DNA of 41,714 nucleotides. It comes from Caulobacteraceae bacterium. GTDB taxonomy: Bacteria > Pseudomonadota > Alphaproteobacteria > Caulobacterales > Caulobacteraceae. The notes beneath the pieces were generated by a model that saw only the letters and a list, made by a program, of their open reading frames with translations, had not been told where the DNA came from and ran no database searches. The position numbers and the translations under genes are program-made. The stretch lies in contig JARLIP010000024.1 in the NCBI GenBank assembly GCA_031291685.1, positions 1 to 41,714 on the forward strand, written 5' to 3'. Positions 1 to 41,714 of the stretch are shown here, one piece after another; within the stretch, counting starts at the first letter, position 1; every line of letters starts with the position of its first letter.

Positions 1-1967
1 CTCATGGCCACGACGAAGGCGGCGCGCAGGGCCACCTCGGTCTTGCCGAAGCCCACGTCGCCGCAGATCAGCCGGTCCATGGGCTTGCCCGCGGCCAGAT
101 CCTGCAGAACGTCGCCGATGCTGGAAAGCTGGTCCTCGGTCTCCTCATAGGGGAAGCGGGCGCAGAATTCGTCGAATATGCCGGCCGGCGGATCGATTTC
201 CTCGGTGACATTAAGCTGGCGGGCGGCGGCGATGGCGATCAGACCCTCGGCCATCTCGCGCAGCCGCTCCTTGGCCTTGGCGCGGCGGGCCTGCCAGGCG
301 GCGCCGCCGAGGCGGTCCAACTGCACCCCCTCGGTTTCGCTGCCGTAGCGGGTCAGAAGGTCGATATTCTCGACGGGCAGATAGAGCTTGGAGTCCCCGG
401 CATAGTGCAGCTCGAGGCAATCGTGGGGGGCGTCCTGGACCGGCAGGGTCTTCAGGCCCGCATAGCGGCCGATGCCGTGGTCGATGTGGACCACCAGATC
501 CCCCGGCGACAGGGAGGAAGCCTCCGCCAGGAAGTTCTGGGCCCGCTTGCGGCGCTTGGGCCGGGCCAGGCGATCACCCAGAATGTCGGTCTCGGAGATC
601 ACCGCCAGATTGTCGGTCTCGAACCCGGTGTCGAGGGGCAGGACAACCCGCTGGGGCTTCTTCGGGTCCGCCGCCTTGGCCGCCTGCCAATAGGGGGCGA
701 CACTGATGTCCTTCAGGCCATGATCGGCCAGCATCGAGCCCAGGCGCTCCGACGAGCCTTCGGACCAGGAGGCGAACAGCACCCGCTTGCCCTGCCCGGC
801 CAGATTACGGGCATGGTCCGCCGTGGCCTCGAACAGGTTGACGCTGTCCTGGCTTCGCTCAGCGGCGAAGCTGCGCCCCTGCCGGGCGCCCATATCGATG
901 ACTTCCAGACCTTCGTGCTGGAACGGGGTGAAAATCCGCACGGCTCGTTCGTCCAGCCGTCGATCCCATTCCTCGGCGGTCAGATAGAGGGCGTCGGGCT
1001 CCAGGGCGTGATAGCCATTGCGGCCCTGGGCGCTTTCGCGCCGGGCGTCATAGGCGTCGGCGATCATGGACAGGCGCTCGTCCCGGGCCTCCTTGGCCAG
1101 GTGATCGATCCCGATCAGGGCGTCCGCCGGCAGATAGTCGAACAGGGTCTCAAGCTTGGGATAGAGCAGGGACAGGAAATGCTCGACCCCGGCGCGGCGC
1201 ACCCCCTCGGTGACCGCGGCGTAGAGCACATCGTTTCCCGGCGCGCCAAAGGCGCCGACATAGCCCTGGCGGAAGCGGGCGATGGTCTGCGGGTCCAGCA
1301 GGGCCTCCGACACCGGCAGGAGGGAGATGGACTTCAGCTGCTTGGTCGAACGCTGGGTCAGGGGATCGAAGGCGCGGATCGATTCCAGGGTGTCGCCGAA
1401 AAGGTCCAGGCGCACTGGCTCTTCGGCGGCGGGCGGAAACACATCGATCACGCCGCCGCGAATGGCGAATTCGCCGCGCTCCGAGACCGTGGAGGCCCGC
1501 TGATAGCCATTGACCGCGAAATAGCGTTCGAGATCGGCGATGTTCAGGTCCTGACCGCCGCGGGCCTCGTAGCTGGCCTTCTGGATCACGTCCCGTGGCG
1601 GAATCCGCTGCAACAGGGACGGCGCCTGGGTCACCAGCATCCGGGGCTTGCGGTCGGCCTCGCCCCTGGCCAGGCGCGCCAGGGCGGCCATGCGCAGGGC
1701 GGCGACCCCGGCCGAAGGGCCCAGCCGATCATAGGGCAGGCAATCCCAGGACGGCAGGCGAATGATCTCGATCTCAGGGGCGAAGAAGCCCATCGCATCG
1801 ACAAAGGCCGAGGCGCGGGCGCCATCCCGGGCGATGAAGGCTGTCAGCCCGCCCCGGGCGCGGGCCAGATCGGCCATGATCAGGGCGTCAAAGCCCTCCG
1901 GCGCGCTGGTCAGCTCCAGGCGGCCGCTGGCCTGGGCGATCTTCTTCAGGTCATGAGCAGACGCCAC
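1..1967 (-). CDS. mfd: Transcription-repair coupling factor Mfd, N-terminal 655 residues (runs off the window start)
   Basis: Mfd is an ATP-driven translocase that removes RNA polymerase stalled at DNA lesions and recruits UvrA. The visible part holds the UvrB-homology region, then a CarD-like RNA-polymerase-interaction segment (LVVHIDHGIGRY onward, near residues 495-560), then the start of the translocase with Walker A GDVGFGKT at residues 636-643. The family is about 1150 residues long, so roughly 57% is present and the remaining helicase motifs lie beyond position 1. The start is a GTG at 1967 (VASAHDLKKIAQ). No in-frame ATG lies nearby, and the GTG falls 5 bases after the sdhE stop, which suggests co-transcription with sdhE. 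The pair is divergent from recG, so two DNA-repair translocases share one intergenic region. Identity is very secure; the start is less so. Confidence 0.95.
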   Translation of the reverse strand, partial: MASAHDLKKIAQASGRLELTSAPEGFDALIMADLARARGGLTAFIARDGARASAFVDAMGFFAPEIEIIRLPSWDCLPYDRLGPSAGVAALRMAALARLARGEADRKPRMLVTQAPSLLQRIPPRDVIQKASYEARGGQDLNIADLERYFAVNGYQRASTVSERGEFAIRGGVIDVFPPAAEEPVRLDLFGDTLESIRAFDPLTQRSTKQLKSISLLPVSEALLDPQTIARFRQGYVGAFGAPGNDVLYAAVTEGVRRAGVEHFLSLLYPKLETLFDYLPADALIGIDHLAKEARDERLSMIADAYDARRESAQGRNGYHALEPDALYLTAEEWDRRLDERAVRIFTPFQHEGLEVIDMGARQGRSFAAERSQDSVNLFEATADHARNLAGQGKRVLFASWSEGSSERLGSMLADHGLKDISVAPYWQAAKAADPKKPQRVVLPLDTGFETDNLAVISETDILGDRLARPKRRKRAQNFLAEASSLSPGDLVVHIDHGIGRYAGLKTLPVQDAPHDCLELHYAGDSKLYLPVENIDLLTRYGSETEGVQLDRLGGAAWQARRAKAKERLREMAEGLIAIAAARQLNVTEEIDPPAGIFDEFCARFPYEETEDQLSSIGDVLQDLAAGKPMDRLICGDVGFGKTEVALRAAFVVAM

Positions 1968-1972
1968 CCCGA

Positions 1973-2266
1973 TTAGGCTCCCCTCGCCTCGCCGGACTTG
2001 CCGACGGTCAGGTGGAAGGCGCGCAGCTTTTCCAGCACCGGTCCTTCAAGCTCCGCGGGCGGGGCGTCCCGGCCGATGATCCAGCCATAGAGGTCATGGT
2101 CCGGCTGATCGATCAGCACCTCGAAGGCGTCGAGCTCCCCCGGCGACAGCTCGGCCAGATGGGCGTCGACAAAGGGGCCGAGGATCAGGTCGGCTTCGCG
2201 AAACCCGCGATGCCAGGCTCGGAAGCTGATTTTCTTGAGGCGGGGGTCGTTCGTGGGATGGTTCAT
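1973..2266 (-). CDS. sdhE: FAD assembly factor SdhE (succinate dehydrogenase flavinylation)
   Basis: This is a 97-residue protein of the SdhE/YgfY/CPxx family (formerly DUF339), which promotes covalent FAD attachment to the flavoprotein subunit of succinate dehydrogenase. The family's conserved RGxxE motif is present as RGFRE at residues 20-24, after a short basic N-terminus, followed by the usual small helical bundle with many acidic residues (DQPDHDLYGW). I chose the ATG at 2266 (MNHPTND); an in-frame ATG at 2278 would add four residues (MRGP), and neither has a strong Shine-Dalgarno sequence. It lies 5 bases upstream of mfd on the same strand and is divergent from recG with a 57-bp gap. 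Confidence 0.93.
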   Translation of the reverse strand: MNHPTNDPRLKKISFRAWHRGFREADLILGPFVDAHLAELSPGELDAFEVLIDQPDHDLYGWIIGRDAPPAELEGPVLEKLRAFHLTVGKSGEARGA

Positions 2267-2323
2267 GGGACCGCGCATATAGAACGCCCGCGCGCGGGCC
2301 GCCACCCGCGCTATGCTTGTTTC

Positions 2324-4402
2324 ATGCGCCCGGAGATTCTGTACCCCCTGTTCGCGCCCGCCACGTCCCTCAAGGGCGTGGGGCCCAAGGTCGCGCCGCT
2401 GGTCGAAAAACTGGCGGGGCCGCTGGTGCGCGACCTGATGTTCCTGGCGCCCCAGAGCCTGATCCACAGGCCCGTGGTCACCGCCGAGACCGCCCGAGAG
2501 GGCGAGGTCCAGACCCTGCATGTGGTGATCGACGCCCACCTGCCCCCCGGACGGGGCAGCCAGCCCTATCGCATCCGCGCCTTTGACGGGACGGGGTTTT
2601 TGACCCTGGCCTGGTTCAAGGTGCATGGGGACCATCTGGCCCGGGCCAATCCGGTGGGCGCGCAACGGGCGGTCAGCGGCAAGATCGAGCGCTTTGGCGG
2701 CGAACTTCAGATGGCCCATCCGGACTATCTGGTTCCCATGGAGCGGGCCGAGGAGATCCCGACCCGGGAGGCCGTCTATCCCGCCACGGCGGGCCTGCCG
2801 CCCCGAACGGTGCGACGGCTGGCGCACGAGGCCCTGGCCCGGGCCGCGAACCTACCCGAATGGCAGGACCCCGCCTGGATGGCGCGGGAGGGCTTTCCAA
2901 GCTGGCATGAGGCTCTGACCGCCCTGCACAATCCATCAACGGACGCGGACCTTTCCCCGGAGGCGCCGTTTCGCCGGCGCCTGGCCTATGACGAGTTGTT
3001 CGCCCACCAACTGGCCATGGCCCGGCGTAAATCGGTCCGCCGCAGCCACCCGGCCCCGGCCATAGCTCCGTCGCCCCTGGCGGGACGCGTTGAGGGCGAC
3101 CTTCCCTTCGCCCTGACCGGCGCGCAGCAGCGCTCCCTGATCGAGGTCCGCGCGGATCTGGCCTCCGGGGAGCGGATGTCCCGACTGCTGCAAGGGGATG
3201 TGGGCGCGGGCAAGACCGTGGTGGCCATGCTGGCCATGGCCGATGTCGCGGCGGCCGGGTTCCAGTCCGCCCTGATGGCCCCGACCGAGATCCTGGCTCG
3301 CCAGCATTTCGAAACCTTGGCCGCGCCCCTCAAGGCCCATGGGGTGGAGGTCATTCTATTGACCGGGCGGGACAAGGGCGCGGTGAGGGCCGAGAAGCTG
3401 GCGGCCCTGGCGGACGGCCGCGCGGCGGTGGCCGTGGGCACCCACGCCCTCTTTCAGGATGAGGTTCAGTTTCGCGCCCTGGCCCTGGCGGTGATCGACG
3501 AGCAGCACCGGTTCGGGGTCAATGAGCGCCAGAGATTGCAGGAAAAGGGCCGCGCCACCCACCTCCTGGCCATGTCGGCGACCCCCATTCCCCGGACCCT
3601 GGAGCTGACGGTCTATGGGGACCTGGACGTCTCGCGTCTGGATGAAAAGCCACCGGGCCGCACGCCCGTGGCCACCCGCGCCGTGCCCATGTCGCGCCTG
3701 GGCGAGATCGTCATGCGGCTGAAGCAGGCCGCCGCCGCGGGCGCCCAGGCCTTCTGGATCTGCCCCCTGGTGGCCGAATCCGAGCTGAGCGACCTGGCCG
3801 CCGCCGAGGCCCGGGCGGCGGATCTTCGCCAGGTCTTGGGCGCCGGCGTCGTGGGGCTGATCCACGGGCGGCTGGCCCCGGCGGAAAAGGACGCGGTGAT
3901 GGCCGAGTTCGCCGAGGGGCGGCTGTCAGTCCTGGTGGCCACCACCGTGGTCGAGGTGGGGGTCAATGTGCCCAACGCCACCATCATGGTCATCGAACAG
4001 GCCGAGCGCTTCGGCCTGGCCCAACTGCACCAGCTGCGCGGCCGGGTGGGCCGCAGCACTCGGGAAAGCAGCTGCGTGCTGCTCTATGATCCGCCCCTGT
4101 CGAAGACCGCCGAGGCGCGGCTGGATATCCTGCGGCGCACGGACGACGGCTTCCTGATCGCCGAGAAGGATCTGGAGCTGCGTGGGGGCGGTGATCCCCT
4201 GGGCCTGAAACAGAGCGGCTTTCCCGCCTATCGCCTGGCTGACCCCGTGGCCCATCGGGACCTGATCGCCGTGGCGGCGGACGACGCGCGCCTGGTGCTG
4301 GCTCGGGACCCGGACCTGACCAGCCCCCGGGGGAAGGCGATCAAGGTTCTGGAGGCCCTGTTCGACTGGCGCGCCGACAGCGGGATCGCCGAGGTGGGTT
4401 GA
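2324..4402 (+). CDS. recG: ATP-dependent DNA helicase RecG
   Basis: RecG is a branch-migrating helicase that reverses stalled replication forks and processes recombination intermediates. The protein has 692 residues, the usual RecG length. An N-terminal wedge/OB-fold region (residues about 20-230) precedes the helicase core. Walker A is GDVGAGKT at residues 291-298, the DEQH box is DEQHRF at 392-397, and motif III is the MSATPIPRT segment. The C-terminal helicase domain carries the motif VI segment QLRGRVGRS and the RecG-typical GGGDPLG near the end. The ATG at 2324 fits the family N-terminus (a short tail, then the SLKGVGPK motif); upstream in-frame starts would overlap sdhE. It is convergent with the DUF3089 gene, 24 bp apart. 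Confidence 0.96.
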   Translation: MRPEILYPLFAPATSLKGVGPKVAPLVEKLAGPLVRDLMFLAPQSLIHRPVVTAETAREGEVQTLHVVIDAHLPPGRGSQPYRIRAFDGTGFLTLAWFKVHGDHLARANPVGAQRAVSGKIERFGGELQMAHPDYLVPMERAEEIPTREAVYPATAGLPPRTVRRLAHEALARAANLPEWQDPAWMAREGFPSWHEALTALHNPSTDADLSPEAPFRRRLAYDELFAHQLAMARRKSVRRSHPAPAIAPSPLAGRVEGDLPFALTGAQQRSLIEVRADLASGERMSRLLQGDVGAGKTVVAMLAMADVAAAGFQSALMAPTEILARQHFETLAAPLKAHGVEVILLTGRDKGAVRAEKLAALADGRAAVAVGTHALFQDEVQFRALALAVIDEQHRFGVNERQRLQEKGRATHLLAMSATPIPRTLELTVYGDLDVSRLDEKPPGRTPVATRAVPMSRLGEIVMRLKQAAAAGAQAFWICPLVAESELSDLAAAEARAADLRQVLGAGVVGLIHGRLAPAEKDAVMAEFAEGRLSVLVATTVVEVGVNVPNATIMVIEQAERFGLAQLHQLRGRVGRSTRESSCVLLYDPPLSKTAEARLDILRRTDDGFLIAEKDLELRGGGDPLGLKQSGFPAYRLADPVAHRDLIAVAADDARLVLARDPDLTSPRGKAIKVLEALFDWRADSGIAEVG

Positions 4403-4426
4403 GCGGGAACGCCCCACACGGAGGCT

Positions 4427-5569
4427 TCACTGGCCTCCAGCGCCAGTGCCGGCCTTCGCGACCAGGGCGGCCACGCGGCCTTGGGCGTCGGCCTCGGTGT
4501 CGGCGTAGAACAGGTTGAAGCCGGGCTCCTTGAGCCGCTCTATCCATCCGCCGGTCATCTTCAGGGACGGCGAGTTGGGGGTTGAGACCCGCAGCACACC
4601 GTTGATGCACTGGGTGGAAACCTGGCGCGAGAGGAAGGCCGGCCGCGTGCCCCACTCCAGGTCCGTGGCGTTGGCCGCGCCCAGATTGGCCCTGGCGGGG
4701 ATCTTCTCATCGGACTCGCCGCCCACCAGGGGATTGACGCACAGGATCGGGCGGCCGTGCAGGTCCACGAAATGGTTGTCCGGTCCCCAGACCAGGGAGC
4801 GGCGCAAGGTGCTCTGAATATCCTTGAAGTCGTTTTCGTAGCTCTGGGTCCAGCCGAAGGCGCAGGCGAACTGACCGCGGCGCTCGCAGATCGGCAGCGC
4901 TCCGCCGGCGGCGTAGTCCTGGCGCGGGGCAACCGAGTCGATGAAATAGGCGACGGCCAGACGGTTCTTCAGATCTGGATGAGCGTCCAGCTCTTCGCGC
5001 ACGAGGCGCTGGGCCATCACCCCGCCCTGCTCCACACCGGCGATCACCAGCGGGCGGGCGCCATTGTAGCTCCCCAGGAAGAAATCAAAGGCCCGTCTCA
5101 CGTCGCCATAGGCGAATTCCCGCGCGTCCCTGGCATCCTCATGCAGGGTCAGCTGGGTGAACAGGCTGGCCTGGCGATAACGTGGGGCGAAGACACGGCC
5201 GACGCGGGCGAAGGGTCCGGCATAGTTGGGCGCCACGACCCGGTAGAAATAGCGCAACGCCGCCGGATCATTGATCGGCTGGTTCCAGTCCCGCCCACCC
5301 TCGAAGGCGGTGGGATAGATGAAGAAAACGTCGGCGGGGGGATCGGAGGGCGTCCCATGGGCTGGGTCTGGCGGCAGCAGGTACCAGCCGTCCCTTCTGG
5401 CATAGTCCGGCGCCGGCGGCGGGCGATAGGTCTGGAACGGCTGCTTGGGGTCCAGCATGGCCTGCAGGATGTCGTGTCGCCAGCGCATGGCGGCCAGGAG
5501 CATCAGGGCGATCACGACGATCACCGTGATCTGCAGCCCCTCCTTGAAGGTCAGTCTGGGTTTGCCCAT
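4427..5569 (-). CDS. Membrane-anchored DUF3089 alpha/beta-hydrolase-like protein with altered nucleophile elbow
   Basis: This is a 380-residue protein with one N-terminal membrane segment (residues about 11-28) and a periplasm-facing domain recognisable as DUF3089. Supporting segments are DVFFIYPT near residue 80 and DDV-like strands leading to the nucleophile elbow. Family members normally show GHSQG at the elbow, as in lipases. Here the segment reads IAGVEQGG at residues 176-183, so Glu180 occupies the position of the nucleophilic Ser and Val179 that of the His. The reading frame is intact, so this is not a sequencing frameshift. The protein may be a non-catalytic member or use different chemistry; the substrate is unknown. 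It lies 26 bp downstream of hldD on the same strand and may belong to the kdsA-hldE-hldD envelope operon. A GGGAGG lies two bases before the ATG, closer than usual. Confidence 0.8.
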   Translation of the reverse strand: MGKPRLTFKEGLQITVIVVIALMLLAAMRWRHDILQAMLDPKQPFQTYRPPPAPDYARRDGWYLLPPDPAHGTPSDPPADVFFIYPTAFEGGRDWNQPINDPAALRYFYRVVAPNYAGPFARVGRVFAPRYRQASLFTQLTLHEDARDAREFAYGDVRRAFDFFLGSYNGARPLVIAGVEQGGVMAQRLVREELDAHPDLKNRLAVAYFIDSVAPRQDYAAGGALPICERRGQFACAFGWTQSYENDFKDIQSTLRRSLVWGPDNHFVDLHGRPILCVNPLVGGESDEKIPARANLGAANATDLEWGTRPAFLSRQVSTQCINGVLRVSTPNSPSLKMTGGWIERLKEPGFNLFYADTEADAQGRVAALVAKAGTGAGGQ

Positions 5570-5595
5570 GGCCTCCCGAAACCCTTCAAACGCGG

Positions 5596-6597
5596 CTACC
5601 GGTAAGGATCCGGTTGGGACAGATAGTTTTGCACATAGTTGCTAATGCCCGCTTCCAGGGACGTCAGGGGCGCAGCATAGCCGGCCTGGCGCAGGCGACC
5701 CATGTCGGCCTCGGTGAAATACTGATATTTTTCTCGCAGGCCCTCGGGCATGTCGCGATATTCGATCCGCGGCTCATGGCCAGCCGCGCGAAACACCGCC
5801 TCGGCCATATCCTTGAACGAGCGGGCTTGGCCGGAGCCGAGATTGAACACGCCGCTGACCCGTTCAGTCTGCAACAGCCAGAGCACCACGTCGGCCACGT
5901 CCCGCACATAGACGAAGTCCCGAAGCTGGCCGCCGTCGGCGTAGCCCTCCCGGTGGGACTTGAACAGGTGAACGGTCTCCCCCCGGCTGGCCTGGGGCCA
6001 GATCTGGGCGGCCACGGACTTCATCCCACCCTTGTGGCCTTCATTGGGTCCATAGACGTTGAAGAACTTCAGCCCCACCCACTGGGAGGGCGCATGGCCC
6101 CTGGAGGCTTCCCGGGCGGCGAACAGGTCGAACAGGGCCTTGGACCAGCCATAGGCGTTCAGGGGGCGCAGGGCTTGCAAGGCGGCGATATCGTCCAGTC
6201 CGCCGAACCCCTGGCCGCCATCCCCATAGGTCGCCGCCGACGAGGCGTAGATCAGCCGCCGACCATGGTCAGCGCACCAGCGATAGAGGTCCCGGGACAG
6301 GCTGAAATTGTTGTGGATGATCTTGTCGGCGTCCACTTCAGTGGTGGATGAGATGGCGCCCATATGGACCACCGCCCGCACGTGATCGGCGTTGGCGTCC
6401 AGCCAGTCGAACATGACTTCAGGCGCGATGAAGTCGGCGATCGGATGCTTGGAGAGATTGCGCCACTTGCCGCTGTCAGCGGTGCGCAGGCGATCGCTGA
6501 CCACCACATCCAGGCTGGGGTCTTCGGCCAGCCGTGCGGCGATATTGGAGCCAATAAAGCCGGCGCCCCCGGTGACCAGGATCGTCGATGCGCTCAT
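5596..6597 (-). CDS. hldD: ADP-L-glycero-D-manno-heptose 6-epimerase HldD
   Basis: HldD converts ADP-D-glycero-beta-D-manno-heptose to the L-glycero form, the last step in making the heptose donor for the lipopolysaccharide inner core. The 333-residue protein is an extended short-chain dehydrogenase: the NAD(P)-binding GGAGFIGS lies at residues 10-17, SSAATYG supplies the Ser, and YGWSK gives the YxxxK catalytic pair. The HldD-specific segments KFFNVYGPNEGHKGGM and LRDFVYVRD are both present. The start ATG at 6597 overlaps the hldE stop by four bases (ATGA), showing translational coupling in the order kdsA-hldE-hldD. The cytoplasmic location and role are secure from family knowledge. Confidence 0.96.
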   Translation of the reverse strand: MSASTILVTGGAGFIGSNIAARLAEDPSLDVVVSDRLRTADSGKWRNLSKHPIADFIAPEVMFDWLDANADHVRAVVHMGAISSTTEVDADKIIHNNFSLSRDLYRWCADHGRRLIYASSAATYGDGGQGFGGLDDIAALQALRPLNAYGWSKALFDLFAAREASRGHAPSQWVGLKFFNVYGPNEGHKGGMKSVAAQIWPQASRGETVHLFKSHREGYADGGQLRDFVYVRDVADVVLWLLQTERVSGVFNLGSGQARSFKDMAEAVFRAAGHEPRIEYRDMPEGLREKYQYFTEADMGRLRQAGYAAPLTSLEAGISNYVQNYLSQPDPYR

Positions 6598-8060
6598 GCG
6601 CCCCCCGAGAGTTTCTTGATCGCCGCCGAGGTGGAATAGCCATCAACAATCTGGGCCAGGCGGACTTGGCCGCCATAGCTCTGCACCAGCTCATGGCCGA
6701 CCACGCCCTCGACGGTATAGTCCGCGCCCTTGATCAACACGTCGGGCCGAACCCGTTCGATCAGGCCGATGGGGGTGTCTTCGTCGAAGGACGCCACCAG
6801 ATCCACCGAACCCAGACCCGCCAGCACCAGGGCCCGGGATTCGACGTCATTCACCGGCCGGGTCGGGCCCTTGAGCGCACGCACCGAGCGGTCACTGTTG
6901 ACCCCCACCACCAGCCGGTCGCACCAGGATCGCGCCTGGGCCAGATAGGCCACATGGCCCCGATGCAGGATGTCGAAGCAGCCGTTGGTGAAACCGACCT
7001 TCAGGCCCTGGGCGCGCCAATGGGCGACTTCGCGGGAAAGGCGCTCAGGCGTGACGATCTTGGCCTCCACCGGCGCGCGGTGAGCGGAGAGCTCGGCCTC
7101 GATCAACTCGGTCGGGGTGACGATGGCGGTGCCGGGCTTTTGCACCGCCACGCCAGCCGCCAGCAGGGCCAGACCGATGGCGTCCGCGATATCGGCCTTG
7201 GCGGCGAGGCCCAGGCCCAGGGCCGACAGGGCCGTGTCTCCCGCGCCCGAGGCGTCGAACACCTCGCGAGGCACACCACGGAAGTGGCGAACGGGCTCGC
7301 CGCGCACGGCCAGCGACATGCCCAGGGCCGAGCGGGTCACCAGCACCGCCTTGCACTGGCTGAGGGCCAGCGCCCTGGCCAGGGCGGCGTCCACCTCGGC
7401 GTCCGTGCCGGTGGGCATATCGACGGCGTGGGCCAGTTCGGCGGCGTTGGGCTTGACGATATCAGCCTCGCCATAGCGGGCGAAGCCGCGGGCCTTGGAA
7501 TCCACGATCAGGGGCGCGCCGCTGGCCTTGGCGGCGGCGAGACAGGCGGCGATCACCCCGGCGGTCACCGCGCCCTTGCCATAGTCGGACAGCAGGATCG
7601 CACCGGCGCCCTTGGCCTGTTCGGCGATGGCGGTGATCATCCCGGCTTCCGCCTCGGCCGAGATGGGCACCACGTCCTCATGATCGACCCGCAGGAGCTG
7701 CTGTCCGGCGGCGATGAAGCGGGTCTTCAGCGCGGTGACCCGGCTGGCCTGAACCACAAGGTGGCCCTCCAGACGGTCCTCGGCGGCGACAAGGGCGCGA
7801 GCCTCGTCGGCCAGGGGATCGGCGCCCACCACGCTGATCAGGACGGCGCGCCCCCCGAGGGCGGAGATGTTCCGGGCCACATTGCCCACCGCGCCCAGCA
7901 TCACCAGCTCGTCCCGTCGGGCCATGACCGGAATCGGCGCCTCGGCGGAGATGCGCGTGACGTCTCCCCGCACAAAACGGTCCACCATCAGATCGCCGAC
8001 ACAGACGATACGCGCGCCAGCGATGTCGCCGAGCAGGTTTTGAAGGGCGGTCAGGTCCAT
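6594..8060 (-). CDS. hldE: Bifunctional heptose-7-phosphate kinase / heptose-1-phosphate adenylyltransferase HldE
   Basis: HldE phosphorylates D-glycero-D-manno-heptose 7-phosphate at O-1 and later adds AMP, feeding HldD. The 488-residue protein is a two-domain fusion of the usual size. The N-terminal PfkB/ribokinase domain (residues about 1-330) has GAVGNVARN and the ATP-site DASGAGDT. The C-terminal nucleotidyltransferase domain has GFTNGCFDILHRGHV, the expected HxGH signature. I chose the ATG at 8060 (MDLTALQNLL) because it matches the family N-terminus. An in-frame TTG at 8096 would overlap the kdsA stop by four bases and add 12 Thr/Pro/Ser-rich residues, and cannot be excluded. It is coupled to hldD downstream by an ATGA overlap. 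Confidence 0.96.
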   Translation of the reverse strand: MDLTALQNLLGDIAGARIVCVGDLMVDRFVRGDVTRISAEAPIPVMARRDELVMLGAVGNVARNISALGGRAVLISVVGADPLADEARALVAAEDRLEGHLVVQASRVTALKTRFIAAGQQLLRVDHEDVVPISAEAEAGMITAIAEQAKGAGAILLSDYGKGAVTAGVIAACLAAAKASGAPLIVDSKARGFARYGEADIVKPNAAELAHAVDMPTGTDAEVDAALARALALSQCKAVLVTRSALGMSLAVRGEPVRHFRGVPREVFDASGAGDTALSALGLGLAAKADIADAIGLALLAAGVAVQKPGTAIVTPTELIEAELSAHRAPVEAKIVTPERLSREVAHWRAQGLKVGFTNGCFDILHRGHVAYLAQARSWCDRLVVGVNSDRSVRALKGPTRPVNDVESRALVLAGLGSVDLVASFDEDTPIGLIERVRPDVLIKGADYTVEGVVGHELVQSYGGQVRLAQIVDGYSTSAAIKKLSGGA

Positions 8061-8092
8061 TGGCGAGGGTGTCGTTCCAGACGTCGCGGGCG

Positions 8093-8965
8093 TCAAGCCG
8101 GACGGCGCCGCTTGGTCAGGGCGTCATAGTCCAAAAGCTCGGCCACGAGGGCCTCGAACTGGCTCAGGGGCACCATGTTGGGGCCGTCCGAGGGGGCGTT
8201 GTCCGGATCAGGATGGGTTTCGAGGAACACCGCCGCCACTCCGACGGAGACCGCCGCCCGGGCCAGGACCGGGACGAATTCCCGCTGGCCGCCGGAGCTT
8301 GCGCCCTTTCCACCGGGCTGCTGCACCGAATGGGTGGCGTCGAACACCACCGGACAACCGATCTCGGCCATGATCGGCAGGGCCCGCATGTCGGAGACCA
8401 GGGTGTTGTAGCCGAAGGAGACGCCGCGCTCGGTGGCCATGGCGTTGGGATTGCCCCCGGCCAGGATCTTTTCGATGACGTTCTTCATGTCCCAGGGCGC
8501 CAGGAACTGGCCCTTCTTGACATTGACGACCTTGCCGGTGGCCGCCGCGGCCAGCAGCAGGTCGGTCTGGCGGCACAGAAAGGCGGGGATCTGCAGCACA
8601 TCGACCGCCTGGGCGGCCTGGGCGCACTGCTGGATTTCGTGCACGTCCGTCAGCACCGGAAGGCCTGTGACCTCGCGGATCTCGGCGAAGATCGGCAAGG
8701 CGTCCTCAAGACCGAGGCCCCGGGCGGTGTTCACCGAGGTGCGGTTGGCCTTGTCGAAGGAGGTTTTGTAGATCAGCCCGATATCCAGGCGCTCGGCGAT
8801 CTCCTTCAGGGCGTGCGCCGTTTCCAGGGCGTGCTGGCGGCTTTCCAGTTGGCAGGGCCCGGCGATGATCGAAAGCCGCTCGGAATTGCCGATCCGGACC
8901 GTTCGGCCGTTAGGGGTTTGGATGGCCACGACCGCATTGGCCGCCACGGCTTTAGATTGGGTCAA
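8093..8965 (-). CDS. kdsA: 3-deoxy-8-phosphooctulonate synthase KdsA, metal-dependent type
   Basis: KdsA condenses phosphoenolpyruvate with D-arabinose 5-phosphate to give Kdo 8-phosphate, the precursor of the Kdo that links lipid A to the core oligosaccharide. The 290-residue protein shows IAGPCQLES at residues 34-42, [28 protein letters not shown] and FDATHSVQ, all KdsA signatures. Cys38 sits where metal-dependent enzymes have the metal ligand; the E. coli-type enzyme has Asn there. This is therefore probably a metallo-KdsA, an inference from known family subtypes. It heads the minus-strand block kdsA-hldE-hldD, which joins Kdo and heptose supply. It is divergent from the FAD oxidase gene at 9052. 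Confidence 0.96.
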
Positions 8966-9051
8966 TCGGGTGTTCCGCTAATCCGAGGGTCGAACTGGGC
9001 CGTAGAAGTGGCGTGCCGGTCGAAAAGGCACAAGAGCCAACAGGACCAGAC

Positions 9052-10371
9052 ATGAAGATCGCTGTGATCGGCGCCGGGGTTACGGGACTTGGGGCGGCCT
9101 ACGCCTTGAAGGATCGCCATGATGTCGTCCTCTATGAAAAGGACCCCCGTCTTGGTGGTCATGCTCATGGGGTGGCGGTGGACTATGACGGCGTCCCCAT
9201 TACCGTGGACACCGGCTTCATCGTCTATAACACCCGCAACTATCCGAACCTCGTCGGGCTTTTTGATGACCTTGGGGTGGAGACCCTGGCCACGGATATG
9301 AGCTTCGCCTGCGCCGGGCGGGGCGTGGAATGGTCCTCGAATTTCCCCAGGGGCGTGTTCGCCCAGAAGCGCAACCTGTTTCGCCCCAGCTTCCTGGGCA
9401 TGCTGGCCGATATCCGCCGGTTCAACCAGCAGGCCATGGCGGACTTGGAGAGCGGACGCCTAAGCGACCTGACCGTGGGAGGCTATCTGCGCTTGAACGG
9501 CTTTAGCGAGGCGTTCGAGCGCCAATATCTGCTGCCCATGGGGGCCGCGATCTGGTCGACCAGCGAGGGTGGCATACTGGAGGCGCCGGCCGAGTGCTTG
9601 GTGCGCTTCTTCGCCAATCACAGCCTGTTGCAGGTGGTCCAACCCCGGTGGCGCACGGTGAAGGGTTCGAGCCAGGCCTATGTGACGCCCCTCGCCGCGC
9701 GACTGGGCGGGCGGGTCCGCGGCGGAGTCGGCGCGGTCGCCATCCGCCGCGACCCGAACGGCGTGACGGTTCGCGACACCTTGGGGCAAAGCCAGCGCTT
9801 CGATCACGTGATCATGGCCTGCCATTCGGACCAGGCCCGGCGATTGCTGGCCGACGCTGACGCCGAGGAGCAGGCCTTTCTGGGCGCCATCCGCTTTTCC
9901 CCCAATCGCGCCTATCTGCATCGTGATCGGGCCCTGATGCCCAAGCGTACTGCGGCCTGGGGCAGTTGGAACTATATGTACGACGAAGCCACAGCGTCCG
10001 GGTCGGTGACCTATTGGATGAACACCTTGCAGCACATTGATCGGTCCAGACCGCTCTTTGTCAGCCTCAATCCGGTGACCCCGCCGGATCCGGCGCTCAC
10101 CTTTGGAGCCTACGCCTACGATCATCCCCAGTTCGACACCCCATCCCTCGCGGCCCAGCGCCAGTTTGGGCGACTGCAGGGGCGCGGCGGGGTCTGGTAT
10201 GCGGGCGCCTGGCTGGGGCACGGTTTCCATGAAGACGGTCTGACCTCCGGACTACGGGTCGCCCTGGCCTTGGGCGGTCAGGTTCCCTGGGCCTTCGTCG
10301 ATCATAGGATCGAGGGCGGTCCCCTAACCCCTCCGCCAGCCCTCCCCGTCTCGAAGCGGGCCGCGGCGTGA
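9052..10371 (+). CDS. FAD-dependent amine-oxidase-like protein (COG2907 type)
   Basis: This is a 439-residue flavoprotein. It begins with a Rossmann FAD-binding motif, IGAGVTGLGAAYAL at residues 6-19, followed by the YEKDPRLGGHA segment that contacts the FAD ribose. The C-terminal GAWLGHGFHEDGLTSG closes the FAD site as in flavin amine oxidases and desaturase-like enzymes. The ATG at 9052 is preceded by AGGA with a six-base gap; an earlier in-frame GTG at 9013 has no such signal. The stop overlaps the next gene by four bases (GTGA). Its partners are a DUF1365 protein and a Cfa-like methyltransferase. This trio recurs in proteobacteria and is linked to modification of unsaturated fatty acyl chains and the singlet-oxygen response. 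The exact reaction of this member is not established. Confidence 0.85.
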   Translation: MKIAVIGAGVTGLGAAYALKDRHDVVLYEKDPRLGGHAHGVAVDYDGVPITVDTGFIVYNTRNYPNLVGLFDDLGVETLATDMSFACAGRGVEWSSNFPRGVFAQKRNLFRPSFLGMLADIRRFNQQAMADLESGRLSDLTVGGYLRLNGFSEAFERQYLLPMGAAIWSTSEGGILEAPAECLVRFFANHSLLQVVQPRWRTVKGSSQAYVTPLAARLGGRVRGGVGAVAIRRDPNGVTVRDTLGQSQRFDHVIMACHSDQARRLLADADAEEQAFLGAIRFSPNRAYLHRDRALMPKRTAAWGSWNYMYDEATASGSVTYWMNTLQHIDRSRPLFVSLNPVTPPDPALTFGAYAYDHPQFDTPSLAAQRQFGRLQGRGGVWYAGAWLGHGFHEDGLTSGLRVALALGGQVPWAFVDHRIEGGPLTPPPALPVSKRAAA

Positions 10372-11150
10372 GCGAAGTCGTCAGCCTCTATGTGGGCGAG
10401 ACCACTCACCATCGCTTTGAGCCACGGCCCCACGCCTTCCGCTATCGCCTGTTCCAGATCCTGGTGGATATTGACCGGGCCGAGACGGCGTTTCCCCGGC
10501 TGATCAGCCTGAGGCATGGGCGTCAGGGCCTGTTTTCCTTCGCCGAGCGGGATCACGGTCCCAGAGATGGATCGCCCCTGCGCCCCTGGGTGGAGGCGCG
10601 GCTGGCCGAGGCCGGGTTGACGACGCAGGCCCGGACCATCCGCCTGCTCTGCTTTCCCCGGGTGCTGGGTTTCGTCTTCAATCCCCTGTCGATCTTCTTC
10701 GTCCACGATGCGCGGGACCGGCTGGAGGCGGTGATCTATGAGGTCAACAACACCTTCGGTCAGACCCACGCCTATGTGGTTCCCGCCACCGGCGCCGCCG
10801 TGGAGCACCAGGAAGCGGACAAGGTGTTCTACGTCTCCCCCTTCTATGCCGTGGAAGGCGGCTATCGGTTCCGGATCACCCCGCCGGGGGATGCGATCGA
10901 CTTGATCATTATCAAACACAAGGACGGCAAACCGGATTTCAATGCCAAGTTGGTGGTTTATCGTCGACCGCTTACCGAGGCGGCATTGCTTAGCCTGTTC
11001 TTCGCAATGCCATTGATGACCTTGGGCGTGGTCGCCGCCATCCACTGGGAGGCATTGCGGCTATGGATCAAAAAAAACCCATTCGGCGTTCGCCCGCCGG
11101 GTCCGTCACGCGGCGTCAGCGCCGGTCGCGTCGTCAGGCGTTCCCTATGA
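10368..11150 (+). CDS. DUF1365 family protein
   Basis: This 260-residue protein of the DUF1365 (COG3496) family starts at a GTG that overlaps the stop of the FAD oxidase by four bases. Visible family features are an early VGETTHHRFEPRPHAFRY segment, CFPRVLGFVFNPLSIFF in the middle and KVFYVSPFY before a C-terminal hydrophobic helix (residues about 203-226). The biochemical function is unknown to me. Its fixed position between a COG2907 oxidase and a Cfa-like enzyme implies a role in the same acyl-chain modification. The basic, Arg-rich C-terminal tail after the hydrophobic helix suggests association with the inner membrane surface; this is inference. It is followed 63 bp later by the cfa-like gene. 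Confidence 0.85.
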   Translation: MSEVVSLYVGETTHHRFEPRPHAFRYRLFQILVDIDRAETAFPRLISLRHGRQGLFSFAERDHGPRDGSPLRPWVEARLAEAGLTTQARTIRLLCFPRVLGFVFNPLSIFFVHDARDRLEAVIYEVNNTFGQTHAYVVPATGAAVEHQEADKVFYVSPFYAVEGGYRFRITPPGDAIDLIIIKHKDGKPDFNAKLVVYRRPLTEAALLSLFFAMPLMTLGVVAAIHWEALRLWIKKNPFGVRPPGPSRGVSAGRVVRRSL

Positions 11151-11213
11151 AGGCGCGACGCCGGTTTCCCATCTGTGCAACGTCCCATCATGCCCGTCTT
11201 TCGGAGGCGCTTC

Positions 11214-12455
11214 ATGACTGACTTCGCCCTGAACCCGAACCATCAATCCCTGGCCGCCGCCCTGCCGGATCTGCGGCGCGCGCCCCGGGCCTTTCGGGCC
11301 GCCGTGGAGATCGCGGCCCGCCACTGGATCGCCGGCGGGATCAGCTTTGTTCTGCCCTCGGGGCGGGAGATCAATCTGGGGGGATCGGAGCCTGGGCCCC
11401 ATGCCCAAGTCGTCGTCCGTGACTACAATTTCATCCGCCGGGTCATGGCCGCCGGGGATATCGGTTTCGCCGAGGGCTACATGGCCGGGGAATGGGACAC
11501 GCCGGACCTGTCGGCGGTGCTGGGATCGGCCAGCCTCAATTGGGACCGCCTGGCTCGGCTGGTGGAGGGCAACGGCGTCATGCGCGTGGTCAACTTCCTG
11601 CGCCATCTCCTGCAACCCAATACCCGTCGCGGCTCGCGGAAAAACATTCACGCCCACTATGACCTGGGCAACGCCTTCTATGCCCGCTGGCTCGATCAGA
11701 GCATGACCTACTCCTCGGCGGTCTTTGAGCGACCGGACCAGCCCTTGAACGAGGCGCAAGCCAACAAGTACCGCACCCTGGCCCGGTCCATGGGCCTCCA
11801 GGCGGGCCAGAGTGTGCTGGAAATCGGCTGCGGCTGGGGCGGCTTCGCCGAGTTCGCCGCCCGCGAGGTAGGCGCTCAGGTCACCGGCGTGACCATATCC
11901 CGCGAGCAGTTCGACTTCGCCCGTCAGCGGCTGTTCGAGCAGGGTCTGGCGGACAAGGCTCAGATCCGCCTGATCGACTATCGCGATGTCGAGGGGCAAT
12001 TCGACCGGGTCGCCTCCATCGAAATGTTCGAGGCGGTGGGCGAGCGCTATTGGCCCACCTATTTCAACAAGGTGCGCGAGGTGCTGGCGCCCAATGGCCG
12101 GGCGGGCCTGCAGATCATCACCATCCGGGATGAACTGTTCGAGGACTATCGGTCCCGGGCGGACTTCATCCAGAAATACGTCTTCCCCGGGGGGATGCTG
12201 GGTAGCGAGAGCCGGTTGCGGCAGGTGGCGGAGCGGGCTGGGCTGCAATGGGGCGAAATCGCCCGGTTCGGTGAGCACTACGGCCAGACCCTCGCCGAAT
12301 GGGGCGCCCGATTCCAGGCTGCGTGGGATGACATCCATCCCCTGGGCTTTGACGAGCGCTTCCGGCGGCTGTGGCGGTTCTATCTGAGTTATTGCGAGGC
12401 GGGATTTCGCACTGGGCGGACCGACGTGATCCAATTGAGCTTGGCGCGGGGATGA
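11214..12455 (+). CDS. Cyclopropane-fatty-acyl-phospholipid synthase family methyltransferase
   Basis: This is a 413-residue SAM-dependent enzyme of the Cfa/Mma family, which adds a methylene or methyl group to double bonds of phospholipid acyl chains. The SAM-binding motif is VLEIGCGWGG at residues 201-210. It is preceded by NIHAHYDLGN and by SMTYSSAVF, and followed by the family segments IEMFEAVGERYWPTYF and KYVFPGGMLGS. The ATG at 11214 has a GGAGG six bases upstream; the in-frame codons at 11175 onward lack such a site. It is the last gene of the plus-strand lipid-modification operon. Because of its partners it could be a Cfa-like enzyme of the furan-fatty-acid or related pathway rather than a classical cyclopropane synthase, so no symbol is given. 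Confidence 0.9.
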   Translation: MTDFALNPNHQSLAAALPDLRRAPRAFRAAVEIAARHWIAGGISFVLPSGREINLGGSEPGPHAQVVVRDYNFIRRVMAAGDIGFAEGYMAGEWDTPDLSAVLGSASLNWDRLARLVEGNGVMRVVNFLRHLLQPNTRRGSRKNIHAHYDLGNAFYARWLDQSMTYSSAVFERPDQPLNEAQANKYRTLARSMGLQAGQSVLEIGCGWGGFAEFAAREVGAQVTGVTISREQFDFARQRLFEQGLADKAQIRLIDYRDVEGQFDRVASIEMFEAVGERYWPTYFNKVREVLAPNGRAGLQIITIRDELFEDYRSRADFIQKYVFPGGMLGSESRLRQVAERAGLQWGEIARFGEHYGQTLAEWGARFQAAWDDIHPLGFDERFRRLWRFYLSYCEAGFRTGRTDVIQLSLARG

Positions 12456-12475
12456 GGGCGCCTATCTCTGTCCGT

Positions 12476-12508
12476 CATGCTGTTCGTTCATCTGAACACA
12501 ACGGCATG
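12476..12508. other. Imperfect inverted repeat between the cfa-like gene and cysK
   Basis: The 109-bp gap between the Cfa-like gene and cysK holds outer arms CATGC/GCATG and an inner perfect GTTC-ATCT-GAAC. There is no following T-run, so it is not a standard intrinsic terminator. It could be a regulatory protein site or a leader stem-loop. I could not match it to the SAM-II or SAM/SAH riboswitch consensus by eye. Confidence 0.3.
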
Positions 12509-12564
12509 GATACCCGCGTTCAGGCCGGGTAAGACGGATCCCTCAAATTGCGCGAGCCTAGCCC

Positions 12565-13563
12565 ATGAAAGTCAGTCCCAGCGTCGTCGAAGCCATCGGC
12601 GACACCCCGCTGATCCGCCTCAACCGCGCCAGCGACGCCACGGGATGTGAGATCTGGGCCAAGGCCGAATTCATGAACCCCGGCCAGTCTGTGAAGGACC
12701 GGGCGGCTCTCTATATTATCCGAGACGCGGAAAGGCGTGGTCTGCTGCGTCCGGGCGGGGTGATTGTCGAGGGGACGGCGGGCAATACCGGGATCGGTCT
12801 GGCCATGGTCGGAACCGCCCTCGGCTATCGCACGACCATCGTCATCCCCCGCACCCAGAGCCAGGAAAAGAAGGACGCAATTCGCCTCCTGGGCGCCGAG
12901 CTGGTGGAGGTGGACGCGGTTCCCTACGCCAATCCGGCCAACTATGTGCGCTATTCGGGGCGTTTGGCCGAGGAAATGGCCGCGCGCGAACCCAATGGCG
13001 CCATCTGGGCCAACCAGTTCGACAATGTCGCCAACCGTGAGGCCCACATCGAAACCACGGCGCCGGAGATCTGGGAACAGACCGGCGGCAAGGTTGACGG
13101 CTTCATCTGCGCGGTGGGTTCAGGCGGCACCTTGGCGGGGGTGGCCATGGGTCTTCGAGCCAAGAACCCCAACGTCGCTATCGGCCTTGCCGATCCCTAT
13201 GGCGCCTCGCTCTATAATTATTACGCCCATGGCGAGCTGAAGGCCGAGGGAACCTCGATCACCGAGGGTATCGGCCAGGGGAGGATCACCGCCAATCTTG
13301 AAGGGTTGAAGGTCGATTACCCCTATCAGATCTCCGACGCCGAGGCTCTGGAGCAGGTGTTCGACCTGGCCCAGCACGAGGGCCTGGTGATGGGGGGCTC
13401 GACCGGGATCAATGTCGCCGGCGCCATCCGTCTGGCCCGGGATCTGGGCCCCGGCAAGACCATCGTGACCATTCTTTGCGACCACGGATCGCGCTACCAG
13501 AGCAAGGTGTTCAATTCCGCCTTCCTCGCCGAGCGCGGTCTGCCCACTCCTCCCTGGCTATGA
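12565..13563 (+). CDS. cysK: Cysteine synthase A (O-acetylserine sulfhydrylase)
   Basis: This is a 332-residue PLP enzyme of fold type II. Lys44 in NPGQSVKDRAA is the PLP lysine, TAGNTG is the substrate-binding loop (most CysK proteins have TSGNTG) and GSGGT is the phosphate-binding loop. The expected reaction is O-acetylserine plus sulfide to cysteine and acetate. Two small departures, TAGNTG and the LADPYGA segment, recall the cystathionine-beta-synthase side of the family, but no CBS domain follows and the length fits CysK. Context supports sulfur assimilation: sseA and metC follow at 7 bp and with an overlap. A stem-loop precedes the gene. The stop of cysK and the start of sseA suggest one transcript. 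Confidence 0.9.
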   Translation: MKVSPSVVEAIGDTPLIRLNRASDATGCEIWAKAEFMNPGQSVKDRAALYIIRDAERRGLLRPGGVIVEGTAGNTGIGLAMVGTALGYRTTIVIPRTQSQEKKDAIRLLGAELVEVDAVPYANPANYVRYSGRLAEEMAAREPNGAIWANQFDNVANREAHIETTAPEIWEQTGGKVDGFICAVGSGGTLAGVAMGLRAKNPNVAIGLADPYGASLYNYYAHGELKAEGTSITEGIGQGRITANLEGLKVDYPYQISDAEALEQVFDLAQHEGLVMGGSTGINVAGAIRLARDLGPGKTIVTILCDHGSRYQSKVFNSAFLAERGLPTPPWL

Positions 13564-13570
13564 GGCGACC

Positions 13571-14440
13571 ATGACCGACGCGTCCCCCACCGGCGATCCC
13601 ACCGTCACCGTCGACTGGCTGTTCGAACACCTGGAAGATCCCGATCTGGTGCTGATCGACGCCACATGGTTCATGCCGGGCACAGAGCGCGACGCTCGGG
13701 CTGAACATGCGCGGCAGCACATTCCGGGCGCCCTGTTCCTGGACATCGACGAGGTGTCTGACCATTCCAATCCCCTGCCCCACATGCTGCCAGAGCCCCA
13801 CGACTTCGCCACCCAGGTTCGGCGCCTGGGAGTGGAGCCCAATTCGCGGGTGGTGGTCTATGACACCCACGGCGTCTTCTCCGCGCCCCGGGTGTGGTGG
13901 ATGTTCCGGGTGATGGGCCATCAGTCGGTGTGGGTGCTGGATGGCGGCATGCCCAAATGGATCGCCGAGGGCCATCCCATCGAGTCCGGCTGGCCGCAAA
14001 AGCCCCACGGCGAATTCAAGTCCCATTTCGACAAGAGCCTCGTGCGGGCCTTCGACGAGGTGCTGACCGACCTGACCGATGGCGGCGCTCAGCTGCTGGA
14101 CGCCCGCGCCAGCGGCCGTTTCACAGGGGAGGTTCCCGAGCCGCGCCCGGGCCTGAGGTCTGGTCACATGCCCGGCGCCCGGAACCTGCCCTCCAACGAG
14201 GTGGTGGCCGCCGACGGAACCCTGAAGCCCGCCTCGGAGCTGGCGCCCCTGTTCGCCAAGGCCGGCATCGACCTGGATCGGCCGATCGTTACGACCTGTG
14301 GCTCGGGCATTTCCGCCGCGATTCTCGCCCTGGCCCTGGCGCGCCTGGGGCGGCCCCGGGCGGCGGTATATGACGGCTCCTGGACCGAATGGGGCGGTCG
14401 GCCGGATGCGCCGATGGTGACGGGCGGGGCGGATGCCTGA
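13571..14440 (+). CDS. sseA: 3-mercaptopyruvate sulfurtransferase (two-domain rhodanese)
   Basis: This 289-residue protein contains two rhodanese domains. The N-terminal domain (residues about 10-140) is inactive. The C-terminal domain carries the active-site loop CGSGISA with catalytic Cys243. The loop CG[ST]G[VI]TA is typical of mercaptopyruvate sulfurtransferases rather than thiosulfate sulfurtransferases, whose loop is CRKGVT, so the preferred sulfur donor is inferred to be 3-mercaptopyruvate. The gene starts 7 bases after cysK and its stop overlaps the start of metC by eight bases, which places it in a cysteine and methionine metabolism operon. The product is probably cytoplasmic, as no signal peptide is visible. 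Confidence 0.92.
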   Translation: MTDASPTGDPTVTVDWLFEHLEDPDLVLIDATWFMPGTERDARAEHARQHIPGALFLDIDEVSDHSNPLPHMLPEPHDFATQVRRLGVEPNSRVVVYDTHGVFSAPRVWWMFRVMGHQSVWVLDGGMPKWIAEGHPIESGWPQKPHGEFKSHFDKSLVRAFDEVLTDLTDGGAQLLDARASGRFTGEVPEPRPGLRSGHMPGARNLPSNEVVAADGTLKPASELAPLFAKAGIDLDRPIVTTCGSGISAAILALALARLGRPRAAVYDGSWTEWGGRPDAPMVTGGADA

Positions 14441-15614
14441 GGGCCGCGAGGGCTGGGGCGACTCCACCCGACTGACCCACGCCAAGTCCGCGCCTGCGCC
14501 CCTGGCGCGCACCGTGGGCCCGGCCATCCAGCGGGGCTCCACCGTGCTGATGGACAGCGCGGCGCAGCTCTATGACCACAGCCTGATCACCTATGGCCGC
14601 CAGGGCCTGGCCGCTCAGGACGCCCTGATGGCGGCCCTGTGCGACATGGAGGGCGCCGGCGGTTGCCAGCTCTATCCGTCGGGGCTCGCGGCCCTGACCG
14701 GCGCCATGCTGGCGGTGCTGAAGGCCGGCGACGAGGTTCTGGTGGTGGACACCATCTACGCCCCCACCCGGCGGTTCTGCGACAGGGTGCTGAAGCGCTA
14801 TGGGGTTTCGGTGCGCTACTATCCCGCTCGCCTGCCGGCGGACCAGATCCTGGCCCTGGGCGGACCGGCGCTGAAGCTGGTGGTGCTGGAATCCCCCGGT
14901 TCCCTGACCCTGGAGATGCAGGACGTTCCGGCCATCGCCGCGGCGGCCAGGGCCAGGGGCGTGCTGACCCTGATGGACAATACCTGGGGGGCGGGCCTGT
15001 TGTTCAAGCCCCTGGCCCATGGGGTGGACCTGAGCGTCCAGGCCTTGACCAAATATGTCTGTGGCACCTCGGACGTGTTCATGGGCTCGGCCTGCGCCTG
15101 CGATCCCACCCTGATCAAGGCTCTCTCGGACGGCGTCCTGCACCTGGGCTGGGCGGTGTCCCCCGATGACGCCTATCAGGCGCTGCGGGGCCTGCGGACC
15201 CTGGCCGTGCGTCTGGACCGTCATGGCCAGAGCGGCATAGCCGTGGCTGACTGGTTGGTGCGGCGACCCGAGGTGATCGAGGTGATCCACCCGGCTCTGG
15301 CCAGTTCGCCGGATCACGCCCTGTGGGCGCGGGATTATTCCGGCGCCTGCGGCCTGTTCAGCTTCCTGTTCCGCCCCGCGCCCGACGCCGCGGTGGACGC
15401 CTTCCTCGACGCCCTGACCCTGTTCGGCCTGGGCTTTTCCTGGGGCGGGTTTGAGAGCCTGGCCATCTCGGCCGGGGATCAGCTCGTGCAGCGTCGGCAT
15501 GGCGAGGCGCTGGCCGGGCCGCTGGTGCGCCTGCATATCGGCCTGGAGACTCCGTCGGACCTGATTCAGGACCTGCAACGGGGGCTGGACGCTTTCGCGG
15601 CCAAGGCGGGCTGA
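14433..15614 (+). CDS. metC: Cystathionine beta-lyase
   Basis: MetC cleaves cystathionine to homocysteine, pyruvate and ammonia in methionine synthesis. The 393-residue protein belongs to the Cys/Met-metabolism PLP family: YPSGLAALTG is the N-terminal phosphate-binding region, ESPGSLTLEMQD and MDNTWGAG are MetC-like segments, and Lys207 in ALTKYVCGTSD is the PLP lysine. The wording SPGSLT and GFSWGGFESL points to beta-lyase rather than gamma-synthase or gamma-lyase. Its ATG lies inside the end of sseA (eight-base overlap). A short hairpin follows the stop, and the next feature, tRNA-Arg, is convergent. Confidence 0.92.
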   Translation: MPEGREGWGDSTRLTHAKSAPAPLARTVGPAIQRGSTVLMDSAAQLYDHSLITYGRQGLAAQDALMAALCDMEGAGGCQLYPSGLAALTGAMLAVLKAGDEVLVVDTIYAPTRRFCDRVLKRYGVSVRYYPARLPADQILALGGPALKLVVLESPGSLTLEMQDVPAIAAAARARGVLTLMDNTWGAGLLFKPLAHGVDLSVQALTKYVCGTSDVFMGSACACDPTLIKALSDGVLHLGWAVSPDDAYQALRGLRTLAVRLDRHGQSGIAVADWLVRRPEVIEVIHPALASSPDHALWARDYSGACGLFSFLFRPAPDAAVDAFLDALTLFGLGFSWGGFESLAISAGDQLVQRRHGEALAGPLVRLHIGLETPSDLIQDLQRGLDAFAAKAG

Positions 15615-15631
15615 AGGGCCTCTTTGCCCTT
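15614..15631. terminator. Possible short terminator hairpin between metC and tRNA-Arg
   Basis: AAGGGC and GCCCTT form a six-base-pair stem around a CTCTTT loop directly after the metC stop. The hairpin abuts the CCA end of the convergent tRNA-Arg. There is no U-tract on either side, so termination is only suggested by position. Confidence 0.3.
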
Positions 15632-15707
15632 GGCGCGCCCGGCAGGGCTCGAACCTGCAACCACCAGCTTAGAAGGCAGGTGCTCTATCCAATTGAGCTA
15701 CGGGCGC
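15631..15707 (-). tRNA. tRNA-Arg (anticodon TCT), CCA encoded
   Basis: A complete cloverleaf is readable on the minus strand. The acceptor arms GCGCCCG and CGGGCGC pair over seven bases, the D arm is AGCTCAATTGGATAGAGC, and the T arm contains GGTTCGAGCCC. The anticodon loop CTTCTAA holds TCT, which reads AGA codons. The genome encodes the 3' CCA (15633-15631). It lies 30 bp downstream of the NDUFS4-like gene on the same strand and may be co-transcribed with it. Confidence 0.97.
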
Positions 15708-15737
15708 CCGAAGAGTTCCTGGGCCAGGATTCGCGCG

Positions 15738-16043
15738 TCAGTGCGTCCAGGGTTGCTTGCGGCCAAAGGCGAAGTTGTCGGCATAGGCCTTGATGAAGCG
15801 CTTCACCGCCTTGGGCTCGGTGACGCGGAAGGGAATGCCATGGGCCTGAGCGTAAGCGATGGCCTCTTCCTTGGTGTCGAAGGTCAGACGGACCTGACCG
15901 TTCATGTCCTGGGACTGCGCCCAGCCCATGAGCGGATCCGGCAGGCGCGCGGTCTCCGGTTCGAACTCCAGGGTCCAATCCCGTGACTTGGCGTGGCCGG
16001 ACTGCATGGCTGTCTTGGCCGGACGATAGATGCGCGCGAGCAT
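15738..16043 (-). CDS. Complex I accessory subunit, NDUFS4-like (ETC_C1_NDUFS4 family)
   Basis: This is a 101-residue homologue of the mitochondrial 18-kDa NDUFS4 subunit of NADH:ubiquinone oxidoreductase. This accessory subunit occurs in Alphaproteobacteria as well as mitochondria and stabilises the peripheral arm near the NADH-oxidising module. Matching segments are [14 protein letters not shown] at the N-terminus, WTLEFEPE, and the core run [17 protein letters not shown] followed by [13 protein letters not shown]. No signal or membrane segment is present, so it is a soluble cytoplasmic protein. It sits alone between tRNA-Pro and tRNA-Arg, away from any nuo operon, which is usual for this gene. 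Confidence 0.93.
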
Positions 16044-16075
16044 GGCGGTCGGTCTCCAAACGTCTTCGTCCGAGG

Positions 16076-16152
16076 TGGTCGGGGCGGCAGGATTTGAACC
16101 TGCGACCCTCTGCTCCCAAAGCAGATGCGCTACCAGGCTGCGCTACGCCCCG
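16076..16152 (-). tRNA. tRNA-Pro (anticodon TGG), CCA encoded
   Basis: The minus strand reads as a full cloverleaf. The acceptor arms CGGGGCG and CGCCCCG pair, the D arm contains AGCGCAGCCTGGTAGCGC, the anticodon loop is TTTGGGA with TGG, and the T arm contains GGTTCAAATCC. The discriminator base is A and CCA is encoded at 16078-16076. A TTGCGG lies upstream at a plausible -35 distance, but the -10 region is poor. Confidence 0.97.
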
Positions 16153-16209
16153 CGACCCTCAGGCGGGGGTTCTTGCCACGTCGCGCCCCGCGCCGCAACG
16201 GACGGCGGG

Positions 16210-16638
16210 CTACTCGACCTTTCTATGCATCAGTTTGAACACGCCGGAGCCCCGAACAATGTCCTTTTCTCCGGCATGAATCCGCGCCTCGGCGAAAACC
16301 ACCTCCCGGGTGGCCCGGGTCACCCGTGATTCGGCCATGACCCACTCTCCCGCCCGGGCCATGGATAGGAAGTCCACGGATAGATGGATGGTGACACTGG
16401 CGGTCTTGGTCTGGCGGCCCACGGCGGCGGCCAGGGCGCTGTCGAGGAACGAGGTCAGCATGCCCCCGTGGACGATGCCCATGCGATTGCAGTGACGGGG
16501 CAGCACATAGAAGGCCTGGGCCGCGCCCTCGGCGGGACGGGCCTGGAAATAGGGGCCGTTGTGCATGGAAAACGGGCCGCGGTCCTCGGATCGGACATAG
16601 CCCTCCGGCGGCGCGGGGATCTCAACCTCGTCGGTCAT
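16210..16638 (-). CDS. PaaI-type hotdog thioesterase
   Basis: This 142-residue single hotdog-fold protein belongs to the PaaI/4HBT thioesterase superfamily, which hydrolyses acyl-CoA thioesters. The central helix region [20 protein letters not shown] contains the HGG motif and an Asp about eight residues later, as in PaaI-type active sites. It is followed by the strands [18 protein letters not shown]. The substrate cannot be predicted from the sequence. The ATG at 16638 overlaps the stop of the upstream glutaminyl cyclase gene by four bases (ATGA), so the two are translationally coupled although no metabolic link is obvious. Confidence 0.88.
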
Positions 16639-17471
16639 GGGGTTCCTCCGGCGGGGGCGGTCAGGCGGATTTCGTAGAGGTGCGGCCAGTTCTTGCCAGT
16701 GACGAACAGGCGGTCGTGCTCACGGTCATAGGCGATGCCGTTAAGCACCGAGTCGGGGTCCTGCTGGGCCTGGACTTCCGGCAGGGCTGAAAGGTCGATC
16801 CAGCCCTTCACCACGCCGGTGCGCGGGTCAATGCGGGCGATGCGGCTGGTCTGCCAGATATTGGCCAGGATCTCGCCCTTGACCCATTCCAACTCGTTCA
16901 GATTGGCGACCGGCCGGCCATCGGCGGTCACGGGCAGGCGGCGAGTTTCCCGGAGGGTCACGGGGTCCAGGAAATGCAGGGACGAGGTCCCGTCGCTGAG
17001 GATGATGGCCTTGCCGTTCTGGGTCAGGGCCCAGCCCTCGCCCTTGTAGTGGAAGGTCTTCCTACGGGCGAAGGACTTCAGGTCCCAGCGAAAGCCCACC
17101 TGATTGCGCCAGGTCAGGCTGATGATCTCGGAACCCCAATTGACGATGCCCTCGCCGAACAGCCCGGGCTCCAGGGTGACAGATTGCAACACCGCCCCAT
17201 CCTGCGGCCGGACCCGACGCAGGAAGGATCGCCCTTCCCCACCGGTGCTCTCGAACAGAGCGCCGTTCAGATAGAACAGGCCCTCGGTGAAGGCGTGATC
17301 GTCGTGGGGGTAGGTGTGCTTGACCTCGAAGCCATAGACGGGCGTGGCGCCTTGGACGGCCGCGGGGGCCATCCCAAGGGCGAGCGCGACAGCCAGGGCG
17401 CCAAGGGCCGCCAGAGGGCGGCCCAGAGCCAGGCGAGCCCACGAGGGGCGGTGAATGAACGGCTGACGCAA
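16635..17471 (-). CDS. Glutaminyl-peptide cyclotransferase (plant/bacterial beta-propeller type), exported
   Basis: This is a 278-residue protein of the glutamine cyclotransferase family (PF05096), a five-bladed beta-propeller that converts N-terminal Gln to pyroglutamate. The signatures are HDDHAFTEGLFY, STGGEGRS, GEGIVNWGSEI, LTWRN and the late LNGIAYDREHDRLFVTGKNWPHLYE, where the family's WP..YE segment closes the propeller. Residues about 1-42 form a basic then hydrophobic leader ending near AVQG, consistent with Sec export to the periplasm. I chose the TTG at 17471 because AGGGAG lies about six bases upstream and the resulting N-terminus makes a good signal peptide. It is coupled to the thioesterase gene. 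Confidence 0.9.
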   Translation of the reverse strand: MRQPFIHRPSWARLALGRPLAALGALAVALALGMAPAAVQGATPVYGFEVKHTYPHDDHAFTEGLFYLNGALFESTGGEGRSFLRRVRPQDGAVLQSVTLEPGLFGEGIVNWGSEIISLTWRNQVGFRWDLKSFARRKTFHYKGEGWALTQNGKAIILSDGTSSLHFLDPVTLRETRRLPVTADGRPVANLNELEWVKGEILANIWQTSRIARIDPRTGVVKGWIDLSALPEVQAQQDPDSVLNGIAYDREHDRLFVTGKNWPHLYEIRLTAPAGGTP

Positions 17472-17546
17472 TCGACGCTCCCTGAGCCGAGGACAGATCC
17501 CACCTTTAGGGGGCGAGACTGATCCAGGGCAAGGGAAGGCGTCGGG

Positions 17547-18182
17547 TCAGAGACCGCTGCTGGAGATCTCCGCCACCACCAGACCCTTGGGCCCCTCGGC
17601 GAACCGGACCATCACATCCTCGCCGGGCTGGAGATCTTCCAGCCCGCTACGACGCAGGGTCTCGATGTGGACGAAGATGTCGCCGGGAGAGCCATCGCGG
17701 ACCACGAAGCCGTAGCCCTTGGTGCGGTTGAACCACTTGACCCGGGCTCGCTCCAGCGGCCCGGCGGCCTCGGGCGCCCGCCTGGGCGGGCCCCGATCGC
17801 GAAAGCCCCCATGCATGGCCGCGCCGCGATGGCTGTCGAAGCCGTCCCGCTCACGCCTGAAGCCCCCATCCCGATCCGTGGGCCTGGGCCGCTCGATGGC
17901 CGGGGCCGCCGACGACTCGTCCAACTCGTGGACGGCCGAGACCTGCCAGCCCTTCGGGCGGCGGACCACGTCGCAAACCACGACGGATCCCTCCAAGGCG
18001 CTCTCGCGACCGGTCTGACGCAGACTGGTGACATGCAGCAGCACGTCTTTCATCCCCGTCTGACTTGGATCGTCAGGAACGATAAAGCCATAACCTTTAC
18101 CAGCGTCGAACCACTTCACGTGGCCGCTGATCCGAACTGATTCCTCAGCGGAATCGGAATCGCCGAAACCGTAACTAGACAT
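17547..18182 (-). CDS. Double cold-shock-domain protein (CspC/CspD type of Caulobacter)
   Basis: This 211-residue protein has two cold-shock domains. Domain 1 spans about residues 18-86 ([16 protein letters not shown]2-like DVLLH at 47-50). Domain 2 spans about 146-208 ([18 protein letters not shown] at 168-172). In domain 1 the RNP2 motif is DVLLH rather than DVFVH, so a nucleic-acid-stacking Phe is replaced by Leu. The 58-residue linker is rich in Arg, Gly, Asp and Pro and resembles RNA-binding RGG-type disorder. Two-domain Csps are known in Caulobacter, where they act in stationary phase rather than cold shock. The 144-bp region upstream of the start is long enough for a structured leader. 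I give no symbol because CspC and CspD cannot be told apart here. Confidence 0.9.
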
Positions 18183-18326
18183 CCCGCCCCTCTGGCCCGT
18201 CCAAAGTCCAACACGGACGGGCGCTAAAGGGTAACAGTGTTCTCGACGGATCGGTGCGTCAACAATTCATTCGCCATATGGGCGATCTGAGATGCGGTAT
18301 TCCGCCGCACCCCCTGTCACGTCCGC

Positions 18327-18401
18327 TGGCAGTCCCTAGGGGAGTCGAACCCCTCTTCCCAGATTGAAAATCTGGTGTCCTAACCGATAGACGAAGGGAC
18401 C
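18327..18401 (-). tRNA. tRNA-Glu (anticodon TTC), CCA encoded
   Basis: The minus strand folds as tRNA-Glu. The acceptor arms are GGTCCCT and AGGGACT (a G-T pair at the first position), the D arm is CGTCTATCGGTTAGGACA, the anticodon loop is TTTTCAA with TTC, and the T arm contains GGTTCGACTCC. The discriminator is G and CCA is encoded at 18329-18327. A clear promoter lies just upstream. Confidence 0.97.
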
Positions 18402-18418
18402 GCTGCGGAAGGAAGGGC

Positions 18419-18447
18419 CGTATATCCGCCTTCCCGGGGTGGTGCAA
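18419..18447 (-). promoter_or_regulatory. Sigma-70-type promoter of tRNA-Glu
   Basis: On the minus strand, TTGCAC (18447-18442) is followed by a 17-bp spacer and TATACG (18424-18419). Seventeen bases separate the -10 element from the mature tRNA 5' end, which fits a short leader. The alphaproteobacterial housekeeping sigma factor favours TTG-rich -35 elements like this one. Confidence 0.65.
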
Positions 18448-18533
18448 GTCTTTCGACCGCACCCCTTTTGCAAAAAATTCGCGGAAGGCCTTGGCCGTAC
18501 CGCCAGGGGTGAAAACAAGGGGGTTTCAAGCCC

Positions 18534-20348
18534 TCAGACGCGCATTCTAGGGTCGGCGGCGTCCTCGATCTCGAATTGCACGCCCTGGCGGCCGTTCCAA
18601 TCGTCCGGCTTTAGTTTGCCGACGACGTGCAAGGTTCCTCCCGCAAGCAGCCTGCGACCCAACTCGGTGTCCCCTGCCCGCCAAGCCACGGCCCGCAAAC
18701 GGCCTCCATGGGAATCGGTCAGCTGGCAGCGTACATGCCCCCCGCGCAGGGCGCTGGCCTGTTCCACGCGCACATCAGCCGCCGCGAAGACCGGTTCTGG
18801 GTTCCCGGGGCCGAAGGGTTGCAACCTCTGGAAGTCCTCGAACAGGGCCCGGCTGGCGCCGCCAGGGGTGATGAGTGCGTCAACCTCGATATCGTCCAGG
18901 CCGCTGGCCGCCACGCTCTCCTGAGCCAGAACGCGGCAGAGGAACTCACGCAGCTCAGGGATGGAATCGCCGCGCACGGTCAGGCCAGCCGCCATGGCGT
19001 GCCCGCCCCCGGCCATGATGATCCCCGCGTCATAGGCGGCCTGCACCGCCCGGCCGAGGTTGATGCCCGGCTGGGAGCGGCCCGAGCCCTTGCCGATCCC
19101 CGTGACCGGATCGACCCCGATGACGATGACCGGCTTGCGATAGCGCTCGCGCAGGCGTCCGGCGACGATGCCGATCACGCCGGGATGCCAATGCTCGGCC
19201 GAAACCACCAGAATCGGCAGGTCGGGATCGAGGTTGGAGCGCTGTTCGAGAATCGCCACGGCCTCCTCGGTGACCAGGCGCTCCACGTCCTTGCGCTCGG
19301 CGTTGAGCAGGTCCAGCTCCTCAGCCAGGGCCTTGGCCTCGTCCGGATCGTCCGTGGACAGCAGCCGCGCGCCCAGGTCGGAGCGCCCGATTCGACCGCC
19401 GGCGTTGATTCGCGGTCCAAGGATGAAGCCGGCATGGAAAGTGGTGGCCGGGCCGGTGGACTTGGCCACGTCCAGCAGGGCCTTAAGTCCTGGATTGCCC
19501 CAGGCGGACATCACCTTCAGCCCCTGGGCCGTCAGAGCCCTGTTGAAGCCCACCAGCTGGGTGACGTCGCAGATGGCCCCCATGGCCGCCAGATCCAGCC
19601 ATTGGCGCAGATCCGGCTCCGGACGGTCCGCGAACAGCCCCCTGCGGCGCGCCTCGCGGTTCAGGGCCGCCAGCAGCACGAAGGTCACCCCCGCGGCGGC
19701 CAACACCCCCTGGCCGGAGCCGCAGCCCGGGCGGTTGGGATTGACCACGGCGGCGGCCGGCGGCGGGGTCTCGCGCATCAGGTGGTGATCGATGACCACG
19801 ACCTCGAGGCCGATCTCGGCGGCGGCGGCGATGGCGTCATAAGCCGCCGCGCCGCAGTCCACCGTGACCACCAGCTCGGCGCCCTGCTCGCGCAGATGCC
19901 GGAAGGCCGCGGGGCTGGGGCCATAGCCCTCGGTGATTCGGTCGGGAACGTAGATCGGCAGGTCGCGACCGAGGGCGCGGAACCAGCGCACCAGCTGCGA
20001 AGCGCTGGCCGCCCCATCGACGTCATAGTCGGCGAACACCACCATGGGCGTCTGGCGCTCCACGGCGTCCACCAGCAGCCTGGCGGCGCGATCCATGTCC
20101 ATGAAGCTGGATGGATCGGGGAACAGGGCCTTGAGGGTGGGCGACAGGAAGTCCTCGGCGCCTTCGCTGGTGATTCCCCGCGAGGCCAGGGCCCGGGCCA
20201 GGGGCTCGCTGAGCCCCTGCCGCTGGCCGTGCAGCCGGGCCAGGGCCGGATCGGCGGGGCGCTCGCGCCAGGCGCGGCCGCTGAGGGAGCGGGTCACCCC
20301 CAGGAAGGCTGTTGGCTGGAACGTCGAAGGCGTGCTGGCGTCATCCAT
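18534..20348 (-). CDS. recJ: Single-stranded-DNA-specific 5'-3' exonuclease RecJ
   Basis: RecJ degrades single-stranded DNA 5' to 3' in recombination and mismatch repair. The 604-residue protein has the DHH-family motifs in order: DYDVDG at residues 107-112, VDCG at 163-166, IDHH at 186-189 and the DHHA1 motif GGGHAMAAG in the C-terminal half. The last 100 residues form the OB-fold typical of RecJ (FGPGNPEPVF then a beta-rich region). The gene ends the operon alaC-hom-glpX-recJ, 13 bp after glpX. Association with glpX and hom is a chromosomal arrangement seen in Caulobacter relatives and does not imply a shared pathway. Confidence 0.95.
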   Translation of the reverse strand: MDDASTPSTFQPTAFLGVTRSLSGRAWRERPADPALARLHGQRQGLSEPLARALASRGITSEGAEDFLSPTLKALFPDPSSFMDMDRAARLLVDAVERQTPMVVFADYDVDGAASASQLVRWFRALGRDLPIYVPDRITEGYGPSPAAFRHLREQGAELVVTVDCGAAAYDAIAAAAEIGLEVVVIDHHLMRETPPPAAAVVNPNRPGCGSGQGVLAAAGVTFVLLAALNREARRRGLFADRPEPDLRQWLDLAAMGAICDVTQLVGFNRALTAQGLKVMSAWGNPGLKALLDVAKSTGPATTFHAGFILGPRINAGGRIGRSDLGARLLSTDDPDEAKALAEELDLLNAERKDVERLVTEEAVAILEQRSNLDPDLPILVVSAEHWHPGVIGIVAGRLRERYRKPVIVIGVDPVTGIGKGSGRSQPGINLGRAVQAAYDAGIIMAGGGHAMAAGLTVRGDSIPELREFLCRVLAQESVAASGLDDIEVDALITPGGASRALFEDFQRLQPFGPGNPEPVFAAADVRVEQASALRGGHVRCQLTDSHGGRLRAVAWRAGDTELGRRLLAGGTLHVVGKLKPDDWNGRQGVQFEIEDAADPRMRV

Positions 20349-20361
20349 CCGCGCGCGCGCC

Positions 20362-21315
20362 CTACAGGGCCCGTTTCATCCGCACTTCCCGCACCGTTCC
20401 GCTGGAAGAGTTCAACACCAGGGAGTGGGTGTGGACGAAGCCGTCCTTGAAGCGCACCCCGTCCAGCAGCGCGCCGGAGGTCACGCCGGTGGCGGCGAAG
20501 ATGGCGTCGGCCCGGACGATCTCGTGCAGGGAATATTTCTTGCCGAGATCCGTAATGCCCAGGCGCTCGGCGCGGGCGCGCTCATCATTGTTGCGGAACA
20601 CCAGGCGCCCTTGGAACTGCCCGCCGACGCACTTCAGCGCCGCGCAGGCCAGCACCCCCTCCGGCGCGCCGCCCTGGCCGATATAGAGATCAACCCCGGT
20701 TTCCGGCTCGGCGGTGTTCATCACGCCGGCCACGTCGCCGTCGGTGATCAGATAGATGCGCGCGCCCAGCCCGCGCAGGGAGGCGATGATTTCCGCATGG
20801 CGGGGGCGGTCGAGGACGCAGACGGTGATCTCCGAGGGCTTGACCCCCTTGGCCTTGGCCAGGGCCGCGGCGTTTTCCGCCGGGGTTGCGTCCAGATCGA
20901 TGATCCCGTCCTTGAAGCCGGGACCGCAGGCGATCTTGTCCATATAGGTGTCGGGGGCGTTGAGCAGAGTGCCCTTGGGCGCCCAGGCCATCACCGCCAG
21001 GGCGTTGGCCATGGCCTTGGCCGTCAGGGTGGTCCCTTCCAGCGGGTCCAGGGCGATGTCGATGGCCGGACCTTTGCCCCTGCCCACCTTCTCGCCGATA
21101 TAGAGCATGGGCGCCTCGTCCCGCTCCCCCTCGCCGATGACGATCTCGCCATCGATGTCCAGGGTGTTGAGCGCGGTGCGCATGGCGTCCACGGCGGCCT
21201 GGTCGGCGGCTTTTTCGTCCCCTCGCCCGGCGAGGCCCCAGGCCGCGATCGCCGCGGCCTCGGTCACGCGAACCGCGTCGAGCACAAGGTTGCGGTCCAG
21301 TTCGGCCGAACTCAT
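20362..21315 (-). CDS. glpX: Class II fructose-1,6-bisphosphatase GlpX
   Basis: GlpX removes the 1-phosphate from fructose 1,6-bisphosphate in gluconeogenesis. The 317-residue protein shows the class II signatures: the metal-binding segment IGEGERDEAPMLYIGE near residues 60-75, then DPLEGTT near 92-98, and later LITDGDVAG and GQGGAPEGVLA. Length and motifs fit GlpX rather than class I Fbp. The start ATG at 21315 lies 37 bp after the stop of hom and the stop lies 13 bp before recJ, so it is probably co-transcribed with both. In an organism that likely relies on the Entner-Doudoroff route (typical of Caulobacterales), this would be a gluconeogenic enzyme; that last point is inference. Confidence 0.95.
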   Translation of the reverse strand: MSSAELDRNLVLDAVRVTEAAAIAAWGLAGRGDEKAADQAAVDAMRTALNTLDIDGEIVIGEGERDEAPMLYIGEKVGRGKGPAIDIALDPLEGTTLTAKAMANALAVMAWAPKGTLLNAPDTYMDKIACGPGFKDGIIDLDATPAENAAALAKAKGVKPSEITVCVLDRPRHAEIIASLRGLGARIYLITDGDVAGVMNTAEPETGVDLYIGQGGAPEGVLACAALKCVGGQFQGRLVFRNNDERARAERLGITDLGKKYSLHEIVRADAIFAATGVTSGALLDGVRFKDGFVHTHSLVLNSSSGTVREVRMKRAL

Positions 21316-21352
21316 TAGGGGTCTCCTGCCCGATTTGAGTCGGGATTGGGCG

Positions 21353-22642
21353 TCAGACGCGGGCGATACGCAACATCTTTGGCGGGGCGAGCACCGCGGG
21401 CAGAGCGCCGATCCGGCGGGCCGCCTCCAGGATCGCCGCTTCAGGCGTGGCGTGGGTGGTCAGCACGATGGGCACGCCCCCGGCGTTTTCGACCGGCTTT
21501 TGCAGGAAGCTGTCGATGGATACGCCGACCTCCGCCAGGGTTTCAGACACCGCGGCTATGACCCCCGGTTGATCCTTCACCAATAGGCGCAGATAGGCTT
21601 TGCCGACATGATGATCGGCGGCGATCTTGTCGAAAGGCTTCAGCTTGGCCGCGGGCGCCTGGAAAACGGGCCGAACAGCGGCGGTCATGACGTCGGCGAT
21701 GTCGGCGGCCACGGCGGCGGCGGTTGGGCCGGAGCCAGCGCCCGGTCCCTGGATGAAGATCCGGCCGATTCGCTTGCCCTCGATGAACAGGGCGTTGAGG
21801 GCGCCGCGGGTCTCCGCCAGGGGATGGCCGACGGGCGCCAGGGTCGGATGGACCCGGACCGAGACTCCCTCGTCCGAACGCGTGGCCTGGGCCACCAGAC
21901 GGATACGGTAGCCGAGATCCCCAGCCAGCTTGATGTCCAGAAGCTCGATCTGGTCGATCCCCTCGACTTCCGCGGCGGCGTAGTTGGGCGCGCAACCGAA
22001 GGCCAGGGCGGCCAGGATCGAGATCTTGTGCGCGGCGTCGAAGCCGCCCACGTCCATGGTCGGGTCCGCCTCGGCGTAGCCCAGGCGCTGGGCCTCGGCC
22101 AGAACCTCGGCGAAGGGCCGCGAGCCGGCCTCCATCTCGGTGAGGATGTAGTTGCAGGTGCCGTTGAGGATGCCGGCCACGGCGCTGACGTCATCGCCAA
22201 CCATGGCCTCGCGCAGCATCTTCACCGCCGGAGTGCCGCCCATGACGGCCGCCTCGAACAGCAGGGGCGTGTTCTGGGCCTCGGCCAGGGCGGCAAGTTC
22301 GGCCCCATGCTCGGCGATCAGGGCCTTGTTGGCGGTGACCACGGGCTTACCGTGCTTCAGGGCCGCCTCGACCGCCGCCTTGGCGGGACCGTCCGAGCCG
22401 CCGACCAACTCGACAAAGATGTCGATGTCGGGGCTGGTGGCCAAGGCCACCGGATCGTCGAACCAGGCGAATTGGCTGATATCGAAATCCCTGGGCCGGG
22501 ACTTCGACCGGGCCGAGACGCCGGTCACGACCACCTTGCCGCCGGCCGGAGCGAAGCTTGGCCGTTCGGCCAGGAATTTCAGGAGCCCGCCGCCGACGGT
22601 GCCAAGCCCCGCCACGCCAATGCGCCAAACGTCTTTCGTCAT
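21353..22642 (-). CDS. hom: Homoserine dehydrogenase with C-terminal ACT domain
   Basis: The enzyme reduces aspartate semialdehyde to homoserine, feeding threonine and methionine synthesis. The 429-residue protein opens with the NAD(P)-binding GLGTVGGG at residues 11-18. The catalytic domain contains TANKALIAEHG, MGGTPAVKMLRE, GILNGTCNYIL and AEADPTMDVGGFDAAHK, which hold the homoserine-binding residues. The last 80 residues form an ACT domain (LRLLVKDQPGVIAAVSE), which in this family binds threonine for feedback inhibition. It follows alaC by 8 bp. The sulfur cluster metC-cysK elsewhere in the window would use its product downstream. Confidence 0.96.
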   Translation of the reverse strand: MTKDVWRIGVAGLGTVGGGLLKFLAERPSFAPAGGKVVVTGVSARSKSRPRDFDISQFAWFDDPVALATSPDIDIFVELVGGSDGPAKAAVEAALKHGKPVVTANKALIAEHGAELAALAEAQNTPLLFEAAVMGGTPAVKMLREAMVGDDVSAVAGILNGTCNYILTEMEAGSRPFAEVLAEAQRLGYAEADPTMDVGGFDAAHKISILAALAFGCAPNYAAAEVEGIDQIELLDIKLAGDLGYRIRLVAQATRSDEGVSVRVHPTLAPVGHPLAETRGALNALFIEGKRIGRIFIQGPGAGSGPTAAAVAADIADVMTAAVRPVFQAPAAKLKPFDKIAADHHVGKAYLRLLVKDQPGVIAAVSETLAEVGVSIDSFLQKPVENAGGVPIVLTTHATPEAAILEAARRIGALPAVLAPPKMLRIARV

Positions 22643-22650
22643 GCTGGGCC

Positions 22651-23877
22651 CTATTGCGCCTGTGCCGGGATCTGGTCGCGCACGCGACTGATGATCTGTC
22701 CGGATTGTTGCAGGAATTTTTTCACGTTGCGCGCGGCTTGGCGGATTCGGTGCTCGTTTTCCACAAGTCCGATACGCACATAGCCCTCGCCATACTCGCC
22801 AAAGCCAAGACCCGGCGCGACGGCGACTCCCGCCTCCTCCACCAGAAGCTTGGAGAACAGCATGGAGCCGACCTCGCGGTATTCCTCGGGAATCGGCGCC
22901 CAGGCGAACATGGAGGCTGGCGGCGAGGGAATTTCCCAGCCGGCCCGGGCCATGGACGAGACCAGGACGTCCCGGCGGGACTTATAGATGTTGCGGATGT
23001 CCTCGACGCAGTCCTGCGGTCCGTTCAGGGCCGTCGCCGCCGCCACCTGGATCGGGGTGAAGGCGCCGTAGTCCAGATAGGACTTCACCCGCGCCAGGGC
23101 CGCGCAGATCCGCGCATTGCCCACCACCATGCCCACGCGCCAGCCGGCCATGGCGTAGGTCTTGGACAGGGAATTGACCTCGACGGCCACATCCTTGGCC
23201 CCCTCCACCTGCAGGATCGAGGGCGGCGGGTTGTTGTCGAAATAGATCTCGGAATAGGCGATGTCGGACAGCACCAGCATGTCGTGCTTCTTCGCCAGGG
23301 CGATCACGTCCTTGTAGAAGTCCAGATCGACCCATTGGGCCGTCGGGTTGGACGGATAGCTGACGATCAGCACGCTGGGCGGCGGCACGGAGTGGCGCAC
23401 GGCGCGGCTGATTCCCGACAGATATTCTTCCGGCGACAGGGCCGGCACGTGTCGGATGACGCCCCCGGCCATGATGAAGCCATAGGCGTGGATCGGATAG
23501 GCCGGGTTGGGGCAGATGATCACGTCCCCGGGGGCGGTCAGGGCCTGGGCCAGGTTGGCGAAGCCTTCCTTGGAGCCCAGGGTGGTGATCACCTCGGTGT
23601 CGGGATCGAGCTTCACCCCGAAGCGGCGATCGTAGTAGCCGGCCATGGCCCGCCGCAGGCCGACAATGCCCTTGGAGGCGGAATAGCCGTGGGTCTTGGG
23701 CTTCTTCACCGTCTCGATCATCTTGTCGACGATGTGCTGGGGGGTGGGCATGTCCGGATTGCCCATGCCGAAGTCGATGATATCGACGCCCTGGGCGCGC
23801 AGGCCGGCCTTGATGCGGTTAACCTGTTCGAACACGTAGGGCGGCAGGCGCCGGATGCGGTGAAAATCGTGGGTCAT
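22651..23877 (-). CDS. alaC: PLP-dependent aminotransferase, AlaC type (alanine/LL-diaminopimelate aminotransferase-like)
   Basis: This is a 408-residue fold-type I aminotransferase. The PLP lysine is Lys239 in NSLSKTYAMAGWRVG, the family's characteristic SLSKTY-MAGWR box. Other landmarks are DFGMGNPDMPTP near residues 35-46, GSKEGFANLA, YPSNPTAQ and the final RIGLVEN. The sequence resembles E. coli AlaC, which transfers amino groups between glutamate and pyruvate. Database labels for this clade often read LL-diaminopimelate aminotransferase, so the exact substrate remains open. It heads the operon with hom, glpX and recJ. The ribosome-binding site lies inside a GC-rich hairpin, suggesting translational control. 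Confidence 0.85.
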   Translation of the reverse strand: MTHDFHRIRRLPPYVFEQVNRIKAGLRAQGVDIIDFGMGNPDMPTPQHIVDKMIETVKKPKTHGYSASKGIVGLRRAMAGYYDRRFGVKLDPDTEVITTLGSKEGFANLAQALTAPGDVIICPNPAYPIHAYGFIMAGGVIRHVPALSPEEYLSGISRAVRHSVPPPSVLIVSYPSNPTAQWVDLDFYKDVIALAKKHDMLVLSDIAYSEIYFDNNPPPSILQVEGAKDVAVEVNSLSKTYAMAGWRVGMVVGNARICAALARVKSYLDYGAFTPIQVAAATALNGPQDCVEDIRNIYKSRRDVLVSSMARAGWEIPSPPASMFAWAPIPEEYREVGSMLFSKLLVEEAGVAVAPGLGFGEYGEGYVRIGLVENEHRIRQAARNVKKFLQQSGQIISRVRDQIPAQAQ

Positions 23878-23883
23878 GGCGGT

Positions 23884-23901
23884 GGCCCCTCCCGAGGGGC
23901 C
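23884..23901 (-). promoter_or_regulatory. Leader hairpin overlapping the alaC ribosome-binding site
   Basis: Just before the alaC start, the transcript would read GGCCCCTC, a two-base turn and GAGGGGCC: a perfect eight-base-pair stem, or seven with a four-base loop. The purine-rich GGGAGGGG that should pair with 16S rRNA is part of its loop and 3' arm, about eight bases from the ATG. When folded it would hide the ribosome-binding site. It could be a constitutive brake or part of a switch with the upstream stem-loop. Confidence 0.5.
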
Positions 23902-23925
23902 GAAATCAATGGGTCGAGGGTATGA

Positions 23926-23949
23926 ATAGACGATCCTTCAGGCGTCTAT
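23926..23949. other. Second stem-loop between the lipoprotein gene and alaC
   Basis: ATAGACG and CGTCTAT form a perfect seven-base-pair stem around a ten-base loop. It is 34 bp past the lipoprotein stop and about 50 bp before alaC. No U-tract follows on the minus strand, so it may be a weak terminator of the lipoprotein gene or the upstream part of the alaC leader. Confidence 0.4.
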
Positions 23950-23983
23950 CCAGCGAACGAATGGCGATTTACGCCCCCGGGAC

Positions 23984-24451
23984 CTAGTGCGGCGCCGGGG
24001 GCGGCGTAGCTCGTTCGCGCTGAGACTGGGCGTAGGCCTCGGTCGCCTCGGTGGATCCAGCGGGCGGGGGCGTCATTTCCTTTGGGGGAATGCGCGCGCG
24101 CTCGGTCTGGGCCCAGGCCTCTGTATTGGCCAGGGTGAAGCTCAGATTTGCCGCTTCGCGCTCGGTGGCGCGCTTCAGCGCCCAGGTGTTTATGACCGCC
24201 GAGCGCCAGGCTTCACCCGGCCGCACATCCTTGGGCGCGGGCGGAATTTCGGAGAAGTGCGGATAGGGCCCGGGCGAGCGAGCGGCCTCGGCGACTTCGT
24301 TTGCGACGGAGGAACGCGAATCCACAGGCCCCGAGGTGAACGGGGTGACCTTTGGCAGATCCACGCAGCCGCCCAGGCTGGCCGCCGCTCCTGCCGCCAG
24401 GAGCGCCGCCATGATGAGGATCGACCGTCGCTTGCGTTCTGAAGTCGACAA
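23984..24451 (-). CDS. Small predicted lipoprotein
   Basis: This is a 155-residue protein with a lipoprotein signal: a basic start (SERKRRS), a hydrophobic run (ILIMAALLAAGAAAS) and the lipobox LGGC, giving a lipidated Cys near residue 29. The mature part is Pro-, Ala- and Glu-rich, with a central helical stretch (WRSAVINTWALKRATERE) and a Pro-rich C-terminus; I recognise no domain. I chose the TTG at 24451 because it gives the charged n-region that the ATG at residue 14 would lack. An upstream extension of 44 residues is open but would spoil the signal peptide. It is divergent from phaC with a 113-bp gap. Function unknown; the +2 residue after Cys is Val, which favours outer-membrane sorting. 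Confidence 0.7.
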   Translation of the reverse strand: MSTSERKRRSILIMAALLAAGAAASLGGCVDLPKVTPFTSGPVDSRSSVANEVAEAARSPGPYPHFSEIPPAPKDVRPGEAWRSAVINTWALKRATEREAANLSFTLANTEAWAQTERARIPPKEMTPPPAGSTEATEAYAQSQRERATPPPAPH

Positions 24452-24484
24452 AACCCTAATCTCGCCATTCAAATGCCTGCTGGT

Positions 24485-24500
24485 CTTATGCGATGATAAG
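24485..24500. promoter_or_regulatory. Small palindrome in the lipoprotein-phaC divergent region
   Basis: CTTAT and ATAAG flank GCGATG in the 113-bp gap between the divergent lipoprotein and phaC genes. It could be an operator shared by both promoters. The arms are only five bases long, so chance is a fair alternative. Confidence 0.25.
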
Positions 24501-24564
24501 GCGAAGCGAAAGGCCGGCCGGTTCAACTGGCCCGTCCAAAGGCTGAATAGGGAGACGACGGTCC

Positions 24565-26874
24565 ATGGCGAGCCAGCCGGCACTGACCCGAACCAAGCGC
24601 GGCAAACCCAGGGCCGAGTCCCCCGAGTCTCCCCACAAGACCGAAAGCAAGTCCGCGAAGAAACAGGCCAAGAAGGCCGCCAAAGCGGTCGCGGCCGCGC
24701 CGACCAAGATCGAAAAGCTTGATGGTAAGTCCGCCAAGGCGATCAGCCCGGCCCCCGCGGCCAAGTTGGCGCCGAAGGCCAAGGCCGCGGTCGCCGCCAG
24801 CGCTTCACCCCCGAAGAAGACCGCAAAGGCCCCGGTCAAGGTGGCCGCTAAGGCCGTCCCTCCACTCGCGCCCAAGGCCATAACCACGGCCAAGCCCAAG
24901 GTGCCTGCGGCGCCCAAGGCCTCCCCTAAGATCGCAACCCCTAGTGCGGCAAGGACCAAGGCAGCCAAACCCGAATCTGTCAGTCGCCCCACGCCCCGCG
25001 CGGAAACCCCGCCACCGGGACCGGAACCCAAGGCCGCGCCGGGCGCGGAACAGGCCGCGGGCCTTGGCGCCTTCGGCCAGAACGTCCTGGAGATGATGAC
25101 GCCCGAGCAGCGTCAGACGCTCGAATCGATGTCGGTCAATCTGGCCCGGGCCGCCCTCACCGCCCAGGGGGCGATAGCCGAGGCCGCCCTGCGTCAGGCT
25201 GACCGGCCCGCGGCCCTGTCTCACGATCCCTTCCATGTAACCCCTGCCCTGACCCAGGTGATGGGCCGCCTCGCCGAGCAGCCCGATCTGATCATGCGCG
25301 CCCAGGCCGATCTGTTCGCCCGCTACACGGACCTGTGGCGAAACGCCGCCCGCCGCGCCTCGGGCGAGCCCGTCGAGCCCGTCGTCACGCCGGCCAAGGG
25401 CGACAAGCGATTCGGCGATCCGGACTGGACCGACAACCCCGTGTTCGACGTCATGAAGCAGTCCTATCTGCTGACCTCGAACTGGCTCAGCGGCCTGGTC
25501 TCAGGGGTCGAGGGCGTGGAGCCCCTCGAAAAACGCCGGGTCGAATTCTTCACCAAGATGCTCACCGACGCCTTTTCTCCGTCAAACTTCCTGGTCTCCA
25601 ACCCCGCCGCCCTGAAGGAAATCGCGGCGACCAAAGGTGAAAGCCTCCTGCGGGGGATGGAGAACTTCGCGGAGGACATGGCGCGCGGCGGGGGCCAACT
25701 CTCCATCAGCCAGACGGATTTCGACAAGTTCAAGGTGGGTGAGAACATCGCCACCGCCCCGGGCAAGGTGGTGTTCCAGAACGAGCTGATCCAGTTGCTG
25801 CAATTCTCGCCCACAACCGAGACCGTGCACGAGATCCCGCTGCTGATCTTCCCGCCCTGGATCAACAAGTTCTACATCCTGGACCTGCGGCCCGAGAACT
25901 CGATGATCCGCTGGCTGGCCAGCCAGGGCTTTACGGTGTTCGTCACCTCCTGGGTGAACCCGGACCAGAAACTCGCGACCAAGACCTTCGAGGACTACAT
26001 GATCGACGGGGTCTATGCCGCCAGCCAGGCGGTGATGACCCAATGCAAGGTCGACCGGATCAATACGGTCGGATACTGCATCGGCGGCACCCTGCTCTCC
26101 TGCACCCTGGCCTATATGGCGGCCAAGGGGGACGAGCGGTTCTCATCGGCCACCTTCTTCGCCGCCCAGCAGGATTTCAGCGAGGCCGGCGATCTGCTCC
26201 TGTTCACGGACGAGGACTGGATCGGCGACGTCGAAAAGCAGATGGACGCTGGCGGCGGCGTGCTGTCGGGCAAGGCCATGGCCGACACCTTCAACGCCCT
26301 GCGCGGCAACGACCTGATCTGGTCGTTCTTCGTCAATAACTATCTCCTGGGCAAGGAGCCCAAGCCCTTCGACCTGCTGTTCTGGAACGCGGACCAGACC
26401 CGCATGCCCAAGACCCTGCACCTGTCCTATCTGCGGGAGTTCTATCGCGACAATAAGCTGGCCAAGGGTGAGCTGGTCCTGGGCGGGGAGCGGATCGACC
26501 TGTCCAAGGTCAAGATCCCGGTCTTCGTGCAGTCCTCCAAGGAGGATCACATCGCCCCCTATCGCTCGGTCTATAAGGGCGCGCGTCTGTTCGGCGGACC
26601 GACCCAGTTCATGATGGCGGGCTCGGGCCACATCGCCGGCGTGATCAATGCACCTGTGGCTCAGAAATATCAGCACTGGACCAACACCGCCCTGCCCCCG
26701 AAAGTCGAGGACTGGATCTCTGGCGCGATGGAGCATCCAGGGTCCTGGTGGACCTATTGGGCTGAATGGCTGGGCGCGCGTTCTGGGCCGATGGTTCCCG
26801 CGCGTGATCCGACCAAGGGTCCGCTAAAGCCTATCGAGGACGCCCCGGGCAGCTTCGTGAAGGTGCGTTCGTGA
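24565..26874 (+). CDS. phaC: Class I poly(3-hydroxyalkanoate) synthase PhaC with Lys/Ala/Pro-rich N-terminal extension
   Basis: PhaC polymerises (R)-3-hydroxyacyl-CoA into storage polyester at the granule surface. The 769-residue product has the lipase-like box GYCIGG with catalytic Cys505, Asp661 in KEDHIAPY and His689 in GSGHIAG, the complete PhaC triad. The PhaC_N region covers about residues 240-410. Class I enzymes are usually near 570-600 residues. The excess is residues 1-165, a low-complexity segment of Ala, Pro and Lys (29 Lys in the first 160) with repeated AKK/KAA/PKA units like those of histone H1-like or PhaM-type DNA-binding tails. The start ATG at 24565 is preceded by AGGGAG with a ten-base gap, so the extension appears to be translated. 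No second synthase subunit (PhaE) or phasin gene is adjacent. Confidence 0.93.
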   Translation: MASQPALTRTKRGKPRAESPESPHKTESKSAKKQAKKAAKAVAAAPTKIEKLDGKSAKAISPAPAAKLAPKAKAAVAASASPPKKTAKAPVKVAAKAVPPLAPKAITTAKPKVPAAPKASPKIATPSAARTKAAKPESVSRPTPRAETPPPGPEPKAAPGAEQAAGLGAFGQNVLEMMTPEQRQTLESMSVNLARAALTAQGAIAEAALRQADRPAALSHDPFHVTPALTQVMGRLAEQPDLIMRAQADLFARYTDLWRNAARRASGEPVEPVVTPAKGDKRFGDPDWTDNPVFDVMKQSYLLTSNWLSGLVSGVEGVEPLEKRRVEFFTKMLTDAFSPSNFLVSNPAALKEIAATKGESLLRGMENFAEDMARGGGQLSISQTDFDKFKVGENIATAPGKVVFQNELIQLLQFSPTTETVHEIPLLIFPPWINKFYILDLRPENSMIRWLASQGFTVFVTSWVNPDQKLATKTFEDYMIDGVYAASQAVMTQCKVDRINTVGYCIGGTLLSCTLAYMAAKGDERFSSATFFAAQQDFSEAGDLLLFTDEDWIGDVEKQMDAGGGVLSGKAMADTFNALRGNDLIWSFFVNNYLLGKEPKPFDLLFWNADQTRMPKTLHLSYLREFYRDNKLAKGELVLGGERIDLSKVKIPVFVQSSKEDHIAPYRSVYKGARLFGGPTQFMMAGSGHIAGVINAPVAQKYQHWTNTALPPKVEDWISGAMEHPGSWWTYWAEWLGARSGPMVPARDPTKGPLKPIEDAPGSFVKVRS

Positions 26875-26943
26875 GGTGTTGTTCTATTATATTGAAGGGT
26901 GTCCGGGTTGGAAGCTCTCGATTCTTATTCAAAGGAGCCAGCG

Positions 26944-27990
26944 CTAGCTGGAGGACTTATCCGTTTCCTCAAGAATTCCCAACGCGGCGCGCAGATTGAT
27001 GGAGTCAGCTCCAGGAAACCATCCAACCTCTTCTATATGGTCCCATAGGCGCTCGATGTGGCTTTTGGAGGCGGCTTCGAAGTGGGAGGTCATATCGGAC
27101 ATGTATTGATCGAGGTGGTCCTCATTTACGATATCCACGTATCGATCTCCTGATTCGATTCCGCTCACGATAATTCTTGCGGATTTGACCTCGCTGACCT
27201 CAGCATCCCGCAGAACCCATAATTTTGCGCCAAGCACTACGAATGGGTGAAGATAGGTGGACCTGGTGAGTTCGGCATCCAAGAAGAACGACGTCTGATC
27301 TACGCGTTCACTCTCTCGGGTAAATGGTGGAAGGCTCGCGTGGACATAATCCAAACTCAGAATGCGAGCTCTCGCCAGCCCTCCATCGACGGCTGATAAG
27401 CACGCCCTAACCGCGCCCCATGCTGGGCTAATTTTCCCCTGTTCTGCACTTTCACGCCCGCCCTTTGTTTCGCGAAACGCTGTTGCGACCACCTCAACAG
27501 GAGGCGCCGTCACGTGGGATGGCGCGAGCAACGCTCTCCCGTCATCTGGATAAGCTCGCCCGACAACATGGTCGTATAACGTGCGAATGTCGCGATGTTT
27601 GCTCAGGCGATACTCATTCGAGAGTCTATCAACAACTCCTGCAAGCTCTCCCTCTCTTCCAACCCAGTAATTGCTGACACTTATTCTGCTTTTCTCGCCA
27701 ATATCGTCAGGTGACAGAATAATATTAGAATTATGTAGCGATTTGCATTCGCAAAAAATCTCCATGTTGATGATCGGTGCGCCGATGCCTTCGTACTTGC
27801 GAGGACTATCCAGTAGATGCCGGGAATAAACGTCTATCTCTCGCTGCTTCCCTGTCTCCGCGTCCTGATAGTAGACGCCTCGGCTGGCAGGCCAATGATT
27901 GGTGCGAAAAGACTCAGCCACCCTTTTCTCAAGACGTAGAGATCGCGCAGCATCTGACTTGGCTAGAATGTCTCTGATGTCGCCGGTCAC
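26944..27990 (-). CDS. Unrecognised protein with PD-(D/E)XK-nuclease-like N-terminal region, low G+C
   Basis: I do not recognise this family. Counting from the GTG at 27990, the 348-residue protein starts with a helix (LRLEKRVAESF, residues 18-28), then a hydrophilic turn and QREIDVYSR with Asp53, then a strand MEIFCECKS with Glu81 and Lys83. The order helix-Glu, Asp, Glu-x-Lys is the core pattern of PD-(D/E)XK nucleases and related restriction enzymes. The C-terminal 200 residues have no motif I can name. An upstream TTG at 28086 would add 32 residues of unlikely composition. G+C is clearly lower than in the neighbours (25 of 60 at 27661-27720, 21 of 60 at 27721-27780), and codon use is mixed, pointing to horizontal gain. 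No methyltransferase, integrase or toxin-antitoxin partner is adjacent. A defence role is possible but unproven. Confidence 0.65.
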   Translation of the reverse strand: MTGDIRDILAKSDAARSLRLEKRVAESFRTNHWPASRGVYYQDAETGKQREIDVYSRHLLDSPRKYEGIGAPIINMEIFCECKSLHNSNIILSPDDIGEKSRISVSNYWVGREGELAGVVDRLSNEYRLSKHRDIRTLYDHVVGRAYPDDGRALLAPSHVTAPPVEVVATAFRETKGGRESAEQGKISPAWGAVRACLSAVDGGLARARILSLDYVHASLPPFTRESERVDQTSFFLDAELTRSTYLHPFVVLGAKLWVLRDAEVSEVKSARIIVSGIESGDRYVDIVNEDHLDQYMSDMTSHFEAASKSHIERLWDHIEEVGWFPGADSINLRAALGILEETDKSSS

Positions 27991-28184
27991 TCTGTCACTT
28001 TCGGATGTGATAAAGCGGAGCCCTCTGACCCAGCTTTGCAAAAATGCGAGGCACGCAGCCTCTTGTGAGGTCGAATGACAACCCAAATAAACGGGGAGGC
28101 ATTCGCAAGTTGAGTTCGGTCAAACCGGTGAAGGCCGATGATGGAATGTCGAGGAGCTGAGGCCCTCCCGACGCCCACCGCCAT

Positions 28185-28703
28185 TTAAACCGGGACGAAC
28201 TTCAACGCCACGCCGTTGTTGCAATAGCGTAAGCCCGTGGGTGCGGGACCATCGTCGAACACGTGGCCCTGGTGTCCGAGGCAACGGGCGCAATGATATT
28301 CCTTGCGCTCCATCCCGATCTTCAGGTCGCGCTTGAAGCCAAGCGCGCCGTCGATGGCCCGGTAAAAGCTGGGCCAGCCGGTGTGGGAGTCAAACTTCCA
28401 GTCGGAGCGGAACAGCGGCAGATCGCAACCGAGGCAGGCGAACAAGCCCTTGCGATGCTCGTTCAGCAGGGGGCTGGTCCCGGGATATTCGGTGCCCTCC
28501 TGGCGCAGGACGTCGAAGGACGCTCCGGGCAGGCGTTTGCGCCAGTCGGCCTCGGTAAGCTTGCGGAAGGGCGAGTTGGCGAAGGCCTGGGCGGGATCGG
28601 CGGCATGGGCCTTCGACCGGGCCAGGGCGAACAGGCCAAGGGCGGCGCCGGAAAACATCAGGGCGCGGCGGCTTGGATCAAGGGCGGGGGCGGTGCGGCT
28701 CAT
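28185..28703 (-). CDS. msrB: Peptide-methionine (R)-S-oxide reductase MsrB, exported
   Basis: MsrB reduces methionine-R-sulfoxide in oxidised proteins. The 172-residue protein has an N-terminal leader with a twin arginine (SRRALMF, residues 11-17), then a hydrophobic stretch ending near AHA, typical of Tat export. The domain shows the zinc ligands Cys90 and Cys93 (CLGC) and Cys138 and Cys141 (CARC). The catalytic Cys161 lies in RYCNNG (usually RYCIN). The export signal implies a periplasmic repair enzyme, distinct from cytoplasmic MsrB; no MsrA or MsrP gene is adjacent. It lies between the low-G+C gene and the GNAT gene on the same strand. Confidence 0.92.
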   Translation of the reverse strand: MSRTAPALDPSRRALMFSGAALGLFALARSKAHAADPAQAFANSPFRKLTEADWRKRLPGASFDVLRQEGTEYPGTSPLLNEHRKGLFACLGCDLPLFRSDWKFDSHTGWPSFYRAIDGALGFKRDLKIGMERKEYHCARCLGHQGHVFDDGPAPTGLRYCNNGVALKFVPV

Positions 28704-28774
28704 ACCCCTGCATACGTGGCGCCCGACCGAACGGTTACAAGACCGGCCTCTTTTTCTCCTGACCTGAAGATCGT

Positions 28775-29224
28775 CTATCCGTCGGACACCCGCGTCCAGG
28801 CATAGAGGGCGTCCGGTTCCTGCTCCTCATTGCGGGCGCCGTCCGTGAGCGCCTGGAGGCGAAAGGCGTGGCGCTCGTAGAAGCGTCGGGCGGCGGCGTT
28901 CTTCTGGAAGGCCCAGAGTTGCAAGCCATCCTGCCCGTCCATGACTTGGCGCAGCAGACGCTCCCCCACCCCGCGCCCATGATGGTCGGAGTGGACATAG
29001 AGATGGTTCAACCAGCCCGGCGTGGCGGCCGCGTAGCCGAGGATCATTCCATCGGTCTCCACCAGCCAGACCGTATTCGACGGGAAAAGCTGATCGCAAA
29101 AATAGGCCAGATCCTCCTGCGCGGTGTGTAGTTCGGGCAGGAACGGCAGGCAGGCGCGGACGGTCAGGCGGTGCAGCACCGCCAGGGCCGGCATGTCCTC
29201 CAGCCCGGCGCGCCGCAACCGCAT
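28775..29224 (-). CDS. GNAT-family N-acetyltransferase
   Basis: This 149-residue protein has the GNAT fold. An N-terminal [18 protein letters not shown] opens strand 1 and helix 1. The acetyl-CoA-binding motif A is LNHLYVHSDHHGRGVGERLL, with the H-x-x-G-R-G-V-G pyrophosphate loop near residues 82-87. The C-terminal AFQKNAAARRFYERHAF is the usual motif B. The acceptor substrate cannot be told from the sequence. Its start overlaps the argC stop by one base, so it is coupled to argC; this may mean the two are transcribed together rather than functionally linked. Confidence 0.88.
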   Translation of the reverse strand: MRLRRAGLEDMPALAVLHRLTVRACLPFLPELHTAQEDLAYFCDQLFPSNTVWLVETDGMILGYAAATPGWLNHLYVHSDHHGRGVGERLLRQVMDGQDGLQLWAFQKNAAARRFYERHAFRLQALTDGARNEEQEPDALYAWTRVSDG

Positions 29225-30174
29225 CAGTTCAGGCCCGCCGCCTCGTCCAGGCCCAGCATCAGGTTCAGGTTCTGCACCGCCGCCCCCGATGCGCCCTTGC
29301 CCAGATTGTCCAGCAGGGCCACCAGCCGCGCCTGACCATTGGTCTGGTTGCCGAACACGAACAGCTTCATGCGGTTGGTGCCGTTCAGGCCCTCCGGGTC
29401 CAGGGTCTTGAGGGCTGCCGCCTCTTTCAACGAAGCAACCTCGACAAAGCGCTCCCCGGCATAGGCGTCGTTGAGCGCCCCATGAAGATCTTCTGGCGTT
29501 GGCGCGCCGGGCAAGGCCCAGAGCTGCAAAGGAACCTCAACAATCATGCCCTGAGCGTAGCGGCCCACCGATGGCGCCATCAGGGGGGGATGGGTAAGCC
29601 CGATCCGCTCGGCCATTTCCGGCACATGCTTGTGCTCCAGGCCCAGGGCGTAGATGCGGTAGGCGACGCGGGTATAGTCCGCTGATGTCGGGTCTTCGAA
29701 TTCGGCGATCATCGACTTGCCGCCGCCGGAATAGCCGGACACGCCGCCGATGGTCACCGGCCAGCTCGCAGGCAACAGTCCCGCGCGGATCAGGGGCCGC
29801 AGCAGGCCGATTGCGCCTGTCGACCAGCATCCCGGATTTGTCACCCGCGTGGAGGCCGTGATCGCCGCGCGCTGGCCGGGCTCGCTTTCGGGAAAACCGA
29901 ACACCCAGCCGGGGGCGACCCGATGGGCGGTGGAGGCGTCGATGACCTTGACCTTGGGATTGTCGATCAGGGCCACAGCTTCCCGCGCCGCATCGTCCGG
30001 TAGGCACAGGATCACCAGGTCGGCGCTGTTCAGCATCTCGGCGCGGGCGGCCGGGTCCTTGCGGCGCGCCGGGTCGATGGACACCAGCGCGATATCCGGA
30101 CGAGCCTCCAGACGGCCGCGGATTTGCAGCCCCGTGGTGCCGGCTTCGCCATCGATGAAGACCTTGGGGGCCAT
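29224..30174 (-). CDS. argC: N-acetyl-gamma-glutamyl-phosphate reductase, short type
   Basis: ArgC reduces N-acetylglutamyl-5-phosphate to the semialdehyde in arginine synthesis. The 316-residue protein is the short (type 2) form. It shows [17 protein letters not shown] for NADP binding at the N-terminus, the catalytic Cys116 in [11 protein letters not shown], and [13 protein letters not shown]. The start ATG at 30174 has a perfect GGAGG six bases upstream; a longer reading from 30222 lacks that support. It lies just downstream of the rpsI terminator, so its own promoter must sit in or just before that region. It is followed by the GNAT gene with a one-base overlap. Confidence 0.94.
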
Positions 30175-30230
30175 GCTCGCCTCCGTTCGCGCCGCGTCTC
30201 GCGGTCGCCTGAACCAAACCACAATCCAAA

Positions 30231-30263
30231 GAAAAAGGGCGCCTCGGATGAACCGAAGCGCCC
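30231..30263 (-). terminator. Rho-independent terminator of rplM-rpsI
   Basis: On the minus strand an eleven-base-pair stem, GGGCGCTTCGG with CCGAGGCGCCC and a TTCAT loop, is followed by TTTTTC. One G-T pair is present. This is a classic terminator, about 42 bases after the rpsI stop and some 57 bases before the argC start. Confidence 0.85.
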
Positions 30264-30304
30264 CTTCGAAAACGCCCCTCCGGAAAGGAGCGGGTGTTTC
30301 GCGC

Positions 30305-30775
30305 TTAGCGCTTCGAGAACTGGAAGCTACGGCGGGCCTTGGCCTTGCCGTACTTCTTACGCTCGACGACGCGGCTGTCGCGGGTCAGGAAGCCGTGGGG
30401 CTTCAGCACCGCGCGCAGGCCGGGCTCATAATAGGTCAGGGCCTTGGACAGGCCGTGACGCACCGCACCGGCCTGGCCGGACAGACCCGAGCCCTCGACC
30501 GTCACGACGACGTCGAACTGGCCGAGACGGTCAGCGATCTGCAGGGGCTGGGCGATCATCATGCGCAGCACCGGACGGGCGAAATAGACTTCCTGATCGC
30601 GACCATTGATCGTGATCTGGCCCTTGCCCGGCTTGATCCAAACGCGAGCGATCGCGTTCTTGCGCTTGCCGGTGGCGTAGGCGCGGCCCTGGGCGTCGAT
30701 CTGCTGTTCGCGGACGATCGCTTCGGGGGCGGGGTTGGAGGACAGGCTTTGGAGAGCCTCGAGACCTTCGGCCAT
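30305..30775 (-). CDS. rpsI: 30S ribosomal protein S9
   Basis: This is a 156-residue S9 protein with the typical alphaproteobacterial N-terminal extension of about 25 residues before the conserved core ([18 protein letters not shown]). The core is [16 protein letters not shown], then [12 protein letters not shown] and the basic C-terminal tail [20 protein letters not shown], which reaches the P-site tRNA. It is 3 bp downstream of rplM, the standard pairing, and is followed by a strong terminator. Confidence 0.97.
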
Positions 30776-30778
30776 GGC

Positions 30779-31255
30779 TTATTGGCTCCGCGCGTTCTTG
30801 CTGTTCTTGCTCTTGAAGTCGATGACTTCCGGAGCTTGAGCTTCATGGGGATGTTCAGCGCTGCTGTAGATGCGCAGATGGGTCATTTGGGCGCGCGCCA
30901 GGGGGCTTTCCTTGGGCAGCATGCGCTCCACGGCCTTTTCCAGGATCCGCTCGGGGAAACGGCCGCCGAGGATCTTGCCCGCGGTGCGTTCCTTGATCCC
31001 GCCGGGATAGCCGGTGTGCCAGTAGTATTTCTTCAGCTCGAGCTTGCGGCCGGTGAACTTCACCTTGTCGGCGTTGACCACGACAACATAGTCGCCGCAA
31101 TCGACGTGGGGGGTGTAGTCCGGGCGATGCTTGCCGCGAAGGCGCATCGCGATGAACGTCGCCAGGCGGCCGACAACGGCGTCCTGGGCGTCAATCACGA
31201 TCCACTTCTTCTCGACGTCCGCCGGCTTCAACGAGGCCGTGGTCTTGGTCGTCAT
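30779..31255 (-). CDS. rplM: 50S ribosomal protein L13
   Basis: This is a 158-residue L13 protein recognised from [34 protein letters not shown] and [15 protein letters not shown]13 is a primary 23S rRNA-binding protein needed for 50S assembly. The C-terminal extension is basic and lengthens the usual 142-residue form. It heads the rplM-rpsI operon behind a good sigma-70 promoter; the stop is three bases from rpsI. In other bacteria L13 can regulate the operon mRNA; I see no clear operator. Confidence 0.97.
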
Positions 31256-31314
31256 GGGTCCGATCCGTTTGGGCTAGCGATGAACGGCGGACCGCTCTTC
31301 GACTTGAGGGCGGG

Positions 31315-31343
31315 GCAATACTGGTGAGCGCCGCCCCTGTCAA
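31315..31343 (-). promoter_or_regulatory. Sigma-70-type promoter of rplM-rpsI
   Basis: The minus strand reads TTGACA (31343-31338), a 17-bp spacer and TATTGC (31320-31315). The -35 element is a perfect consensus and the -10 matches at its first three positions. This gives a leader of about 50-60 bases before the rplM ATG. Confidence 0.6.
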
Positions 31344-31398
31344 CGCTAATTTGCGCCGCAAAGGCCCCGGAAAGCCTTATCTGACAAGGATTTGCGGA

Positions 31399-31419
31399 AT
31401 AGGGTAATATAATACCTAT
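31399..31419. other. AT-rich inverted repeat after the ctaA stop
   Basis: ATAGG and CCTAT arms flank an A+T-rich centre (GTAATATAATAC), starting immediately after the ctaA stop codon. It could form a weak hairpin but has no U-tract, or could be a binding site. It stands out as a short A+T-rich patch in GC-rich DNA. Confidence 0.35.
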
Positions 31420-32451
31420 CTAAAGTCTGCGACTGCGCCAGGCGAAGGTGGCAGCCACGGCCAGGACGATGGCGGCGCCGGTCTGATGCAGGATGCTCAT
31501 GGTCAGGGGCGCGTGGGTCATCAGGGTGGCTACGCCCAGGGCCGCCTGCAGGCTGACCAGAACCCCGATGGTCACCGCCGCGCCGCGATATCGCTCGGGC
31601 AGATGAATAGCCCGGCCGGCGATGAAGGCGATGCTCAGGCCGAAAACCAAGACGACATAGGCCGCGATCCGGTGATTGAACTGCACGGCCGCCTGGCTGT
31701 GGGCCAGGGTCGCCCATAGCCCCCCTGACCGGTAGTCGGTGGGGAGCCAGGCGCCGTTCATCAGGGGCCAGTCGTTATAGACCAGACCCGCCTTGTTACC
31801 GGCCACCAGGGCGCCCAGCAGGCACTGGACATAGACCAGGACGAGGAAGATGGCCGAGGCCGGTTTCCACGGCGTGGGGCGGGTCGGGCGCCCCTGCCCC
31901 GTCCAGGCCTCCCAGCCGGTCCAGATCAGGGCGCAATAGAGGATCAGGGCCAGGCCCAGATGGGCGGCCAGGCGCTCCGGCGCCACATAGACCCGGGTCT
32001 CAAGGCCGCTGGCAACCATCCACCAACCCACAAGCCCCTGCAGACCGCCCAGGGCGAACAACACCACACAGCGCCAGATCAGCCGGGGCGGCAGGCGGCG
32101 GGTGATCAGGAACCCTATGAACGGAACCGCGAACACCACGCCCACGATGCGTCCCAGCAGGCGGTGGGCCCATTCCCACCAGAAGATGCCCTTGAACTGC
32201 TCCAGGCTCATGCCGCGATTGATGAACTGGTACTGGGGGATCTTCTGATAGTTCTGAAATTCCGCCATCCAGGCCTGATGGTTCAGGGGCGGCAGGGCGC
32301 CGGAGATCGGCTTCCACTGGGTGATGGACAGGCCAGAGCCCGTTAGCCGGGTGGCGCCGCCGACAATGACCATGGCGAAGACAAGGGCGGCGGTCAGGAA
32401 CAGCCAGACGGCGACTGGCCGTGAGCGGTCCGATCTCAGGAACGAAGTCAT
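31420..32451 (-). CDS. ctaA: Heme A synthase (Cox15/CtaA, type 2)
   Basis: CtaA oxidises the methyl group of heme O to make heme A for cytochrome aa3 oxidase. The 343-residue membrane protein has eight predicted helices in two homologous halves. The signature [14 protein letters not shown] lies near residues 29-43, the heme-binding [10 protein letters not shown] follows, and QFNHRIAAY and ILHQTG carry the second-half histidines. Its size and segments fit the Cox15-like type 2 enzyme of Alphaproteobacteria and mitochondria. No other cytochrome oxidase gene is nearby. It is upstream of rplM on the same strand but 164 bp away, with the rplM promoter between. Confidence 0.95.
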
Positions 32452-32593
32452 GCGCGGTAAGCGACTTTCAGACTGTGGACGCTGACAGAGACCTCCGGGT
32501 TAGACCGCGTCCGGCGCCGCGACAAGCCCGGCGATGACGTGTAATCCATCGCCTCGATGCGCCAACCGGCCCATCAAGCCCTGGAGATCGACG

Positions 32594-32791
32594 GTGAGCG
32601 CACGTGTTCGCAAGGCCATTGGCGGCCTTTTGATCCTGATCTTCCTGGTGCTCTACGTCCTCGTGATCATCACCATTGGCGATCACGTGCCAAACCAGTG
32701 GGCGATCAAGCTTGTCTATTATCTGGTGGCCGGAACCGCCTGGGGCGTGCCCATCATTCCCCTGATCACCTGGATGAACCGGGGGGCGTAG
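32594..32791 (+). CDS. Small membrane protein, DUF2842 family
   Basis: This is a 65-residue protein with two predicted membrane helices (residues about 10-29 and 41-58) separated by a short polar loop (GDHVPNQW), as in the DUF2842 family of Alphaproteobacteria. Function unknown. I chose the GTG at 32594 because GGAG lies about seven bases upstream and the product starts with a basic VSARVRK. An ATG at 32534 would add 20 residues of non-family type. It is divergent from ctaA with a 142-bp gap and convergent with tRNA-Pro(GGG), whose terminator lies between them. Confidence 0.82.
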   Translation: MSARVRKAIGGLLILIFLVLYVLVIITIGDHVPNQWAIKLVYYLVAGTAWGVPIIPLITWMNRGA

Positions 32792-32811
32792 TTGGCTATT
32801 TCGCCAGGCGG

Positions 32812-32850
32812 AAAAAGCCAAGGCCCGCGAGGGTTGCTCGCGGGCCTTGG
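32812..32850 (-). terminator. Rho-independent terminator of tRNA-Pro(GGG)
   Basis: CCAAGGCCCGCGAG and CTCGCGGGCCTTGG form a perfect 14-base-pair stem around GGTTG. On the minus strand it begins nine bases after the tRNA 3' end and is followed by TTTTT. It may also stop plus-strand transcription from the DUF2842 gene, since the stem is symmetrical. Confidence 0.85.
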
Positions 32851-32858
32851 CATTCCTC

Positions 32859-32935
<77 letters not shown>

Positions 32936-32949
32936 CCGAGAGGAGCGCC

Positions 32950-32978
32950 CTTATAGGCAGGCGAACCCCGCGCCGCAA
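32950..32978 (-). promoter_or_regulatory. Sigma-70-type promoter of tRNA-Pro(GGG)
   Basis: The minus strand reads TTGCGG (32978-32973), a 17-bp spacer and TATAAG (32955-32950), 14 bases before the mature tRNA 5' end. The promoter begins 17 bases after the MerR stop, so the tRNA has its own transcription start. Confidence 0.65.
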
Positions 32979-32994
32979 TCGGGAATATGACGTT

Positions 32995-33405
32995 TTAGGA
33001 GCGAACGAGCACGGCATCGAGTCTGGCCTTGGCCGACTCGAGAACCGTCAGGGCGTCTTCCAGGCGATCTCGCTCCAAGCCACTGAATTCCAGGGCTTCT
33101 TCGAGCTGTTCAATGCTGTCCGCGATTTCATCGACTGCGCCTGATGCGGCCATGAGCCGGCGAACGCCCTGCTCCTTGTGCAGTTTCTGCACGCCCTTGA
33201 TGGTGTAGCCTTCGTCGTGAAGCAGGGTTCGCACCCCCTTCAGCACCGCCAGATCCTGGGGACGATAGAATCGCCGCCCCCCTGCCCGCTTCATCGGCCG
33301 GATGAAGGAAAAGCGGGTTTCCCAAAAGCGAAGCACATGCTGCGGCACGCCGAGTTCCTCGGCCGCCTCAGAAATCGTGCGGAATGCTTCCGGGCCTTTA
33401 GACAA
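32995..33405 (-). CDS. MerR-family transcriptional regulator
   Basis: This 136-residue protein has a MerR-type winged helix-turn-helix at residues about 8-75. The segment [19 protein letters not shown] is the helix-turn-helix, RRFYRPQDL is the wing, and [14 protein letters not shown] is the second helical motif. A coiled-coil-like C-terminus ([22 protein letters not shown]) should mediate dimerisation; no cysteine metal site is present. The start is a TTG at 33405 ([10 protein letters not shown]), chosen for family fit. The gene follows ihfA with a 130-bp gap that contains a palindromic repeat. The ihfA-merR order is conserved in Alphaproteobacteria, but its targets are unknown to me. Confidence 0.88.
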
Positions 33406-33422
33406 TGAAACCGTACCCTAGG

Positions 33423-33494
33423 CCTAGAGCATGTCCGGACCAGATAAAATCACCTGATCGGGATAGGCATGCTCTAATTCAAAAGTTTAGAGCG
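33423..33494. repeat. Palindromic intergenic element (REP/RIME-like)
   Basis: TAGAGCATG (33425-33433) and CATGCTCTA (33468-33476) form perfect nine-base arms around a 34-base centre, and a third copy of the motif core, TTTAGAGC, follows at 33486-33493 after an A-rich link. This architecture (AGAGCATG, inner imperfect pairing, CATGCTCT, AAAAGTTTAGAGC) resembles the short dispersed palindromes of alphaproteobacterial genomes. It occupies the gap between ihfA and the MerR gene and could form a stable stem in their transcript. Copies elsewhere cannot be seen in this window. Confidence 0.6.
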
Positions 33495-33535
33495 CGACGG
33501 GCGGTGACGCCGCTCACACTTTCGCCTGTCACGCC

Positions 33536-33838
33536 CTATCCGGCCATGCCCTTGTCGACGCGGGCCTTCATGACGTGAGAGGCGCGAAAGCCGATCACCC
33601 GGCGGGGCTCGATCGGCGCAGGCTCGCCCGTCTTGGGGTTGCGGCCCATGCGGGCGCGCTTGGCGCGAACCTGAAACACGCCAAAGCCCGAGAGCTTGAC
33701 CGTCTTGCCCGCCTCTAGCGTCTCGGCGATCAGGTCCAGGGTGCGTTCCACCAGACCGGCGCAATCCATGCGGGTCAGCCCGACCTCCTGATGGACCGCT
33801 TCACACAGGTCCGCACGCGTCAGGGTCTCGCCGCTCAT
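33536..33838 (-). CDS. ihfA: Integration host factor subunit alpha
   Basis: IHF-alpha pairs with IHF-beta to bend DNA sharply in recombination, replication and transcription. The 100-residue protein has the HU/IHF fold: the N-terminal helix-turn (LTRADLCEAVHQEVGL), then LSGFGVFQV and the beta-arm with GRNPKTGEP, whose Pro intercalates into DNA. The ATG at 33838 (MSGETLTRA) is preferred; an in-frame GTG at 33847 would add three residues. It is downstream of plsX-fabH on the same strand (86 bp after the fabH stop), the conserved order in Alphaproteobacteria. Confidence 0.95.
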   Translation of the reverse strand: MSGETLTRADLCEAVHQEVGLTRMDCAGLVERTLDLIAETLEAGKTVKLSGFGVFQVRAKRARMGRNPKTGEPAPIEPRRVIGFRASHVMKARVDKGMAG

Positions 33839-33924
33839 CGGATTCACTCACGACCGGATGTTACTGCCAAGTTCAAAGGTCAATGCCGTGAAGCCGCCGA
33901 CAAGTCAAAGGGTTCAAGGCCTTC

Positions 33925-34905
33925 TTACAGACGAACCACACAAGCGCCCCAGGTCAAGCCCCCACCCATGGCTTCCAGCAGCAGAAGTTGCCCGGGTTTG
34001 ATGCGTCCGTCGGCGATTCCCTGGGCCCAGGCCAGGGGGATCGAGGCGGCGGAGGTGTTGGCGTGTTCGGCCACGGTGGAGATCACCCGCTCCGGCGCGA
34101 TGCCGAGTCGGCGCGCCACCCCTTCCAGGATGCGCTGATTGGCCTGGTGGGGAATGAACCAGTCGACCGAACTGATCGGCACGCCGGCCGCCGCCGCCGC
34201 GGCCTCGACCCCTTCGGCGATATTGACCACGGCATGGCGGAACACCTGGTTGCCGGCCATGCGCAGCTTGCCCACCGTGCCCGTGGTCGAGGGGCCGCCA
34301 TCGACATAGAGCAGGTCCTGCTTGGTCCCGTCGCAACGCAGGGCGAAGCCCAGCAGGCCCCGGTCCTCGATCCCGCCGGTTCCTTCGCCGGGCTCCAGCA
34401 CCACGGCGCCGGCCCCATCGCCGAACAGCACGCAGGTGCCGCGGTCGGTCCAGTCCATCAGGCGGGTCATGGTTTCTGAGCCGATCACCAGGGCGCATTT
34501 GGCCAGGCCCCGGGCGACGAACCCATCGGCGACGCTGAGGGCGTAAACGAATCCCGAACAGACCGCCTGGACGTCGAAGGCGATGCCGATCGGGGCCCCA
34601 AGCTTGCGCTGGACCATGGCCGCGGTGGCTGGAAAGGTCAGGTCGGGGGTGGTGGTGGCGACGATGATCAGGTCGATCTGCGCCGCGGTCCGCCCGGCGG
34701 CCGCCAGGGCCCGCTTGGCCGCCTCGACAGCCAGGTCCGAGCAACCCTGCTCAGGCGCGGCGCGATGGCGTTGGCGGATGCCGGTGCGCTCGACGATCCA
34801 TTCGTCGCTGGTGTCGACGAACTTGGCAAGATCGGCGTTGGTGACGATTTCGTCCGGCAGGTACCCCCCCACGCCGGTGACTACGCTCCGCAAGACTGAA
34901 CTCAC
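33925..34905 (-). CDS. fabH: 3-oxoacyl-ACP synthase III (KAS III)
   Basis: FabH condenses acetyl-CoA with malonyl-ACP to start type II fatty acid synthesis. The 326-residue thiolase-fold protein has the full Cys-His-Asn triad: Cys116 in AVCSGF, His253 in IPHQAN and Asn283 in EHANTSAAS. The C-terminal GGGLTWGACVVRL is the family ending. The start is a GTG at 34905 that overlaps the plsX stop by four bases (GTGA), a clear translational coupling with plsX. Together they join phospholipid and fatty-acid initiation. Confidence 0.97.
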   Translation of the reverse strand: MSSVLRSVVTGVGGYLPDEIVTNADLAKFVDTSDEWIVERTGIRQRHRAAPEQGCSDLAVEAAKRALAAAGRTAAQIDLIIVATTTPDLTFPATAAMVQRKLGAPIGIAFDVQAVCSGFVYALSVADGFVARGLAKCALVIGSETMTRLMDWTDRGTCVLFGDGAGAVVLEPGEGTGGIEDRGLLGFALRCDGTKQDLLYVDGGPSTTGTVGKLRMAGNQVFRHAVVNIAEGVEAAAAAAGVPISSVDWFIPHQANQRILEGVARRLGIAPERVISTVAEHANTSAASIPLAWAQGIADGRIKPGQLLLLEAMGGGLTWGACVVRL

Positions 34906-35972
34906 CCGTTTGGCTCCGCTGAAGCGCCTCCCGTCGAGGCCTCCACGTTCAAGGCGGCCGTCAATTGCTCAAGATTGCGCCGAATTTCAGACGCGAACTC
35001 ACTCTGAGCCAGGTCGACGGCGACCCGAATGGCGTTGGCGAACCCCTTGGGGTCCGTGCCGCCATGGCTTTTGACCACGATTCCGTTGAGGCCCAGGAGC
35101 GGCCCGCCGTCCGGTGGATCGATCCGGTCGCGCAGCTTGCGCAGGGCGCCCTGGGCGATGAAGGCGCCAATCTTGGTGATCAGGGACGAGGTCAGGGCCG
35201 CGCGCAGCTCCGCCGAAATGAAGCGCGCCACCCCTTCGGCGGTCTTCAGGGCGACATTGCCGGTGAAGCCGTCGGTGACGATCACGTCCACCGTGCCCTT
35301 GCTGATGTCGCTGCCCTCGACGAATCCTCGATAGTCGAGATTGAGCCCGCCTTCGGACAGCAGGCGGTGCGCCTCGCGCACGTCCTCCTTGCCCTTCTGG
35401 TCCTCTGTGCCGACGTTCAGCAAGCCCACAGACGGGCGCGCGGCGCCGTGGACCGCGCGGTGGAAGGCCTCGCCCATGATGGCGAAGTCCACCAGCCGCT
35501 CGGCGTCGCAATCGATATTGGCGCCCATGTCCAGGATGGTGGTGTAGCCTCGGGGATTGGGCCAACTGACCACAATCGCCGGCCGCTCCAGGTCCGGCAC
35601 GATCATGCGCAGGAGCAGCTTGGAGACCGCCATCAGGGCGCCGGTATTGCCCGAGGAGACCGCCGCCTGGGCCTGACCGTCGCGCACGGCCTCCACGGCG
35701 TTCCACAGGCTGGACCCCTTGCCCCGGCGCATGGCCTGGGCGGGCTTTTCATCGCCGCTGATCACCTGGTCGGTGTGGCGGATCTCGCAAAGGTCGCGGG
35801 CGGCGGGGTGCTGGGCGAACTCCGCCTCGATCCGCGCCTTATCTCCGTGCAGCAGAAAGCGGACATTGCGCGCGCGCCACTGCTCGGCGCCGAGGGCGAT
35901 GCCCGGCACAACAACGGGCGGTCCTCGGTCTCCGCCCATGGCGTCGATCGATATCACGATAGGTTCGGGCAC
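34902..35972 (-). CDS. plsX: Phosphate acyltransferase PlsX
   Basis: PlsX converts acyl-ACP to acyl phosphate, the donor for PlsY in phospholipid synthesis. The 356-residue protein begins with the family signature ISIDAMGGDRGP (residues 8-19) and contains KGSSLWNAVEAVRDG, SSGNTGALMA, DMGANIDC and VTDGFTGNVALKTAEG, all PlsX markers. The start is a GTG at 35972. The 90-bp gap upstream separates it from the DUF177 gene, which usually precedes it in Alphaproteobacteria; no rpmF gene is present between them. It is coupled to fabH. Confidence 0.96.
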   Translation of the reverse strand: MPEPIVISIDAMGGDRGPPVVVPGIALGAEQWRARNVRFLLHGDKARIEAEFAQHPAARDLCEIRHTDQVISGDEKPAQAMRRGKGSSLWNAVEAVRDGQAQAAVSSGNTGALMAVSKLLLRMIVPDLERPAIVVSWPNPRGYTTILDMGANIDCDAERLVDFAIMGEAFHRAVHGAARPSVGLLNVGTEDQKGKEDVREAHRLLSEGGLNLDYRGFVEGSDISKGTVDVIVTDGFTGNVALKTAEGVARFISAELRAALTSSLITKIGAFIAQGALRKLRDRIDPPDGGPLLGLNGIVVKSHGGTDPKGFANAIRVAVDLAQSEFASEIRRNLEQLTAALNVEASTGGASAEPNG

Positions 35973-36062
35973 GACGGCGCTTAGGCCCCTTGTGGTGATT
36001 GGCGCCGGGCAAGGGCGCGCGGACGATAGCGTTCAAACCGAAGGATGCAAGGCCGGCTCAAG

Positions 36063-36626
36063 TCAGGACCGATCCGAGCCGTCGCCGGTCTTCAAGGTCT
36101 TAAGAACCGCGAAGGGTGAAATCTCGCCCGGATTTTCAGGGGGCGTGAACACCGCGTCCGGCTTACGGGGAAAGGGATCGATCTCCAGGGCCAGGTGCTC
36201 GACCACATAGGCGGCCAGGTCGATCTGATCGCCTTCGAGCACGTCTGGCGGATCTTCCGCCTCAGGGTCGAATTCGATCTCGATCTCGTCTTCCTCGACC
36301 TGCTGAACCGCGTGCGGGCTGGTTGGCGGGACCACGGTCACGGCGAATCGGGCCTTCAGGTCGCTGGAAAACGGCTCCAGGGTCACGCCGCAGGTCTGGG
36401 TGACCTTGGCGCTCAGCCGTCCCTCGATCCGCGCCCCGTCAAACCAGCCGGTCAGGGACAGGTCGGCCTCCAGGTGGTCCAGGGACACCAGATCCAGGGC
36501 CTTGGCGATCCGCTTTCGCGTCGCGTCGTCGGGTTCCAGGTGACGCTTGAGCGGGTCCGCCGGGGTGAAGCGCACGACCTCGCTCAGGCGGATGGTCTCG
36601 GACCAGGGAATCGACGGTTCGCTCAA
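36063..36626 (-). CDS. DUF177 (YceD-like) protein
   Basis: This 187-residue protein belongs to the DUF177 family, whose members (YceD in E. coli) lie beside rpmF-plsX and are linked to 23S rRNA processing. The matching segments are LTGWFDGARIEGRLSAKV, CGVTLEPF (a single conserved Cys) and the acidic run VEEDEIEIEFDPEAED, followed by IDLAAYVVEHLALEIDPFPRKP. The start is a TTG at 36626 that overlaps the stop of the upstream chaperone gene by four bases (TTGA). The exact molecular role is not established. It is a soluble cytoplasmic protein by sequence. Confidence 0.88.
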   Translation of the reverse strand: MSEPSIPWSETIRLSEVVRFTPADPLKRHLEPDDATRKRIAKALDLVSLDHLEADLSLTGWFDGARIEGRLSAKVTQTCGVTLEPFSSDLKARFAVTVVPPTSPHAVQQVEEDEIEIEFDPEAEDPPDVLEGDQIDLAAYVVEHLALEIDPFPRKPDAVFTPPENPGEISPFAVLKTLKTGDGSDRS

Positions 36627-37153
36627 GATACAATCTCCGCCCAGGCCGGCAGGCCCTCGATGATGTCCGACAACGCTTGGTTCCCAAGGCTGGCTTCGCT
36701 GGCGCGGACATAGGCGACCATGGCGTCCACCGCGCCCTCGGCGTTGTCGGCATAGAGGGTGCGCGCCACCAGGTCGCGCAGGACCACGTCGCCGCCGGTC
36801 AGGGCCGATTCGTAGGATTTGACCCGGCCATAGAAGGCCTCGCCCAGCTTGCGCATCTTCTTGCCCACGGAAAGATCACCCACGCCCAGGTCGCGCAGGG
36901 CGTCGTCCAGAGAGCGTATATAGGCGTCGAACAGCGCCTGGCTAACCTCCGAGGCTTGGCCGCCCTGCCCCTTGAGCCGATGCAGCAGCAAAACCACATG
37001 CAGGCTGTAGAGTTCGAATCGCCCCTCCACTGAGTCGGGAACGCCCAATTCGACGTAAAATTCAGGCTTGCGGGCCTGGCGGGTGACCGCTTCGTAGAGC
37101 TTGGCGCCGGTCTGGCGCGCCGCTCGCGGTTGAAACAGCCTTTGCAGAACCAC
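36623..37153 (-). CDS. Ubiquinol-cytochrome c chaperone (CBP3 family)
   Basis: This 176-residue homologue of yeast CBP3 is a chaperone for cytochrome bc1 assembly. It is entirely helical by appearance. The segments GAKLYEAVTRQARKPEFYVELGVPDSVEGRFELYSLH (residues about 17-52), ALFDAYIRSLDDALRDLGVGDLSVGKKMRKLGEAFYGR and the C-terminal YVRASEASLGNQ match the family. I chose the GTG at 37153 (MVLQRLFQPR) because GAGG lies six bases upstream and the family starts with a short basic segment. Two other in-frame starts further upstream are weaker. It is coupled to the DUF177 gene and is divergent from bamE. Confidence 0.9.
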   Translation of the reverse strand: MVLQRLFQPRAARQTGAKLYEAVTRQARKPEFYVELGVPDSVEGRFELYSLHVVLLLHRLKGQGGQASEVSQALFDAYIRSLDDALRDLGVGDLSVGKKMRKLGEAFYGRVKSYESALTGGDVVLRDLVARTLYADNAEGAVDAMVAYVRASEASLGNQALSDIIEGLPAWAEIVS

Positions 37154-37255
37154 CTTAGGCCTCACTTCCGCCGCCAACCGCGGCTAACGGGGCATTGAAC
37201 TAAGGGTTCGGGGGCGATAGGTCAAAGTTTGGAACAGTTCCTGGTGAGGCCTTTC

Positions 37256-37741
37256 ATGATCCGCCGTGTCGCCGCGCCGCTCTGCGCCCTTCTGGCTTCG
37301 GCCGCGCTCCTGTCGGGATGCGCGCCAACCAGCATCTTTCAGGGCTTCCAGGCCATCGAGGCCAACCCCAAGGATGTGAAGGTGGGTGAGGACACCAAGT
37401 CCACCGTGCTTGGCCGGCTGGGATCGCCTTCGGTGGTGTCGACCTTTGACCCCAATGTCTGGTTCTACATCTCGCAGGTGACCCAGTATGAGAGCTTCTA
37501 TAAGCCTAAGCTGATCCGCCGGGATGTGGTGGCCGTCTCCTTCAGCAAGGAAGACGAAAAGGTGGCCACGGTCCAAACCCTGTCCCTCAAGGACGGCCGC
37601 GTGATCGCCTTCAACGGCCGCGAGACCCCCACCCGGGGCCGCGAGCTGAGCGTGCTGGAGCAGCTCCTGGGCAATCTGGGCCAGGGCACCCTGCTCAACA
37701 ACAACAATGACATCAATCCGGGTTCGCGCCCGGGTCGCTGA
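37256..37741 (+). CDS. bamE: Outer membrane protein assembly factor BamE (SmpA/OmlA), lipoprotein
   Basis: BamE is a small lipoprotein of the outer-membrane Bam complex that inserts beta-barrel proteins. The 161-residue protein has a signal peptide with lipobox LSGC (Cys near residue 22). The BamE fold follows, recognised from KVGEDTKSTVLGRLGSPSVVSTF and WFYISQVTQYESF, then VVAVSFSKEDEKVATVQTLSLKDGR. The C-terminal tail is Asn- and Gly-rich and probably disordered. I chose the ATG at 37256 because GAGG is about seven bases upstream; a GTG-type start further upstream would put a polar segment before the signal peptide. It is followed by a terminator and is convergent with hppA. Confidence 0.94.
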   Translation: MIRRVAAPLCALLASAALLSGCAPTSIFQGFQAIEANPKDVKVGEDTKSTVLGRLGSPSVVSTFDPNVWFYISQVTQYESFYKPKLIRRDVVAVSFSKEDEKVATVQTLSLKDGRVIAFNGRETPTRGRELSVLEQLLGNLGQGTLLNNNNDINPGSRPGR

Positions 37742-37799
37742 GCCGTGTAGCCGGCCAAGATCCTGGCCGCCCGCGACGAAACTTCGCCTATCCAACGAA

Positions 37800-37829
37800 A
37801 ACGCCCCGGGACCTGCGTCTCGGGGCGTT
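37800..37829. terminator. Bidirectional terminator between bamE and hppA
   Basis: AACGCCCCGGGAC and GTCTCGGGGCGTT pair nearly perfectly around CTGC. It is 58 bp after the bamE stop and 24 bp after the hppA stop. The minus strand shows a short TTTTC tract after the stem, so it should serve hppA best; on the plus strand the T-run is weak. Confidence 0.75.
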
Positions 37830-37853
37830 CCGCTATGGGCCGCGTAGGGTCGG

Positions 37854-39977
37854 TCAGGCGTGGGCCAGGACCGCCAGGAGCAGCAGGGCGACGATGTTGG
37901 TGATCTTGATCATCGGGTTCACCGCCGGGCCGGAGGTGTCCTTGTAGGGGTCGCCGACGGTGTCGCCGGTGACCGCGGCCTTGTGGGCCTCGGAACCCTT
38001 GCCGCCATAGTGGCCCTCTTCGATATATTTCTTGGCGTTGTCCCAGGCGCCGCCGCCGGAGGTCATCGAGATGGCCACGAACAGGCCGGTCACGATCACC
38101 CCCATCAGCATGGCCCCCAGGGAGGCGAAGGCCTCGGCCTTGTCGGCTATGGCCTTGATCACGAAGAACAGCACGATCGGCGAGACCACGGGCAGGAGGC
38201 TCGGCACGATCATCTCGCGGATGGCGGCCTTGGTCAGGATGTCCACCGCCCTGCCGTATTCCGGCTTGACCTCATAGGTCATGATGCCGGGGTTTTCCTT
38301 GAACTGGCGGCGCACCTCGGCGACGACCGCCTCCGCCGCCCGTCCGACCGCGGTCATGGACATGCCGCCGAACAGGAACGGCAAGAGCCCGCCAAAGAAC
38401 AGGCCCACCACCACGTAGGGGTCGGACAGGTTGAAATCGACCTTGCCGATCCCGGCGAAGAACGGGAACCGCGCGGCGTTGGCCGGGAGGGAGAAGAAGA
38501 TCAGGTCCTGGTTATAGGCCGCGAACAGCACCAGGGCGCCGAGACCGGCCGAGCCGATCGCGTAGCCCTTGGTCACGGCCTTGGTGGTGTTGCCCACGGC
38601 GTCGAGGGCGTCGGTGGAGACGCGAACCTCGCTGGGCAGGCCCGCCATCTCCGCGATGCCGCCGGCGTTGTCCGTCACCGGGCCGAAGGCGTCGAGGGCG
38701 ACGATGAAGCCGGCCAAGGACAGCATGGTGGTGGTGGCCACGGCGATGCCGAACAGGCCCGCCAGCTTGTAGGTGACGATAATGCCGATGATGATCACGA
38801 TCGCCGGAGCGGCCGTGGACTCAAGCGACATGGCCAGGCCCTGGATGACGTTGGTGCCGTGGCCGGAGACCGAGGCCTTGGCCACGGAGCGCACCGGCCG
38901 GAAGGCCGTGCTGGTGTAGTATTCGGTGATCACCACGATGGCGGCGGTGACCGCCAGACCGGTCAGGCCGCAGCCGAACAGGGCGTTGGGGCTGATCAGT
39001 CGGCCTTCCAGCAGGACCGGGGCCGGAACCAGCTTGTTGATCACCACCCAGACCGCGCCGATGGACAGCACACCCGTGACAATCAGGCCCTGATAGAGGG
39101 CGCCCATGATGTTGTTGTTCTTGCCCAGGCGCACGGCGAAGGAGCCGATGATCGAGGTGATGATGCAGACCCCGCAGATGGCCAGGGGCAGCAGCATCAT
39201 GGCGTCGACGATGGGCGAGCCGCGGAAGAAGATCGCCGCCAGCACCATGGTCGCCACCGTGGTCACGGCGTAGGTCTCGAACAGATCGGCGGCCATGCCC
39301 GCGCAGTCGCCGACATTGTCGCCCACATTGTCGGCGATGGTGGCGGCGTTGCGGGGATCGTCCTCGGGAATGCCGGCCTCGACCTTGCCGACCATGTCCC
39401 CGCCGACGTCGGCGCCCTTGGTGAAGATGCCACCGCCCAGACGGGCGAAGATGGAGATCAGGGAGGCGCCGAAGCCTAGGGCCACCAGGGAATCCACCAC
39501 CTCACGGCTGGTGGGGTCCAGCTTCAGGCCCAGCTTGAGGAAGGCGAAATAGCCCGCCACCCCGATCAGGGCGAAACCCGCCACCAGCATGCCGGTGATG
39601 GCGCCCGAGGTGAAGGCCAGGGACAGGCCCTTGGCCAGGCTTTCGCTGGCCGCCTGGGCGGTGCGAACATTGGCTCGGACGGAGATCAGCATGCCCGCGA
39701 ACCCGGCGGCGCCCGAAAGCACCGCGCCGATCACGAAGCCCAAGGCCGCCGTCCAGCCAATGAGGAAATAGACCACCGCCAAAATGACGACACCGACGAT
39801 GCCGATCGTCGTGTATTGCCTGCGCAGATAGGCCTGCGCACCCTCCTGGATCGCCGCGGCGATCTCCTGCATCTTCTCGCTGCCGGCCGATTTACTCATC
39901 AGGACGGCCGTCTGCGCGGCGCCATAGAGCACCGCGGCTATACCGGCCGCTATGACCAGCCAAATGTAAGAACCCAT
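37854..39977 (-). CDS. hppA: K+-insensitive proton-translocating inorganic pyrophosphatase
   Basis: HppA uses pyrophosphate hydrolysis to pump protons across the membrane. The 707-residue protein has about 16 predicted helices and the substrate-site runs [20 protein letters not shown] and [13 protein letters not shown]. The K+-insensitive subclass is diagnosed by Lys466 and Thr469 in [10 protein letters not shown], where K+-dependent enzymes have Ala. The C-terminal [15 protein letters not shown] is conserved. A TACAAT-type -10 lies upstream. It is convergent with bamE and shares a terminator with it. It would recycle pyrophosphate made by biosynthetic reactions and add to the proton gradient, which is inference for this organism. 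Confidence 0.96.
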
Positions 39978-39997
39978 GTCCTGAGCGCCCTTTCTTT

Positions 39998-40028
39998 ATT
40001 GTAGCGCACGGGGGTCACGCCGGCGCAA
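39998..40028 (-). promoter_or_regulatory. Probable promoter of hppA
   Basis: The minus strand reads TACAAT (40003-39998), 20 bases before the hppA ATG, with TTGCGC (40028-40023) upstream. The spacer is 19 bp, longer than optimal, so the -35 assignment is weak. The -10 element itself is a near-consensus match. Confidence 0.4.
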
Positions 40029-40036
40029 ACCGACGC

Positions 40037-40060
40037 GCGACCGGACGGTCGCCCCCTTTT
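40037..40060 (+). other. Terminator-like hairpin in the hppA upstream region
   Basis: GCGACC and GGTCGC pair around GGAC, followed by CCCCTTTTT on the plus strand. No plus-strand gene ends nearby, so if functional it would stop an unannotated or antisense transcript. It lies in the 259-bp divergent gap between hppA and the GT-C-like gene, where I otherwise see only the hppA promoter. Confidence 0.3.
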
Positions 40061-40236
40061 TCCCTATGCTTTCCCCTTGTGACGTAATGCCTACGCCCGG
40101 CGAAATGCAGTTCAGGTTGCCAAAACCTTACCGAGGACGCAACCGCCCGCTCCAGATGCTGACACAGACATGACGCCAAGCGCGCCTTGGCTATGGCGAT
40201 ACCGGCGATTAACCCTGCGGGCGTTATCCCCAGGCC

Positions 40237-41535
40237 ATGGGTAAAGCCGCATCGATATCGGATTGTCAAAACGCGCGCTGGTCCGGGCGCGCGGGGATCG
40301 CGGCCCTCTCGGTCCATGCGGTCAATGGGATCGTGACGGCCCTGACCAGCCGATTTCCCGCCTCTCTCGACGAGCTTCAGCATCTGTCATTCATCCGCTG
40401 GTCCGAGGCCGATCCGCGGTTATTGCCCCGCTATCAGGATCTGCGCGTGCTGGAGGGAAACGATCATGTCTTCACCTCCGCTCCTAACTATCTGAACCAT
40501 CCGGCGCCCTATTATTTGTTAATGGGGCTGGTCGACCGCGCCCTGGGCGGTTCGGTGCTCGGACTGCGTCTGGTCAATCTGGGACTGTCCCTGTCGGCGC
40601 TCGCCCTATTGCTCGTGGTGGGCTTTCGCCTCTTACAGGGCTGGCGGGAACGGGCGGTCTTCGCCTTCGCCTTGGTTCTGTTCCCCAAGCTGGGCGTCGT
40701 GGGCGGGCTGATCAACAATGACAACGGCGCCCTGCTGGCGGTGGCGGTGGGCTGCCTTGGCTTGGTGGCGTGGCAGCGCAGACCCACCTTCGGCGCGGCC
40801 CTACTCCTGGCGATCGGGCTGGCCCTGTGCGGTTGGACCAAGTTCACGGTGCTGCTGATGATCGTGTCCGCCGCGGCCGTCGCCGAGGTGCTGCGATATT
40901 GGAAGAGCCGCGAACGTCCTGAATTTGGGGCGATCCTGGTTCTTGGCGCCGGTCTTCTGATCGCCGCCATCCCGAGCGTGGCCAATCTGGCGACCTATGG
41001 GCGGGTGCTGCATCACACGGCGGCCTTCTATGTGAATCCCATCGACCGGGCGCCTCTCGGCTTCGGCGGATACGCCCAGGCCTTCTTCCTGGCCATGGCC
41101 CAGAAATGGGCGGCCCTGGAGCCAAGCAACGCAGCCCAGGTTCTGGGGCTGTGTGTGGTGATCGGGCTGGCGGGGGCTGCCGTGATGACCGGGGTTCGGC
41201 AGATCGGCGGACCAGGCGGCAATGCGCCCTCTTCCAATCCGGCATGGCGTGTGGCCATCGGCCTGATCCTGGCCACGGCGCCGGTTCTGGCCATGCACCT
41301 CTATTTCGGCTGGCGCACCTTCGTGGAGGACGGTTTCATCGAGATGGCCCAGGTTCGCTACTATTATGGGGTCTGGCCCGGTTTCGCCCTTGGGCTGGCC
41401 CTCTTGTGGCGGAGTCAGGAGGACACGCGTCTGCGCCTTTGGGTCACGACGATCACGGCTGTGCTGCTGGCGACGGCCTCCATCAGCTTCGCCGTCCTGA
41501 TGCTGGCGGTCCGGGGCCGGGGCCTGACCGGGTAA
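40237..41535 (+). CDS. Polytopic membrane protein, GT-C glycosyltransferase-like
   Basis: This is a 432-residue protein with about ten predicted membrane helices. After the first helix it carries FPASLDELQHLSF, an Asp45-Glu46 pair in the first external loop, which resembles the catalytic acidic motif of GT-C enzymes. It then has LNHPAPYYLLMGL, like the HPP..Y segment of PMT/ArnT-type transferases. GT-C enzymes move sugars from polyprenyl carriers to lipids, proteins or polysaccharides outside the membrane; the substrate here is unknown. The ATG at 40237 is the first in-frame start, with a weak AGG just before it. It is divergent from hppA and convergent with the partial gene at 41547. No family match is certain. 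Confidence 0.75.
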   Translation: MGKAASISDCQNARWSGRAGIAALSVHAVNGIVTALTSRFPASLDELQHLSFIRWSEADPRLLPRYQDLRVLEGNDHVFTSAPNYLNHPAPYYLLMGLVDRALGGSVLGLRLVNLGLSLSALALLLVVGFRLLQGWRERAVFAFALVLFPKLGVVGGLINNDNGALLAVAVGCLGLVAWQRRPTFGAALLLAIGLALCGWTKFTVLLMIVSAAAVAEVLRYWKSRERPEFGAILVLGAGLLIAAIPSVANLATYGRVLHHTAAFYVNPIDRAPLGFGGYAQAFFLAMAQKWAALEPSNAAQVLGLCVVIGLAGAAVMTGVRQIGGPGGNAPSSNPAWRVAIGLILATAPVLAMHLYFGWRTFVEDGFIEMAQVRYYYGVWPGFALGLALLWRSQEDTRLRLWVTTITAVLLATASISFAVLMLAVRGRGLTG

Positions 41536-41546
41536 GTCTCAGCCGG

Positions 41547-41714
41547 TTATCGGCCAGCGCTCAACCGATGCTGCGGCGCCTGGCTCAGCACCTGGACGCT
41601 CTGGATCTTGCCGGGACCGGCGATGGCGGTGGCGTCTTTGAACAGGGCCGCCTTCAGCTTCTCCTCGTCGATCCGGTTGTAGTCATTGGGCAGGGTGAAG
41701 GGGGCGCGCCGGGC
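41547..41714 (-). CDS. C-terminal 55 residues of an unrecognised protein (runs off the window end)
   Basis: The minus strand has an open frame from the window end to a TAA at 41547. It encodes a fragment with PFTLPNDYNRIDEEKLKAAL and AGPGKIQSVQVLSQA. Charged, helix-forming residues dominate. Codon use matches the neighbouring GC-rich genes, with G or C in most third positions, which supports coding. I do not recognise the family from this tail alone. It is convergent with the GT-C-like gene, 11 bp apart. Confidence 0.6.
   Translation of the reverse strand, partial: ARRAPFTLPNDYNRIDEEKLKAALFKDATAIAGPGKIQSVQVLSQAPQHRLSAGR

Follow-up and report, generated by a model that had tools for sequence, protein, structure and literature searches.

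A low-G+C islet between phaC and msrB in a Caulobacteraceae genome carries a stand-alone PD-(D/E)XK nuclease-like gene, a probable accessory defence gene

The window, the whole 41,714-nucleotide stretch of contig JARLIP010000024.1 (assembly GCA_031291685.1) from a Caulobacteraceae bacterium, contains a short islet of low G+C wedged between the convergent genes phaC and msrB. The islet holds a single gene, on the minus strand, encoding a nuclease-like protein. Its direct neighbours are phaC, msrB, an acetyltransferase gene and argC, in keeping with the sequence-only reading, which had seen neither a methyltransferase nor a recombinase beside it. The features are as follows, with residues numbered here and below by the 380-residue reading of the gene unless stated otherwise.

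24565..26874, plus strand: phaC, left flank, named by sequence; native G+C, convergent with msrB
26875..28184, no strand: low-G+C islet of 1,310 bp, the entire interval between the convergent phaC and msrB stop codons; absent from relatives
26944..27990, minus strand: nuclease gene, most probably read from the GTG (348 aa); a TTG at 28086 opens the longest reading, of 380 aa
27742..27954, minus strand: first half of the predicted PD-(D/E)XK core, with E53 at 27928-27930, D85 at 27832-27834 and E113-C114-K115 at 27742-27750
27265..27714, minus strand: insertion, residues about 125-274, between core strands 3 and 4; a partly low-confidence segment, then the long helix 221-250
27025..27264, minus strand: second half of the predicted fold, residues 275-354, with the strand HPFVVLG (a motif common to relatives), more strands and a long C-terminal helix
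28185..28703, minus strand: msrB, right flank, named by sequence; native G+C, same strand as the nuclease gene

The islet differs sharply in composition from its surroundings, with 52% G+C against 66% around it and a GC3 of 54% against 82-86% in the six neighbouring genes. Measured over its longest reading (26944-28086, minus strand), the nuclease gene has 52.3% G+C and a GC3 of 53.5%, while the remaining contig stands at 66.3%; the lowest gene-sized stretch in the contig flanks, at 60.8% G+C, is still above it. The background for these comparisons comprised the window and the starts of 18 contigs of the same genome, the window's own contig included, and among the 702 gene-sized stretches from these contig starts the minimum was 56.2% G+C, so that none is as low as the islet gene. 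The drop to 21-25 G+C bases per line of 60 reported earlier is correct for the lowest lines, the true minimum being 18 of 60 at 27700. The edges, described earlier as close to gene boundaries, coincide with them exactly: the islet is bounded on the left by the phaC stop codon (26874) and on the right by that of msrB (28185), the two genes converging on it. Two milder G+C dips of 57-59% occur elsewhere in the window, at 18001-18500 and 33001-33500, at or near tRNA genes.

Comparison of the phaC-msrB interval across related genomes, which had been proposed as a check, showed that relatives lack the nuclease gene at this site, and none of the genomes of the bacterial family that were searched has it. 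In a genome of the same genus (G383), the stop codons of phaC and msrB overlap with zero sequence between them, and the order phaC-msrB-acetyltransferase-argC is preserved without the nuclease gene. The junction is likewise empty in two genomes of other genera (G281 and G275). The insertion was thus clean, disrupting neither phaC nor msrB. In two further genomes (G386 and G067), different small genes, native in G+C, occupy the junction, encoding a PH-domain-like protein and a small membrane protein (L025 868-1498, L033 1124-1498), from which it follows that the site tolerates insertions. A gene of native composition at this site throughout the bacterial family, the outcome that would have refuted the sequence-only reading, was not what the relatives displayed, and composition together with the empty site marks the gene as foreign; horizontal acquisition is its best reading. 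No direct repeats and no paired repeats bound the islet edges, and the neighbouring genes include no recombinase of the kind by which a self-mobile element would be recognised. Insertion at a harmless junction of two convergent genes is the best explanation of this arrangement. Because msrB sits just upstream on the same strand, read-through from it into the nuclease gene is possible.

The start of the gene was placed by comparison with its relatives. Eighteen of these start 17-31 residues before the glutamate of helix 1, and the corresponding distance in the window protein is 20 from the GTG at 27990 and 52 from the TTG, which makes the GTG the likelier start. The residues highlighted by the sequence-only reading, Asp53, Glu81 and Lys83, are present in the resulting 348-residue protein and correspond to D85, E113 and K115 of the 380-residue reading. 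The superfamily pattern of a glutamate on helix 1, with an aspartate and a (D/E)xK motif on neighbouring core strands, is therefore in place as E53, D85 and E113-x-K115.

The window protein eluded ordinary sequence searches. Pfam, NCBIfam, PADLOC, PHROGs and the PDB gave no match for it; against PADLOC-DB 2.0.0 (2023), a release that predates more recently added systems, it gave 0 matches at E<=10, and ten aligned family members gave 0 at E<=1. Neither tblastn in plasmids and phages nor exact-peptide scans of genome and viral contigs with the single protein found a relative, and a search at E<=0.001 across 390 genomes of the bacterial family and samples of the order, class and phylum returned nothing beyond chance stretches. 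Weak single-sequence genome matches, including a second one in the window's own genome, were set aside as apparent chance hits to dehydrogenase, glycosyltransferase, RTX and frame-noise stretches.

Relatives emerged from degenerate motif scans around TGKxREID, which yielded one locus (L049) and then many more. They include plasmid genes from Enterobacter, Priestia, Leptospira, Arthrobacter and Mycolicibacterium, all carrying no annotation beyond that of a hypothetical protein, as well as copies in E. coli chromosomes and in one genome of the same phylum (G701). The spread is patchy, covering at least four phyla, and mostly concerns prophages or viral contigs, plasmids and genomic islands. A profile of 18 viral-contig relatives, built without the window protein, recovered it from among 880 sequences at E=6e-13 and reported neither the reversed sequence nor any of 20 shuffled versions; this match is strong over residues 52-132, the C-terminal part aligning in the right order and weakly when taken alone. 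The REID block, and to some extent G49, E53, D75 and K80, had been selected by the motif scans themselves, so conservation in these columns cannot count as independent evidence. That of E113 and K115 can, since both were absent from the DNA patterns that recruited these relatives; the two residues are retained in 14 and 18 of the 19 aligned sequences, respectively. Artificial variants of the query served only to steer the motif scans and entered neither the profiles nor the alignment used for structure prediction. Over the full alignment, the window protein shares only 12-21% identity with its relatives, and the relatives match the libraries weakly, at entries that include XisH, UPF0102, NERD, DUF4143 and Hjc, all of which we take to be PD-(D/E)XK families. 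The earlier statement that the C-terminal 200 residues match nothing thus stands at the level of library profiles and falls once motif scans are used.

Five of the 19 aligned sequences form a branch in which Ser-Cys-Lys replaces Glu-Cys-Lys. The serine form at the expected catalytic Glu-x-Lys was seen in L086, L088, L097, L100, L112, L050 and L051, while L068 carries Glu-Ile-Ile, without the lysine; catalysis is possibly altered or lost in these SCK members and in L068. The Leptospira copies (L053 and L052, about 6000-6820) are annotated as 160 aa, with similarity continuing over ~820 bases, and the gene is probably interrupted or frameshifted there. In L084 (4578-5501), the family member has a possible paralogue nearby, a diverged protein that shares its helix and carries the motif as RELD.

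Structure prediction agrees with the motifs. AlphaFold2 with the 19-sequence alignment gave a pLDDT of 71 and a pTM of 0.71, with a confident core (mostly pLDDT above 90) and an insertion that is partly of low confidence; a model from the single sequence (pLDDT 33) was left uninterpreted. The alignment-based model runs from helix 45-62, bearing E53, through strands 68-74, 81-92 (D85) and 105-115 (E113-x-K115) into an insertion that extends to about residue 274 and includes a long helix (221-250), followed by further strands and a long helix to residue 354. The predicted structure has the helix-strand-strand-strand-helix-strand topology of the PD-(D/E)XK superfamily, its core helix and strands carrying the motif residues, so that a fold lacking this core, which would have overturned the nuclease assignment, was not obtained. 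Foldseek without realignment gave no match below E=0.001. Among its realigned candidates, McrC (Z 8.4), VC1899 (8.2), Cdn1 (7.9) and AF1548 (7.0) stood at or near the top, a Z of about 8 being middling by the structure-alignment tool's own note, and Can2, FokI, Hjc, NucC, Card1, HindIII and BamHI came next. Nearly all of these leading neighbours belong to the PD-(D/E)XK superfamily, the one that the motifs had predicted beforehand. The structural alignments span residues 41-341, reaching past the insertion of ~150 residues, and the C-terminal region is for this reason read as being, for the most part, the nuclease fold's second half. In the model, the protein is a PD-(D/E)XK nuclease fold whose two chain ends complete one core; the C-terminal 200 residues, once listed as unknown, are as a whole not an extra domain. 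The superfamily is well known, while the family itself has no model in the profile libraries searched, and our literature search found no paper describing it.

The low G+C seen in the window recurs among the relatives. At all 24 family genes examined the flanks are richer in G+C, by 12 points on average (Wilcoxon p=1e-7), and for most of these genes almost no flank window of equal size falls as low. In one prophage record (L097, IMGVR_UViG_2897721305_000014), the family member at 4209-5306 lies between AbiJ (1997-2785) and Tmn (6569-9466), each identified by a PADLOC model; the three genes stand in a row on the same strand and are a small prophage defence cluster. In E. coli, the member is present in 14 of 5,426 genomes, two genes from an integrase on a MobQ island at tRNA-Asn (as read in two of the 14). 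These two loci, whose surroundings point most clearly to defence or to an island, carry members of the more distant SCK branch with serine in place of the catalytic glutamate. The window copy itself is in no defence island. A 530-residue protein of unknown function is encoded between the E. coli island integrase and the family member (L114 10357-11949); in strain MS14386 (L115) this protein is split in two and the family member is also shortened.

Other loci offer varied company. For further viral-contig members, we take the neighbours to be an integrase and a cytosine methyltransferase in L100, P2-like tail genes in L088 and L090, lysis genes in L068 and L081, repressor-like genes in L067 and HicAB-like genes in L086. 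Two distantly related loci share a neighbour gene (L067 8149-9405 and L088 102-1322), presumably a RES-domain-like toxin; apart from this pair, no partner gene recurs beside family members. Lone insertions between housekeeping genes are found in the window, in G701 (between an alcohol-dehydrogenase-like gene and sucD) and in the mtn cluster of an Enterobacter plasmid, and a Priestia plasmid carries a relative in the vicinity of a gene for a damage-repair protein.

Taken together, these findings favour, at a probability of roughly 60%, a horizontally acquired stand-alone nuclease that most likely serves as accessory defence against foreign DNA. The parts of this reading differ in strength. Nuclease activity, predicted from motifs and fold, is very likely. 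A defence role, suggested by the positions of relatives next to AbiJ and Tmn, as integrase-proximal cargo and at prophage cargo sites, is slightly favoured. In such a role the protein would act as a metal-dependent DNase with E53, D85, E113 and K115 as its active site, and the helical insertion between the core halves may recognise or sense the target, thereby protecting the carrier from foreign DNA. Because no methyltransferase lies beside the gene, self-protection would have to lie in the nature of the target, such as DNA that is modified or of unusual structure, or in activation upon infection. Recognition of modified or unusual DNA, drawn by analogy with type IV restriction, is a rather doubtful proposal. 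The cognate DNA methyltransferase that defines type II restriction-modification is lacking at the islet and the relatives have no constant partner, and the earlier judgement that this is a stand-alone gene and not a standard restriction-modification unit is upheld. A broader proposal, somewhat short of even odds, is that of an undescribed cross-phylum family of single-gene nucleases defending bacteria as well as prophages and plasmids, with a sensing module inside the core and one branch working with serine for the catalytic glutamate.

Several other roles could be imagined for such a gene. A horizontally acquired repair or recombination nuclease, Hjc-like or XisH/UPF0102-like and with branched or damaged DNA, not invading DNA, as its substrate, would account for the Hjc enzymes among the structural neighbours (Z about 5-6), the weak library matches to UPF0102, Hjc and XisH and the damage-repair gene near the Priestia relative. 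Core repair genes, however, do not display so patchy and strain-specific a spread or so consistently low a G+C, relatives have AbiJ and Tmn as neighbours, and the protein is two to three times the size of Hjc, all of which renders this role improbable. Equally improbable is a nuclease of the abortive-infection or toxin type, which would stay inactive up to the arrival of an infection signal and then kill or arrest its own host cell; although the signal-activated Cdn1, Can2, Card1 and NucC are structural neighbours and the L067 and L088 members adjoin related genes read as RES-domain toxins, no sensor, nucleotide cyclase or antitoxin gene recurs beside members and no known ligand-binding domain was recognised.

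A selfish nuclease gene of the homing type, inserting at neutral sites without any host role, would explain a lone gene at a precise intergenic position that is empty in relatives, as well as the lone insertions in G701 and the Enterobacter mtn cluster. It is nevertheless very unlikely, given that members occupy unrelated sites, that the islet edges lack terminal repeats and that many members are cargo of phages and islands with integrases of their own. The genome is a fragmentary metagenome bin (361 contigs, completeness 81%), which raises the thought of an assembly chimera or a decayed gene fragment; this is scarcely credible, as both flanks keep the gene order of G383, the islet fills the exact intergenic space, and the frame is open over 348-380 codons with its catalytic residues intact. 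An acquired nuclease with an accessory defence role thus remains the preferred reading.

Ordinary sequence searches are known to miss PD-(D/E)XK families (PMC1913061), and the present one is invisible to all profile libraries searched, yet has members in at least four phyla. As a one-gene system, it lends itself to easy cloning and testing. The family also marks loci where accessory defence genes may occur, and a gene-sized G+C dip at a convergent intergenic site can guide to such genes.

Comparison with known systems places the family within familiar territory while setting it apart. Hjc, AF1548 and XisH/UPF0102/NERD share the superfamily motifs, but the relatives' profile matches to them are all weak and the present family stands out by the long insertion that separates core strands 3 and 4 and by a C-terminal half of its own. 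Rousset et al. (2022, PMC9122126) showed that small, high-turnover loci flanked by conserved phage genes serve as reservoirs of anti-phage systems, and several relatives occupy prophage or island cargo positions resembling the hotspots of P2/P4-like phages described there; the window copy, in contrast, lies on a chromosome contig without adjoining phage genes, and the family was not found among those described. Cdn1, Can2 and Card1 are single-polypeptide defence nucleases whose PD-(D/E)XK core aligns with the window protein (Z 5.5-7.9). These enzymes carry a CARF ligand domain and need type III CRISPR signalling, whereas no CARF domain was recognised in the window protein, where the Can2 and Card1 alignments cover mainly the nuclease core and the insertion is partly of low confidence. 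McrC, of the type IV system McrBC, differs in its insertion, shares 10% identity and is accompanied by an McrB-type AAA+ GTPase that has no adjacent counterpart here; even so, it provides the best core match (6hz4_M, Z 8.4, 3.4 A over 134 residues) and belongs to a system that, like the islet gene, does without a methyltransferase.
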